Source: Anaeromyxobacter dehalogenans 2CP-C
Lineage (GTDB): Bacteria > Myxococcota > Myxococcia > Myxococcales > Anaeromyxobacteraceae
NCBI RefSeq assembly: GCF_000013385.1
Contig: NC_007760.1
Span: 1,861,001-1,925,000 of the forward strand
DNA length: 64,000 nucleotides
Reading direction: 5' to 3'
Positions 1 through 64,000 of the stretch are shown piece by piece. A program made the translations under genes and the position numbers. The notes beneath the pieces were generated by a model, which worked only from the letters and a program-made list of their open reading frames with translations, did not search any database and had not been told where the DNA came from. Each line of letters starts with the position of its first letter. Within the stretch, counting starts at the first letter, position 1.

Positions 1-257
1 ACTTCTCCGGCGCGTTCCTGTACCACCCGCGCGAGGCGCACAAGGCGATCCACGCCGAGGTGAAGCGCCTGCGCAAGGCGGCCGGGAAGGGCGGCACGGT
101 GGACGTGAAGGAGTTCCTGGCGACGCTGTCGCGCATGGCGTTCAAGCTGGAGCGCTACCGCAACGTCCGGCTCGAGTCGATCTACGACTTCGCCGCCGAG
201 TCGCGGCTGCCCACGCCGCGCCCGGCGCGCCCGCCCGGCGAGCCGGGCGCGCAGTAG
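1..257 (+). CDS. C-terminal end of an unrecognised protein (partial)
   Basis: The open frame is already running at the window edge (codons in phase with base 3) and ends at TAG 255-257, so about 84 residues are visible. It contains a charged helical stretch (KRLRKAAGKGG, then EFLATLSRMAFKLERYRNVRLESIYDFAAES) and ends in a short Pro/Arg-rich tail. A GTG at 60 could be an internal start, but coding-like sequence extends upstream of it (FSGAFLYHPREAHKAIHAE), so I read this as the end of a longer protein. I do not recognise the family. Confidence 0.6.
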   Translation, partial: FSGAFLYHPREAHKAIHAEVKRLRKAAGKGGTVDVKEFLATLSRMAFKLERYRNVRLESIYDFAAESRLPTPRPARPPGEPGAQ

Positions 258-269
258 CGCCGCCCGCCG

Positions 270-806
270 CTACATCCGCTGCGGCTCCCCGCCCTCGCGC
301 GCGACGCGCTCGCGGGCCCGGTCCACCTCCTCCGGCGACAGGCCCGACTCGTCCATCACCCGGCGGCTGGTGAAGATCGGCGCGCCGGCCGAGACGGCCA
401 GCGCCACCGACTCGGAGGCCGCGCCCGGGAGCTCGAGGCGGCGCGCGCCCTGCGTCAGCCGCACCCGCGCGCCGCCCGGGCCCTCGTCCGCGGACGCGAT
501 CTCCACCTCGCGCACCCGCCCGCCCAGCGCCCGGATCGTCTCGGCGAGCAGGCCCGGGGCCGCGTCCGCGCGCAGGCGCCGGCCGAGGTCCTGGTCCTGC
601 GCGCCCGGCACGACGAGCGGCAGCAGGTTCTTCGCCCCCTTCTCGCGCAGCACCAGGATCGAGGCGGCCCCCTCGGGCATCGGCAGCACGCCCGCCACCT
701 CCAGCTCGACCCGCGCCGCGGGCGGCGCCGCCGCGTGCGCGGAGATCCCGGCCAGGCCCGTCACGAGCACGAACCAGGGGATGGAGAGAGAGGCGCTGAC
801 TCGCAT
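270..806 (-). CDS. Secreted bifunctional-nuclease (DUF151) family protein
   Basis: This 178-residue protein begins MRVSASLSIPWFVLVTGLAG, a typical signal peptide (short basic start, hydrophobic core, cleavage near AHA-AAPP). The remainder follows the DUF151/BFN pattern: a LPLVVPGAQDQDLGRRL strand-helix, then LLAETIRALGGRVREVEI, and a C-terminal ESVALAVSAGAPIFTSRRVMDESGL matching the family's SDAIALALR-aPIyv-e-vl motif. I chose the ATG at 806 because the signal peptide starts there; an upstream in-frame extension is Arg/Pro-rich shadow. Family members are usually cytoplasmic, so export is unusual. It is divergent from the histidine kinase gene at 955. Nuclease activity is family knowledge and is not shown here. 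Confidence 0.75.
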   Translation of the reverse strand: MRVSASLSIPWFVLVTGLAGISAHAAAPPAARVELEVAGVLPMPEGAASILVLREKGAKNLLPLVVPGAQDQDLGRRLRADAAPGLLAETIRALGGRVREVEIASADEGPGGARVRLTQGARRLELPGAASESVALAVSAGAPIFTSRRVMDESGLSPEEVDRARERVAREGGEPQRM

Positions 807-830
807 GGACGCTCCGGGGTCACCGTGGGA

Positions 831-845
831 CCACCTTGAAGGTGG
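831..845. promoter_or_regulatory. Palindrome in a divergent intergenic region, possible operator
   Basis: CCACCTT, one central G, then AAGGTGG form a perfect 7-bp inverted repeat between the divergent DUF151 gene (start 806) and the histidine kinase gene (start 955). The position and symmetry suit a dimeric regulator binding both promoters. No -35/-10 pair stands out nearby. Function is inferred from position only. Confidence 0.3.
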
Positions 846-954
846 GCTCCGCCGGTCCGCGCGGGCACCGGGGCGGGCGAGCGGGCGCGGGCCCCGCACC
901 GGGAGGGCGCGGGACTTCACGGAGCGCGCCGGACGCCGCATCTCAGAGGGCGGC

Positions 955-2088
955 GTGGACTTCTCGCTGCTCGACTCGGCGCCGGACGCCATGGTGATCG
1001 CCGACGACGCCGGCGCGATCCTCTTCGTGAACGCCCACGCCGAGCGCCTCTTCGGCTACCGGAGCGAGGAGCTGCTGGGCAGGCCGGTGGAGGTGCTGCT
1101 CCCGGCGCGCTACCGGACCATGCACCAGGTCCACCGGTCCGCGTACCAGGCCGCGCCGCGCACCCGCCCCATGGGGCTCGGCCTCGACCTGTCCGGGCTC
1201 CGTCACGACGGGGCCGAGTTCCCGGCCGAGATCAGCCTGTCGCCGATCCAGGTGGACGGGCGGAGCTGCGTGATCGCGGCGGTGCGCGACGCGACCGAGC
1301 GGCGGAAGATCGAGGAGCGCGCCCGGCTCTGGCGGAAGGCGCAGGAGGAGGTGCGCGAGCGCGACGAGTTCCTGTCGGTGGCCTCGCACGAGCTGCGCAC
1401 GCCGGTGACCGCGCTCCAGCTGCAGCTGCTCCACCGGGCCGCGCTCCGCTCGGGCGAGGGCCTGCCGCCGGACGTGGTGGACCGGCTGGAGACGCTGGAG
1501 CGGCAGACGCGCCGGCTCGCCGCGCTGGTGGGCGAGCTGCTCGACGTCTCGCGCATGCGCCTCGGCAAGATCGAGCTCCGGCGCGAGGCGCTCGATCTCG
1601 CCGAGGTGGCGCGCGACGCGGCCGGCCACGCCCAGGGCGACCTGGCGCGCTCCGGGTCGAAGCTCGCGCTCGACCTGCAGCCGGTCACCGGGGCCTGGGA
1701 CCGGACGCGCCTCGAGCAGGTGATCGCGAACCTGCTCGTGAACGCCGCCAAGTTCGGGCAGGGGCGGCCGATCGCGCTGCACGTCACCGGCGACGACGGC
1801 ACCGCCCGCGTGCGCGTCAGCGACCAGGGCATCGGCATCGCGCCGGAGCAGCAGGTGCGGGTGTTCGACCGCTTCGCGCGCGCCGTGCCGGCCCAGAACT
1901 TCGGCGGGCTCGGGCTGGGGCTCTACATCGCGCGGCAGATCGTGGAGGCGCACGGCGGCACCATCGAGGTGGCGAGCACGCCAGGCGCCGGCGCGACGTT
2001 CACGGTGGACCTGCCGCGCCAGCCGCCCGCGCCCGCGCCCGGGGCCCGGCCGGACGCGGGGGGGCTGGAGCCGGGCCGGCTCCACTAG
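955..2088 (+). CDS. PAS-domain sensor histidine kinase
   Basis: This is a soluble 377-residue kinase without membrane segments. A PAS domain covers about residues 3-115 (LDSAPDAMVIADDAGAILFVNAHAE, FGYRSEELLGR). A HisKA dimerisation/phosphoacceptor helix follows with the H-box SVASHELRTPV, its His at about residue 145. The ATPase domain shows the N-box LEQVIANLLVNAAKFGQ, G1 VRVSDQGIGIAPE, F-box VFDRFARA and G2 GGLGLGLYIARQIVEAHGG. The GTG start at 955 is preceded by AGAGGG at 945-950; the same frame is open far upstream, but that stretch is Arg/Pro shadow. No response regulator gene is adjacent, so it is an orphan kinase. The signal is unknown. Confidence 0.85.
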   Translation: MDFSLLDSAPDAMVIADDAGAILFVNAHAERLFGYRSEELLGRPVEVLLPARYRTMHQVHRSAYQAAPRTRPMGLGLDLSGLRHDGAEFPAEISLSPIQVDGRSCVIAAVRDATERRKIEERARLWRKAQEEVRERDEFLSVASHELRTPVTALQLQLLHRAALRSGEGLPPDVVDRLETLERQTRRLAALVGELLDVSRMRLGKIELRREALDLAEVARDAAGHAQGDLARSGSKLALDLQPVTGAWDRTRLEQVIANLLVNAAKFGQGRPIALHVTGDDGTARVRVSDQGIGIAPEQQVRVFDRFARAVPAQNFGGLGLGLYIARQIVEAHGGTIEVASTPGAGATFTVDLPRQPPAPAPGARPDAGGLEPGRLH

Positions 2089-2153
2089 CGATCCGGCGGC
2101 GCGCCCCGCGCTTGACTCGGCGGACGCGGCGCGCGACGGTCGCGGCCGCCGCC

Positions 2154-2828
2154 ATGCGATGGCTGATCGTGAACGCCGACGACCTCGGCTACGACCCGGA
2201 GATCGACCGGGGCATCCTCGAGGCGCACGCGCGCGGGCTGGTCACCAGCGCCACCGCCATGGTCGAGACGCCGTTCGCGGCCGCGGCGCTGGCCGGCGCG
2301 CCGCGCTCGCTCGGGATCGGGCTGCACGCCGTCGTGGACCCCGACGCCGGGCGGGCCGGGGCGGAGGCGGCGCTGCGCCGGCAGCTCGAGCGCTTCGAGG
2401 CGCTGCGCGGCGCGCCGCCCACGCACCTCGACAGCCACAAGCACGCGCACGCCGCGCCGGCGGTGCGGGAGGCGTTCTGCGCGGTGGCGGCGGAGCGAGG
2501 GCTGCCGGTGCGGTCGCTCGACGGGCCCATGCGCGCGGCGCTCCGCGCCGCGGGGGTGGCCACCGCGGACGCGTTCCTGGGCGACGCGGCACGGCGCCCG
2601 GCCTGGACCGAGGAGGCGCTCCTCGCCGCGCTCGACGAGGTGGGGGAGGGCGTGACCGAGCTGATGGCGCACCCGGGCCACACGCCGAGCCATGCCCGGA
2701 CCTCGTTCGGGGCCGAGCGCGAGATCGAGCTCGCGGCGCTCTGCAGCCCCCGCGCCCGCGCGCGCGTCGCCGCGCGAAACCTCCGTCTCTGCGGCTGGTC
2801 AGCCGTGGGACGCCCTTCTCAGGGGTGA
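2154..2828 (+). CDS. ChbG/YdjC-family carbohydrate deacetylase
   Basis: This 224-residue protein starts MRWLIVNADDLGYDPEIDRG, the family's N-terminal metal-binding motif (NADDLG). Later come THLDSHKHAHAAPAVREAF, with the metal-binding His residues, and ELMAHPGHTP near the C terminus. YdjC/ChbG proteins are metal-dependent deacetylases acting on acetylated sugars such as diacetylchitobiose. The substrate cannot be read from the sequence and no chitin or cellobiose genes are near. At 224 residues it is slightly shorter than the E. coli enzyme. It follows the kinase gene by 65 bp and may share its transcript. Confidence 0.8.
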   Translation: MRWLIVNADDLGYDPEIDRGILEAHARGLVTSATAMVETPFAAAALAGAPRSLGIGLHAVVDPDAGRAGAEAALRRQLERFEALRGAPPTHLDSHKHAHAAPAVREAFCAVAAERGLPVRSLDGPMRAALRAAGVATADAFLGDAARRPAWTEEALLAALDEVGEGVTELMAHPGHTPSHARTSFGAEREIELAALCSPRARARVAARNLRLCGWSAVGRPSQG

Positions 2829-2905
2829 CCCGTGGGCGGACCAACATCGACCGCCGCAGTCGTTGTAAAGTGCCGCGAATTCCAAATGTTGGAGCGGTCA
2901 GCGCC

Positions 2906-2934
2906 TTTACACCCCACGCGGCGCGATGCTAAGA
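2906..2934 (+). promoter_or_regulatory. Possible sigma-70 promoter for icd
   Basis: TTTACA at 2906-2911 and GCTAAG at 2929-2934 are separated by 17 bp in the 145-bp gap before icd. The -35 matches consensus at 5 of 6 positions and the -10 at only 3. The local sequence is less GC-rich than the surroundings. Confidence 0.3.
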
Positions 2935-2973
2935 CCCCGGCTCCACCTCTCCCCACACGCGAGGAAGCTCGTC

Positions 2974-5257
<2,284 letters not shown>

Positions 5258-5268
5258 TAGGTTTCTCG

Positions 5269-5303
5269 GGCCGGTCGTTCGCCCCTTCCGGGGACGACCG
5301 GCC
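5269..5303 (+). terminator. Strong hairpin between mdh and sucC
   Basis: GGCCGGTCGT (5269-5278) pairs perfectly with ACGACCGGCC (5294-5303), and CCCC/GGGG inside the 15-nt loop extend the structure. It is followed only by TTCGTCGTC, not a clean U-tract. It could terminate or attenuate icd-mdh transcription, or stabilise a processed 3' end. Confidence 0.5.
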
Positions 5304-5334
5304 TTCGTCGTCACCACGAGAGAGCGAGCTCGGC

Positions 5335-6501
<1,167 letters not shown>

Positions 6502-6543
6502 ATCCAGGTCCATTCGTCGCGCGAGCGGCGGGAGGCACACGCC

Positions 6544-7569
6544 TTGAGCATCCTCGTAGATCGCAACACCCGGGTCCTCGTCCAGGGCATCACCGGTTCG
6601 GCCGGCAGCTTCCACACCGAGCAGATGCTGGCCTACGGCACGAACGTCGTGTCGGGCGTGACGCCCAACCGCGGCGGCACCCGGTTCCAGGGGACGGTCC
6701 CCATCTTCCACACGGTCGCGGCGGCGGTGAAGGAGACCGGCGCGAACGCGGCCGCCATCTTCGTGCCGCCCCCGTTCGCCGCCGACGCCATCATCGAGGC
6801 GGCCGAGGCGGACATCGAGCTGATCGTGGCGATCACCGAGGGCATCCCGGTGCTCGACATGGTCCGGGTCCGCCGGTACGTGGAGAGCCGCCCGAAGACC
6901 CGGCTCGTCGGGCCGAACTGCCCCGGCGTGATCACGCCCGGCCAGTGCAAGATCGGCATCATGCCCGGCCACGTGCACCGGCCCGGCCGCATCGGCGTGG
7001 TGTCGCGCTCCGGCACGCTCAACTACGAGGCGGTGAAGCAGCTCAGCGACCTGGGCCTCGGCCAGTCCACCTCGGTGGGCATCGGCGGCGACCCGGTCCA
7101 CGGCACCGACTTCGTGCAGGCGCTGCAGCTGTTCGAGGACGACCCGGACACCGACGCGGTCATCATGATCGGCGAGATCGGCGGCGGCGAGGAGGAGAAG
7201 GGCGCCGCGTTCGTGCGCGAGCACATGACGAAGCCGGTGGTCGGCTTCATCGCCGGCCGCACCGCGCCCCCGGGCAAGCGCATGGGCCACGCCGGCGCGG
7301 TGATCTCGGGCGGCGCCGGCACCGCCGACGCGAAGATGGCGGCCATGCGCGAGGCCGGCGTCGTGGTGGTGGACGGGCCGCACCTGCTCGGCCGGGCCAT
7401 GAAGGACGCGCTGTCGCGGCGCGCCCGCCCCAAGCCCGTCAAGGCGCCCGCCGGCAAGCGGCCGGCCGCCCCCGCGCCCGGCAAGAAGGGCGCCGCCTCG
7501 CGCAGCGCCGCGCCCTCGCAGCGCGGCGGCAAGGCGCTCAAGAAGGCTGCCAAGGGGGAGCGCGACTAG
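6544..7569 (+). CDS. sucD: Succinyl-CoA synthetase alpha subunit with a Lys/Ala-rich tail
   Basis: This subunit carries the phosphohistidine and partners with SucC. It is 341 residues, against about 290 for typical SucD. The core is complete: [19 protein letters not shown] (CoA binding), [32 protein letters not shown] and [20 protein letters not shown] with the active-site His. After the usual C terminus (about residue 290) comes an extra tail of some 45 residues ([20 protein letters not shown] and on), rich in Lys, Ala, Pro and Arg, like histone H1-type tails. The TTG at 6544 has GGGAGG upstream. Confidence 0.93.
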
Positions 7570-7595
7570 CGCGCCCCCGAGGATCCAGGGACGCT

Positions 7596-7629
7596 CGCGC
7601 CCCCGTGCTCGCGGTGAGCCGGGGGCGCG
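7596..7629 (+). terminator. Terminator-like hairpin after sucD
   Basis: CGCGCCCCCG (7596-7605) pairs with CGGGGGCGCG (7620-7629); GCTC/GAGC inside the 14-nt loop adds an inner stem. CTTTCCC follows. It separates sucCD from ndk and probably ends or attenuates the sucCD transcript, although the U-run is short. Confidence 0.5.
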
Positions 7630-7673
7630 GCTTTCCCGCAACCCGGAAACACGGAACGAACGGAGAGCATCAC

Positions 7674-8117
7674 ATGGCGATCGAGCGCACGCTGTCCATC
7701 ATCAAGCCCGACGGCGTCGAGAAGGGCATCATCGGGAAGATCATCGGCCGCTTCGAGGAGAAGGGGCTGAAGCCGGTGGCGATCCGGCTGACCCAGCTGT
7801 CGAAGGCCGAGGCCGAGGGCTTCTACGCGGTGCACAAGGCCCGGCCGTTCTTCGCCGACCTCGTGAAGTTCATGACCAGCGGCCCGGTGGTGCTGATGGT
7901 GCTCGAGGGCGAGAACGCCGTCGCGCGGAACCGCGAGATCATGGGCGCCACCGACCCGAAGAAGGCCGACGCCGGCACGATCCGCAAGGACTTCGCGACC
8001 GACATCGAGAAGAACACGGTCCACGGGTCGGACAGCGTCGAGAACGCGAAGATCGAGGTCTCGTACTTCTTCCCCGAGGTGCAGGTCCACGCCTACGAGT
8101 GGAAGAAGCTCGCCTAA
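7674..8117 (+). CDS. ndk: Nucleoside diphosphate kinase
   Basis: This enzyme transfers the terminal phosphate of NTPs to NDPs through a phosphohistidine. Its 147 residues contain [18 protein letters not shown] at the N terminus, then [27 protein letters not shown] and the active-site segment [15 protein letters not shown] with the catalytic His. CGGAGAG lies about 9 bp before the ATG at 7674. The placement next to succinyl-CoA synthetase is functionally sensible, since NDK interconverts the nucleotides that SucCD makes. Confidence 0.95.
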
Positions 8118-8186
8118 CCGGCCGATCTTCCTGCGCTCCTGGGGGCGTTCCCCCGCTCGGCCGGGCGCGCCGCGCCCGGTTCGGGC

Positions 8187-8233
8187 TAGAATGCACGAAC
8201 CCGTCCCGCCCCAGGGACGGGTTTCGTCGTTTC
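8187..8233 (+). terminator. Intrinsic terminator after ndk, preceded by a TAGAAT box
   Basis: AACCCGTCCC (8198-8207), a 6-nt loop, and GGGACGGGTT (8214-8223) form a perfect 10-bp stem followed by a T-rich TCGTCGTTTCT. That is a good Rho-independent terminator for ndk. TAGAAT at 8187-8192 looks like a -10 box but has no matching -35. If it were used, transcripts would begin at the base of this hairpin, making it a leader attenuator for the next gene. Confidence 0.65.
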
Positions 8234-8258
8234 TGGGGATGGCGAGGAGAGCCGCGGT

Positions 8259-9653
8259 TTGGACGCAGTACCGACATGGAAATGGTTGCTGGGGGTGGCG
8301 TTCCTCGCCGCCTCCGCCTTCTGCTCGGGGACCGAGACGGCGCTGACCGCCCTGGGCGAGCCCCGCGCCCGGCAGCTCCGCGAGACCGGCGGCCGGCGGG
8401 CCCGCCTGCTGGGCCTGTGGATCGAGCACCCGGAGCGCGTGCTCTCGACGCTGCTCATCGGCAACACGCTGGTGAACGTGGGCGCCGGCGCGCTGGCCGG
8501 CTCGGTGGGTGCGGACCTCGCCGCCGGGGGCGGCTGGGCCCACGGGACGCTGGTCGCGATCGCGACGGGCATCACCACCGTGGTCATCCTGTTCGCGGGC
8601 GAGATCGTCCCGAAGACCCTCGCCAAGCGGCACCCGGCGCCGGTGGCGCTCTGGGCCATGCCCATGGTCCAGACGCTGTGCCTCGCGATGTGGCCGCTCT
8701 CCGCGGCGGTGACCCGCCTCACCGGCTGGGTGGTCGGGCTGCTCGGCGGCGGCCGGGCGCCCACGCCGGCGGTGACCAGCGAGGAGATCGAGTACCTCAT
8801 CGAGATGGGCACGCGCGAGGGCGTGCTCGACGAGGTGAAGGAGGAGCTGCTCAACAGCGTGCTCGAGTTCGCCGACCGCGTCGCGAAGGAGGTCATGATC
8901 CCGCGCACGCGCATGGTCGCGGTGGACCGCGCGGTCGAGCCGGACGAGCTGGTGCGGATCGTCACCGAGAACCCGTACAGCCGCATGCCGGTGTACGAGG
9001 GGTCCATCGACAACGTGGTGGGCATCCTGCTGGTGCGCGACATCATCCAGGAGCTCCGGCACGGGCCGCTGCGACGCATCGCGCTGGACCGCTACCTGAA
9101 GCCGGCGTTCTTCGTCCCCGAGCAGATGAAGATCTCGCGCCTGCTGAAGGAGATGCAGCGGCGGCGGACGCACCTCGCGGTGGTCGTGGACGAGTTCGGC
9201 GGCACGAGCGGCCTCGTCACCATGGAGGACGTCATCGAGGAGATCGTCGGCGAGATCCAGGACGAGGCCGACGTGGAGGCCGCGCCGGTGAAGGCGGTCG
9301 CGCCCGGCGTGTGGCTGGCCGACGCCGCCATCCCGCTCCACGACCTGCAGTCGTTCCTGAACGAGCAGCGGGACGAGCCCGCGCCGCGCCCCGCCGGCGA
9401 GGACGCGCCCGAGCCCGACGAGGGCGAGCCGACGCCGGAGGTCCGGTTCCCCGAGCAGGGGGACTACGAGACGCTGGGCGGGTTCGTGACCGCCACCGCC
9501 GGCCGGGTGCCGCCCGTGGGGGCCACGCTGGCCTGGGACGGCCTCACGTTCACGGTGCGCGCCGGCGACGAGCGGCGGGTCACCCGCGTCGAGATCGCGC
9601 GGCGGGGCGAGGCGCCCGCGCCCGAGGTCGCGCCGGCCGCCGCCCGGTCTTAG
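8259..9653 (+). CDS. CNNM/CorC-type membrane protein (DUF21 + CBS pair + CorC_HlyC)
   Basis: This 464-residue inner-membrane protein belongs to the family often labelled hemolysin or magnesium/cobalt efflux protein. The N-terminal DUF21 domain (about residues 1-175) has several membrane segments and the motifs AFCSGTETALTALGE, LLIGNTLVNVGAGA and IVPKTLAKRHP. Two CBS domains follow (about 190-320; MIPRTRMVAVDR, RMPVYEGSIDNVVGILLVRD, MEDVIEEIVGEI). The C terminus is the small CorC_HlyC domain (PEQGDYETLGGFVTATAGRVP). An acidic Pro-rich insertion (about 370-390) lies before the last domain. The TTG at 8259 has AGGAGA at 8245-8250. Transport role is family knowledge. Confidence 0.88.
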   Translation: MDAVPTWKWLLGVAFLAASAFCSGTETALTALGEPRARQLRETGGRRARLLGLWIEHPERVLSTLLIGNTLVNVGAGALAGSVGADLAAGGGWAHGTLVAIATGITTVVILFAGEIVPKTLAKRHPAPVALWAMPMVQTLCLAMWPLSAAVTRLTGWVVGLLGGGRAPTPAVTSEEIEYLIEMGTREGVLDEVKEELLNSVLEFADRVAKEVMIPRTRMVAVDRAVEPDELVRIVTENPYSRMPVYEGSIDNVVGILLVRDIIQELRHGPLRRIALDRYLKPAFFVPEQMKISRLLKEMQRRRTHLAVVVDEFGGTSGLVTMEDVIEEIVGEIQDEADVEAAPVKAVAPGVWLADAAIPLHDLQSFLNEQRDEPAPRPAGEDAPEPDEGEPTPEVRFPEQGDYETLGGFVTATAGRVPPVGATLAWDGLTFTVRAGDERRVTRVEIARRGEAPAPEVAPAAARS

Positions 9654-9665
9654 GAAGACGCCCGC

Positions 9666-10784
9666 ATGGACGTCCTGCACGACGACACCCCCGACCTCCG
9701 GTCGCTCCCGCAGGAGCGGCTCGCCTCCCTGATCGCCGGGCTGGGCGAGAAGCCGTTCCGCGCCCGCCAGGTCTACCGCTGGCTGCACCTGCGCGGCGCC
9801 GCCTCGCTCGAGGAGATGACCGACGTGCCGCGGGCGCTGCGCGAGCGGCTGGCGGAGGGCACCCGCCTCACCACCCTCGAGCGCGCCACCGAGCAGCGCT
9901 CCGCCGACGGCACCATCAAGTGGACCTGGCGCACGCGCGACGGGAAGCTGGTGGAGTCGGTCTACCTGCCGGAGACCGACCGCAAGACGCTGTGCGTGTC
10001 CACGCAGGTGGGCTGCGCGGTGGGCTGCACGTTCTGCATGACCGGCACCATGGGGCTCGCCCGCAACCTCGAGCCGGGCGAGATCGTGGATCAGGTGCAC
10101 CGCGCCAACCGCCGGCTGATCGAGCTGGGGGAGGGGGAGGGGCCGCGCCCGCTCACCAACCTCGTGTTCATGGGCATGGGCGAGCCGCTCGCGAACTACC
10201 GCAGCCTGAAGGTCGCGCTCGACCTGCTCCTCTCCGAGGACGGCCCCAACTTCTCGCACCGCCACGTGACCGTCTCGACGTCCGGGCTCGTGCCGGTGAT
10301 GCGGCGGCTCGGCGAGGAGACGCAGGTGAAGCTGGCCGTGTCGCTGAACGCCACCACCGACGCGCAGCGCGACGCGATCATGCCCATCAACCGGCGCTAC
10401 CCGCTGGCCGAGCTGCTCCGCGCCTGCCGCGAGTTCCCCATGAAGCAGGGGCGGCGGATCACGTTCGAGTACGTGATGCTGGGCGGCGTGAACGACGCGC
10501 CGGAGGACGCCGAGCGCCTGGCGCGGCTGCTGCGCGGCATCCCGGCGAAGGTGAACCTCATCCCGTACAACGAGAACCCGGGCCTCGGGTTCGCCGCCCC
10601 GGCGCCCGGCGCGGTGGAGCGGTTCCGCGACCTGCTCGTCGCGCGCAACGTGACCGCGGTGGTCCGCAAGAACCGCGGCACCGACATCGCCGCCGCCTGC
10701 GGGCAGCTCGCCGCGGAGGGCGGCCCCGGCGATCCGCGCCGGCGCGCCGCTGCGGCGTTGACCGGGACGCCCGCGGCGGGCTAG
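9666..10784 (+). CDS. rlmN: 23S rRNA (A2503)-C2 / tRNA (A37)-C2 methyltransferase
   Basis: This radical-SAM enzyme methylates C2 of adenosine in 23S rRNA and some tRNAs. Its 372 residues include the RlmN N-terminal region (KPFRARQVYRWLHLRGAASLEEM), the CxxxCxxC cluster motif in QVGCAVGCTFCMTGTMGL, NLVFMGMGEPLANY, and VKLAVSLNATTDAQRDAIMPINRRYP. Near the C terminus are NENPGLGFAAP and VVRKNRGTDIAAACGQLA, the latter holding the methyl-carrying Cys. AGGA at 9652-9655 overlaps the stop codon of the preceding gene and serves the ATG at 9666. Confidence 0.93.
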   Translation: MDVLHDDTPDLRSLPQERLASLIAGLGEKPFRARQVYRWLHLRGAASLEEMTDVPRALRERLAEGTRLTTLERATEQRSADGTIKWTWRTRDGKLVESVYLPETDRKTLCVSTQVGCAVGCTFCMTGTMGLARNLEPGEIVDQVHRANRRLIELGEGEGPRPLTNLVFMGMGEPLANYRSLKVALDLLLSEDGPNFSHRHVTVSTSGLVPVMRRLGEETQVKLAVSLNATTDAQRDAIMPINRRYPLAELLRACREFPMKQGRRITFEYVMLGGVNDAPEDAERLARLLRGIPAKVNLIPYNENPGLGFAAPAPGAVERFRDLLVARNVTAVVRKNRGTDIAAACGQLAAEGGPGDPRRRAAAALTGTPAAG

Positions 10785-10831
10785 GTACGGGTCGCCCGCC
10801 GCTCCCTGCGGGCGGAAAGGCTCGAACCCGG

Positions 10832-11776
10832 ATGGCCCTGCTCGTCGTCGGCTCCGTCGCGCTCGACTCGCTCGAGACCCCCTTCGGCCGCCGCGAGGAC
10901 GTGCTGGGCGGCTCCGCGTCGTACTTCTCGGCCTGCTCGAGCTTCTTCGGCCCGACGCGGCTGGTGGCCGTGGTGGGGGAGGACTTCCCCGAGGAGCACG
11001 TGCGCTTCCTGGCCGGGCGCGACGTGGACCTGGCCGGCCTCTCGCGCGAGCCGGGCAGGACCTTCCGCTGGAAGGGGCGCTACGAGTTCGACCTCAACAC
11101 CGCGCACACGCTGGACACGCAGCTCAACGTGTTCGCCGGGTTCCGGCCGGTGCTCCCGCCCGGCTTCCGCAACTCGGAGTTCGTGTTCCTCGGCAACATC
11201 GACCCGGACCTGCAGCGCGCGGTGCTCGACCAGGTGGAGCGGCCCCGCTTCGTGGGCTGCGACACCATGAACTACTGGATCACCTCGAAGCGCGCGAGCC
11301 TGCTCGAGACGCTGAAGCGCGTGGACATGCTGTTCGTCAACGACGCGGAGGCGCGCCAGCTCGCCGGCGAGCACAACGTGGTGAAGGCGGCGCGCGCCAT
11401 CCTCTCGCTCGGGCCGAAGGCGCTGGTGGTGAAGCGCGGCGAGTACGGCGCGCTGTTCTTCTCCGGGGACGAGGTCTTCGCCGCCTCGGCGTTCCCGCTG
11501 CCCGAGGTCTTCGACCCCACCGGCGCGGGCGACAGCTTCGCGGGCGGGTTCATGGGCTACCTCGCGCACCGCGGCCGCGCGGACGTCGCCACCATGCGGC
11601 GCGCCATCGTGCTCGGGAGCGTGCTGGCGAGCTTCGCGGTGGAGCAGTTCTCGCTCGACCGGCTCCGCACGCTCCGCCCCGAGGAGATCCGGGCGCGCTA
11701 CGCCGAGGCGCGCGGCCTCGCCCACTTCGACGACCTCGAAAACGATCTCTTCAACGGCGCGGCCACCCCGGGTTGA
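10832..11776 (+). CDS. PfkB-family carbohydrate/nucleoside kinase
   Basis: This is a 314-residue ribokinase-superfamily protein. It has LGGSASYFSACSSFFG near the N terminus (the GG motif near substrate), and the C-terminal anion-hole and base motif DPTGAGDSFAGGFMGYLAHRG with the catalytic Asp. FVNDAEARQLAG and ALVVKRGEYGALFF are also typical. The substrate cannot be assigned; family members phosphorylate sugars, nucleosides or adenosine-like compounds. It follows rlmN by 47 bp and precedes a metallophosphoesterase by 49 bp, so these may be co-transcribed. Confidence 0.85.
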   Translation: MALLVVGSVALDSLETPFGRREDVLGGSASYFSACSSFFGPTRLVAVVGEDFPEEHVRFLAGRDVDLAGLSREPGRTFRWKGRYEFDLNTAHTLDTQLNVFAGFRPVLPPGFRNSEFVFLGNIDPDLQRAVLDQVERPRFVGCDTMNYWITSKRASLLETLKRVDMLFVNDAEARQLAGEHNVVKAARAILSLGPKALVVKRGEYGALFFSGDEVFAASAFPLPEVFDPTGAGDSFAGGFMGYLAHRGRADVATMRRAIVLGSVLASFAVEQFSLDRLRTLRPEEIRARYAEARGLAHFDDLENDLFNGAATPG

Positions 11777-11825
11777 CCTCCGATCCGGGCGGCGGCTACC
11801 ATGCGCCGCCCGGCACGGGTCGAGC

Positions 11826-12560
11826 ATGCGCATCGGGATCATCTCCGACATCCACTCGAACCTCGAGGCCCTGAGCGAGTCGCTGGCCGCGCTGGAGCGC
11901 CTGCGCCCGGATCGCATCTACTGCCTGGGCGACGTGGTCGGCTACGGCGCGAGCGTGAACGAGTGCTGCGCGCTGGTGCGCAAGGTGGCCGAGGTGACGC
12001 TGCTCGGCAACCACGACGCCGCGGTGGCCGGGCGGATGGACTACAGCTTCTACTACGACGCCGCCCGCCACGCGCTCGACTGGACCGCGGCGCGCATCGA
12101 CCCGGACCACCTCGAGTGGCTGCGGGCGCTGCCGTACACCCACCGGCTCCCGGGCGTCGGCCTCAGCCACGGCAACCCGGCCGCGCCGCAGGCGTACGAG
12201 TACGTGTTCGCGAAGGAGCAGGCGAGGGACCTCGTCCCGCACCTCGACGGGCTCGAGGACGTGAACTTCGTGGGCCACTCCCACCTGTGCAAGTCGTTCG
12301 CGATCCACCCGTCGGGCGACGTGAACGAGGTGGTGGCGACGCGGTTCGGGCTGCGCCGCGGCTACAAGTACGTGATCTCGGTGGGCTCGGTGGGGCAGCC
12401 GCGCGACTGCGACAACCGCGCCTGCTTCGTCACCTACGACACCGAGGAGCGCGTGGTGGAGTTCCACCGCGTGCCCTACGACATCGAGACCGCGGCGCAG
12501 AAGATCTTCGACGCCGACCTCGCCCTGAACTTCGGCAAGCGGCTGTTCCTGGGCGTGTGA
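11826..12560 (+). CDS. Calcineurin-like metallophosphoesterase
   Basis: This 244-residue phosphoesterase carries the canonical two-metal site: MRIGIISDIHSNLEAL (DxH), CLGDVVGYG (GDxxG), LLGNHDAAV (GNHD) and VGHSHL (GHxH). The SVGSVGQPRDCDNRACFVTYD segment near the end is usual for the YfcE/DUF2436-like subgroup. The natural substrate is unknown. Its stop (12558-12560) is 21 bp from the stop of the convergent propeller gene. GTGTGA and TCACAC flank this gap and could form a weak shared hairpin. Confidence 0.88.
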   Translation: MRIGIISDIHSNLEALSESLAALERLRPDRIYCLGDVVGYGASVNECCALVRKVAEVTLLGNHDAAVAGRMDYSFYYDAARHALDWTAARIDPDHLEWLRALPYTHRLPGVGLSHGNPAAPQAYEYVFAKEQARDLVPHLDGLEDVNFVGHSHLCKSFAIHPSGDVNEVVATRFGLRRGYKYVISVGSVGQPRDCDNRACFVTYDTEERVVEFHRVPYDIETAAQKIFDADLALNFGKRLFLGV

Positions 12561-12581
12561 TCCGCGGGGCCCGCCCGCCGC

Positions 12582-14816
12582 TCACACCACGCTGAGGTGG
12601 GTGGCCAGCCGGAACCCGGTGGTCAGGCCGTCGAGGTCCATCGCGGCGACGCGCAGCGCCCCGTCCACGGCCAGCCGCGCCGGGGCGACCGCCGGGATGG
12701 CACCCACCGGCTCCCCGGTGCGCAGCGCCAGGCAGGCGATCCCCTCGCCCGGCACGAGCAGCGTCCCGCGCGCCACCGCGGGCGCGGCCGCGCCCGGCGG
12801 CAGGTGGCCCGGCGGCGCGGCCCGGCTCCAGCGCACCGCGCCGTCGCGCCCGAGCGCCACCAGCGCGCCGGCGGCGTCGCGGAGCACGAGCAGCGGGCCG
12901 GCGGCGGCCGCCGCGGGCGCGCCGGTGAGCGGCGGCGCGTCGGTCCAGTCCGCGCTGCCGTCGTCGCGCAGCGCGGTGACCGCGGGATCGCCGCCCACCG
13001 TCCCCACGACGGCGAGGCGCGGGCCCCACGCGATGGGCGGGCCGGCCGGGACGAGGTCGAGCGGCGCCTCCCAGCGGCGCGCGCCGGTGGACGGGTCGAG
13101 CGCGAGGAGCGCCGTGCCGGCGCCGGCCTCCGCCAGCACCAGGCAGGCGCCGCGTCCGGCGGACGGCGCGCAGCAGGGCGCGCCGGGCGCGCGGACGCGC
13201 CAGGCCAGCCGCCCCGCCGCGTCCACCGCGTAGACGAAGCCGGCGTCGGAGGCGGCCACCGCCACGCCGCCGAACGCGGCGGCCCGGAGGCGCGGCCGGC
13301 CCGGGAGCTCGAGGCGCCACAGCGTGCGCCCGGTCGCGGCCTCGAGGCCGGTGAGCGCCCCCGGCTCGACCAGCACGAGCGGCCCGCCGGCGAGCGCCAC
13401 CGCGCCCTCCGGATCGGCGCCGGGCGGCGTGCGGGCCCAGCGCGGCCGCCCGGTGCGCAGCGCGAGCGCCTCCAGGCGCCCGGGCCCGATCACCAGCACC
13501 GCCCCGGGCAGCGGCGCCGCCCGGAGGCCGCCGGCGGCGCGCCAGGCCACCTCGCCGCGGGCGCGGTCCACCGCCACCACCGCCTCCGCGCCGGCGGCGA
13601 GCGTGAGCGCCCCGGCGTTCCACAGCCCCGGGCCGGCCGGCGCGCCCACGTCCACCGACCAGGCCCGGCGGAAGGACAGCCGCCGCAGGCGCCCCGGGCC
13701 GAGCGGCGCGCCGGCGGCGATCGCGGCGCCGCGGGCGCGGGCCTGCCCGGCGGACGGCCCGGCGGAGAGATCGCCGCCGGCCAGCTCCTCGACCTGCGCC
13801 AGCCGCTCCGCCGCGGCCGCCTCCAGCTCGGCCAGGTAGGCGTTCTCCGACTGGCGCGGGTTTCGCGCGCGGGCCAGCCGGCACAGGTCGAGCGCCGCCT
13901 CGGCGACCGCCCGCGCCAGCGCCAGCGGCGGCGCCGGCCGCGCCACGCCGCCCGCGCGTACCCGGCCGGCGGCGAGGTCCAGCTCCAGCGTGCGCGCCGG
14001 CGCGCGGCCCGCCCGCGAGAGCGGGACCTCCAGCGCCGGCTCGCGCCGCCGGACGGCCCCCACGATCGCGCCCGCGGCCGCGACGAGGTCTCGCAGCGCC
14101 AGGAACGGGAACCCCTGCAGCGCCAGCAGCTCGGCGCCGTCCTCGGCCACCACCCGCACCACCCCCGGCGCGAGCAGCGAGCCGAGATCCGGCCGGCCGC
14201 CCGGGTACGCGAGGAGGACGCCCTCGTCGTCCGCCAGGTCCACCGTGCAGGCGACGCGGCCCGGGCGCGGAGCAGGGCCGGGCCGCCGGGCCCGCACCGG
14301 CGGGCGCGGTCCGGGGGCGGGCGCCGCCTCGGTGCGGCGCAGGTCCCGCGCGGCGGCGCGCAGGCGGCCCGCGTCGCGCGCGGCCGCCGGGGCGGCCTCG
14401 GCCAGCTCCCGGCACAGCTCGGCGGCCGCCTCCAGGGCCGCGGCGGCGAGCGCCTCGAGGTCCACCTCCACGTCCCGGGCGAGGACGCGCGAGGGCCGGG
14501 CCAGCGAGACGAGGGTGAGGAGCGCGCTGCCGCCCCGCCGCCGGAGCACCAGCTCGAGCGCGCCCTCGTGGAACGCCACCGCCGCGTGCGGGGCCCCCCC
14601 CACCACCCGCGCCACGGCGCGCAGCAACGCCTCCAGGGAGGGGAGGAGCGGGCCCTCGGCCCGGCCGCCGGCGATGTCGATGCCGTCCACCTCGATGGCC
14701 AGCGCGTCCACGATGGCGCGGGTGGCGGCCGTGCGCGCCGGCCCGGCGGCGCGGCGGAGCGCGGCCGTCAGGTCGGGGTCGAGGCGCCAGCTGGTACCCG
14801 TGCGGATCCGGATCAT
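12582..14816 (-). CDS. Large PQQ-type beta-propeller protein without a signal peptide
   Basis: This 744-residue protein has two parts. The N-terminal ~370 residues are Ala/Arg-rich and helical with no family I recognise. The second half holds repeated propeller blades, with motifs such as VVAVDRARGEVAWRAAGGL, LTGLEAATGRTLWRLELPG, VYAVDAAGRLAWRVRAPG, LLALDPSTGARRWEAPL and LVALGRDGAVRWSRAAPP, as in BamB/PQQ-repeat proteins. No export signal is visible at MIRIRTGTSWRLDPDLTA, so a cytoplasmic role is likely if the start is right. Blade-type propellers usually scaffold protein interactions. I cannot assign a function. Confidence 0.7.
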   Translation of the reverse strand: MIRIRTGTSWRLDPDLTAALRRAAGPARTAATRAIVDALAIEVDGIDIAGGRAEGPLLPSLEALLRAVARVVGGAPHAAVAFHEGALELVLRRRGGSALLTLVSLARPSRVLARDVEVDLEALAAAALEAAAELCRELAEAAPAAARDAGRLRAAARDLRRTEAAPAPGPRPPVRARRPGPAPRPGRVACTVDLADDEGVLLAYPGGRPDLGSLLAPGVVRVVAEDGAELLALQGFPFLALRDLVAAAGAIVGAVRRREPALEVPLSRAGRAPARTLELDLAAGRVRAGGVARPAPPLALARAVAEAALDLCRLARARNPRQSENAYLAELEAAAAERLAQVEELAGGDLSAGPSAGQARARGAAIAAGAPLGPGRLRRLSFRRAWSVDVGAPAGPGLWNAGALTLAAGAEAVVAVDRARGEVAWRAAGGLRAAPLPGAVLVIGPGRLEALALRTGRPRWARTPPGADPEGAVALAGGPLVLVEPGALTGLEAATGRTLWRLELPGRPRLRAAAFGGVAVAASDAGFVYAVDAAGRLAWRVRAPGAPCCAPSAGRGACLVLAEAGAGTALLALDPSTGARRWEAPLDLVPAGPPIAWGPRLAVVGTVGGDPAVTALRDDGSADWTDAPPLTGAPAAAAAGPLLVLRDAAGALVALGRDGAVRWSRAAPPGHLPPGAAAPAVARGTLLVPGEGIACLALRTGEPVGAIPAVAPARLAVDGALRVAAMDLDGLTTGFRLATHLSVV

Positions 14817-14856
14817 GGAACCGGAAGAATCATCGCGGAATCAGGCACTTTCAACG

Positions 14857-14886
14857 TTGACAGGCCCGGTCCACGGCACGAAGATG
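14857..14886 (+). promoter_or_regulatory. Possible promoter for the HARE-HTH gene
   Basis: TTGACA at 14857-14862 is a perfect -35 hexamer. AAGATG at 14881-14886, 18 bp downstream, is a weak -10. The site lies in the 138-bp divergent gap between the propeller gene and the HARE-HTH gene. Confidence 0.4.
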
Positions 14887-14954
14887 AAGCTTCCGATGCG
14901 GCCGCCCGCCTGCTGGCGGCCCCGACAGCTCGAGACCTCCGTCCAAGGACGTAC

Positions 14955-16886
14955 ATGACCTTCACCGAAGCCGCCATCGAGGTGCTGCGGCGCGAGGGGA
15001 AGCCTCTCCACTTCAGGAAGATCGCCGAGATCGCCATCCGGGAGAACCTGCTCGACCACGTCGGCAAGATCCCGGAGGAAACCCTGGCCGATCAGCTCGC
15101 CGCACACTGCCGGCTCCCCCACGCCGAGCGGCGCGTCCTCCCCGTTCAGCCCGGCACCTTCGCGCTGTCCGAGTGGGGGCTCGACGAGGATCCCCTCGGC
15201 CTCGAGAACCTGATCGAGCCGCCGCCGGAGAACGAGCTGCCCTACCGCAGCCGGGAGCGGCACCCGTCGCCCTCGCGCGAGATGGCGCGGGCCACCGGCC
15301 GCGACGAGCGGGGCCGCGGCCGGCGCCGCGAGGAGGAGGATCGCCGCGCGCGCCGCTTCCCGCCGCCCGCCGAGGTCGCCTACGAGATCCTGGCCGGCGC
15401 CGGCCGCGCGCTCACGCTGGCCGAGATCGCCCTGCAGGGCACCGAGCGGATGCTCATGCCGGACGCGTTCGTCCGCGACACCGCGTCGCTGTCCGCCGCG
15501 CTCGCCGAGGACAACCGCCGGCGCGAGGCGTCCGGCCGCCACCCGCTCTTCCAGGTGGAGGGCGAGGCCGTCACGCTCATCGCCCAGCCGGAGCCCGGCG
15601 AGCGTCCCGCCGCCCCGGCCCCGCGGCCGGCGGCCGCAGCCCCCGGCGACCTGCGCCGCGCCGCCCTGGCCGCCCTGCGGCGGCGGCTGCGCGAGTGCGA
15701 GCCGCCCGCCGTCGAGCACGTCGCGATCCGGATGCTCGAGAAGCTTGGCTACCGCGAGGTGAAGGTCGCCAAGCGCGGCCGCGAGCACGTGGTCTGCACC
15801 GCGCGCAAGCGCATCGGCCTCGCCGACCTGCGGCACGCGGTCCGCATCGTCCGCACCGGCGCGGAGGCGTCGCGCCGCGACGTGACCGACCTGCGCCGCG
15901 ACCTCGTCCACTACGGCGCGCAGCTGGGCGTGGTGGTCACCGCGGGCGACGCGGCGCGCGACGCGCGCGGCGAGGCGTCCGCCGCCGGCCAGCTCCCGGT
16001 CATCCTGCTCTGCGGCGAGGCCTTCGCCGAGGCGATGACCGAGGCCGGCCTGGGCTGCGTGCCGGTGGTGGTGCCGGAGGTGGACGACGCGTTCTTCCAG
16101 GCCGCCGCCGAGGCCGCCGCGGCCGAGGAGGCCGCCCGGCTGGCGCGGCGCGAGGAGCGCGACCGGCGCGAGGACCGCGGCGAGCGCGGCGAGCGCGCCG
16201 ACCGCGGCGAGCGCGGCGACCGCGATCGGCGCCGGGAGGAGCGGCGCGAGCCGCGGCGCGACGAGCGCCCGCGCCCGGCGGCGGAGGGCGTGGCGGTCGA
16301 GGCGTCCGCCGCGCCGGCGCCGGAGGGGATCGAGCCGGCGGTCGCGGCCGGTGCGCGCGTGATCGAGGTCCCGGCGGAGCTGGCGGCGGAGGAGCTCCCC
16401 GCCGCGCTCCCGCCCGGCGCCGGGCCGATCGAGGACGACGACGAGGGAGGCGAGGACGAGGGGCCGGAGGGCGCCGAGGGGCCCGAGGGCGAGGACGAGC
16501 CGGCGGAGGTCGCCGCGAACGGCGCCGCGGGCGAGGCGGGCGCGGGCGAGCGCCGCCGCCGTCGTCGCCGCCGCCGCCGCCGGGGCGGCCGCGGGCGCAA
16601 CCGCGAGGGCGCCGGCCCGCAGGCCGCAGGCGCGCCGGCGGAGGGCGCAGCGCCCGCCGCCGGGACCGCCGCCGGCGCGGGCGAGCCCGCCTGGCCCACC
16701 GCGGTGCCGGAGCCCGCGCCCCGGACCACGCCGCCGCCCCTTCCTTCCGGACCGCCGCCTGCCGCCGAGCCCCCGGCTCCGGCCGCCGCGCCGGCGGCCT
16801 CGGCCCCGGCCGGCGAGCCCGCGCCCGACCGCGCGGCCTCGTCCGAGCCGCCGCCCGAGCCCGGCCGCGGCGATCCCGAGGCCTGA
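14955..16886 (+). CDS. HARE-HTH protein with degenerate Mrr-like domain and low-complexity tail
   Basis: This 643-residue protein begins with a HARE-HTH-type winged helix (MTFTEAAIEVLRREGKPLHF, KIAEIAIRENLL, about residues 1-85). A second similar unit follows at about 135-215 (PPAEVAYEILAGAGRALTLAEIALQG, HPLFQVEG). Residues about 250-365 resemble a restriction-endonuclease/Mrr fold (VEHVAIRMLEKLGYREVKV, LGVVVTAGDA, PVILLCGEAFAEAM), but the usual catalytic D...QxK signature is not seen; the equivalent region reads EHVVCTARKR. The rest is low-complexity: an Arg/Glu/Asp block (RREDRGERGERADRGERGDR), an acidic stretch, a run of about ten Arg residues, then a Pro/Ala tail. A DNA- or RNA-binding regulator is inferred. 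It starts at the ATG at 14955. Confidence 0.75.
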   Translation: MTFTEAAIEVLRREGKPLHFRKIAEIAIRENLLDHVGKIPEETLADQLAAHCRLPHAERRVLPVQPGTFALSEWGLDEDPLGLENLIEPPPENELPYRSRERHPSPSREMARATGRDERGRGRRREEEDRRARRFPPPAEVAYEILAGAGRALTLAEIALQGTERMLMPDAFVRDTASLSAALAEDNRRREASGRHPLFQVEGEAVTLIAQPEPGERPAAPAPRPAAAAPGDLRRAALAALRRRLRECEPPAVEHVAIRMLEKLGYREVKVAKRGREHVVCTARKRIGLADLRHAVRIVRTGAEASRRDVTDLRRDLVHYGAQLGVVVTAGDAARDARGEASAAGQLPVILLCGEAFAEAMTEAGLGCVPVVVPEVDDAFFQAAAEAAAAEEAARLARREERDRREDRGERGERADRGERGDRDRRREERREPRRDERPRPAAEGVAVEASAAPAPEGIEPAVAAGARVIEVPAELAAEELPAALPPGAGPIEDDDEGGEDEGPEGAEGPEGEDEPAEVAANGAAGEAGAGERRRRRRRRRRRGGRGRNREGAGPQAAGAPAEGAAPAAGTAAGAGEPAWPTAVPEPAPRTTPPPLPSGPPPAAEPPAPAAAPAASAPAGEPAPDRAASSEPPPEPGRGDPEA

Positions 16887-16902
16887 CGCACGGCGGGACG
16901 CG

Positions 16903-17793
16903 ATGCCCGGACCGGCGCGACGGCGGATGGCGGTGGGGATCGCGGCGGGCGCGCTCCTCGTCGCCGCCGCCTGCCGGCCCGGGACGCCCCCGCTGCACGT
17001 CGTGTCGATCCGCGCCGAGCCCGGCGCGCTGGCGGGCCCGCTGGTGGAGGCCGGCCTGGACCCCGCCGCGCTGGAGTCGGCCGCGCGCGACGCGCTCGCC
17101 GGCGCCGGCTTCCGGCTGGGCGAGGGGAAGCGCCCGCACCAGGCCCGCGTGGACGTGGTGGGCATCCGCTTCGTGCCGGGGCCGCCCGGCGGCGTGGCGC
17201 GGGTGGAGACCGCGGTGCAGCTGGAGCTGGTCCCCGCCGAGGGGACCGAGGGCACCGCCGTGCGCGAGACCGCGACCGGCGCCGCCACGCTCGCGGCCGG
17301 GCCCGCCGACGCGTGGCGGGCCGCGCTGGCGCTCGCCGCGCGCGGCGCCGCCGACGCGCTCGCGCTGGCGTCGGCGGAGGACGCGAAGTCCACGGCCGCG
17401 GTGGTGCGAGACCTCGGCGCGGACGACGCGCGGGTGCGGCGGCACGCGGTGCGGGTGGCGGGCGAGCGGCGCGCGCGCGAGGCGGTGCCGGCCCTCGTCG
17501 AGCGCCTGCGGGATCCGGAGCCGGAGGTGGCGCACCTGGCGGTGGGCGCGCTCGGCCAGATCCGCGACCCGCGGGCGGTGGCCCCGCTCATCGACCTCTC
17601 GCAGCGCGGCGACGGCGGCATGGCGCTGGCGCTGGTGCGCATCATCGGCGACATCGGCGGGCCCGAGGCGGAGGGTTACCTGCTCACGCTCGAGGCCGGT
17701 CACCCGGAGCCGCGGGTGCGCGCCGCGGCCCGCGCCGCGCTCGCCGAGCTGCGCGCGCGCGACGCCGAGGCCGGCCGCGTGGCGGGCAAGTAG
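16903..17793 (+). CDS. Lipoprotein with HEAT-like repeats
   Basis: This 296-residue protein starts MPGPARRRMAVGIAAGALLVAAAC, a lipoprotein-type signal with Cys at about residue 24, although the lipobox is imperfect. Residues about 150-285 form HEAT/PBS-lyase-like helical repeats: DDARVRRHAVRVAGERRARE, LVERLRDPEPEVAHLAVGAL, IRDPRAVAPLIDLSQRG and HPEPRVRAAARAALAEL. The middle part is a beta-rich region without a recognised domain. Such repeats mediate protein binding. The gene follows the HARE-HTH gene by 16 bp and is probably in the same operon. Confidence 0.7.
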   Translation: MPGPARRRMAVGIAAGALLVAAACRPGTPPLHVVSIRAEPGALAGPLVEAGLDPAALESAARDALAGAGFRLGEGKRPHQARVDVVGIRFVPGPPGGVARVETAVQLELVPAEGTEGTAVRETATGAATLAAGPADAWRAALALAARGAADALALASAEDAKSTAAVVRDLGADDARVRRHAVRVAGERRAREAVPALVERLRDPEPEVAHLAVGALGQIRDPRAVAPLIDLSQRGDGGMALALVRIIGDIGGPEAEGYLLTLEAGHPEPRVRAAARAALAELRARDAEAGRVAGK

Positions 17794-17847
17794 CCGCGCG
17801 GCGGCGAGGGCCACCTCGCGCCGGCTTTCCGCTAAGATGCGGGCCTC

Positions 17848-18435
17848 ATGACGCTCCGCACCCTGGTTCCGATCCTCGCGCTCGCGCTCGCCTGCGCGCG
17901 CGCCCCGGCGCCCGCCGCGCCCCGCGCGGCCGCGGCCTCGCCGGCCGAGTACTTCCCGCTCGCGGTCGGGAACACCTGGACGTACGTGGACGAGTCGCCG
18001 GCGCTGCCGCCGGAGCGGCGCGGCGCCACCCGCACGGTGCGGATCCTGGAGCGGACCGCCGACGGCTACTTCCGCGACAGCGATCGCGGCGAGCTGCGCG
18101 CGGACGGCGGGTGCGTGCACGACCGGCTGCGCCGGCTGCTCTGCGCGCCGCTCGCCCAGGGGCAGCAGTGGTCCTCGGTGGTGTCGGCCAGCTCCACCGA
18201 GCGCTACGAGATCGCCGCGGTGGGCGAGACCGCCGAGACGCCGGCGGGCCGGTTCGAGGGCTGCGTGCGCGTCCGGGCGCACAACCGGGCCGGGCCGACC
18301 ACCGACAACGTGCTCGAGATCACCTACGCGCCGGGCGTCGGGCCGGTGCGGATCGAGACGTGGGCGGTGGTGGAAGGGAACGTGGCGCCCCAGGTGCGGG
18401 CGGTGCTCGGCTCGTACCGGGTCGGAGGCAAGTGA
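17848..18435 (+). CDS. Putative lipoprotein of unknown function
   Basis: This 195-residue protein starts MTLRTLVPILALALACARAP, a lipoprotein signal with ALAC as the lipobox. The mature part is a beta-rich domain beginning YFPLAVGNTWTYVDE, a motif seen in many secreted proteins of unknown function in this phylum. It contains two Cys residues (GGCVHDRLRRLLCAP). Its TGA overlaps the ATG of hom (TGATG), so translation is coupled. Possible -10 TAAGAT at 17833-17838 lies just upstream. Confidence 0.65.
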   Translation: MTLRTLVPILALALACARAPAPAAPRAAAASPAEYFPLAVGNTWTYVDESPALPPERRGATRTVRILERTADGYFRDSDRGELRADGGCVHDRLRRLLCAPLAQGQQWSSVVSASSTERYEIAAVGETAETPAGRFEGCVRVRAHNRAGPTTDNVLEITYAPGVGPVRIETWAVVEGNVAPQVRAVLGSYRVGGK

Positions 18436-19760
18436 TGCGCGAGGTCGGGATCGGGATCGCCGGGTTCGGCGTGGTGGGCGGCGGGGTGCTGTCCATCCTG
18501 CGCCAGCACGCGGAGGACATCGAGGCGCGGCTGGGCGGGCGGATCGTGGTCCGGCGCGTGGCGCTGCGCGACCTGGACAAGGAGCGCTCGATCGACGTCG
18601 ATCCCGCGCTGCTCACCACGCGGCTCGAGGACCTGCTCGACGACCCCGCCATCCAGGTGGTGGTCGAGCTGATCGGCGGCGTGGACCAGGCGTTCGAGCT
18701 GGTGTGCGGGGCGCTGGAGCGCGGCAAGCACGTGGTCACCGCCAACAAGGCGCTGCTGGCGGCGCGCGGCGAGGAGATCTTCCGGCTGGCCCGCGCGCGC
18801 GGGGTGGACGTCTACTACGAGGCCGCGGTCTGCGGCGGCGTGCCCATCATCCGCACGCTGCGCGAGGCGCTCGCCTCCGACCGGATCACCGCGCTGCACG
18901 GCATCGTCAACGGCACCACCAACTTCATCCTCACCGCCATGGCCGAGAAGGGCGAGCCCATCGAGCGGGCGCTGGCCGAGGCGCAGCGGCTGGGCTACGC
19001 CGAGGCCGACCCCACGCTCGACGTGTCCGGCGGCGACGCGGCGCAGAAGCTGTGCGTGCTCGCGCAGCTCGCGTTCGGGGCGGCGCTCCGGCCCGCGGAC
19101 GTGCTCACCGAGGGCATCATGGCGCTGAAGCCGGAGGACTTCCGGTGGGCGCGCGAGTTCGGCTACGCGCTGAAGCTGCTGGCGGTGGCCCGGCGCTGCG
19201 GCCCGGCCGAGGGCGCCGCGCCCGGCGCGCAGGACCAGCTCGAGGCCCGCGTGCACCCCGCCTTCATCCCGGCCGGCTCGCTGCTCGCCGGCGTCCGCGG
19301 GGCCATGAACGCGGTGGTGCTCCACTCGGAGGCGCTGGGCGCCTCCATGCTGTACGGGCAGGGCGCCGGCGCGATGCCCACCGGCAGCGCGGTGGTGTCG
19401 GACATCATCGACCTCACCCGCAACATCCTGGCCGGCAGCCCCGGGCGCGTGCCGCTGCCGCCGGCCGAGCCGCTCGTCTCGGTGCGGCCGCACGCCGAGG
19501 TGCGCTGCGCGTACTACCTGAACTTCTCCGTGCAGGACGCGCCCGGCGTGCTCGCGCGCATCGCCTCGCAGCTCGCCGCGCGCCACATCTCCATCGCGGC
19601 GGTGCAGCAGCGCGAGCAGAACGACCAGGGCCAGCCGGTGCCGCTGGTGATCGTGACGCACGTGGCCCGCGAGGCCGACCTGCGCGCCGCCATCGCCGAC
19701 ATCGACCGCGACCCGACCACGCTCGCGCCGACGCGCCTCATCCGCATCGAGAACGTCTGA
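18435..19760 (+). CDS. hom: Homoserine dehydrogenase
   Basis: This enzyme reduces aspartate semialdehyde to homoserine on the way to threonine and methionine. The 441 residues comprise an NAD(P)-binding domain (VGIGIAGFGVVGGGVLSIL), a catalytic domain (VVTANKALLAARGEEIF with its Lys, YEAAVCGGVPIIRTLREAL, GIVNGTTNFILTAM, EADPTLDVSGGDAAQKL), and a C-terminal ACT domain (about 360-441; LNFSVQDAPGVLARIASQL). The ACT domain suggests feedback control by threonine, as known for the family. The ATG at 18435 overlaps the preceding stop. The rest of the threonine pathway is not adjacent. Confidence 0.93.
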   Translation: MREVGIGIAGFGVVGGGVLSILRQHAEDIEARLGGRIVVRRVALRDLDKERSIDVDPALLTTRLEDLLDDPAIQVVVELIGGVDQAFELVCGALERGKHVVTANKALLAARGEEIFRLARARGVDVYYEAAVCGGVPIIRTLREALASDRITALHGIVNGTTNFILTAMAEKGEPIERALAEAQRLGYAEADPTLDVSGGDAAQKLCVLAQLAFGAALRPADVLTEGIMALKPEDFRWAREFGYALKLLAVARRCGPAEGAAPGAQDQLEARVHPAFIPAGSLLAGVRGAMNAVVLHSEALGASMLYGQGAGAMPTGSAVVSDIIDLTRNILAGSPGRVPLPPAEPLVSVRPHAEVRCAYYLNFSVQDAPGVLARIASQLAARHISIAAVQQREQNDQGQPVPLVIVTHVAREADLRAAIADIDRDPTTLAPTRLIRIENV

Positions 19761-19826
19761 CCCGCGCCGCGCGCCCCGCCGCGCCCGGCCCCGCGCCGGC
19801 GGCCGCGCCGCGCCCGAGGTGAACGA

Positions 19827-20249
19827 ATGGTGAAGACGGAGCTCCGGGTCATCTACGGCGACACCGACCAGATGGGCGTCGTCTACTACGGCAACTACCT
19901 GCGCTTCTTCGAGGCGGGCCGGAACGAGTTCATCCGCGCCAAGGGGCTGCGCTACCGCGACTTCGAGGAGGCGTACGCGCTGCGCCTGCCGGTGGTGGAC
20001 GCGCAGGTGAGCTACCGCAGCCCGGCCCGCTACGACGACCTCGTCGCGGTGGAGACCTCGCTCGCCGAGGTGCGCCGCGCCTCGGCCCGCTTCGAGTACC
20101 GCATCGTCCGGGACGGCGAGCTGCTCGCCACCGGCTCCACCGTCCACGCCTGCGTGGACCTGGACGGGCGCGTGCGCCGCATGCCCCCGGAGCTGCTGTC
20201 GCGGCTCTCGGTGGGCGAGGCGCCCGCCGGCCCGGGGAAGGGAGGCTGA
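19827..20249 (+). CDS. YbgC-type acyl-CoA thioesterase
   Basis: This 140-residue hot-dog-fold thioesterase has the 4-hydroxybenzoyl-CoA thioesterase/YbgC signature VIYGDTDQMGVVYYGNYLRF, in which the Asp is the catalytic residue, followed by FEAGRNEFIRAKGL. YbgC enzymes are often encoded with Tol-Pal genes, but here the neighbours are hom and glpX, so the substrate is open. glpX begins 3 bp after its stop and the two are surely co-transcribed. Confidence 0.85.
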   Translation: MVKTELRVIYGDTDQMGVVYYGNYLRFFEAGRNEFIRAKGLRYRDFEEAYALRLPVVDAQVSYRSPARYDDLVAVETSLAEVRRASARFEYRIVRDGELLATGSTVHACVDLDGRVRRMPPELLSRLSVGEAPAGPGKGG

Positions 20250-20252
20250 GCC

Positions 20253-21218
<966 letters not shown>

Positions 21219-21234
21219 CCTTCAGGAGGCCCCG

Positions 21235-21678
21235 ATGTCGGTCGTCACGCAGGAGGTCTTCATCGACGCGCCCATCGACCGCGTCTACGACGTGATCGTG
21301 GACTACGCGCGCTACCCGGAGTTCGTGCCCGGCATCAAGGGCTGCCGCGTGCTCGCCGGCGGGCCGGGCAGGCGGGTGGAGTACGAGCTCGACCTCGGCA
21401 TCAAGCGGATCAAGTACGTGCTGCGGCACGAGGAGGAGCGCCCGCGGAAGGTGACCTGGTCGCTCCAGTCCGGCGAGCTCATGAAGGTCTCGAACGGCTC
21501 CTGGGAGCTCCACGCCGAGGGCGATCGCACCCGCGCGCACTACTCCGTCGAGATCCTGATCTCCAAGCCGCCGCTGGTCCCGCAGGCGGTCATCGACCGG
21601 ATCAGCGACGAGCTCACCAAGGTGAACCTCCCCCGCAACCTGCACGCCTTCAAGGCGCGGGCGGAGTCGCTGCGCTGA
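21235..21678 (+). CDS. START/SRPBCC-fold protein (polyketide cyclase / COQ10-like)
   Basis: This 147-residue protein has the N-terminal pattern EVFIDAPIDRVYDVIVDYAR, then YPEFVPGIKGCRVL, characteristic of SRPBCC ligand-binding proteins of the COQ10/RatA type. It ends in an amphipathic helix (IDRISDELTKVNLPRNLHAFKARAE). These proteins bind hydrophobic ligands in a helix-grip pocket; the ligand is unknown. It lies last in an apparent thioesterase-glpX-START unit, with CAGGAGG before its ATG. Confidence 0.8.
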   Translation: MSVVTQEVFIDAPIDRVYDVIVDYARYPEFVPGIKGCRVLAGGPGRRVEYELDLGIKRIKYVLRHEEERPRKVTWSLQSGELMKVSNGSWELHAEGDRTRAHYSVEILISKPPLVPQAVIDRISDELTKVNLPRNLHAFKARAESLR

Positions 21679-21762
21679 GATCCGGCAGGCGCTGTCGCCG
21701 CGGCAACGTTTGCACCGGGAGGCTCAGCCTGTGCGGCGCCGCGCACATCCTGCCGCGCCCAG

Positions 21763-21792
21763 TTGACCCCCGTATGGGACGGGTGCTTTACT
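21763..21792 (+). promoter_or_regulatory. Sigma-70-like promoter before a small gene
   Basis: TTGACC (21763-21768) and TTTACT (21787-21792) are 18 bp apart in the 261-bp gap after the START gene. The transcript would have an untranslated leader of about 140 nt before the small gene at 21940. The rest of the gap shows no gene that I can support. Confidence 0.5.
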
Positions 21793-21939
21793 GAACCGGG
21801 CCCTGCCGGGGCGAAGTGAATTGGCGCGAGGGGGCCCTGCGTCATTAGAAATGTGCGAACCGCGCCACGGAGGAGGGGAACGGGGTCGCGAGGAACGCGA
21901 CTTGCAGTTGCAGCGGTGATGATGGCCCGGAGACCCGCC

Positions 21940-22125
21940 ATGCTGGACGCCTACGTCATCGAGGAGATCAAGCGGCGTGAGCGCGAGCAGCGCCACGAGG
22001 ACCGCCCGACGGTCGAGCTCCCGCTGCCCTCCTATCCGGACGAGGGGCCGCGCGGTCACGACGACCACGACCGCGGGCCCGGGGATCGCGACCGCGGGGT
22101 CGTGATCATCGACTACTCCGGGTGA
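21940..22125 (+). CDS. Small charged protein of unknown function
   Basis: This 61-residue protein starts MLDAYVIEEIKRREREQRHE and continues with a Pro/Asp/His-rich middle (DDHDRGPGDRDRG), ending VVIIDYSG. The ATG at 21940 has CGGAG 8 bp upstream. In-frame ATGs at 21919 and 21922 and a start at 21853 are possible but lack good ribosome sites. The N-terminal helix is highly charged and the tail is probably disordered. It has its own likely promoter. I do not recognise a family. Confidence 0.6.
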   Translation: MLDAYVIEEIKRREREQRHEDRPTVELPLPSYPDEGPRGHDDHDRGPGDRDRGVVIIDYSG

Positions 22126-25221
<3,096 letters not shown>

Positions 25222-25242
25222 GAGCACCCGCAGGCCCCGTCC

Positions 25243-25659
25243 TCACCGCCCCGCGGGCGGTCCCTTCTCCACCGGCCTGCCGGCGGCCACCCAGCCGTCG
25301 ATGCCGGCCGGCATCACGTACACGTTGCGGTGCCCGAAGCTGGCCGCCCGCCGGGCGGCCTCGTGGCTCGCGCTTCAACGCGTGTTCTTGCAGTAGAAGA
25401 CGAGCGGCGCGTCCTTGTCCGCCGGCAGCTCGCGCGCCTCGTACGTGCGGTACGCGACGAGCGTGGCCCCGGGCAGGTGGGCCTTCGCGTAGGTCTCCGG
25501 GCCGTTCGCGTCGAAGGCGCGGGCGCCGGGCGTGGCGAGGAGCTTCGCCACCTCGTCCACCGACGCCTCCCGGTACGGCGCGCCCTCGGCGCGCGCGGTG
25601 CCGGCGCCGGCGGCGAGGGCCGCCGCGGCGAGCACGGTGAGACGCAGGATCCGGTTCAT
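25243..25659 (-). CDS. Periplasmic rhodanese-like protein, probable selenoprotein (in-frame UGA)
   Basis: The frame runs 138 codons from ATG 25659 to TGA 25243-25245 if an in-frame UGA (25375-25377) is read through. AGAGGTG lies just upstream of the ATG. The N terminus MNRILRLTVLAAAALAAGAG is a signal peptide. Before the UGA the protein has the rhodanese features ARAFDANGPETYAKAHLPGA and LVFYCKNTR, with the active-site Cys. After the UGA the same frame continues SASHEAARRAASFGHRNVYV and MPAGIDGWVAAGRPVEKG, an intact rhodanese C-terminal half. The UGA falls where related proteins carry Cys (C-x4-C/U-x-x-S). A SECIS-like hairpin follows at the correct spacing. Selenocysteine insertion is inferred; a nonsense mutation is the alternative. 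It is convergent with thiC. Confidence 0.75.
25342..25360 (-). promoter_or_regulatory. Candidate bacterial SECIS element
   Basis: On the minus strand, GGCCGCCC, a GGC loop and GGGCGGCC form a perfect 8-bp stem. The loop starts 22 nt after the in-frame UGA and begins with G. This meets the published general bacterial SECIS features (stem-loop immediately 3' of the UGA, loop roughly 16-37 nt away, G among the first two loop bases). The region is also coding, and GC-rich sequence forms hairpins easily, so it is supportive but not proof. Confidence 0.6.
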
Positions 25660-25774
25660 GTTCACCTCTCGTGGGGGCTCGGGGTCCAGGCTGGTGAGCT
25701 AACCGGGGGCACCGGCGGCGGCATCTCCCCTCGCGGACCCACGCGGGATCACCGGTCCGGCTCCGACCTGGGCC

Positions 25775-25780
25775 TTAATA
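25775..25780 (+). promoter_or_regulatory. -10 box abutting the HMG-CoA lyase start (leaderless candidate)
   Basis: TTAATA at 25775-25780 is the only AT-rich hexamer in the region and lies 8 bp before the ATG at 25789. Transcription starting about 7-9 nt downstream would begin at or next to the start codon. No Shine-Dalgarno sequence is present (TCCGCCAC). No clear -35 is visible, so an activator may be needed. Confidence 0.45.
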
Positions 25781-25788
25781 TCCGCCAC

Positions 25789-26733
25789 ATGGCCCACCGG
25801 GTGACGGTGTACGAGGTCGGCCCGCGGGACGGGCTCCAGAACGAGGCGCGCACCGTCCCGACCGCGGACAAGCTGGCGCTCATCGGGGCGCTCGCGGCCG
25901 CGGGGCTGCGCCGCATCGAGGCCTCGAGCTTCGTGTCGCCGCGCTGGATCCCGCAGCTCGCCGACGCCGCCGAGGTGACGGCGGCGCTCCCCGCGGTGGA
26001 CGGGACCTCGTACGTGGTGCTGGTGCCGAACGCGAAGGGGCTGGACCGGCTCGCGATCGCGCTGGCCCGCGCGGGCGAGGGGCACCCGCCGGTGGAGGCC
26101 GCGGTGTTCCTCTCCGCCTCCGAGACGCACAACCGCAAGAACCTGAACCGCACCGTCGCCGAGACGCTCGGGGAGCTGGAGGCGCTCGTGCCCGCCGCGC
26201 TCGCCCGCGGCCTGCGCGTGCGCGGGTACGTCTCCACGGTGTGGGGCTGTCCGTACGAGGGCCCGGTCGATCCCGGCCGCGCCGCCGAGATCGTCGAGCG
26301 GCTGCTCGCGCTCGGCTGCCACCAGGTGTCGCTCGGCGACACCATCGGCGTGGGCACGCCCAACCAGACCCGCCGCATCCTGGCGCTGCTGCGCACCCGC
26401 GCCCGGCCGGAGCAGATCGCGCTGCACATGCACGACACCCGCGGCACCGCGCTCGCGAACGTGCTCGCGGGCCTGGAGGAGGGCGTCACCACCTTCGACG
26501 CCTCGATCGGCGGCCTCGGCGGCTGCCCGTACGCGCCGGGGGCCTCCGGCAACCTCGCCACCGAGGATCTCGTCTACATGCTCGACGGGATGGGGCTCGA
26601 GACCGGGGTGGACTTCCGGAAGCTGGTGGCCGCCGGCGCGCTGGCGCAGCGGCTGGTGGGGCGGACCTTGCCGGGCAAGGCGCTGCAGGCGGAGCTGGCG
26701 CGGGCGGCGCCGGTGGCGCCGGCGGGAGGCTGA
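25789..26733 (+). CDS. Hydroxymethylglutaryl-CoA lyase
   Basis: This enzyme splits HMG-CoA into acetoacetate and acetyl-CoA, the last step of leucine breakdown. The 314-residue TIM-barrel has VYEVGPRDGLQNEARTVPTA, ASSFVSPRWIPQLADA, STVWGCPYEGPVDP, LGDTIGVGTP, LHMHDTRGTALANVLAGLE (metal-binding His-x-His) and the signature GGLGGCPYAPGASGN with the catalytic Cys. It heads an acyl-CoA operon; the hydratase ATG follows 1 bp after its stop. Confidence 0.92.
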   Translation: MAHRVTVYEVGPRDGLQNEARTVPTADKLALIGALAAAGLRRIEASSFVSPRWIPQLADAAEVTAALPAVDGTSYVVLVPNAKGLDRLAIALARAGEGHPPVEAAVFLSASETHNRKNLNRTVAETLGELEALVPAALARGLRVRGYVSTVWGCPYEGPVDPGRAAEIVERLLALGCHQVSLGDTIGVGTPNQTRRILALLRTRARPEQIALHMHDTRGTALANVLAGLEEGVTTFDASIGGLGGCPYAPGASGNLATEDLVYMLDGMGLETGVDFRKLVAAGALAQRLVGRTLPGKALQAELARAAPVAPAGG

Positions 26734-26734
26734 C

Positions 26735-27508
26735 ATGGATCTCCGGGTGGAGCGCAAGGACGCGGTCGAGGTGTGGACCATCGACGGCGCCTCGCGGCGG
26801 AACTCGATCACGATGGGGCTGCTCCGCGCGCTGCGCGAGCAGCTCGCGCGCGCCGGGGGCGACCGGGCGCTGCGGTGCGTGGTCGTCACCGGCGACGGCG
26901 ACAAGGCGTTCTGCGCCGGCGCCGACCTGAAGGAGCGCGCCGGGATGTCCGCGGACGACGTGCACCGCTTCCACGAGGGGCTGCGCGACGCGCTCCGCGC
27001 CGTCGAGCAGGCGCCGCAGCCGTTCGTCGCCGCGCTGAACGGCGCGGCGCTGGGGGGCGGCCTGGAGCTGGCGCTCGCGTGCGACCTGCGCATCGCGGCC
27101 GACTCGGCCCAGCTCGGGCTGCCGGAGGTGGCGCTCGGCATCATCCCCGGCGGCGGCGGCACGCAGCGGCTGGCGCGGCTGGTGGGCGTCGCGCGGGCGA
27201 AGGACCTCGTCCTGACGGCGCGGCGGATCGGCGCCGCCGAGGCGCTCGCCATGGGGCTCGTCACCCAGATCGCGCCGCCCGGCCGGCTCCTGGACGAGGC
27301 GCTCGCGCTGGCCGCCCGCATCGCCCGGAACGCGCCGGTGTCGCTGCGCCAGGCGAAGCGCGCCATCGACGGCGGGTTCCACCTGCCGCTCGAGGAGGCG
27401 CTCGCGCTGGAGCACCGGATGTACCAGGACTGCCTCGGCACCCGCGACCGGCGCGAGGCGCTGGCCGCGTTCGCCGAGAAGCGCCCGCCGGTGTTCACGG
27501 GCGAGTAG
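26735..27508 (+). CDS. Enoyl-CoA hydratase/isomerase family protein (methylglutaconyl-CoA hydratase likely)
   Basis: This 257-residue crotonase-fold protein has the oxyanion-hole motifs AFCAGADLKERAGM and NGAALGGGLELALACDLRIA, and the catalytic Glu pair region LPEVALGIIPGGGGTQRLARLVG. Placement directly after HMG-CoA lyase and before a carboxylase subunit points to the methylglutaconyl-CoA step of leucine catabolism (LiuC/AUH-like). Substrate assignment is by context; other short enoyl-CoAs are possible. GGGAGG within the preceding gene serves its ATG. Confidence 0.85.
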   Translation: MDLRVERKDAVEVWTIDGASRRNSITMGLLRALREQLARAGGDRALRCVVVTGDGDKAFCAGADLKERAGMSADDVHRFHEGLRDALRAVEQAPQPFVAALNGAALGGGLELALACDLRIAADSAQLGLPEVALGIIPGGGGTQRLARLVGVARAKDLVLTARRIGAAEALAMGLVTQIAPPGRLLDEALALAARIARNAPVSLRQAKRAIDGGFHLPLEEALALEHRMYQDCLGTRDRREALAAFAEKRPPVFTGE

Positions 27509-27554
27509 GCCGGGGCGCGCAGCGCGCCGCGAGGACACGACGGGAGAAGGCACC

Positions 27555-29129
27555 ATGGACGCGGACGGAACGCCCGGAGGTGGCGCAGTGGCCCGAGACG
27601 ACTCGCCGGACGCGCGCATCGCGCGGGAGCTGCAGCGGGTGGAGCAGGGCGGCGCGGCGAAGTACCACGCCAAGAACGCGGAGCAGGGCAAGCGCTTCGC
27701 GCGGGAGCGGATCGCGCTCCTGCTCGACCCGGGGAGCTTCGTCGAGGACGGCGCGCTCGCGAACGCGCTCGACCCTGACCTGCCCGCGGACGGCGTCGTC
27801 ACCGGCATGGGCCGGATGGACGGCCGGCCGGTGTGCGTGATGGCGAACGACTCCACCGTGAAGGCGGGGAGCTGGGGCGCGCGCACGGTGGAGAAGATCC
27901 TGCGCATCCAGGAGGTCGCGGCCGCGCAGCGGCTGCCGCTGTTCTACCTGGTGGACTCGGCCGGCGCGCGGATCACCGACCAGGTGGAGATGTTCCCGGG
28001 CCGGCGCGGCGCCGGGCGCATCTTCCACAACGAGGTGCACCTCTCGGGCGTGGTGCCGCAGATCTGCCTGCTGTTCGGGCCGTCGGCGGCGGGCGGCGCG
28101 TACATCCCCGCGTTCTGCGACGTGGTCGTCATGGTGGAGGGGAACGCCTCCATGTACCTGGGCTCGCCGCGCATGGCCGAGATGGTCATCGGCGAGAAGG
28201 TGACGCTGGAGGAGCTGGGCGGCGCGCGCATGCACTGCTCCGTGTCCGGGTGCGGCGACTTCCTGGTGAAGACCGAGGAGGAGGCCATCGCGCTGGCGCG
28301 GCGCTGGTTCTCCTACCTGCCCGCGAGCCACCGGGCGCTGCCGCCCGAGGCCCCCGCCCGGCCGCCGCGCCCCGGCGGCCGCGCGCCCGCCGACATCGTG
28401 CCGCGCGACCAGAACAAGCCGTTCGACATGCTCGAGCTCGTCGAGGCGATCGTGGACGAGGGCTCGTTCCTGGAGGTGAAGCGGCTGTGGGCGGGCGAGC
28501 TCGTCACCGGGCTCGCCCGCATCGACGGCCAGGTGGTGGGCATCGTCGCGAACCAGCCGAAGGTGAAGGGCGGGGTGCTGTTCGTGGACTCCGCCGACAA
28601 GGCGACCCGCTTCATCTGGCTGTGCGACGCGTTCAACGTGCCGCTGCTCTACCTCGCCGACGTGCCCGGGTTCATGATCGGCACGAAGGTCGAGCGGGCC
28701 GGCATCATCCGGGCCGGGGCCAAGATGGTGGGCGCCGTGTCGGAGGCGACCGTCCCGCGCATCTGCGTGGTGGTGCGCAAGGCGTACGGCGCCGGACTCT
28801 ACGCGATGGACGGCCCCGCGTTCGGCCCGTCGGCCACGCTGGCGCTGCCCGAGGCGATGATCGCGGTGATGGGGCCGGAGGCCGCGGTGAACGCGGTCTA
28901 CTTCAACAAGATCCAGGAGAAGCCCGAGGCCGAGCGGGCCGCCTACGTGGAGGCCCTGCGCGAGGAGTACCGCGCCGACATCGACCTGCTCAAGCTGGCG
29001 AGCGAGCTGGTGGTGGACGCGGTGGTGCCGGGCGAGCGGCTGCGCGACGAGCTCTCCCGCCGGTTCCGGATCTACGCCGCGGGCCACGAGCCGCCCCGCG
29101 AGCGCAAGCGCGGCGTCCTGCCGGTCTAG
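27555..29129 (+). CDS. Acyl-CoA carboxylase, carboxyltransferase (beta) subunit
   Basis: This is a 524-residue crotonase-type carboxyltransferase with N and C halves. Motifs include [73 protein letters not shown], and in the second half [39 protein letters not shown], and [19 protein letters not shown]. Context suggests methylcrotonyl-CoA carboxylase, although the family also includes propionyl- and geranyl-CoA enzymes. No biotin carboxylase/BCCP alpha subunit is encoded nearby, so its partner must lie elsewhere. GGGAGAAGG precedes the ATG. Confidence 0.88.
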
Positions 29130-29137
29130 GAGCCCAC

Positions 29138-30277
29138 ATGGACTTCGAACTCCCCGAGGAGCTGGTCGAGATCCAGCGGACCGTCCGCGCCTTCTGCGAG
29201 GCGGAGGTGAGGCCGCACGCGGCCGCGTGGGACGCGAGCGAGACCTTCCCGCGCGAGGTGGTGGCGAAGCTCGGCGCCATGGGGCTGCTCGGCATCACCG
29301 TGCCGGAGCGGTACGGCGGCGCCGGCATGGGCGCGCTCGCGGTCGCGGTGGTGGTAGAGGAGGTGGCGCGCTTCGACGGCTCGCTCGCGCTCACCGTGGC
29401 GAGCCACAACGGCCTCGGCACCGGCCACATCGCGCGGTTCGGCACGGACGCGCAGAAGGAGCGCTACCTGCCGGCGCTCGCGACGGGCGAGCGGCTGGCC
29501 GCCTGGGCGCTCACCGAGCCGGGGAGCGGCTCCGACGCCTCGGCCATGCGCACCACCGCGGTGCGCCGGGGCGACGGCTGGGTGCTGTCCGGCTCGAAGA
29601 CGTTCATCACCCAGGGGACGGTGGGCGGCAGCTTCGTGGTGCTGGCCCGGACCGACCCGGGGCGGCGCCACCACGGGATCACCGCGTTCATCCTCGAGCC
29701 GGGCATGAAGGGGTTCAGCCAGCGCCCCATCCACGGGAAGCTCGGGATGCGCAGCTCCGACACGGCGCAGCTCTTCCTCGACGAGGTCGAGGTCCCCGAC
29801 GCCCAGCGGCTCGGCGACGTGGACCGCGGCTTCATCGACACGCTGCAGATCCTCGACCGCGGGCGGATCACCATCGGCGCGCTGGCGGTGGGGCTCGGCC
29901 GCGGCGCGCTGGAGGAGTCCCGGGCGTACGCCCGGGAGCGGCAGGCGTTCGGCAAGCCCATCGCCGAGTTCCAGGCGATCGGCTTCATGCTCGCCGACAT
30001 GGCCACCGAGCTCGACGCGGCGCGGCTGCTGGTCCGGCGGGCGGCCGCGATGTGCGACGCGGGCCAGCCGTTCGGCGCCGCGGCCTCCATGGCGAAGCTG
30101 TACGCCAGCGAGGCGGCCATGCGCGCCACCTCGCGCGCGATCCAGATCCACGGCGGCTACGGCTACACCCGCGACTTCCCGGTGGAGCGCCACTTCCGCG
30201 ACGCGAAGCTGACCGAGATCGGCGAGGGGACGAGCGAGGTGCAGCGGATGGTCATCTCGCGGGAGATTCTGAGGTAG
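29138..30277 (+). CDS. Acyl-CoA dehydrogenase
   Basis: This flavoprotein (379 residues) introduces a 2,3-double bond into acyl-CoA and passes electrons to ETF. Motifs: [86 protein letters not shown] and [19 protein letters not shown]. The Glu of GEGTSE sits at the catalytic position used by short-chain acyl-CoA dehydrogenases, whereas classical isovaleryl-CoA dehydrogenases have a Gly there. The leucine-pathway role implied by its neighbours is therefore not certain. It begins 8 bp after the carboxylase stop. Confidence 0.9.
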
Positions 30278-30343
30278 TCTCTCGCGCGGAAGGGGAGCGA
30301 GCCGGACGGGCGCGAGCGCCCGTGCCCCGCGCGCGTGGGACAC

Positions 30344-31657
30344 ATGGGCGAAGGCGAACACACCATCATCGGAAAGATCCCGCGCGAGCGCCTGAACCAG
30401 ATCGCCTCGCGCAAGCTGTCCGCGCTCGGGATCCCCGTCCGCCTCGGCGCCGACCGCGAGACGCTCGAGGGCGAGCTCGCGTTCGCGGGGCGGGTGCAGC
30501 ACCCCGTCACCGGCCAGACCATCGCCCGCGGGCGCTTCGTCGTCACCGGCCACGACCACCTCCGCTTCCTGGACGCGCCGCTCTCCGCCCTCGGCGAGGT
30601 CAACTTCTACGAGCACGAGCGGGCCACCGGCCTGGAGGTCTCGGTCGCGCAGGCGCTCGGGCGCCGCACGGCGGCGCTGCAGGACCTGGCCGCGCGGATG
30701 CGATCGCTGCGCCTGGAGACGGCGCTCGACCCGGAGCGCCTGGCGGTCCGGGCCCTGGTGAAGACCGCGACGCACGCGTTCGAGGTGCTGGGCGGGCCCG
30801 AGTCGGTGCGGGTCTCGCGCGTCGCGCCGGTGGGCGGGCGGCCGTTCGAGGTCGCGCCGGACTTCCCCACGCTCGACCTCTCCGACTTCGCCAGCCCCAC
30901 CGACCTCGAGATCTACCTGGTCGGCTCGGTCTCGCGGATGCGTCCCGCCGCGCCGGCGCCGGCGCTCACGCCGCCGCCCACCTCCGCGCCCACGCTCGCG
31001 GCCACGCCCGCGCCGCGCAACGCGCTCACGCTGGCGGCGCTGGCGCAGGTGTTCGGCGACGACGCCATGCTCGCCCCGAACGCCATGGTCGAGCTGGTGA
31101 AGGAGTTCGCGTACGGCAACACGCGCTACCGGTTCGTGGCCACCCGCGAGATGGGCACGCGGTTCAAGGGGCGCGTGATCGGCCCGAACGGCGACGTCTG
31201 GTCGGACCGCTTCGACCTGGCGAGCTTCCCGGGCACGGCCAAGGTGGTGGCGCTCGCGCTGGGCGCCGCGGCTCCCGGCGCGGAGGCGCGGCCGCCGCCC
31301 GCGCCGGCCCCGGCCGCGTCCTCGGAGGTCCCGAGCCACCTCCTGCCGCACCCCGGCGAGATCTGGGTGATGAGCGTGGTGGTGGAGGAGGCGGGGCCGG
31401 ACGAGGTCCGCTACGTCGGCACCGACATCGACGGCCGGCCCTACGGCGCCGCGCGCGTCCTGAAGCGCTCGGACTTCGAGGCGGTGTTCGCCCAGGACCG
31501 CGGCGGCTGGCGCCTGCTCATCCAGATCGACCAGGTGCAGGACGGCAGCGTGATCTACCGGCAGCTCGATCGCCAGCGGCAGCCCATGGGCGCGCCGCGC
31601 AAGATGTCCAGCGCGATCCTCGTCGCGAACTTCGTCCCCGAGGCGGCGGCCTACTGA
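30344..31657 (+). CDS. Hypothetical protein with a Pro-rich linker
   Basis: This 437-residue protein is not one I recognise. The N-terminal part (about 1-200) begins MGEGEHTIIGKIPRERLNQI and looks like a folded alpha/beta region. A Pro/Ala linker follows (about 203-228). The C-terminal part has two mixed segments (FAYGNTRYRFVATREMGTRF, IWVMSVVVEEAGPDEVRYVG). No signal peptide or membrane segment is visible. ATG 30344 is preferred; a GTG at 30335 is in frame. Its TGA overlaps the meaB ATG (TGATG), so it is translationally coupled to meaB. Confidence 0.6.
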   Translation: MGEGEHTIIGKIPRERLNQIASRKLSALGIPVRLGADRETLEGELAFAGRVQHPVTGQTIARGRFVVTGHDHLRFLDAPLSALGEVNFYEHERATGLEVSVAQALGRRTAALQDLAARMRSLRLETALDPERLAVRALVKTATHAFEVLGGPESVRVSRVAPVGGRPFEVAPDFPTLDLSDFASPTDLEIYLVGSVSRMRPAAPAPALTPPPTSAPTLAATPAPRNALTLAALAQVFGDDAMLAPNAMVELVKEFAYGNTRYRFVATREMGTRFKGRVIGPNGDVWSDRFDLASFPGTAKVVALALGAAAPGAEARPPPAPAPAASSEVPSHLLPHPGEIWVMSVVVEEAGPDEVRYVGTDIDGRPYGAARVLKRSDFEAVFAQDRGGWRLLIQIDQVQDGSVIYRQLDRQRQPMGAPRKMSSAILVANFVPEAAAY

Positions 31658-32691
31658 TGCCATCCCCATCGATCGCAGCGCGCGTGCTCGCGGGCGAGGT
31701 CCGCGCCGCCGCCCGCCTGATGCGCGACCTCGACGACCGGCTCCCGGAGGCCGAGGCCACGCTGCGGGCGCTGTTCCCGAGGACCGGCCGGGCCTACGTG
31801 GTCGGCCTCACCGGCGCGCCCGGCGCGGGCAAGTCCTCGCTCACGGACCGGCTCATCGGCCACTACCGCCGGATGGGCAAGACCGTCGGCGTGATCGCGG
31901 TGGACCCGACCAGCGCGTTCTCCGGCGGCGCCATCCTGGGCGATCGGATCCGGATGCAGGATCACGCGCTCGACGAGGGCGTGTTCATCCGCTCGCTCGG
32001 CACCCGCGGCCACCTGGGCGGCCTGTCGCGCTCCACCTCCGACCTCGTCCAGGTGATGGACGCCATGGGCAAGGACGTCATCCTGGTGGAGACGGTCGGC
32101 GTCGGGCAGGACGAGATCGAGGTCGCCACGCTGGCGCACACGGTGGTGGTGGTGGCGGTGCCGGGGCTGGGCGACGACGTCCAGGCCATCAAGGCGGGCG
32201 TGCTCGAGATCGCCGATGTGTTCGCGGTGAACAAGGCCGACCGGGAGGGCGCCGACCGGACCGTGCGCGACCTGCAGACCATGCTGGAGGTGCGCCGCAC
32301 CGTCATGGGCCTCGGGCCCGCGCCGGCCGACCACGACGCGGCGCATCGCTTCACCGGCGGTCCCGTGCCGCCCGCCGGGCCGGCCCGGACGGCCTGGGAG
32401 CCGCCCATCGTCCGCACCGTGGCGGTGCGCGACGAGGGCGTGGCGGAGCTGATCTCGGCGGTGGACGCGCACCGCGCCCACCTGGAGGCCACCGGCGGGC
32501 GCCGCGAGCGCGAGGTGGCCCGGGCCCGGGCCGCGTTCGTGGCGGTGCTGCGGGAGCGGCTGCTGGCCGGGGCGCTGGCGCGCCTCGAGGCGGAGAAGGG
32601 GCGGCTCGACGCGGTGGCCGAGCGGATCGCGGCCCGGAGCGCCGATCCGTACCAGCTCGCGGACGAGCTGGCCGCGCTGCTGCGGGCCTGA
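31657..32691 (+). CDS. meaB: MeaB/ArgK-type GTPase chaperone of methylmalonyl-CoA mutase
   Basis: This G3E-type GTPase protects and reloads the B12-dependent methylmalonyl-CoA mutase. The 344 residues have VVGLTGAPGAGKSSLTDRLI (P-loop), VIAVDPTSAFSGGAILGDRI, RMQDHALDEGVFIRSLGTRG, LVETVGVGQDEIEVA and [18 protein letters not shown] (NKAD). An insertion at about residues 215-245 (LGPAPADHDAAHRFTGGPVP) is longer than usual. The mutase genes are not in this window. Its association with the acyl-CoA operon upstream fits propionyl-CoA metabolism. Confidence 0.9.
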   Translation: MPSPSIAARVLAGEVRAAARLMRDLDDRLPEAEATLRALFPRTGRAYVVGLTGAPGAGKSSLTDRLIGHYRRMGKTVGVIAVDPTSAFSGGAILGDRIRMQDHALDEGVFIRSLGTRGHLGGLSRSTSDLVQVMDAMGKDVILVETVGVGQDEIEVATLAHTVVVVAVPGLGDDVQAIKAGVLEIADVFAVNKADREGADRTVRDLQTMLEVRRTVMGLGPAPADHDAAHRFTGGPVPPAGPARTAWEPPIVRTVAVRDEGVAELISAVDAHRAHLEATGGRREREVARARAAFVAVLRERLLAGALARLEAEKGRLDAVAERIAARSADPYQLADELAALLRA

Positions 32692-32706
32692 GCGGGAGAG
32701 CGGACG

Positions 32707-33864
32707 ATGGGTGAGGATCGAGGACCAGCGCAGGAGCCCGCGGGCGCGCCGCCGGAGCCGGACCCGGCGCTCGACCCGGTGGGCGCGCTGGAGGCGCGGC
32801 TCGGCCTCGCGGTCGCCGACCGCGAGGCCGCGCTGGCCGCGCTCACGCACAAGTCGTACGTGAACGAGCACCGCGAGGACGGGCTGCAGGACAACGAGCG
32901 GCTGGAGTTCCTGGGCGACGCGGTGATCGACCTGGCCGTGTCGCACCGGCTCATGGAGCGCTTCCCGTCGGCGCGCGAGGGCGACCTCTCCAAGATGCGC
33001 GCGGCGGTGGTGGACGAGCAGGGGCTCGCCGAGATGGCCCGCACGCTCGATCTCGGCGCGCTGCTGCGCCTCGGCCGCGGCGAGGAGCTGACCGGCGGCC
33101 GGCAGAAGTCGTCGCTGCTCGCCGACGCGATGGAGGCGGTGATCGCCGCCATCTACCGCGGGCAGGGGCTCCCGGCGGTGCTCTCGTTCGTGGACCGCTT
33201 CCTGGGCGAGGCGTTCGCGCGCGCCGCGGCCGGCACGCTGGACCGCGACTTCAAGACCCAGCTCCAGGAGCTCTCGCAGAGCCGGCTGCGCGCCACCCCG
33301 CGCTACCGCGTGGTCGCCGAGCACGGCCCGGACCACTCGAAGACGTTCGAGGTGGAGACCGACCTGCGCGGCGAGGTGATGGGGCGCGGCGCCGGGCGAT
33401 CGAAGAAGGACGCGGAGCAGGCGGCCGCGCGGCTCGCGCTCGACGCGCTGGGTCGCCGCCTGGCGCCGGAGGCGGGCCAGGCCGGGGCGGAGCCCGCCGC
33501 GCCCGGGTCCGCGGCCGCAGCGCCCGCCGAGGCTCCCGAGGCGCTGGCCGCCCCGGCCGCGCCCTCCGGCGCCGAGCCGGAGCCCGCGCGCCCCGCGCCG
33601 CCGCCCGAGGCGGTCTCGCCCGAGCCGGAGCGCGAGGTCCACGCGGCGGAGCACGCGCCCGCCGGCGGGGAGGCCGGCGCGGCCGAGCCCCCGGGCCACG
33701 CCCCGGCCCCCCGGCGCCGCCGCGCGGCCCCGTCCGGCGGGCGGAAGGCCGCCGCCCCGGCGCGCCCGCGCAAGGCCGCCCCCGCGCGAAAGGCTCCGGC
33801 GGCAGGGAAGGGCACGAAGGGCGCCGCCAAGGGAGCCCGCAAGGGGGCGCGCCCCCGGCGCTGA
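32707..33864 (+). CDS. rnc: Ribonuclease III with long low-complexity tail
   Basis: This double-strand-specific RNase processes rRNA and mRNA. The catalytic domain (about residues 25-175) has the signature [19 protein letters not shown] and later [14 protein letters not shown] with the second acidic site. A dsRNA-binding domain follows (about 180-250; [39 protein letters not shown]). The protein is 385 residues, about 150 longer than usual. The extra C terminus is Ala/Pro/Glu-rich, then Lys/Arg-rich ([18 protein letters not shown]). era and der lie downstream, a common arrangement. Confidence 0.92.
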
Positions 33865-33919
33865 GGGGCGCCGTCTTTCCATTTGCCGGGGCCCCCACCC
33901 GCGACTAGCATCCCGCCGC

Positions 33920-34612
33920 ATGACGCGCTCCTCCCTTCTGGTGATTTCACTGTTCGTGTCGCTGGCCCTCCCGCCCGCCGCCCGCGCGCAGGCCCCCGCG
34001 GCCGCCCCGGCCAAGGGCAAGGACCTGTACGCCGTGCTCGAGACCTCGCGCGGCAAGATCGGCGTGAAGCTGCTGCCGGCCGAGGCCCCGAAGACCGTCG
34101 AGAACTTCGTCCAGCTCGCCGAGGGCAAGAAGGCCTTCACCGACCCGCTCACCGGCCAGCAGCGCAAGGCGCCGTACTACGACGGCCTGCTGTTCCACCG
34201 GGTGATCCCGGGCTTCATGATCCAGGGCGGCGATCCGGCCACCCGCGGCGCGCCGCTGGGCAGCTCCGCGCAGAAGAACCTCCCGTTCGGCGTCTCCGGG
34301 CCGGGCTACAAGTTCGACGACGAGCTGCCGGCGCCGGGGACCAAGCTGTTCGAGAAGCCGTGCGTCCTCGCCATGGCGAACGCGGGCCCGAACACGAACG
34401 GCTCGCAGTTCTTCATCACCGAGGGCGCCGGGGATCGCGTGCCGCAGCTGGAGCCCCGGGCCTGCGACTCGAAGTCGGGCGTGTGCGGCTACACGCGCTT
34501 CGGGCAGGGGGTGTGCGGCTGCGACCTGGTGGGCGGGATCGCCCGCGCCGGCAACTCGCAGACGCGGCTGGTGAAGGTGACCATCACCGCCGAGCGCCCC
34601 ACCTGCAAGTAG
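33920..34612 (+). CDS. Exported cyclophilin-type peptidyl-prolyl isomerase
   Basis: This 230-residue protein starts [20 protein letters not shown] and ends its signal at ARA-QAP, so it is periplasmic. The cyclophilin core has [20 protein letters not shown] (catalytic Arg in FHRVIP) and [20 protein letters not shown]-terminal insertion with several Cys residues ([20 protein letters not shown]) is unusual and could form disulphides in the periplasm. It is followed 59 bp later by a cytoplasmic paralogue. Confidence 0.9.
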
Positions 34613-34620
34613 CGACAACC

Positions 34621-34640
34621 CGGGCCCGCGCGCGGGCCCG
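34621..34640. terminator. Perfect 20-bp GC palindrome between the two cyclophilin genes
   Basis: CGGGCCCGCG is followed directly by its reverse complement. As RNA it would form a tight hairpin, with no U-tract after it. It probably terminates or attenuates the exported cyclophilin transcript. Confidence 0.4.
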
Positions 34641-34671
34641 CCACCCGGCGGCGCGCCGGGAGAGGTGAAGC

Positions 34672-35178
34672 ATGGCCGAGCAGATCTACGCGACGTTCCA
34701 GACGTCGATGGGCGACATCGTGGTGAAGCTGCTGCCGGAGAAGGCGCCCAAGACCGTGAAGAACTTCGTCGAGCTGGCGGAGGGCACGCGCGAGTGGACC
34801 GACCCGCGCACCGGCCAGAAGGTGACGAAGCCGCTCTACGACGGCACGGTGTTCCACCGGGTGATCCCGGACTTCATGATCCAGGGCGGCGATCCGCTCG
34901 GCACCGGCACCGGCGGCCCCGGGTACCGGTTCGAGGACGAGATCGGCCCGGACAACGCGTTCTCGAAGCCCGGCCTGCTCGCCATGGCGAACGCCGGCCC
35001 GAACACGAACGGCTCGCAGTTCTTCATCACCGAGGTGGAGACGCCCTGGCTGAACAAGGGCCACACCATCTTCGGCGAGGTGGTCAAGGGCGGGGACCTC
35101 GTCCCGAAGATCACCCGCGCCGGCAACGCCAAGGTCAAGCTCGAGAAGGTCACCATCACCCGCGGCGCGCAGCCCTAG
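34672..35178 (+). CDS. Cytoplasmic cyclophilin-type peptidyl-prolyl isomerase
   Basis: This 168-residue protein lacks a signal peptide. It has [40 protein letters not shown] and [20 protein letters not shown], the complete cyclophilin active site. Close similarity to the preceding gene suggests a tandem duplication in which one copy acquired export. GGGAGAGGTG precedes the ATG. Confidence 0.93.
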   Translation: MAEQIYATFQTSMGDIVVKLLPEKAPKTVKNFVELAEGTREWTDPRTGQKVTKPLYDGTVFHRVIPDFMIQGGDPLGTGTGGPGYRFEDEIGPDNAFSKPGLLAMANAGPNTNGSQFFITEVETPWLNKGHTIFGEVVKGGDLVPKITRAGNAKVKLEKVTITRGAQP

Positions 35179-35255
35179 GGCGGCGCCACACCGAAGGAAC
35201 CCGGGCGCCCGCGTCCCTCCGCCTCGGCGGACGGGCCGCGGGCGCGATCACCTCC

Positions 35256-36188
35256 ATGGCCAGCAAGAAGAAGACCCCGTTCCGCGCCGGCTTCGTCGCC
35301 ATCGTCGGCCGGCCGAACGTTGGGAAGTCCACGCTCCTCAACCGCGTGCTCGGCGAGCACGTGGCCATCGTCAGCCCCCGCCCGCAGACCACCCGCACGC
35401 GCATCCTGGGCGTCCACAACGTCCCGGGGGCGCAGGTGGCGTTCTTCGACACCCCCGGCCTGCACAAGGCCAAGGGCGCGCTCAACCGGCGCATGGTCGA
35501 GACCGCGCTCTCCACGCTCTCGGAGGTGGACGCGGTGCTCATGCTCATCGAGGCCGGCACCGGCCCCGAGGGCCGCGTCGAGGTGGGCGAGTCCACCCGC
35601 TGGGCCATCGAGGAGGTCCGGCGCGCCCGGAAGCCGGCGATCCTGGGCGTCAACAAGATGGACCGCGCGCCGCGCGCCACGCTGCTGCCCGTCATCGACG
35701 CCTACCGCGGGCTGCACGACTGGGCCGACATCGTCCCGTTCTCCGCGCTCACGGGCGAGAACGTGGACACGCTGGTGCAGGCGCTCGTCCGGCTCCTGCC
35801 CGAGTCCGAGGCCCCGCTGTTCCCGCCCGACGTGCTCACCGACCAGGCCGAGCGCGCGCTGGCGGCGGAGTACGTGCGCGAGCAGGTGATGCTGCAGACG
35901 CGCCAGGAGATCCCGTACTCGGCGGCCGTCGAGGTGGAGGAGTTCGACGAGTCCGACCGGCGCGAGCGCGGCGGGCTGGTCCGCATCTCGGCGCTGGTGG
36001 TGGTCGAGCGCGACTCGCAGAAGGCCATCGTGATCGGCAAGCAGGGCGCGATGCTGAAGAAGATCGGCACGCGCGCGCGCGAGGGGCTGGAGCGGCTGCT
36101 CGGGTGCAAGGTGTTCCTGTCGCTGACGGTGAAGGTGGACGAGCGCTGGAGCGAGCGCGAGGGCGCGCTGAAGAGGTTCGGGCTATGA
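35256..36188 (+). CDS. era: GTPase Era
   Basis: Era binds 16S rRNA and assists 30S maturation. The 310 residues have FVAIVGRPNVGKSTLLNRVL (G1), the switch RPQTTRTRILG, FFDTPGLHKAKGALNRRM (G3), ILGVNKMDRA (NKxD) and FSALTGENVDTLV, then a C-terminal KH domain (QKAIVIGKQGAMLKKIGTRA). The stop overlaps the der start (ATGA), so the two GTPases are translationally coupled. rnc lies just upstream, as in many bacteria. Confidence 0.95.
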   Translation: MASKKKTPFRAGFVAIVGRPNVGKSTLLNRVLGEHVAIVSPRPQTTRTRILGVHNVPGAQVAFFDTPGLHKAKGALNRRMVETALSTLSEVDAVLMLIEAGTGPEGRVEVGESTRWAIEEVRRARKPAILGVNKMDRAPRATLLPVIDAYRGLHDWADIVPFSALTGENVDTLVQALVRLLPESEAPLFPPDVLTDQAERALAAEYVREQVMLQTRQEIPYSAAVEVEEFDESDRRERGGLVRISALVVVERDSQKAIVIGKQGAMLKKIGTRAREGLERLLGCKVFLSLTVKVDERWSEREGALKRFGL

Positions 36189-37582
36189 GCGCGCCGCGCC
36201 CCGTGGTGGCGCTGGTGGGCCGCCCCAACGTCGGGAAGTCCACCCTGTTCAACCGCCTGGCCGGGCGGCGCGTCGCCATCGTGGAGGACGTGCCCGGCGT
36301 CACCCGCGACCGCAACTACGCCGACGTGATCTGGGAGGGCCGCGCGGTCTCGGTGGTGGACACCGGCGGCTTCGAGCCCGAGTCGCGCGACCGGCTCATG
36401 TCGCAGGTGCGCGAGCAGGCGCAGCTCGCGGTGGACGAGGCCTCCGTGGTCGTGCTGGTGGTGGACGGCCGCGACGGGCTCACCTCGCTCGACCGCGCCG
36501 TGGCGGAGCTGCTCCGGCGCGCCGGCAAGCCGCTGTTCGTGGCGGTGAACAAGGTGGACACCGCCCGCACCGAGGAGGACGTGCCGCTCGCCGAGTTCTA
36601 CGGGCTCGGCTTCGGCGAGGTGCACGCCCTCTCCGCCGAGCACGGGCGCGGCGTCTCCGGGCTGGTGGACGCGATCGTCGAGAAGCTCGCGCTCCCGCCG
36701 CTCCCGCCGGCGCCGGAGGAGGCCGACGAGCCGCAGGAGGTCTCCGAGGAGGCGCGGCCGGTGGGGGACATCCGGCTCGCCATCGTGGGCCGGCCCAACG
36801 TGGGCAAGAGCACGTTCGTGAACGCGCTGCTGGGCGAGGAGCGCTTCGTGGTCTCCGACGTGCCCGGCACCACCCGCGACGCGATCGACTCGCTGGTCGC
36901 GCACAAGGGTCGGCGCTTCGTGGTCACCGACACGGCCGGGATCCGGCGCAAGCGCTCCATCGCGCAGAAGGTCGAGTCCTTCTCGGTGGTCCGCGCCATG
37001 AAGGCGATGGACCAGGCCGAGGTGGTGGCCTGCCTGCTCGACGCGACCGAGGCCGGCGTGGAGCAGGACGCGCGGCTCCTCGGCCTGGTGGCCGAGAAGG
37101 GCAAGGCGCTGGTCATCGTCGTGAACAAGTGGGACATCGCCGAGCGCGAGGGCGCCACGCAGGACTGGTACCGCAAGGAGCTCACGAAGCGGCTGCCGTT
37201 CGTGGCCTTCGCGCCGATGCTGTTCGTCTCGGCGAAGGAGCGGCGCGGGGTCCACCGCGTGCTCGAGAAGGCGGCGCGGCTGGTGGAGCAGTACCGGGCG
37301 CGCTTCCCGACCCCGCAGCTCAACGAGCTGCTCGAGGCGCTCCAGGACGAGCACCCGGCCCCGGTCGCCCGCGGGCGCCGGGTGAAGCTGTACTACGTCG
37401 CGCAGGTGGCGTACGCCCCGCCCACGTTCGTGATCCAGGCCAACCACCCGGACGGCCTGACCGACCACTACCGCCGCTACATCGAGAACCGCTTCCGCGA
37501 CGCGTTCGGGCTGGAGGTGCCGATGCGGCTGGTGTTCAAGGAGCGCCAGCACCGCACGCGGCCGCGCCGGCCCCGCGAGTAG
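36185..37582 (+). CDS. der: GTPase Der (EngA)
   Basis: This is a 50S-assembly GTPase with two consecutive G domains. The first contains VVALVGRPNVGKSTLFNRLA, VVDTGGFEPESRD and VAVNKVDTARTEED. The second contains LAIVGRPNVGKSTFVNALLG, VTDTAGIRRKRSIAQKVESF and IVVNKWDIAEREG. The C-terminal KH-like domain (VKLYYVAQVAYAPPTFVIQA) completes the 465 residues, and the protein ends in an Arg-rich tail. The downstream YfgM-like and BamB-like genes reproduce an arrangement known from proteobacteria. Confidence 0.95.
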   Translation: MSAPRPVVALVGRPNVGKSTLFNRLAGRRVAIVEDVPGVTRDRNYADVIWEGRAVSVVDTGGFEPESRDRLMSQVREQAQLAVDEASVVVLVVDGRDGLTSLDRAVAELLRRAGKPLFVAVNKVDTARTEEDVPLAEFYGLGFGEVHALSAEHGRGVSGLVDAIVEKLALPPLPPAPEEADEPQEVSEEARPVGDIRLAIVGRPNVGKSTFVNALLGEERFVVSDVPGTTRDAIDSLVAHKGRRFVVTDTAGIRRKRSIAQKVESFSVVRAMKAMDQAEVVACLLDATEAGVEQDARLLGLVAEKGKALVIVVNKWDIAEREGATQDWYRKELTKRLPFVAFAPMLFVSAKERRGVHRVLEKAARLVEQYRARFPTPQLNELLEALQDEHPAPVARGRRVKLYYVAQVAYAPPTFVIQANHPDGLTDHYRRYIENRFRDAFGLEVPMRLVFKERQHRTRPRRPRE

Positions 37583-37617
37583 GGCGGTGGGGCCGGCCCG
37601 GCGGGGCGGGCTTTCGC

Positions 37618-37646
37618 TTGACGCCCCCCGGGTAGCCGCCTAGATT
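37618..37646 (+). promoter_or_regulatory. Sigma-70 promoter for the YfgM/BamB/NUDIX operon
   Basis: TTGACG (37618-37623) and TAGATT (37641-37646) are exactly 17 bp apart, about 50 bp before the next ATG. Upstream, GC-rich repeats followed by CTTTCGCTT may terminate der. Confidence 0.6.
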
Positions 37647-37694
37647 GGCCCGGTTTTCCTCACATTTTCGCCGAGCACGCACCCGAGAGGCGCC

Positions 37695-38426
37695 ATGTCG
37701 AAGGACACCGTGATCACCCGGAAGGACATGAAGGAGCCGGACAAGTTCCAGGTCGCCGCGACGCAGGCCGCGAGCTGGGCCGCCTCCCGGAAGAAGCACC
37801 TCGTCATCGCGGGCGGCGCGGTGGTGGCGGTGCTGGTGATCGTCGCGGCCGTGTCGGCGCTGCGCGCGCAGCGCGAGCAGGCCGCCGGCGCGGCCGCCTC
37901 GGCGCTGCTCGCGGCCATGGGCGGCGAGGTGTCGAGCGTGCCGCTCCCCGGCGTGCCCGGGCCGTTCTTCCCGACGCAGGAGGCCAAGCAGCGCGCGGTC
38001 ATCGCCGAGGCCGAGAAGGTGATCGCGACGCACGGCGGCACCGGGGCGGCGCTGGTGGCCGAGCTGGCCCGCGGCGACGCGCAGTACAAGCTGGGCGAGT
38101 GGGACGCGGCGCTCGCGTCGTACGAGCGCTACCTGAAGGACGCGCCCGCCGACGACTCGTTCCGCTTCGGCGCGCTGGAGGGCGTCGGGCTGGTCCGGGA
38201 GGCGAAGGGCGACCTCGCCGGCGCGGCGCAGGCCTACGAGCGGCTGGCCGCGGAGGCGCCGAAGATGGCCGACCGCGCCGACCTGGAGCGCGCCCGCGTG
38301 CTCGCGGCCGCCGGCAAGGCGTCGGAGGCCAGGGCGCTGCTGGCCGGGTTCGCCGAGAAGCACAAGGACTCGCTGCTCACGCCGGAGGCGTCGGAGCGGC
38401 TCGCGCGGCTGGGTGGCAAGGAGTGA
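37695..38426 (+). CDS. YfgM-like membrane-anchored TPR protein
   Basis: This 243-residue protein has a cytoplasmic N terminus, a single membrane segment (about 37-55; HLVIAGGAVVAVLVIVAAVS) and a periplasmic domain with TPR-like helices (ELARGDAQYKLGEWDAALAS, YERYLKDAP, GDLAGAAQAYERLAAEAP). E. coli YfgM has the same layout and works with the periplasmic chaperone network near SecYEG. Its position between der and a BamB-like gene matches that arrangement. Sequence similarity to E. coli is only judged by pattern. Confidence 0.75.
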   Translation: MSKDTVITRKDMKEPDKFQVAATQAASWAASRKKHLVIAGGAVVAVLVIVAAVSALRAQREQAAGAAASALLAAMGGEVSSVPLPGVPGPFFPTQEAKQRAVIAEAEKVIATHGGTGAALVAELARGDAQYKLGEWDAALASYERYLKDAPADDSFRFGALEGVGLVREAKGDLAGAAQAYERLAAEAPKMADRADLERARVLAAAGKASEARALLAGFAEKHKDSLLTPEASERLARLGGKE

Positions 38427-39514
38427 CGGCGCTCGCGCTGGCGCTCGCCCTGGCGGCGGGGCCGGGCGTGTCGTCGCGCCTGCCGGCCGGCCCGCTGGAT
38501 CTCTACCGCATCGCCTGGATGCGCCCGGTGGTCGGGCCGCAGGCCATGGAGTCGCGCCCGCTCGAGCCCGGCGGCGTCGCGGTGGATCCGGAGACCGGGT
38601 ACGCGGTGTTCGGCACGCGCGACGGCTGGGTCCACGCGGTCCGCCCGGACGGCTCGGTCGCCTGGGAGCTGCGCGCCGCCGGCAGCTTCTGGGCGCCGCC
38701 CGCCGTCGAGCGCGGCGTCGCCTACGTCGGCTGCACCGACGGGCGGCTCTACGCGCTGGCGATGGCCACCGGCAAGGAGCTGTGGCGCTACGACGCGAAG
38801 GAGGAGCTGGGCACGCGCCCGGCCGTCGCGGGCGGCACCGTGTTCGTGATGAGCCTGCAGGACACGCTCTTCGCGGTGGACGCGAGGACCGGCGCCTGGA
38901 AGTGGCACCACCGGCGCGAGGCGCGCGCCGGGTTCACGGTCCGCGGCGCCGCCTGGCCGGTCGTCCGCGGCGACACGGTGTGGGCCGGCTACTCCGACGG
39001 ATGGGTGGCGGCGCTCGACGTGGCGAACGGCGCGACGCGCTGGGAGCGCACCGTGGCCCCGGCCGGCGACTACCTCGACGTGGACGCGATCCAGCTCGAC
39101 GGCAAGCGCCTCTACGCGACCGCGTTCTCCGGCGCGGTGCTGGCGATGGACGCGGCCACCGGCGATCCGATCTGGGCCTTCCGCGCGCCCGGCGCGGCGC
39201 GGCTGGTGCTCGGGCGCGGCGCGCTGTTCGCGGTCACCTCCAGCTCGGTCCACGCGCTCGATCCCGCCGCCGGCAGCGTCCTCTGGACGGCGCCGCTGGG
39301 CGGCGCGCCCGGCGGCGGCGCGCCCGTGATCGCCGGGCCGTGGGTGCTCGTGCCCGCCGGGCAGGGCGGGCTCCGGTTCCTGGAGGCGTCGAGCGGGCGC
39401 ACCCTGCGCGTGCTCGACCCCGGCACCGGCATCTCCTCCACGCCGGGCGTCGGCGGCGAGCGCGTCTACGTGCTCTCCAACGGCGGCGACCTGCTCGCGC
39501 TCGACCTGCGGTGA
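38423..39514 (+). CDS. BamB-like PQQ-repeat beta-propeller protein
   Basis: This 363-residue exported protein begins MTALALALALAAGPGVSS (GTG start overlapping the preceding TGA). Its blades repeat the PQQ/BamB pattern: VHAVRPDGSVAWELRAAG, LYALAMATGKELWRYDAKEE, LFAVDARTGAWKWHHRREA, VAALDVANGATRWERTV, VLAMDAATGDPIWAFRAPG and VHALDPAAGSVLWTAPLGG. BamB is an outer-membrane barrel-assembly accessory factor. No lipobox Cys is seen here, unlike E. coli BamB, so the role is inferred from architecture and synteny with der and the YfgM-like gene. Confidence 0.75.
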   Translation: MTALALALALAAGPGVSSRLPAGPLDLYRIAWMRPVVGPQAMESRPLEPGGVAVDPETGYAVFGTRDGWVHAVRPDGSVAWELRAAGSFWAPPAVERGVAYVGCTDGRLYALAMATGKELWRYDAKEELGTRPAVAGGTVFVMSLQDTLFAVDARTGAWKWHHRREARAGFTVRGAAWPVVRGDTVWAGYSDGWVAALDVANGATRWERTVAPAGDYLDVDAIQLDGKRLYATAFSGAVLAMDAATGDPIWAFRAPGAARLVLGRGALFAVTSSSVHALDPAAGSVLWTAPLGGAPGGGAPVIAGPWVLVPAGQGGLRFLEASSGRTLRVLDPGTGISSTPGVGGERVYVLSNGGDLLALDLR

Positions 39515-39909
39515 AGCGGATCCGCGTGGTCGCGGCGGTCGTCCGGCGGGGCGACGCCATCCTCGTCACCCGCCGGCCCGACCGCGACGGCCTGCGCGGC
39601 CAGTGGGAGTTCCCCGGCGGCAAGGTCGAGGCGGGCGAGTCCGAGCCCGACGCGCTCCGGCGCGAGATCCTCGAGGAGCTGGGCTGCGAGCTCGCGGTGG
39701 GCGCGCTGCTGCTCCGGCACGAGCACCGGTACCCCGCGCTCGAGGTCGAGCTGGCGTTCTACGCCGGCTCGCTCGCGCCGGAGGCGACGCCCCGCGCCCT
39801 CGGCGTGGCCGAGATCGCCTGGGCGCCGGCCGGCACGCTGGCCGGCTACGACTTCCTCGAGGCGGACCGCGCCGTGCTCGGCGAGCTCGAGCGGCGCTCG
39901 CGGAGCTGA
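39511..39909 (+). CDS. MutT-type NUDIX hydrolase
   Basis: This 132-residue protein has the complete NUDIX box in GGKVEAGESEPDALRREILEELG (G-x5-E-x7-REIxEELG; read here across two pieces of the motif). The N terminus is VKRIRVVAAVVRRGDAILVT. Its length and the WEFPGGK sequence match MutT-type 8-oxo-dGTP or CTP diphosphatases. The GTG at 39511 overlaps the preceding TGA. It ends the operon that starts at 37695. Confidence 0.88.
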   Translation: MKRIRVVAAVVRRGDAILVTRRPDRDGLRGQWEFPGGKVEAGESEPDALRREILEELGCELAVGALLLRHEHRYPALEVELAFYAGSLAPEATPRALGVAEIAWAPAGTLAGYDFLEADRAVLGELERRSRS

Positions 39910-40113
39910 GCCGGACGAGCGGGGCGGATCTCCCCAGGGACCGATCGCCGCGATTGCTCAACGCCGCGATGCGCCGGGGAATTCGTCCCCAAAGCACAAC
40001 TTTACTACCAGTCACGGTACCCCGCTTCGCGTGGCTCCGAACGGCCGAGATCTCGCGCGATGCGACGCTGTATCGTGCGCCATGTGCGGAAAGCGCACGA
40101 AAGGGGAGGAAAC
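39910..40113. other. Intergenic region before a secreted-protein gene
   Basis: This 204-bp gap is locally less GC-rich (AATTCGTCCCCAAAGCACAA and following TTTACTACC). GGGG and CCCC flank the AATTCGT segment as a small inverted repeat at 39976-39990. No convincing -35/-10 pair is visible, and no gene. Confidence 0.4.
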
Positions 40114-40725
40114 ATGCGACGCGGAATTCTCATGGCAGTTGCGGTCTGCGGGCTGGCCTGGGCGACGGACGCCTTCGCCTGCGAGTACAACGGCAAGCTG
40201 GTCTGCGCGGGAACGACGGATCCGATCGCCGGCGCGGTGGTGGGCATCTCGAACACCACGGCGACGTCGGACGCGTTCGGCAACTTCGCGGGCGGCCCGA
40301 TCTACGGCGGCACCTACGACATCTTCGTGAACAGCGTGAACACCGGCCTGACGGCGACGTGCTCGTACACGGGGCAGATCATTCCGCTCGGGACCATCGA
40401 GGTGAGCCTGCCCGGGTGCGGCGGCGGCGGCGGCGAGTGCGACGTCTCCTCCGTCCACGAGGGCTGGTTCTGCCGGGAGCGGCCGCTGGGCGACCCGGTG
40501 AACGAGTGCGCGTACTTCGGCGACTTCGTGCCGGTGGGTGAGGGCTTCAACGTCACGCCGGGCGGGCTGACCGCGAACATGACCGCCGCGTTCGCGATCG
40601 TGAAGTCCGGCCGCGCCTGCTACGGCGTCACCGTCGAGGTCGTGCCGGGCGATCTGCTGGTCATCCCGGCCGTGCAGCAGGGTGTCTCGCACGTGACGTA
40701 CTGCAACTGCCCCCCGACCCCGTAA
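40114..40725 (+). CDS. Secreted Cys-rich protein with an Ig/carboxypeptidase-regulatory-like segment
   Basis: This 203-residue protein starts MRRGILMAVAVCGLAWATDA, cleaved near AFA-CEY. The following ~60 residues (GKLVCAGTTDPIAGAVVGIS, ATSDAFGNFAGGPI, GGTYDIFV) resemble a carboxypeptidase-regulatory/Cna-B beta sandwich. A poly-Gly hinge and a second unknown domain follow. About ten Cys residues in the mature part suggest disulphides. GGGGAGGAA is an unusually strong ribosome site for this genome, so high expression is likely. Function unknown. Confidence 0.7.
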   Translation: MRRGILMAVAVCGLAWATDAFACEYNGKLVCAGTTDPIAGAVVGISNTTATSDAFGNFAGGPIYGGTYDIFVNSVNTGLTATCSYTGQIIPLGTIEVSLPGCGGGGGECDVSSVHEGWFCRERPLGDPVNECAYFGDFVPVGEGFNVTPGGLTANMTAAFAIVKSGRACYGVTVEVVPGDLLVIPAVQQGVSHVTYCNCPPTP

Positions 40726-40748
40726 CAGGGATCGGTCGTCCGCACCGC

Positions 40749-40793
40749 GCCGCGCCCGCCCGGCCTCTCCGGGCGGTGCGCGGCGTGTCGTTT
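40749..40793 (+). terminator. Terminator of the secreted-protein gene
   Basis: GCCGCGCCCGCCCGG (40749-40763) pairs with CCGGGCGGTGCGCGGC (40769-40784) with one bulge and a 5-nt loop, followed by GTGTCGTTT. This is a good intrinsic terminator 23 bp after the stop codon. Confidence 0.6.
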
Positions 40794-40812
40794 CCGGGCG
40801 GCGCGCTCCGGC

Positions 40813-41454
40813 TCACCGCGCCCGGCGCTTGCGCTTCGCGGGCTGCGGCTTCGGCTCGGGCGGCGGCGGCGTCCCCGCGATCAGCACCGTGAGGCCGGCC
40901 GGCGCGTAGGCCTTGCCGGCTGCGTCGTGGAACTCGCGCGTGGTGGCGCCGTCGAGCCGCAAGGTGTACCGGCTGCCCGGCCGCAGCGGCTCGGAGGGCG
41001 ACAGGGTCAGCCGCGTGGTGGCGCCCACGTCGTGCGTGCCGGCCGCCGCCACCGCCGCGTCGTTCGGGTCGAGGAGGACGAGCCGCGCGTCGGCGCTGGC
41101 GACCGTGAGGTCGAGGCGGAAGTGCGCGCCGGGGTCCACCACCGTCTCGGCCTCCAGCGCGAGCGGCAGCGTCGCGCCGCCCGGCTCGAGCGCGACCGGG
41201 TCGCGGAGCACGGTGAACGCGCCGGCAGGGCCGGGGGCGGCGGCCGGCTGCGCCGGGGAGGGCGCCTCCGCGGGCGCGGGCGCTGCGGCGCCCGGTGCGG
41301 CGGGGGAGGCGGCCGGCGCGGCCGCGGGAGGCGCCGCGGGGGCGGCGGGCGCGGGCTCCGCCGGCGAGCCGCCGGCGGGCTGCGGTGAGCGCTCGCACCC
41401 TGCGGACAGCAGGGCGGCGAGCGCGGTGGCGAGCACGGCTCGGGGCATCGGCAT
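40813..41454 (-). CDS. Lipoprotein with SbsA-type Ig-like domain
   Basis: This 213-residue protein has a lipoprotein signal (MPMPRAVLATALAALLSAGC, with lipobox LSAGC). A long Ala/Pro linker follows (about residues 25-75), then a single beta-sandwich domain (FTVLRDPVALEPGGATLPLA, TRLTLSPSEPLRPGSRYTLR) resembling the bacterial Ig-like Big_5/SbsA domain. It ends in a basic tail (KPQPAKRKRRAR). It lies downstream of the multihaem cytochrome gene on the same strand, 80 bp away. Confidence 0.7.
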   Translation of the reverse strand: MPMPRAVLATALAALLSAGCERSPQPAGGSPAEPAPAAPAAPPAAAPAASPAAPGAAAPAPAEAPSPAQPAAAPGPAGAFTVLRDPVALEPGGATLPLALEAETVVDPGAHFRLDLTVASADARLVLLDPNDAAVAAAGTHDVGATTRLTLSPSEPLRPGSRYTLRLDGATTREFHDAAGKAYAPAGLTVLIAGTPPPPEPKPQPAKRKRRAR

Positions 41455-41534
41455 GGCGGCCCAAGCTACCACGCGCACCGCCGCGGCGGGAGCGGAAGCG
41501 CGCGCCGGCGAGGACGCTTGGGACCCCAACGTTC

Positions 41535-42941
41535 TCACGGGGCGAGCAGCTTCAGGATCGCCGGCTCCTGCTCCTCCTGCGCCAGGAGCTCGTGGCAGAG
41601 ATCGCAGTCCGCGCGGATGGCGCGCCCGTCCTCGGTCTCGTGGTCGCCGTCGTGGCAGCGGAAGCACCCGGGCGCGGCCTCGTGTCCGAGGAGCGACGGG
41701 TAGGTCCCCCAGCCGATGCGCATCGAGGGCCACACGTTGCGCGCCCACGCCTCGCCGAGCTCCTGGGCAGCGCGCTCCACCGCCTCGCGCGGCGCGCCGC
41801 CGCCCTCGGGGCCGGCGTAGAACGCGCCGAGCGCCGCCGCGATCCCCGCCCGCGCCGCCTCGTGCGACGGGTACTCGGCGCGCAGCGCCTTCAGCGCCTC
41901 GCGGCGCGCGAACGGGAGCGCCGCCGCGTCGATGCGGCCCGCCGCCAGCGCGGCGTCCACCTCGTCCTCCGGCGACCGGTACACGTGCGTGGGCCGGTTG
42001 TGGCAGTCCACGCAGTCCATCTCGCGCCAGCGCGCCTCGCCGGCGGCCGCCTTCGAGCGGAACGTGGCGCGCGCGCCGTCCGGACCGGTCAGCTCGACCG
42101 TGCCGATGGCCTCGCGCTTCTCGTCGGCGAGGTAGCGGATGCGCACCCCGGGGTCCACGTGCCAGTGGATGCCGCGGGTCCGCGCCCCGAGCCCCTGCGC
42201 GCCGCCCACGTGGACCACCAGCACGGTCCGCAGCGGCGTGCTCGCCGCGTCGTCGGCGTGGCGCGTGATCACCTTCAGCCGGTCGCCGACGAGCTTGGTG
42301 GGCCAGTGGCACTGCTCGCAGGTGTCGCGCGCCGGGCGCAGGTTCTGGACGGGCGTGGGGATGGGCCGCGGGTAGAGGTCCAGCGCGACCGACACCACCT
42401 GCCAGGCGCCGGAGAGCTTCGACTTCACGAACCAGCTCGCGCCCGGGCCGATGTGGCACTCCACGCAGGCGACCCGCGCGTGCGCCGAGCGCCGGTGCGC
42501 CGAGGCCTCCGGGTCCATCACGCTGTGGCACGACCCGCAGAACGCCGGGGAGTCCATCACCTCGAGCCCCTTGTACGAGGCGATGCCGAGCACGAGGAGG
42601 TTCACCGTGGTGAGCCCGAGGAAGACCAGCAGCCGCCGGCGGGTGCGCGGCTGGTTCAGGTCCATCACCGGCAGCGGCGGCTCCGGCGCGCCGCGGGCCG
42701 CGAGGCGCACCAGGCGGCGGCGCTCGAGCGCCGCGCCCACCGGCACGAGGAGCAGCCCCACCACCAGCAGCCCCGGGAGCAGCAGGTACGCCAGGATGCC
42801 GAGGTACGGGCCGCCCTCCAGCCCGAGCAGGCTGGCGGCGAACAGCACCACCACGAGGACCCCCGACACCGTGGCCAGCGCCGCGCCGGCGAGGCTCACC
42901 GGGTGACGCAGCCAGTCGGCGCCGGGGCGGGACGAGGCCAT
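41535..42941 (-). CDS. NapC/NirT-type multihaem c-type cytochrome (six CxxCH)
   Basis: This 468-residue membrane-bound cytochrome has three hydrophobic segments in its first ~135 residues, the third being the NapC-type anchor (VFLGLTTVNLLVLGIASYKG). Six haem-binding motifs follow: CGSCH, CVECH, CEQCH, CVDCH, CFRCH and CDLCH. NapC/NirT proteins take electrons from menaquinol to periplasmic reductases; the usual form has four haems, so this is an extended version. Two extra N-terminal membrane segments are also unusual. It fits a respiratory metabolism using anaerobic acceptors. The terminal reductase is not nearby. Confidence 0.88.
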   Translation of the reverse strand: MASSRPGADWLRHPVSLAGAALATVSGVLVVVLFAASLLGLEGGPYLGILAYLLLPGLLVVGLLLVPVGAALERRRLVRLAARGAPEPPLPVMDLNQPRTRRRLLVFLGLTTVNLLVLGIASYKGLEVMDSPAFCGSCHSVMDPEASAHRRSAHARVACVECHIGPGASWFVKSKLSGAWQVVSVALDLYPRPIPTPVQNLRPARDTCEQCHWPTKLVGDRLKVITRHADDAASTPLRTVLVVHVGGAQGLGARTRGIHWHVDPGVRIRYLADEKREAIGTVELTGPDGARATFRSKAAAGEARWREMDCVDCHNRPTHVYRSPEDEVDAALAAGRIDAAALPFARREALKALRAEYPSHEAARAGIAAALGAFYAGPEGGGAPREAVERAAQELGEAWARNVWPSMRIGWGTYPSLLGHEAAPGCFRCHDGDHETEDGRAIRADCDLCHELLAQEEQEPAILKLLAP

Positions 42942-43148
42942 GGGACGCGCTCCTGCGCCGCGGATTCCGCTGCGCGCGCGCCACTCTAGCGCCGGGCGGG
43001 GGCGGGCGGGCCGACGGGAGCGCGCCTGCGTCGCTCGGCCGCGGGGGTACGCCCGCGGCGCGCGTCGATCCCTCGCGGGGCCGGGACGCACTCGAGGTTA
43101 ACTTCCGGCGGCCGGGCAGGGTACTCACCGGGAGGAGGTTCATTCACC

Positions 43149-45053
43149 ATGAGGCCGTCCGCTGCGTCCCCCGTGCGTGCCGCGCCGATCGCCATGCTGC
43201 TGGCGGCGTGCGCCGGGTCGAAGCTCCCCATGACCGCCGCCGGCCTCGCCGAGACCGGATCCCCGGAGGCGCTCGTCGCGTACCTCGGCCAGCCCGGGGC
43301 CGACGGGCAGGTGTGCGCCCGCGGCGGCGCGGTCCCGGAGGACGTGCGCCGGTCCCGGAGGACGCCCGGCGCGCTCGTGGCCGCGCTCCGCGCCGGCAAG
43401 GTGCCCGGGCCGATCTGGGCCGACTGCGCGGAGTCGCTGCTGCCGGCGATGCCGGGCGAGCGCGCCTCCGACCTGGTGGACCGGATCCTGGGCGCCGAGG
43501 CGGACCTCGTCGAGGCGCCCGAGGTCGAGCACGACCCGGCGCTCCAGGCGCAGCTCGAGGCGCTGCACCGGGTCGCCCTCGAGCGCGCGCCGGGCCCGGC
43601 CGGCTCGCGCCAGGTCCGCGCGGCGGTGCTGGCGGAGCTGCGCCCGCGGCTGGCGGGCGACCGCCTCGGCCCCGTGGCGCGCCCGCGGGCCGAGGCCCTC
43701 GCGGCGACGCTCGAGGCCGAGCAGGGCGAGTGGGAGGGGCGGCGGGTGGACGCGGGCCGGATCGCCGCGCTCACCGCGTCGCGGGACGAGGCGGCGCTGC
43801 GGCTCCTCGCGCGGCGGCTGCCGGATCCGGACGCGCGCGCCGAGGCCGAGCGCGGCCTGGTCCGGGTGCGGATCGCCGCGTCGCCGTTCCCGGAGGTGAA
43901 GGCCCGGGCGGCGTCGGTCGAGGTGGCCGTGCTCCGCGACGGCGCCTACCGGATCTCGCCGCAGGACCACCGGCCGCTCCGCGCGGCGCTGGCGCCGGAC
44001 CGGATCCCCGCCGCGACGATCCTGGCCCGCCAGTCGCCCCCGGACGGCACCGCGACGCTGCTCGCCCTGGGCGACGGCGGCAGGCCCGGCGTGCTCCCGC
44101 CGGTGCACCTCGCGGCGGCGCTCACGGTCGAGGTCGCCGGCCTCTCGCGGCCCATCCGGCCGTGCGCGCCGGGCCGCCCGCTGGATCCCACGCCGTGCCT
44201 CGATCCCGCTGCGCTCTCGGTGGACTCGCCGTACGCGGCGCTGCGCGGCCCCGACCTGGTCGTGCGCGAGCGCGCGGACCTCCCGGCGCTGGCCGCGCTC
44301 GCCCGGAGCGGCTCCCGGCTCGAGGTGCCGGTCCGGGCCGGCGGCGCGCTCGCCGGGAACGTGAGCTGGCCGGTGCGGTTCGAGCGGCCCGGCCGGTGGG
44401 TGTTCGAGGGCTCGAAGCCCGGGGCGCCCGGGCCGGACCTCGCGATCGCGCTCGAGCGCGTGGACGCGGACCGGCTGGTCGTCGCGGCGACGTTCCCGGG
44501 CGGGCGGCGGCTGGCGGTGCTCGAGCGCGCCGACGCGCCCGCGTTCCGGATCGTGACCCGGGGCGCGTCCGGGTGGTCGGGCCGCGACGGCAGCCGGGGC
44601 CGCGACGGCTCGACCGGCACGCCGGGGGTGGACGCGTCGTGCCTGAGCGGCTCCGACGGGACCGCCGGCGGGCCCGGCGGACCGGGCGAGGACGGCGAGG
44701 CAGGCGGACCGGGACAGCCGGGCGGCCGCGGCGGCGCGGTGAACGTGGCGGTGCGCGCGCCCGCCGCGCTCCTCGCCGACACGCTCGCGCTCGCCGGAGG
44801 GATCGTGGTGAGCGAGGGCGGCCGCGGGGGAAGCGGGGGCCGGGGCGGCATGGGCGGACACGGCGGCGACGGGGGCGCCGGCGGGCGCCGCGCGTCGCTC
44901 TGCCTGAAGGACGGCCGATCCGTCCAGCTGTCCGGCGGGTTCGACGGCCCGATGGGCCCGAACGGCGCCGCCGGGCCCGACGGACCCTCGGGGTCCGACG
45001 GGCCGGCGGGCCTGGTGCGGATCGAGCCGGCCGCGGCGGCGTCGCTCGACTGA
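43149..45053 (+). CDS. Lipoprotein with C-terminal collagen-like Gly repeats
   Basis: This 634-residue protein begins MRPSAASPVRAAPIAMLLAAC, a lipoprotein signal. The N-terminal ~450 residues contain helical and beta regions without a family I know, including a Cys pair (CAPGRPLDPTPC). From about residue 475 the sequence becomes collagen-like Gly-x-y (GRDGSRGRDGSTGTPGVDAS, then GGPGGPGEDGEAGGPGQPGG), later Gly-rich (EGGRGGSGGRGGMGGHGGDG), then GPMGPNGAAGPDGPSGSDGP. A surface or matrix role is plausible. A 15-bp direct repeat offset by 20 bp lies at 43330-43364. Confidence 0.7.
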   Translation: MRPSAASPVRAAPIAMLLAACAGSKLPMTAAGLAETGSPEALVAYLGQPGADGQVCARGGAVPEDVRRSRRTPGALVAALRAGKVPGPIWADCAESLLPAMPGERASDLVDRILGAEADLVEAPEVEHDPALQAQLEALHRVALERAPGPAGSRQVRAAVLAELRPRLAGDRLGPVARPRAEALAATLEAEQGEWEGRRVDAGRIAALTASRDEAALRLLARRLPDPDARAEAERGLVRVRIAASPFPEVKARAASVEVAVLRDGAYRISPQDHRPLRAALAPDRIPAATILARQSPPDGTATLLALGDGGRPGVLPPVHLAAALTVEVAGLSRPIRPCAPGRPLDPTPCLDPAALSVDSPYAALRGPDLVVRERADLPALAALARSGSRLEVPVRAGGALAGNVSWPVRFERPGRWVFEGSKPGAPGPDLAIALERVDADRLVVAATFPGGRRLAVLERADAPAFRIVTRGASGWSGRDGSRGRDGSTGTPGVDASCLSGSDGTAGGPGGPGEDGEAGGPGQPGGRGGAVNVAVRAPAALLADTLALAGGIVVSEGGRGGSGGRGGMGGHGGDGGAGGRRASLCLKDGRSVQLSGGFDGPMGPNGAAGPDGPSGSDGPAGLVRIEPAAAASLD

Positions 45054-45076
45054 AGGCGCGCCGGGGACGGGCGCGC

Positions 45077-45313
45077 TCAGGCCTGCGGCTGGAAGGGCCG
45101 GCCGTTCACGAAGAGCTCGTCGATCTCGAGCCGGTGGATCCGCGCGCGCTTCACGGCGAGCCTCCGGATGACGAGCGCGCCCACCGCGACCGCGCCGAGC
45201 GCGAGCGCGCCCATGCTCGTGGCGGCGAGCGCCGTGCCGATGCGGGCGAGCGCCAGCTGCCGCCGCGGCCGCTCGAGCGGCGGGATCCTCGAGGTCCTCG
45301 TGAGCAGCGCCAT
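45077..45313 (-). CDS. Small single-pass membrane protein
   Basis: This 78-residue protein starts MALLTRTSRIPPLERPRRQL, has a hydrophobic segment (GTALAATSMGALALGAVAVGAL), and ends with RRLAVKRARIHRLEIDELFV and NGRPFQPQA. GGAGG lies 9 bp upstream of the ATG at 45313; an ATG at 45322 is too close to it. The RRLAVKRARIxRLEIDEL pattern resembles small membrane proteins common in proteobacteria; function unknown. Confidence 0.65.
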   Translation of the reverse strand: MALLTRTSRIPPLERPRRQLALARIGTALAATSMGALALGAVAVGALVIRRLAVKRARIHRLEIDELFVNGRPFQPQA

Positions 45314-45635
45314 GGCGGGCATCCTCCGTGTGCGTCGGGTCGCGTGAAGGGTGCTGCGCCGGGGCCGGGCCGGCAACCGGGGCCGAGCGCACCGGCGGCA
45401 GCCTCCGGGCCGCGGAAATGGCTGCAGCCCAGCGAATTCAGCGGACCCCGCGATCCCCACAGGACGTCCGATAATATGGATTATGGTAACTAGACGCGGG
45501 ACCCGGGCCGGCGCGGCACGGCGTTCGCGCGATGCTCCGCGGACGCCAGCTGGGACGTGGCTGTCGATCGTGGCTGCTCGGGAGTTCGCTTCGCCCTGCC
45601 CGGCGCGGAGGCGCCGATCGCGGCGCGCGGAGCGG
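45314..45635. other. 320-bp intergenic region around the terminus site
   Basis: Apart from the 28-bp dif candidate at 45464-45491, this gap shows no gene that I can support. It contains GC-rich inverted repeats near 45355-45385 (CCGGGGCCGG/CCGG-type). Open frames crossing it lack ribosome sites and recognisable protein. Confidence 0.5.
45464..45491 (+). other. Candidate dif site (XerC/XerD chromosome dimer resolution)
   Basis: The site consists of an 11-bp left arm ACGTCCGATAA, a 6-bp centre TATGGA and an 11-bp right arm TTATGGTAACT. From memory of the B. subtilis dif sequence, the left arm matches at 8 of 11 positions, the right at 9 of 11. Against E. coli dif the right arm matches at 9 of 11. 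It is a sharply AT-rich island in GC-rich intergenic DNA. Gene orientation flips from mostly plus on its left to mostly minus on its right, as expected at the replication terminus. Confidence 0.8.
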
Positions 45636-46283
45636 TCAGAGCCCGGCGCCGCGCTTGGCGGCGGGACGGAGCTGCGGATCGGCGGCGGGATCGTCGTGCT
45701 GCGGGACCGCGACGGCCAGCCCGGGCAGCGGCACCTGGGCGTCCCCGGCGCCGAGCGTCCGCGCCGCCGCGGCGGCCTCGATCGCGGCGTCGTGCGCGTG
45801 GTGGTGCTCGGGGTGCTTGCAGCACCCCTCCTGGCGCGCGAGGACCTTCACGATGCGCGGCGCGCGCGCGGCCTCGGCCACGGCGCACGGGCACTGCTCG
45901 GCGCCCTCCGAGGACAGCCGCTCCTGGATGCTCGCGAGCGCGTCGAGCAGCTCCTTCTTCACCCGCCGCATCCGCTCGAGGCGGCGCTGCGCCTGCTCCA
46001 GGTGGCCGGCGAGCACCTGCTGGAACCGGATGGCGAACTCGGCCGCGGTGACGCAACCGCTCCGCAGCTCGAGCAGCGTCCGGATCTCGCCCAATGCCAG
46101 GCCCAGCTCCCGCAGGTCGGTGATGAGCCGCAGCCGCTCCAGCTCGTCCTCGGTGTACCGCCGGTGCCCGCCGTCGCTGATCTCCGCCGGGCGCAGCAGG
46201 CCCTCTTCCTCGTAGAAGCGGATGGTCCGGACAGTGTTCCCCGTCGCTCGGGCGAGGTCCCCTGACGAGAGGTCGGCACTCAT
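45636..46283 (-). CDS. MerR-family regulator with Cys/His-rich C-terminal tail
   Basis: This 215-residue regulator has the MerR winged-helix (LARATGNTVRTIRFYEEEGL, LRPAEISDGGHRRYTEDELE) and the dimerisation coil (FQQVLAGHLEQAQRRLERMR). The C-terminal ~80 residues are unusual: EQCPCAVAEAARAPRIVKVL followed by EGCCKHPEHHHAHDAA, a likely metal-binding segment. MerR proteins of this kind sense metals and twist suboptimal promoters. No metal transporter is adjacent, so the regulon is unknown. ATG 46283 is preferred, with AGGTGA about 9 bp upstream; a GTG at 46295 is also in frame. Confidence 0.8.
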   Translation of the reverse strand: MSADLSSGDLARATGNTVRTIRFYEEEGLLRPAEISDGGHRRYTEDELERLRLITDLRELGLALGEIRTLLELRSGCVTAAEFAIRFQQVLAGHLEQAQRRLERMRRVKKELLDALASIQERLSSEGAEQCPCAVAEAARAPRIVKVLARQEGCCKHPEHHHAHDAAIEAAAAARTLGAGDAQVPLPGLAVAVPQHDDPAADPQLRPAAKRGAGL

Positions 46284-46371
46284 GGCGCGAGTCACCTAAC
46301 CGCGCGAATCGACGATGTCAATGCGCTCACCCGCGCACCTGCCGCACCCCGATTTCGGGAGAGCGTTCGCC

Positions 46372-46400
46372 TTGACCGGGGTCGCCGGTGGCCATTAAGT
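46372..46400 (+). promoter_or_regulatory. Possible promoter for ribA
   Basis: TTGACC (46372-46377) and TTAAGT (46395-46400) are 17 bp apart, about 50 bp before the ribA start. CCCGA-TTT-CGGG just upstream is a small hairpin. The gap is too short and lacks the conserved helices for an FMN riboswitch. Confidence 0.35.
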
Positions 46401-46451
46401 GCACCCCGCTGGCGCACCGCTTCGCGGGCGCGACCCTGAGGAGCATCCGAG

Positions 46452-47126
46452 ATGAGCAACCTGGTGGCGGTCGCCGGCCGCAAGGCGCGCGGGACGCACG
46501 AGGCGGCCCCCGCGACGATCGACCTCTACGCCGAGGCCCCGCTGCCCACGGAGCGGGGCCTGTTCCGCGCGGTGGTGTTCCGCGAGCGCCGGAGCGGCGT
46601 CGAGCACGTCGCGATGGTGATGGGCGACGTGGCCGGCGAGTCGGTCGCGGTGCGCGTCCACTCGGAGTGCCTCACCAGCGAGGTGCTCGGCTCCCTGAAG
46701 TGCGACTGCCGCGCCCAGCTCGACCGGGCGCTCGACCTCATCGCCGCGCGCGGCCGCGGCGCGCTCCTCTACCTGCGCCAGGAAGGCCGCGGCATCGGGC
46801 TCGGCAACAAGATCCGCGCCTACGCGCTCCAGGCCCAGGGCCACGACACCTACGAGGCGAACCGGCTGCTCGGGTTCCCCGACGACCTGCGCCACTACGA
46901 CGTCGCCGCCGAGATGCTCCGGCTGCTGGGCGTGCGCTCGGTGGAGCTCATCACGAACAACCCGCAGAAGCTCTCCGGGCTGGCCGAGGCCGGCATCCCG
47001 GTGCGCGGGCGGATCCAGCTGCCCTCCCCGGCCAACCCGTTCAACGTGGAGTACCTGCGGGTGAAGCGCGAGCGGACCGGGCACCTCATCCAGACCGACG
47101 ACGACGGCGCCGCGCGCACCGCCTGA
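46452..47126 (+). CDS. ribA: GTP cyclohydrolase II
   Basis: This enzyme opens GTP to start riboflavin synthesis. The 224 residues have the zinc-binding Cys set in RVHSECLTSEVLGSLKCDCR, then YLRQEGRGIGLGNKIRAYAL, HDTYEANRLLGFPDD, and ITNNPQKLSGLAEAGIPV. It is the stand-alone form, without a fused DHBP synthase (RibB) domain. About 20 extra N-terminal residues precede the core. Other rib genes are not near. Flavin supply suits the adjacent acyl-CoA dehydrogenase genes, though that link is only proximity. Confidence 0.93.
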   Translation: MSNLVAVAGRKARGTHEAAPATIDLYAEAPLPTERGLFRAVVFRERRSGVEHVAMVMGDVAGESVAVRVHSECLTSEVLGSLKCDCRAQLDRALDLIAARGRGALLYLRQEGRGIGLGNKIRAYALQAQGHDTYEANRLLGFPDDLRHYDVAAEMLRLLGVRSVELITNNPQKLSGLAEAGIPVRGRIQLPSPANPFNVEYLRVKRERTGHLIQTDDDGAARTA

Positions 47127-47146
47127 TCGCCCGCGGCGCGGCGCGC

Positions 47147-48310
47147 CTAGCCGCGCGACGCGCCCTCCTTCAGGATCTCGCGCGCGATCACGAGCCGCTG
47201 GATCTCGCTCGTGCCCTCGTAGATGGTCTGCACCCGCGCGTCGCGGAAGTAGCGCGCCACCGGGAAGTCCTCGGTGTAGCCGACGCCGCCGTGGATCTGC
47301 ACCGCGCGGCCCACCGCCCGCTGCGCGGCCTCCGAGGCCCACAGCTTCGCCATCGACGCCTCGCGGGTGAACGGCCGCCCGGCCTCCTTGAGCGCGGCGG
47401 CGCGGAGCGCCAGCAGCCGCGCCGTGTCGTGCTCCACCGCCATGTCCGCGAGCATGAACGCGACCGCCTGGTGCTCGGCGATGGGCACGCCGAACGCCTG
47501 CCGGTCGCGCGCGTAGCGGACGCTCGCCTCGAGCGCGGCGCGGATGGTGCCGGTCGCCTGCGAGGCGATGCCGACGCGGCCCCCGTCCAGCGCCGCGAAG
47601 GCCACCCGGAGCCCCTGGCCCACCTCGCCGAGCCGCGCCGAGTCCGGCACCTCGCACCCGTCGAACGAGAGCGCCACGGTGGAGCTGGCCCGGATCCCGA
47701 GCTTGTCCTCGTGCCGGCCGACGTGCAGCCCGGGGGTGCCCGCCTCGACCAGGAACGCGGTCACCCCGCCGCCCCCACCCGCGTCGGCCGGCCCGGTGCG
47801 CGCCCAGACCACCAGCACCCCGGCCACGTCCCCGCTCGTGATCCACTGCTTGGCGCCGTCGATCACCCAGCGATCGCCGCGGCGGACCGCCCGCGTGCGC
47901 ATGGCGGCCGCGTCGCTGCCGGCCTGCGGCTCGGAGAGCGCGAACGCGCCGGCCAGCACCTCGGCCGCGGCGAGGCGCGGCAGGTGGCGCCGCTTCTGCT
48001 CCTCGGTGCCGAAGCGCGCGACGAGCTCGCCCACCATGTTGGTGACGGCCATGGTGACGGCGGTGGCGCAGTCGGCGGCGGCGATCTCCATGAGCGCGAG
48101 CGCGTAGGCGACGGCGCCCGCCTCCGAGCCGCCGTACGCGGATGGGACGTTCACCGCGAGCAGCCCCAGCTCGCCCAGGCCGCGGATCAGGTCCGCCGGG
48201 AAGCGCCGCAGCCGGTCGTTCTCGGCCGCGGCCGGCGCGACCTTCTCGCGGGCGAAGGCGCGCGCCGTCTCCTGGATCGCACGCTGGGTGTCGTCGAGCT
48301 CGAAGTCCAT
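47147..48310 (-). CDS. Acyl-CoA dehydrogenase
   Basis: This 387-residue FAD enzyme has MDFELDDTQRAIQETARAFA, FALSEPQAGSDAAAMRTRAV, ALDGGRVGIASQATGTIRAA, RQAFGVPIAEHQAVAFMLAD, IQIHGGVGYTEDFPVARYFR and TIYEGTSEIQRLVIAREIL with the catalytic Glu in YEGTSE. It is the last gene of the minus-strand cluster 51260-47147. Chain-length preference cannot be read. It is a paralogue of the next gene. Confidence 0.9.
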   Translation of the reverse strand: MDFELDDTQRAIQETARAFAREKVAPAAAENDRLRRFPADLIRGLGELGLLAVNVPSAYGGSEAGAVAYALALMEIAAADCATAVTMAVTNMVGELVARFGTEEQKRRHLPRLAAAEVLAGAFALSEPQAGSDAAAMRTRAVRRGDRWVIDGAKQWITSGDVAGVLVVWARTGPADAGGGGGVTAFLVEAGTPGLHVGRHEDKLGIRASSTVALSFDGCEVPDSARLGEVGQGLRVAFAALDGGRVGIASQATGTIRAALEASVRYARDRQAFGVPIAEHQAVAFMLADMAVEHDTARLLALRAAALKEAGRPFTREASMAKLWASEAAQRAVGRAVQIHGGVGYTEDFPVARYFRDARVQTIYEGTSEIQRLVIAREILKEGASRG

Positions 48311-48391
48311 GCAGGGTTCCGGATGTGGCTCCGCCCGGCGCGCACGCCCGCGGCGGGCGGCCGGTGGAGCGCTCGGTCGGGGTGCGGGCGG

Positions 48392-49534
<1,143 letters not shown>

Positions 49535-49607
49535 GGAACGTCCTTTCTGGAAGGTGCAGCCTCGGCGCGCAGCGTGTCAGGCCACGGCGCCCCGCGTCAA
49601 CGGTCGG

Positions 49608-50390
49608 TCAACGCCCGCTCCAGTGCGCCGGCCGCTTCTCGAGGAAGGCGCGCATGCCCTCCTTCGCGTCCTCGCCGCCGAACAGCGCCGCGAAGCCCTG
49701 CCGCTCGAGCGCGTTCGCCTCGGAGAGCGCCAGGTCGGCGCCCTGCTGCATCACCTTCTTCGCCTGCGCCACCGCCGCGGGGCCGCGCGAGGCCACCGCG
49801 CGCGCCTTGGCCCGCGCGTGCTCGAGCAGCGCCGCCGGCGCCACCACGTCGAGCGCCAGGCCGATGGCCTTCGCGGTGGCGGCGTCCACGCTCTCGCCGG
49901 TGAGGACCAGCTCCTTCGCGCGCATCAGCCCCACCCGCCGCGTGAGCCGCTGGGTGCCGCCGAACCCCGGGATGAGCCCGAGGTTCACCTCGGGCTGGCC
50001 GAACTTCGCCCGCTCGCTCGCGTACACGAGATCGCACGCCAGCGTCAGCTCGCAGCCGCCGCCCAGCGCGAACCCGTTCACCGCCGCGACGGTCACCACC
50101 GGCAGCGCCTCGAGCTGCGCGAACACCCGGTGGCCGAGCGCCGCGAACTCGCGCGCCTCGGGCGGCCCCATCACCGCCATGGCGGAGATGTCCGCGCCGG
50201 CCACGAACGCCTTCTCGCCGGCGCCGGTCACGATCACGGCGCGCACCGCCGGATCCCGGGCGGCCTCGTCCAGCGCCGCGCCCAGCTCCTGCAGCGTCCG
50301 CTGGTCGAGCGCGTTGAGCTGCTTCGGGCGGTTCACGGTGAGGGTGCCGATCCCGTCGGCGACCTCCCAGAGCACGTTCTCGTAGGCCAT
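49608..50390 (-). CDS. Enoyl-CoA hydratase (crotonase)
   Basis: This 260-residue enzyme hydrates 2-enoyl-CoA. It has VTVNRPKQLNALDQRTLQEL, AFVAGADISAMAVMGPPEAR, NGFALGGGCELTLACDLVYA and GQPEVNLGLIPGFGGTQRLT, with both catalytic Glu positions. It lies 12 bp from the hydroxyacyl-CoA dehydrogenase gene. GAGGA precedes its ATG. It closely matches crotonases that work on crotonyl-CoA. Confidence 0.92.
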   Translation of the reverse strand: MAYENVLWEVADGIGTLTVNRPKQLNALDQRTLQELGAALDEAARDPAVRAVIVTGAGEKAFVAGADISAMAVMGPPEAREFAALGHRVFAQLEALPVVTVAAVNGFALGGGCELTLACDLVYASERAKFGQPEVNLGLIPGFGGTQRLTRRVGLMRAKELVLTGESVDAATAKAIGLALDVVAPAALLEHARAKARAVASRGPAAVAQAKKVMQQGADLALSEANALERQGFAALFGGEDAKEGMRAFLEKRPAHWSGR

Positions 50391-50402
50391 GGCGTCCTCG
50401 CG

Positions 50403-51260
<858 letters not shown>

Positions 51261-51383
51261 GCTCCCTCCGTCGCTCGGGTGTGGCCCGGCGGTCCTGCGC
51301 CGTCGCGGCGCGACCATGCCGGGCTTGTCAGCGAACGTTCGAGCGTGTGACGATCCGGCGCCGAGCGCGAGATCCCAACCGGG

Positions 51384-53591
51384 GTGCGCGCCGCTTTCAT
51401 GCTCAGGATCCACCGGGAGATCGCGCGGGACGCGGCTCGGGCCGCCGGGGTTCCCCTGGCCCAGCTCGTGGCCGTGGCGCCCGCGGAAGCCCCGGGGGCG
51501 GTCACGCTCGCGGTCGAGGGCCCTGCCCTCTCCTCCCGCACCCTGAGGGGTCGGATCGCCGCCCTCCTCGCGGCCGAGCCGGGCCACCTTCCCGCCGGGC
51601 CGCTCCTCACCGCGCCCCGGGCGTTCCGGCTGACCGCGCCCTGCGAGCCGGCCCTGGCGCGCGCCCTCTGGCCGGACCACCGCCAGCCGCCGGCCGCGAC
51701 CTCGGTGTTCTTCCGCCTCCAGGCCGGCCCCGGCGACGCGGTGCTCCTGCGCCTGGTCGCGGCCGGCCGGCTCGACGCGGGCGAGCTGCGCGCGCTGGAC
51801 GCGGTGGCGCGGCTGGCGGCGGGCCGGCTCGCGGGCGAGAGCTACCGCCGCGAGGCGGCGGGGCGGCGCGCCGCGTACCGCGTCTACCAGGAGGCCGCCG
51901 GCGAGCCGATCCTGGTCATCGACGCCGAGACCGGGCGGCTGCTGGAGGCGAACCAGCGCCTGTCCCAGCTCACCGGCTGGGGCCGCCAGGAGCTGCGCCG
52001 CCGCACGCTGGGGCGGCTCGTGGAGCACCCGGCGCTCGACGCGGGCGCGCTGCTGGAGGCGCTCTCGGCGGCCGCGACCGCCTCGGTGGACGACGCCCGG
52101 CTGCGACGGCGCCGCGGCGAGCCGGTGCCGGTGGCGCTCACCAGCGCGCGCATCGAGCTCGACGGGCGCCCGGTGCTCCACCTCATCGCCCGCGACGTGA
52201 GCCGCGAGCGGCGCGCGATGGCCGAGCAGCGGGAGGCCCGCGAGCTGCTGGCGGCGCTGCACCTCGCCGGCGCCCACCTCAGCGTCGAGACCGACGAGGA
52301 GGCGGTGTACGGGGTGCTGGCGCGCGAGCTGGCGCGGCTCGGCTTCCACTGCGGCGTGCTCGCGCCCGCGCCGGACGGGCCGCCGGCGCTCGCGTGGCGG
52401 TTCCTGTCGTTCCCGCTCCCGCTCCGGCGCGCGCTCGATCACGCGCTCGGGACGCCGCTGGCGGAGGTCCGGGTGGATCCGATGGAGGCGCCGCTGCTGC
52501 GCCGGTGCCTGGCGGAGCGCCGGACGGTGCACACCGACCGGCCGCGCCGCGCCGCCGCCGGCCTGCTCGGCGCGGCCACGCCGCTCCAGCTGCGGCGGCT
52601 GGCCCGGCTCGTCGCCATCCGGCGGGTGATCCTGGCGCCGCTCCTGCGCGAGGGGCGCGCCGCGGCCGCGCTGGTGGTGGCGGCGCCGCGGGTCCGGCGC
52701 AGCGATCCGGAGGCCATCGACGCGTTCGCGCTGCAGGCGTCCATCGCGCTCGACAAGGCGCGCCTGGTGGGCGCGCTGCGCGACGAGCGCGCCCGGCTGG
52801 AAAGCGAGGTGGAGCGGCGCACCGCCGAGCTGCGCCGGGCGGTCGCGGCGCTGGAGGCGGCGGACCGGCGCAAGGACAACTTCCTCGCCAACGTCTCGCA
52901 CGAGCTGCGCACGCCGCTCGTGACCGTCCTCGGGTACGCCGACCTGCTGCTGGCCGAGAAGCTGGGCCCGCTCGCGCCGCGGCAGCGCACCGCGCTGCAG
53001 GTGGTGGCGAGCAGCGGCCGGCGGCTGCGCGCGTTCATCGAGGAGCTGCTGGAGCTGTCCCGCCACGAGCTGGCGCGGCCGGCCGAGCCGCTCGCGCCGT
53101 TCCCGCTCGTGGACGTGATCACGCAGGCGGTGGTGGGGCTCGCGCCGCGCTTCGCCGAGCGCGGGCTGCGGGTCCGGGCGCGCGTGGCGCGGGGGACGCC
53201 CGCGGCGCTGGGCCAGCGCGAGCGCGTGCTGCAGGTGCTCGTCAACCTGCTCGGGAACGCCGAGCGCTACGCGCCGGAGGGCTCGGCCATCCACCTCGCC
53301 GCCGCGGCGATCGGCGACCGGGTGGCCGTCTCGGTCACCGACCGCGGGCCCGGCATCCCGGAGGAGCACCAGGCGCTCATCTTCGAGCGCCTGTACCAGG
53401 TGCGCGACGACCGCGCGCCACGCCGCGAGGGCGGCGCGCTCGGGATCGGGCTCGCCATCGCGAAGGGCATCGTGGAGGCGCACGGCGGGGAGATCCGGGT
53501 CCGGTCGCGCGTGGGCTGGGGCACGCGGTTCCGCTTCACCCTCCCCGCCGCGCCGACCGGGCCCGCCGGGCGCGAGGTGGACGCCTCGTAG
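51384..53591 (+). CDS. Multi-domain sensor histidine kinase (PAS, GAF-like)
   Basis: This 735-residue soluble kinase has an N-terminal Ala-rich region of unknown type (about 1-165), a PAS domain (about 170-275; [20 protein letters not shown]), a GAF-like domain (about 285-460) and a coil. HisKA follows ([20 protein letters not shown], phosphoacceptor His at about residue 510). The ATPase domain has [40 protein letters not shown] and [18 protein letters not shown]. The start is either GTG 51384 or ATG 51399; neither has a strong ribosome site. No cognate regulator is adjacent. Confidence 0.85.
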
Positions 53592-53607
53592 CGTCGCCGT
53601 CCGTGAG

Positions 53608-53652
53608 AAAAAAAAACGGCGCCCGCGCGCTCCCTGGAACGCGCGGGCGCCG
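53608..53652 (-). terminator. Intrinsic terminator of the outer-membrane protein gene
   Basis: CGGCGCCCGCGCG (53617-53629) and CGCGCGGGCGCCG (53640-53652) pair over 13 bp with a 10-nt loop. On the minus strand the stem is followed by nine Ts (53616-53608). This is a textbook Rho-independent terminator, 44 bp after the gene's stop codon. Confidence 0.9.
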
Positions 53653-53695
53653 GGCTGCGGCGCAGGGGGGAAAGGCGCCGCCGCCTGATCCGTGC

Positions 53696-54259
53696 CTAGA
53701 AGCGCACGCCGACGTGGCCGGCCAGCTGCAGGTCGATCCGCGTGGTCGAGTCCTGCTCGCCCCCGAGGCCGTCGTACGCGCTCATGGTGTCGCGCGCGGT
53801 GACGCCGACGACGATCGGGCCGCGCTCCACGTTCGCGCCGAGCTCGCTGTACCAGACGAAGTCGGTCTCGGAGTCCACGTTGAGATCGCGGAACTCGTAG
53901 GTGCGCGCGCCCACGCCGACGCCAACGAACGGCTTGAGCGTCCAGTCGGCGGTGATCGCGATGGGGTACTGGCCCTGCAGGCCGACGTCGTACTGGAACA
54001 GGTCGAGCTTGGCGTCGCCGTACTGCTTCGCCTCGGTGGGCGACCACGCGAACGAGCCGACCACGGCGACGTACGGGTGGACGTCGTACTTGAGCTTCAG
54101 GCCGAGCAGGAACGCGTCCTTGAGCGTGTCGCGCTGGTCGCCCAGGCCCAGGTAGGCGCCGGCGTACGGCGAGATCTCGAACTTGCGCGCGGGTTCCTGC
54201 GCCTGCGCGGTACCCGCCATGCCGACGAGGGCGGCGACGACGATGAGCAGCTTCTTCAT
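53696..54259 (-). CDS. Outer-membrane beta-barrel protein
   Basis: This 187-residue protein has a signal peptide ([23 protein letters not shown]) and a mature part of alternating beta strands ending in Phe ([11 protein letters not shown]), the usual C-terminal signature for barrel assembly. Strand motifs include [34 protein letters not shown] and [16 protein letters not shown]. It resembles the OmpA/OmpW-like small-barrel class. Its dedicated strong terminator suggests a highly expressed single-gene unit. Function unknown. Confidence 0.82.
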
Positions 54260-54457
54260 GGTGACCTTCTTTCTTGAGAGACGCTGGCCGGACCGGCCCT
54301 CGGTGGAGGACCGCGCCGGCGCGTCCAGCGGTATTGCATCCGTCGCGCCGGAGCGGATCCGGGCGGAATGCCGCGATCTCCGGCGCCCGCGGTGCCCGAC
54401 GCGTCGGAGGACGGACAGCGTCCTGTCGGCGCGGTGAACAGGCCCGCCGGCGCGCGC
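54260..54457. other. Intergenic region with no recognised gene
   Basis: This 198-bp gap would hold the promoter of the outer-membrane protein gene. GAAAGAAGGTCAC near 54260 contains its ribosome site. I see no clear -35/-10 pair and no small gene. Confidence 0.4.
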
Positions 54458-56221
54458 TCAGGCGCCCGCGAGCGCGCGCCGGAGCGCGGCCTCCGCGCCG
54501 GCGCGCGCGACCTCCCGCCGCACCCGCTCCTCCGGGTCGAGCGCCCCGTCCGCCGCGGCGAGCGACCAGCGCGCCACCTCCAGCGCCGCGCGGCACACCC
54601 GGTAGAACGGCAGCAGCCCCGGCGGCGCGCCCGGCGCAGCCGCCCGCACCCGCTCCGCCAGCGCCTGGCCCTCGGAGCGCGTGAGGCCGAGCGCGAGCTC
54701 GGCGCCGGCGACGTCCCAGAGCGCGTCCTGGCAGCCGGCCAGGCCGTGATCCGCGTGGTGGTCGAGCGCGTCCGCCTTCACCAGCGCGCCGTCGCGGCGC
54801 ACCAGCCAGTCCCAGGCGTCGGCGGTCCCGTCCACCGCCACCGGCCGCGCCGACCGCGCCACCTCCGGCAGCCGCGCCGCCGCCGCCTCCAGGCCCGGCC
54901 GCGCCTCGCCCCCGAGCGCCTCGCGCGCGTTCGCGCCCGCCGCCTCGAGCAGCGCGGCCGGCGCGGCGCCGTCCTCCGGCGCGGCGGGGAACGCCCGGGC
55001 GACGAACGCGAGGTGGCGCCCCACCGCGTCGAGCAGCGCCGCCCGCCCCGGCGGCCGGCGCGCCGCCGGCAGCGGCGCCGCGTCCTCCAGCCAGGGCAGG
55101 AACAGGAAGCCGTGGCGCAGGGCCGCCGGCGGGGGCCCCAGCCCTGCGCCCGCGAGCGCCCGGGCGCGCGCGAGCGCCGCCTCGCCGGCCTCCCCGAGGC
55201 CCGCGAACCGCGCCACCCAGGCGCGGCCGCCCGCGCGCAGCAGGTACTTCCGCCGCTCCCGCCACCCCTGCGACGGCGGCCACCGGCCCCGCTCCCCGGG
55301 CGCGAGCGCGTGGCGGCGCCAGGCGCCCGCGGAGAGGTCGGCCGGCGGCGCGTCGGCGGGGCCGACCGCGTCCTCGGCCGCGCGGTGCAGCGCCAGCGGG
55401 TGATCCGCGAGCAGGAGCGCCTCGAAGGGCACGTGGTGGCGGGGCGCGCGCGCCCAGCGGTCGAGGATCTCCGGCCCGGCCTCCGGGCCCGGCCCGCCGG
55501 CGTGGCTCGGGAACAGGTGCACCCGCTCCGCGGGGACGCCGAGCGCCTCCAGCGCGGCGACCGCGGCGGCGAGGCTGCTCCCCGACTGCCCCGGCCCCTC
55601 GTCCGCGACCGCGAAGACGCCGCGCCGCGCCGCCGCGAGCCGGGCCGCGAGCGCGGGCCCGAGGCGCACCTCGCGCCGGAACGGCGGGCCGACGGGGCGC
55701 ACCGTCGCGAGCGGCGCCGCCAGCCCCGCGCCGGCGGCCACCGCCGCGGCGAGGCCGGGCCCGATCGACCGGATCCCGAGGACCACCGCGTCGGAGCCGA
55801 CCAGCGGCCGCGCGGCGGCGGCGTGGCACTCCGGGTACACCGCGTAGAGCGCGTGCCCCTCCGCCCTGCGCAGGCGCACGGCGGCCGGGAGCGGCAGCCG
55901 CGCGAGCGGCGCGAGCAGCTCCGGCCCGGGCGGCGTCGCCCGACCGCCGGCGCGCCAGGAGGCCCACAGCGCGCGCGCCAGCGCCGCCAGCACGCCCAGC
56001 GCGGCGCGATCCACCGGGCCCCCGTCGTCGGCGCCCGCCGCCTCCCGCTCGGCGTCCGCCAGCCCCTGCGCGAGCGCGGACGCCTCCACCAGCGCGCCCG
56101 CGAGCTGGCCGTGGCGCTCCGGCCCCGGCGTCGCCGCCGCCGCGCCGGCCAGGCGCGCCCGGAGCGCGGCGAGCGCCGCGCCGGGCTCCGCCTCGCGCCC
56201 CCGGTCGCCGAACCAGCGCAC
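54458..56221 (-). CDS. Phosphoribosyltransferase-like protein with a kinase-like C-terminal half
   Basis: This 587-residue protein has two recognisable parts. Residues about 120-240 contain [20 protein letters not shown] and the PRPP-loop-like segment [20 protein letters not shown], close to the D-E-G-P-G-x-S-G-S-S pattern of phosphoribosyltransferases. From about residue 275 the protein has [20 protein letters not shown] and later [20 protein letters not shown] and [20 protein letters not shown], suggestive of an aminoglycoside-phosphotransferase-like kinase fold. No catalytic HGDxxxxN is plainly visible. The GTG at 56221 sits 3 bp after the phosphatase stop. Function is not assignable. Confidence 0.6.
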
Positions 56222-56223
56222 GC

Positions 56224-56793
56224 TCAGGCCCGCGTGGACGCCTGCCGCGCCGCCTCCGCCGCCGGCCCCGCCCCGCGCCCGTCGTGCAGGTGGCGCCAGG
56301 CGATCGCCCCGAGCGCCTCGAGCGTCGGCACCGGCCAGGCCGCTCCGGCCTCGCCCCGCACGCGCGCGGCGAACGCCGCGAACGCCTCGAGCTGCTCGGG
56401 GCTGGGCGAGATCACCGGCCGCGCGTCCTTCGCCCGCGCCAGCGCCTCCAGCGGCGGGACCCCCCGGGCCACGAGCACGCAGAGCGCCACCAGCGCGCTG
56501 CGGCCGATGCCGTACTGGCAGTGCACGAGCACGCGCTCGCCCCGCCGCAGCCCCTCGCACGCGAACGCCACGCCCTCGCGCAGCCGCTCCTGCGAGACCG
56601 CGCAGGTGTCGGGGGTGGGCAGGTGCAGGAGCTGGATCCCGCACGCGCCCAGCGCCCCGGCGTCGTCGCAGGCCTCGCCGCGGACGTCCAGCACCCGCCG
56701 GATCCCGTGCTCGCGGGCGAGCCGCTGCGCGGCCTCGGCCGGGAAGCAGGCCCCGACCGCCAGGCCGGGCGCGACGAAGTGCAGGTCGATCAC
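56224..56793 (-). CDS. Dual-specificity protein phosphatase family protein
   Basis: This 189-residue protein has the Cys-phosphatase loop in [20 protein letters not shown] (HCx5RS) and a general-acid Asp candidate in [11 protein letters not shown]. Upstream are [20 protein letters not shown] and [13 protein letters not shown], as in dual-specificity phosphatases. Its targets might be protein, lipid or small-molecule phosphate. Tight coupling to the PRTase/kinase-like gene suggests they act on one phospho-substrate. Confidence 0.82.
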
Positions 56794-56867
56794 CCCGGAA
56801 CGTTGCGCCCGCCGGCGCGCCGCGGCACGGGGGCGAGCCCCGCGCGGCCGCCCGCCGGCGCGCGCGC

Positions 56868-57209
56868 TCAGCGGCCGAGCGGCAGGACCACCGTCCCCGC
56901 CTCGCTGACCTCGAGCGGCCGCTCGATCGCCACCGCGCCCTCCGGGGACTCGACGCGGATGTCGAGCCGGTAGGCGCCGTCCGGGAGCCTGACCGGATGG
57001 TGCACCAGCGCCTGCCCGGCCGGCACCTGCAGCTCCGCCCGGCGCACGAGCTCGGCGCCGCGCCGGACCTCGACCTCGAGGCCGGTCGCGCCCGGGACGC
57101 CGCGCAGATCGTAGACGAGCTCCACGTCGCGCGGCGCGGCCCGGAACAGGAACGCGCCGACGCCGAGCGCGCCGGCGAGCAGGAGCAGCCGGAGCAGCCG
57201 TCGCCTCAC
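56868..57209 (-). CDS. Small membrane-anchored hypothetical protein
   Basis: This 113-residue protein has an N-terminal membrane segment (LLRLLLLAGALGVGAFLF) and a beta-rich periplasmic domain (VELVYDLRGVPGATGLEVEV, RAELQVPAGQALVHHPVRLP, YRLDIRVESPEGAV). No family recognised. The GTG start at 57209 overlaps the TGA of the preceding gene (GTGA), so it belongs to the Mrp operon. Confidence 0.65.
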   Translation of the reverse strand: MRRRLLRLLLLAGALGVGAFLFRAAPRDVELVYDLRGVPGATGLEVEVRRGAELVRRAELQVPAGQALVHHPVRLPDGAYRLDIRVESPEGAVAIERPLEVSEAGTVVLPLGR

Positions 57210-57700
57210 GTGCGGTCCTTCTTCGCCCGGCGCCCCCGGGGCGCCCCGGCGCGCCGCGCCTTCACCTCGGCCTTCACCTCCGGCCGCGGCGTCCCGCCCT
57301 CGACCGAGGGCTTCAGGCGGATCTCCGCCTTCACCTCGATGGCCGTGGTGGAGAGCGCCTTCAGGAACTCGCGGCGGACCGCCTCCGACTCGAGGAAGCG
57401 GCGGACCTCGTCGGAGAACACCCGCAGGACCTCGCCCTTGGCGCCCTGCGCCTGCTGCCCGATGAACGCGATGACGTCCTTCGGCAGCTTCCAGTCGCGC
57501 GCCAGGCGCCGGGCGCCCTCCTCCGTCATGAAGAGCGCGCCCACGCCCGCGAGCAGCGCCTTCTTCACGGTGTCGGGGATGAGGCCGCGCACGCCGGGGC
57601 CGGCCGCGGCGTCCGGCTCCAGCCCGGCGTCCTCGAGCGCGTCGTCGGGGGGCTCCCCCGCCGGCACCTCGTCGTCCTCGAACGGCGGCCGCCCCTCCAC
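57206..57700 (-). CDS. Hypothetical protein of the Mrp operon
   Basis: This 164-residue protein has an acidic N terminus (EGRPPFEDDEVPAGEPPDDA), a helical core (LIPDTVKKALLAGVGALFMT, EEGARRLARDWKLPKDVIAF) and a basic tail (KAEVKARRAGAPRGRRAKKD). The core resembles phasin-like or coiled myxobacterial proteins, but I cannot name it. GAGGAGG lies 5 bp before the GTG at 57700. It starts 14 bp after the Mrp gene. Confidence 0.65.
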   Translation of the reverse strand: MEGRPPFEDDEVPAGEPPDDALEDAGLEPDAAAGPGVRGLIPDTVKKALLAGVGALFMTEEGARRLARDWKLPKDVIAFIGQQAQGAKGEVLRVFSDEVRRFLESEAVRREFLKALSTTAIEVKAEIRLKPSVEGGTPRPEVKAEVKARRAGAPRGRRAKKDRT

Positions 57701-57714
57701 GGCGCCTCCTCGCG

Positions 57715-58800
57715 TCAGGCGCGCGGCTGCGCGCCGATCACCGGCAGGCGCGGCGCCTTCAGCACCTGCGTGCTGACCGCGCCGGCCACGTTGCGTGCCA
57801 CGCTCAGGAACGCCTCGGCCTGCGGGCTGTCCGGCGCGCCCGCGACCACCGGGACGCCCTTGTCGCCGCCCTCGCGGATGGCGAGGTCGATCGGCACCGC
57901 GCCGAGGAAGCGGACGCCCATCTTCTCGGCCGCGGCCTGCGCGCCGCCCTTGTCGAAGATGGCCGTCTCGTGCCGGCAGTGCGGGCACACGAACGCGGAC
58001 ATGTTCTCCACCAGGCCGAGCACCGGGATGGAGACCTTGTCGAACATGAGCTTGGCGCGGATGACGTCGGCGAGCGCCACGTCCTGCGGCGTCGAGACCA
58101 GCACCACGCCGGCCGCGCGCACGTTCTGGGCGAGCGTGAGCGGGACGTCGCCGGTGCCCGGCGGCAGGTCGAGCACGAGGTAGTCCAGCTCGCCCCAGTT
58201 CACGTCGCGCAGCAGCTGCACCAGCGCGCCGGTGACCATCGGCCCGCGCCAGATCAGCGCCTGCTCGGGGTCGATGAGGAAGCCGATGGACATGACCTTG
58301 ATGCCGTGCGCCTCGAGCGGATCGAGCTTCTGCCCGTCGCGCGAGGTGGGCTTCTGGTCGAGGCCGGTGAGGATGGGCACCGACGGCCCGTAGATGTCCG
58401 CGTCGAGGATGCCGACCTTCGCGCCCTGGCGGGCGAGGCCCACCGCGAGGTTGATGGCGACGGTGCTCTTGCCCACGCCGCCCTTGCCCGCGCCGACCAG
58501 GACGATGTTCTTCACGCCCGGGGTGAGCGACGACTGCGCGACGCCCGGCGCGGAGCGGACCTGCGCGCCCCAGTGGAGCTCGACGCGCGCGAAGCCGGCG
58601 CGCCGCAGCGCACCCTCCACGTCGCGGCCGATGGTGTCCTTCAGCGGGCAGGCCGGGGTGGTGAGCTCCACCTTGAGGCGCACGGCGTCGCCCTCGACCA
58701 CGAGATCCTTGACCATCCCGAGGGAGACGAGGTCCCGGTGCAGCTCCGGGTCCATGACCTTCTTCAGGGCTTCGAGCGCGGCGGCGTTGTCGAGCGGCAT
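57715..58800 (-). CDS. Mrp/ApbC-type Fe-S cluster carrier ATPase
   Basis: This 361-residue protein has an N-terminal MIP18/DUF59 domain (about 1-85; LEALKKVMDPELHRDLVSLG). An Mrp P-loop ATPase follows, with the deviant Walker A GAGKGGVGKSTVAINLAVGL, LDADIYGPSVPILTG and DYLVLDLPPGTGDVPLTLAQ. The Fe-S-binding CxxC is CPHC in ENMSAFVCPHCRHETAIFDK. It acts as a carrier or scaffold for [4Fe-4S] clusters. It leads a three-gene minus-strand operon. Confidence 0.92.
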   Translation of the reverse strand: MPLDNAAALEALKKVMDPELHRDLVSLGMVKDLVVEGDAVRLKVELTTPACPLKDTIGRDVEGALRRAGFARVELHWGAQVRSAPGVAQSSLTPGVKNIVLVGAGKGGVGKSTVAINLAVGLARQGAKVGILDADIYGPSVPILTGLDQKPTSRDGQKLDPLEAHGIKVMSIGFLIDPEQALIWRGPMVTGALVQLLRDVNWGELDYLVLDLPPGTGDVPLTLAQNVRAAGVVLVSTPQDVALADVIRAKLMFDKVSIPVLGLVENMSAFVCPHCRHETAIFDKGGAQAAAEKMGVRFLGAVPIDLAIREGGDKGVPVVAGAPDSPQAEAFLSVARNVAGAVSTQVLKAPRLPVIGAQPRA

Positions 58801-58853
58801 GGGCGGCCTTTATAGCGGGCCGCTGCCGCCTTCTCAATCACAAGGGGCGCCGC

Positions 58854-59255
58854 TCACTCCAGCGCGTCCACCCGCCACCGCCCACCCTCGGCGACCACCA
58901 CGGCGCGCCGTCCCCCGCCCACGTCCAGCACCCGGGCGCCCCCCACGTCCCGCAGCGCCGCCCCCTGGCCGAGCAGCGCCCGCACGCGCTCGGCCGCCTC
59001 CCTCCCGGCCGGCCCGGCGCCGGCGGCGTCGGTGGCGAGGCGCGCCGGGGTGTAGGCCCCCTGCCAGCGCGCCGAGAGGAGCGCGTGCGCGTCCGGCCAG
59101 CGCCGCTCGCCCAGCGCGTCGGCGAAGCGCCGCAGCACCTCGCGGGCGGCGGCCTCGTCGAGGCCGGCCGGGGGCGGCGCCGGGGCGCGGGCGCCGGGCC
59201 CGGCGCAGGCGAGCGCGGCGCAGAGGGAGAGCGGGACGAGCCAGCGGGACGGCAC
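58854..59255 (-). CDS. Small lipoprotein of unknown function
   Basis: This 133-residue protein starts MPSRWLVPLSLCAALACAGP (GTG at 59255), with lipobox ALAC. The mature part has ARLxAAREVLRRFADALGERRWP-like helices followed by a small beta region (RVLDVGGGRRAVVVAEGGRW), similar in shape to NTF2-like domains. No ribosome site is obvious. Function unknown. Confidence 0.55.
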   Translation of the reverse strand: MPSRWLVPLSLCAALACAGPGARAPAPPPAGLDEAAAREVLRRFADALGERRWPDAHALLSARWQGAYTPARLATDAAGAGPAGREAAERVRALLGQGAALRDVGGARVLDVGGGRRAVVVAEGGRWRVDALE

Positions 59256-59324
59256 GGGCCGACCGATATCACCCCGGCCGCGGGCGCGCCACGCCGCGCG
59301 GCCGCCCGGTGATACGCTCCCGGG

Positions 59325-60269
59325 ATGCGGGTGCTCCGGTTCGAGGGCGGGCAGGTGCGGTCCGGCGGGGAGGAGCTGGCCGGGCCGGGCGCGCCGGTGT
59401 GGATCGACCTCGCCCCCACGCCGGAGAACATGGCGTTCCTGGCCGCGCGGTTCCGCTTCCACCCGCTCGCGCTCGAGGACGCGGCGCACGAGGACCAGCG
59501 CGTCAAGCTGGAGCAGTACACCGACAACCTGTTCACGGTCGTCCACCGCATCTCGCCCGCGCCGGACGACTCCGAGCTCGTCACCTACGAGGTGGACGCG
59601 TTCCTCACCGCCGAGGCGCTCGTCACGGTGCACTCGGCGCGCATCGCCGAGGTGGACCGGGCGTTCGAGCGGTGCGCCTCCGAGCCGGAGCTGCTCGCGC
59701 GCGGGGTGGACTTCGCGCTGTACCTCGTCCACGACGCCATCACCGACGCGCACTTCACGCTGGTGGACGCGCTCACCGCGGACGTGGAGGAGCTGGCCGA
59801 GTCGGTGCTCTCGGAGCGCCGGGACGAGAGCGACGAGGAGCTGCTCGACCGCGTCCTGACGGCGCGGCGGCAGCACGTGATGCTCCGCAAGCGCTTCGCG
59901 CCGCAGCGCGAGGTGTTCGCCACGCTGGCGCGGCCCGGCCAGGCGCTCGTGCGCGACCAGACTGCCGTCTACTTCCGCGACGTGGTGGACCACGCGGTGC
60001 GGCTCACCGAGGAGATCGACACCGGGCGCGACCTGCTCGCCTCGGCGATGGACGCCTACCTCTCGTCCACCAACAACCGGCTCTCCTCGGTGATGACGCG
60101 CCTGACGCTCATCTCGACCATCTTCCTGCCCCTCAACTTCATCGGCACGTTCTTCGGCATGAACCTCGACATCCTGCCACCGCGGGTGGCGGTGCCGCTG
60201 GTGCTCCTGTCGATGGTGGCGATGCCGGTCGCGATGTACGCGGTGTTCCGGCGGAAGCGCTGGCTGTAG
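59325..60269 (+). CDS. corA: CorA-family magnesium/divalent-cation channel
   Basis: This 314-residue channel has an acidic cytoplasmic N-terminal funnel (FHPLALEDAAHEDQRVKLEQ, DNLFTVVH), a long coiled stalk (ESDEELLDRVLTARRQHVML), and two C-terminal membrane helices. The signature GMN is present in FIGTFFGMNLDIL. It forms pentamers in the family. The 69-bp gap to the divergent lipoprotein gene has no clear promoter. Confidence 0.92.
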   Translation: MRVLRFEGGQVRSGGEELAGPGAPVWIDLAPTPENMAFLAARFRFHPLALEDAAHEDQRVKLEQYTDNLFTVVHRISPAPDDSELVTYEVDAFLTAEALVTVHSARIAEVDRAFERCASEPELLARGVDFALYLVHDAITDAHFTLVDALTADVEELAESVLSERRDESDEELLDRVLTARRQHVMLRKRFAPQREVFATLARPGQALVRDQTAVYFRDVVDHAVRLTEEIDTGRDLLASAMDAYLSSTNNRLSSVMTRLTLISTIFLPLNFIGTFFGMNLDILPPRVAVPLVLLSMVAMPVAMYAVFRRKRWL

Positions 60270-60272
60270 CGC

Positions 60273-61388
60273 TCACCGGCCGATCGGCACCACCTCGCCG
60301 CGCGCGCCGGGCGGCTGGACCCGCACCTCGCCCTCCTGGTCCTCGCGCCCGTCCACCGCGATCTCCACGTCGAGGAACCGGCGGATCACCTCGGCGTTGG
60401 TGGTGAGGTGCCGGGTGATCGCGGCGACGCTGTAGCGGGTCACCGGCACGACGCCGGGGGCGGCGGGCAGGATCCCGGCCGCGGCGAGCGCGGCCGGCAG
60501 GAGCAGCTGATCGCCGAGGTGCAGGTCCACCGCGGCGCCGCCGCGGAGGTGATCGCGCAGGCCGCCCACCGCGAGATCGGCGACCTCCTCCGGCGTCCGC
60601 TCGCGCGCGCTCACCGCGCCGTGGCCGGCGCGGGTCCGCTCGAAGGTGGAGACCAGCAGCACGTGCCCGCCGCGCGAGGCGCGCGAGGGCACCGGGACGC
60701 GCTCGGCCTCCGCGGAGATCCCCGCGTCGCGCAGGCCGCGCAGCGCGCGCGCGGCCTGCCGCTCCGCGACCTCGAACCCGAGCCCGCCCACCATCGACAC
60801 CACCTCGACGTCCTGCAGCGTGCCGCGGTGGCGCAGGTCGAGCGGCGGCATGGGGTGCGCCGGCTCGATGCGGGCCGTCATCTCGCCCCCGCCCTCCGGG
60901 TAGAAGCCGGCCGCCTGCAGCTCCAGGCCGAAGCGGAAGCCGAGCCGCGCCACCGCCGGCGCCCACACCAGCGCCAGGTAGTGGAACGTGGGCGCGTGGT
61001 CCTGGTGCGTGCCGCCGCGCAGCGTCAGCGTGGACGGCGCGCCCGCCAGCGCGAGCGGCCAGCACACCGTCTGGAACAGGAGCGGCGTCGAGCCGGCCGT
61101 CCCGATGTCGAACGCCCAGTCGCCGGCGCGCGGCGCGTGGCGCGGCCGGAACTCGAGCGCGCTCGAGCCGACCTCGTCGCCGGCGAGCTCCGCCTCGACG
61201 ATGCGCGCGGTGGCGCGCGCCGCCTCGCGGTGCTGCGGACGCAGCCCCGGCTTGAGCCGGTTCTCGCGGATGCGCTCGATGGTGAACGGCCGCCCGGTGA
61301 CCGCCGACAGCGCGAGCGCGGTGCGCAGGATCTGGCCGCCGCCCTCGCCGGCGCTGCCGTCCAGCACGATGGGGAGATCCGCCGGCAT
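60273..61388 (-). CDS. rtcA: RNA 3'-terminal phosphate cyclase
   Basis: This enzyme converts RNA 3'-phosphates to 2',3'-cyclic phosphates using ATP. The 371 residues have VLDGSAGEGGGQILRTALAL, RENRLKPGLRPQHREAAR, DIGTAGSTPLLFQTVCWPL, GGTHQDHAPTFHYL and GFYPEGGGEMTARIEPA. The catalytic His is expected in the HLGDQLLLPAALA segment. The ligase partner RtcB and the RtcR activator are not seen here, and no sigma-54 promoter is evident. Confidence 0.9.
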   Translation of the reverse strand: MPADLPIVLDGSAGEGGGQILRTALALSAVTGRPFTIERIRENRLKPGLRPQHREAARATARIVEAELAGDEVGSSALEFRPRHAPRAGDWAFDIGTAGSTPLLFQTVCWPLALAGAPSTLTLRGGTHQDHAPTFHYLALVWAPAVARLGFRFGLELQAAGFYPEGGGEMTARIEPAHPMPPLDLRHRGTLQDVEVVSMVGGLGFEVAERQAARALRGLRDAGISAEAERVPVPSRASRGGHVLLVSTFERTRAGHGAVSARERTPEEVADLAVGGLRDHLRGGAAVDLHLGDQLLLPAALAAAGILPAAPGVVPVTRYSVAAITRHLTTNAEVIRRFLDVEIAVDGREDQEGEVRVQPPGARGEVVPIGR

Positions 61389-61478
61389 CGGCGCAATGTA
61401 GTCCGGCGGCGCCGCGGCGTTAAGCGGTGCGTGGGCTGGGACGGCCGCCCCCTCCCCGGGGCGTGCTACAAGGCGCGG

Positions 61479-62720
61479 GTGATCGCCGCCGTCGCCGTCT
61501 TCGCCCTCACGTACGTGGCCGTCGCCGCCGGGCGCTTCCCGTACCTCTCGCTCGATCGCCCCGCGGCCGCCCTGCTCGGCGCGGTGCTGATGGTCGCCCT
61601 GGGCGTGCTGACGCCGGCGGAGGGCGGCGCCGCGGTGAACGGCGAGACGCTGGGCCTGCTCCTCGGGATGATGGTCCTGACCGCCTACCTGGGCGAGGCG
61701 GGGTTCTTCCGGTGGGCGAGCTGGAGGGTGCTGCGCGCGGCCGGCACGCCGCGGACGCTCCTCTGGGGCGTGGTGTTCACTGCGGGTGCGCTGTCGGCGC
61801 TGCTGGTGAACGACACCGTGTGCCTCATGATGACGCCGCTCGTGCTGCGGATGGTGGACGACGCGGACCTGCCGCCGCTGCCGTACCTGCTGGCGGTCGC
61901 GTTCGGGTCGAACGCGGGCTCGGCGGCCACGCTCACCGGCAACCCGCAGAACATGATCGTCGGGACGCTCTCGGGGATCGGCTACGGCCGCTTCGCCGCG
62001 GCGCTGGCGCTGCCGGCGCTCGCGTCGCTCCTGCTGGTCGCGGCGCTGCTCCACGCGCTGTTCCGCCGCGCCCTGCCCCGCGGCCCGCTCGCCGGCGGCC
62101 GCCCGGCGGCGCCGGCGGTGGACCGGGCGCTGCTCGCGAAGGCGCTCGGCGCGCTGGCGCTGGCCGTGACCGGGTTCCTGCTCGGCCTCGAGCTCGCCTG
62201 GACCGCGCTCTTCGCGGCGGCGCTGTGCATGGCGATCGCCGGGCGAGCGCCGCGGGAGGCGCTGCAGCGGGTGGACTGGCCGCTGCTCGTGTTCTTCGCC
62301 GGGCTGTTCGTGGTGGTGGCGGGCATCGGGCGCGCCGGCGTGACCGAGCGGATGTACCAGGCGGTGGCCCCGCTCCTCGGGGCCGACCCGGCGCGCCAGT
62401 CGGCCGTGTTCGGGCTGTTCTCGATCGCCGCGTCGCAGGTGGTCTCGAACGTCCCGTTCGTCATCCTGGCCGGCGAGTGGATCCCCCGCCTCGCCGACCC
62501 CACCCTGCTCTGGCTGGCGACCGCGCTGTGCGCCACGCTGGCGGGCAACCTGACCATCGTCGGCTCGGTCGCGAACGTCATCGTGCTGGAGCTGGCCGGC
62601 TCCCGCGGTCGCATCGGCTTCTGGCGCTTCTTCCGCGTCGGCGCGGTGGTCACCGCGGCGACCGTCGCGGCCGGGCTCGGCATCCTGCTCCTGGAGCACC
62701 GGCTGGGGCTGATCGGCTAG
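61479..62720 (+). CDS. ArsB/NhaD superfamily anion permease
   Basis: This 413-residue membrane protein has about 11-12 hydrophobic segments. Motifs include NGETLGLLLGMMVLTAYLGE, LSALLVNDTVCLMMTPLVLR and FGSNAGSAATLTGNPQNMIV. The second half has FAGLFVVVAGIGRAGVTERM and ASQVVSNVPFVILAGEWIP. The repeated SN.P/TGNPQN hairpins are typical of the ion-transporter superfamily (ArsB, NhaD, DASS). The substrate could be arsenite, sodium/proton or an anion; no ars genes are near. The start is GTG 61479. Confidence 0.85.
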   Translation: MIAAVAVFALTYVAVAAGRFPYLSLDRPAAALLGAVLMVALGVLTPAEGGAAVNGETLGLLLGMMVLTAYLGEAGFFRWASWRVLRAAGTPRTLLWGVVFTAGALSALLVNDTVCLMMTPLVLRMVDDADLPPLPYLLAVAFGSNAGSAATLTGNPQNMIVGTLSGIGYGRFAAALALPALASLLLVAALLHALFRRALPRGPLAGGRPAAPAVDRALLAKALGALALAVTGFLLGLELAWTALFAAALCMAIAGRAPREALQRVDWPLLVFFAGLFVVVAGIGRAGVTERMYQAVAPLLGADPARQSAVFGLFSIAASQVVSNVPFVILAGEWIPRLADPTLLWLATALCATLAGNLTIVGSVANVIVLELAGSRGRIGFWRFFRVGAVVTAATVAAGLGILLLEHRLGLIG

Positions 62721-62910
62721 GCCCAAGGTCCGAGGAGAACAGCGTTTTTTCACGCCTCCCCCGACGTATCCCGGATGGGATGCGACGGGGCGTGAGATCG
62801 CCCGCCCCGCCGAAATAGAAGCCGGCGTTCTCCGTAGGTTCTGCATGGTTGCGGTGGCCGCACTCCCCGATCTAGCTTTCGCGCTCACCTGTCCGGCGAA
62901 GGAGCGCTCG
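62721..62910 (+). promoter_or_regulatory. Structured leader before the ECF sigma gene
   Basis: This 190-bp gap has nested inverted repeats. The outer arms are GGAGAAC (62734-62740) and GTTCTCC (62827-62833). A middle pair is TCACGCC (62750-62756) with GGCGTGA (62789-62795). An inner ATCCC-GGAT-GGGAT hairpin lies at 62768-62781. An alternative hairpin GGGCG/CGCCC (62788-62803) would exclude the middle pair. Six Ts (62745-62750) follow the first outer arm. It may be a regulated leader or the 3' structure of the permease gene. Confidence 0.4.
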
Positions 62911-63501
62911 TTGGGTCCCTCACTGTCCGGCGAGGCCGCGTGGACGCGGTCGGCCGCGCGAGGCGACCGGCAGGCCTTCTCCCGGCTGGTGGACCTGCAC
63001 AAGCGCACCGTGTTCGCGCTGTGCGTCCGGCTGCTGCGGGACCAGGACGAGGCGCAGGACGCCGCGCAGGAGGCGTTCGCCCGCGCCTACGCGAGCCTGG
63101 CCGCGTTCGACCCCTCGCAGCCGTTCGCGCCCTGGCTGCTCCGCATCGCGCGGAACCACTGCCTCGACGTGATCCGCCGCCGCCTGCCGCAGGCGCAGCG
63201 GGTCGAGCTGGACGCGGCTCCGGAGGACGGCGCGCCGCGCGACCTCGCCGACCCGGACGCGCCGCGCGGCGACGACGCGCTGGAGCGCCGCGAGCTGGCG
63301 CGCACGCTCGAGGCCGCGGTGGCGGCCCTGCCGGCCAACTACCGCGAGGTCGTGCACCTCTTCCACGTCGAGCATCTCTCGTACAAGGAGATCGCCGCCG
63401 CCATGGACGTCCCCATCGGCACCGTGATGACCTGGCTGCACCGCGCCCGCGCGCGGCTCAAGGCGACCCTCGACGCGAACGCCCCGGAGACGACGCCATG
63501 A
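62911..63501 (+). CDS. ECF-type RNA polymerase sigma factor
   Basis: This 196-residue sigma-70-family factor has region 2 (AARGDRQAFSRLVDLHKRTV, DEAQDAAQEAFARAYASLAA, PWLLRIARNHCLDVIRRRLP) and region 4 (ALPANYREVVHLFHVEHLSY, KEIAAAMDVPIGTVMTWLHR, ARARLKATL). The TTG at 62911 has AAGGAG 7-8 bp upstream and is preferred over an ATG at 62845 without a ribosome site. Its stop overlaps the next ATG (ATGA), coupling it to its likely anti-sigma factor. Confidence 0.9.
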   Translation: MGPSLSGEAAWTRSAARGDRQAFSRLVDLHKRTVFALCVRLLRDQDEAQDAAQEAFARAYASLAAFDPSQPFAPWLLRIARNHCLDVIRRRLPQAQRVELDAAPEDGAPRDLADPDAPRGDDALERRELARTLEAAVAALPANYREVVHLFHVEHLSYKEIAAAMDVPIGTVMTWLHRARARLKATLDANAPETTP

Positions 63502-64000
63502 CGACCTTCACCGGACACCTCACCGACGCCCAGGCCCAGCGCCTGGTGGACGGGACGCTGCTCGAGGCCGAGGCCGACGAGGTCCTGGCGCACGCCGGGG
63601 ACTGCGCGGAGTGCCAGGCGCTCACCGAGTCCTACCGCGTGCTCGGCGACGCGCTGGGCGAGGCGCTCGGCGCGCTGGAGGTCCCGGAGCTGCCGCGCGA
63701 CTTCACCGCCGGCGTGCTCTCCCGCATCGACGCCCGCGAGCGCGCGGTCCGGCGCGAGCGGCGCTTCGCCGCCGCCATCCTCGCCGCCGTGCTGGTCGCC
63801 ATCGGCGTCACCGTGGTGGTCGCCGGGGCCGGCACGTGGGCGCCCGCCGCCAGCCGGCTCGCCGGCGGGCTCGGCTCGGCCGGCGAGGTGCTGCGGCTCG
63901 GCGCCGGCCTGGCCGGGACCCTGCTCTCGGCGCTCCGCTTCCCGCTCGCGCTCGCGTGCACCGCCCTCGCCGTCCCGCTGCTGTTCGCGCTCTCGCGCCT
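63498..64000 (+). CDS. Zinc-finger anti-sigma factor (partial)
   Basis: The frame is open from ATG 63498 to the window end (about 167 residues visible). The N terminus carries the ZAS zinc motif in VLAHAGDCAECQALTESYRV (HxxxCxxC). A membrane segment follows (AAILAAVLVAIGVTVVVAGA), and another hydrophobic stretch lies near the edge (FPLALACTALAVPLLFAL). It would hold the ECF sigma factor at the membrane until a signal arrives. ATGA overlap with the sigma gene supports the pairing. Confidence 0.85.
   Translation, partial: MTTFTGHLTDAQAQRLVDGTLLEAEADEVLAHAGDCAECQALTESYRVLGDALGEALGALEVPELPRDFTAGVLSRIDARERAVRRERRFAAAILAAVLVAIGVTVVVAGAGTWAPAASRLAGGLGSAGEVLRLGAGLAGTLLSALRFPLALACTALAVPLLFALSR

Follow-up and report, generated by a model that had tools for sequence, protein, structure and literature searches.

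Rhodaneses that contain selenocysteine (Sec) are a known class. A 2026 review tabulates five such forms, including form 1 (UxxS), LYCAU (CxU) and TsoB (UxxxxU) (PMC13188914). In the table of that review, form 1 is listed with the Pfam family PF00581, the motif UxxS, the protein WP_010941598.1 and Zhang and Gladyshev 2005 as its source. In Anaeromyxobacter dehalogenans, a survey published in 2006 counted 11 selenoproteins, and no rhodanese was among them (PMC1794560).

The gene described here lies in a stretch of 64,000 nucleotides of A. dehalogenans 2CP-C (NC_007760.1, positions 1,861,001 to 1,925,000; hereafter, the window), whose genome is a single contig of 5,013,479 bases. Our reading is that it encodes an exported, single-domain rhodanese selenoprotein in which the UGA at codon 95 specifies Sec, and we assign a probability of about 0.93 to its identity as a selenoprotein. 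As the original prediction had noted, rhodanese-like selenoproteins have been described before, and the window protein is not categorically new.

When the window protein was compared with the catalogued forms, partial likenesses were found. It shares with form 1, judged by the tabulated motif alone, a rhodanese domain and a Sec followed by xxS (U-S-A-S in the window protein); however, the review table gives no upstream Cys for form 1, whereas the window protein is CxxxxU. The rhodanese part of TsoB (NF045694) aligns to residues 78-134 at a constant offset, and its UxxxxU spacing equals the CxxxxU of the window protein. TsoB, in contrast, resembles a rhodanese/DsbD fusion with two Sec residues and a model of 572 positions, while the window protein has 138 amino acids, one domain and one Sec, and reaches 43 of the 805 bits set as cut-off. 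The LYCAU rhodanese-related (seleno)protein (NF041203) also combines a rhodanese domain with a Sec located after a Cys, but the distance is two residues (CxU) instead of five (CxxxxU), and the score of the window protein is 30.8 bits for a cut-off of 115. The best NCBIfam score, 48 bits versus a cut-off of 128, was obtained by the C-terminal half with TIGR03865 (PQQ-dependent catabolism-associated CXXCW motif protein). Lastly, the canonical single-domain rhodaneses GlpE, PspE and YgaP share the fold and an active-site Cys placed after the same strand; their last loop residue is, however, usually Arg (CxxGxR), and Sec in the window protein. None of the curated NCBIfam selenoprotein cut-offs is passed by the lineage of the window rhodanese. 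Because the gene is absent from the 2006 list (PMC1794560) and scores below those cut-offs, it is likely to be unannotated in the source genome.

Results

A rhodanese frame with an internal UGA

The elements of the gene, all on the minus strand, are the following:

25243..25659, minus strand: putative rhodanese selenoprotein gene (translation and Pfam domain match)
25662..25669, minus strand: Shine-Dalgarno-like AGAGGTGA, shortly before the ATG and also found in the two closest relatives
25588..25659, minus strand: signal-peptide-like N-terminus MNRILRLTVLAAAALAAGAGTARA (sequence inspection; homologues with similar N-termini)
25390..25392, minus strand: codon of Cys90, the catalytic Cys of the rhodanese, conserved without exception in 50 homologues
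25375..25377, minus strand: UGA, the probable codon of Sec95, with which the six-residue loop C-K-N-T-R-U ends

The original prediction had placed the gene at 25243-25659 and left its strand unstated; the coordinates hold, and the gene runs from 25659 to 25243. It comprises 138 codons plus a stop, beginning with an ATG (25659-25657) and ending at a second, natural UGA (25245-25243), so that the readthrough product has 138 residues. The Pfam Rhodanese domain (PF00581) matches residues 33-125 with 53.7 bits (gathering cut-off, 22.2; E value, 3e-14) and thus extends across codon 95 (25377-25375), in keeping with the earlier claim of a rhodanese frame that is intact on both sides of the UGA and reaches a natural stop. 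The peptides quoted in support of that claim (LVFYCKNTR, SASHEAARRAASFGHRNVYV and MPAGIDGWVAAGRPVEKG) were all found in the translation. Without readthrough, the product would have 94 residues and would end within the active-site loop, four residues past the catalytic Cys.

By inspection, an A-x-A site (ARA) closes the signal-peptide-like stretch and EGAPY comes next. The signal peptide of the original prediction thus agrees with both the inspected N-terminus and the similar N-termini of homologues, and the signal-peptide-like character of this region suggests that the protein may be exported.

Homologues carry UGA or Cys at the same position

An alignment of homologues, which had been proposed as a check, showed a single column at which 37 distinct homologous domains have UGA and 29 have Cys (phylum and named genomes). 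The view that the UGA sits where related rhodaneses have Cys is thereby borne out. Homologues with UGA at this column are about 30-97% identical to the window protein and belong to other genera, families and phyla. Within the family, UGA was present in 15 of the 16 homologues whose full loop could be read (the window gene counted), and the remaining one (L038) had Cys. The closest of the named relatives compared is Anaeromyxobacter sp. PSR-1 (97% identical). UGA forms were found in Anaeromyxobacter oryzae, A. soli, Syntrophorhabdus, Syntrophus and other deltaproteobacteria, and Cys forms in Massilia, Photobacterium and Vibrio among others; the related family f2 has the motif C-x4-U-xx-CH. A tree built without the UGA column required at least seven Sec/Cys changes, compared with a mean of 14.4 for shuffled labels. 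The Arg codon of the loop is CGT in 17 UGA forms and in no Cys form, and the share of CGT among Arg codons of neighbouring frames is about 11%.

A UGA that breaks an otherwise intact domain might also be a nonsense mutation, either in a decaying pseudogene or as a sequencing error of the assembly, and short genes of high GC content are indeed often misread. The identical UGA recurs, however, in separately assembled genomes from other genera and phyla, and the sequence past the UGA is under the same constraint, the 3' half being as conserved as the 5' half between close relatives. Random stops or frameshifts at codon 95, which the original prediction had named as contrary evidence, were not seen among the relatives. 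We therefore regard a nonsense mutation as extremely improbable.

The selenocysteine machinery

The source genome encodes SelA, SelB (315 bits, C-terminal part included), SelD, whose own gene holds an in-frame UGA, and a tRNA-Sec with anticodon UCA. A search for this machinery had been suggested together with the original prediction, and lack of it would have spoken against a selenoprotein; since all four components are encoded, this objection falls. Reading of codon 95 as Sec is supported by the presence of the machinery together with the retention of UGA or Cys in distant relatives.

Among the 24 Myxococcota genomes with UGA forms, SelB above the curated cut-off was found in 22, and the two others are 61% and 66% complete. 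Detection of tRNA-Sec was achieved in 18 of the 24. In five UGA-form genomes of family f2 (G042, G044, G045, G051 and G053, with rhodanese loci L122, L124, L125, L126 and L129), SelB is present and tRNA-Sec was not detected by the Rfam model, the weak tRNA matches being tRNA-Ser or tRNA-Leu. These cases may reflect the limits of the search or a tRNA-Sec of divergent sequence. Genus g8 of the same family (G049 and G050) has Cys forms of the rhodanese; in these two genomes neither SelB above the cut-off nor tRNA-Sec was found, even under more permissive tRNA filters.

A bSECIS-like hairpin downstream of the UGA

A candidate decoding element was found past codon 95:

25342..25360, minus strand: bSECIS-like hairpin GGCCGCC-CGGCG-GGCGGCC, nt 18-36 from the U of the UGA

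Numbered in this way, nt 18-24 pair with nt 30-36, and all seven pairs are formed in the window gene. The apical loop (CGGCG, 5 nt) starts 21 nt after the UGA and has G at its second position, and the minimum free energy (MFE) of the core is -18.5 kcal/mol. Published rules for the bSECIS demand a loop of 3-9 nt, a stem of 4-16 bp, a G at loop position 1 or 2, a spacing of 16-37 nt and an MFE of at most -7.5 (PMC13188914); the window hairpin agrees with every one of them.

Across 21 UGA forms, 98.6% of the pair cells are kept, a value equalled by none of 500 shuffles; these rows were picked for a 5-nt loop, related rows inflate such counts, and shuffles of related sequences overstate significance. 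In the same set, changes on both sides were seen at three pairs (G-C to C-G, C-G to G-C and G-U to U-A). UGA forms outside the 5-nt-loop group mostly have a shorter stem and the loop GGUC. When the window gene was considered by itself, 7% of synonymous recodings paired as well, so the hairpin is only weakly unusual for a GC-rich coding sequence. The case for the hairpin rests, for this reason, on conservation across homologues.

Readthrough of UGA occurs in bacteria, and codon 95 might be read as another amino acid by a near-cognate tRNA, the Sec system not being involved. This would hardly account for homologues that exchange UGA with Cys rather than with Trp or Arg, for a genome with full Sec machinery, or for a SECIS-like hairpin with compensatory changes, and we consider it very unlikely, if slightly less so than a nonsense mutation. 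For practical purposes, pseudogene, sequencing error and near-cognate readthrough are ruled out by the conserved UGA/Cys column. The selenoprotein interpretation of the original prediction is thus upheld by the column, the machinery and the hairpin, and Sec would be incorporated at codon 95 in the cell.

The active-site loop

An alignment-based model yielded a confident rhodanese fold (pLDDT 90), and its PDB matches were solved rhodaneses. In the model, a strand (residues 86-89) is followed by the loop and by a helix (residues 97-107). Cys90 comes after the strand LVFY and opens the six-residue loop C-K-N-T-R-U before the helix; hence, Sec95 would occupy the last loop position. Arg is the residue commonly found there (CxxGxR); the source genome itself encodes several other rhodaneses of this kind. 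Neither Cys90 nor position 95 varies among the 50 homologues of an alignment in which Sec is shown as C and whose rows were selected for Sec or Cys at 95. The Cys-Sec pair proposed earlier for the catalytic loop thus corresponds, in the gene, to Cys90 and the UGA of codon 95.

Codon 95 is most probably decoded as Sec by SelB, tRNA-Sec and the SECIS hairpin within the gene. The most likely activity of the protein is the transfer of sulfur, or a reduction, by thiol/selenol chemistry that passes through a selenylsulfide of Cys90 and Sec95, although here we extrapolate from sequence. In such a mechanism, the selenol of Sec95 would attack or resolve a persulfide or disulfide of Cys90; and the Cys90-Sec95 selenylsulfide formed would be reduced again by a periplasmic thiol system. 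A cycle of this kind would make the protein an enzyme of fast sulfur transfer or of disulfide/polysulfide reduction. We give the selenylsulfide mechanism an even chance. No mechanism for a C-x4-C rhodanese was found in our literature search.

Gene neighbourhood

The rhodanese gene has two neighbours on the opposite strand:

23761..25221, plus strand: thiC, convergent neighbour (convergent in G016 too)
25789..26733 (start approximate), plus strand: HMG-CoA-lyase-like gene, divergent neighbour (A. oryzae has the same)

This context is partly kept in relatives. Pfam scans of the neighbours in the window and in five other loci (L081, L082, L083, L085 and L098) revealed no conserved functional operon partner, so the surroundings lend the substrate no independent support.

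The neighbourhood also bears on the possibility that the protein is a selenoprotein whose main job is the handling of selenium or metalloids, as a perselenide carrier or in selenite/tellurite reduction, instead of sulfur/disulfide chemistry. Rhodaneses can carry perselenide, according to a reference cited in PMC5877670, and in Geobacter the rhodanese-like extH is part of the ext gene cluster, which also encodes ExtI, a porin linked to the reduction of selenite and tellurite (PMC5877670). The window gene, however, is adjoined by thiC and the HMG-CoA-lyase-like gene and by no ext-type cluster, and a Syntrophorhabdus relative adjoins a ZnuA-type transporter. A main role in selenium handling seems unlikely, yet clearly less remote than the explanations that dispense with Sec.

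Other Sec rhodaneses

Additional rhodanese loci with in-frame UGA were met during the analysis:

(i). A second, distinct Sec-rhodanese clade with the motif VFYCRGxGU-xLS occurs in several Anaeromyxobacter genomes (L034, L036, L037, L048 and L049; about 1750-1780). Both clades are found together in G002 and G005; the second one was not found in the source genome of the window.

(ii). The Olavius Delta 1 symbiont (L096, about 1424 and 1736) carries rhodanese domains arranged in tandem, and every one of them has an in-frame UGA and a hairpin of its own.

(iii). A CXXCW-like protein of Desulfobacterales (L108, about 4082) has the sequence VFYCADNN-U-WKSY, where U marks the UGA; this corresponds to the C-W-K-S loop with Sec in place of its Cys.

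(iv). A multidomain rhodanese with VFYCGGPT-U-GMS (L107, about 4124) may lie near the form 1 type of Geobacter.

Discussion

The gene analyzed here probably adds one selenoprotein to the list of 11 drawn up for A. dehalogenans in 2006. Whether it represents a distinct, uncatalogued subfamily of exported C-x4-U rhodaneses (the loop being followed by xxSH in the Anaeromyxobacteraceae and, in a sister family, by xxCH), with repeated Sec/Cys switching and a Cys-Sec selenylsulfide redox centre, is a proposal for which we see the odds as balanced.

The C-x4-U lineage is widespread, and its scores with the curated NCBIfam selenoprotein models lie far under the cut-offs; as a consequence, databases probably contain truncated versions of these genes. 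Because Sec and Cys have been exchanged repeatedly at one loop position, and the Sec machinery has been lost in some genomes with Cys forms, this lineage offers a good natural test of the benefit of selenium in a rhodanese.
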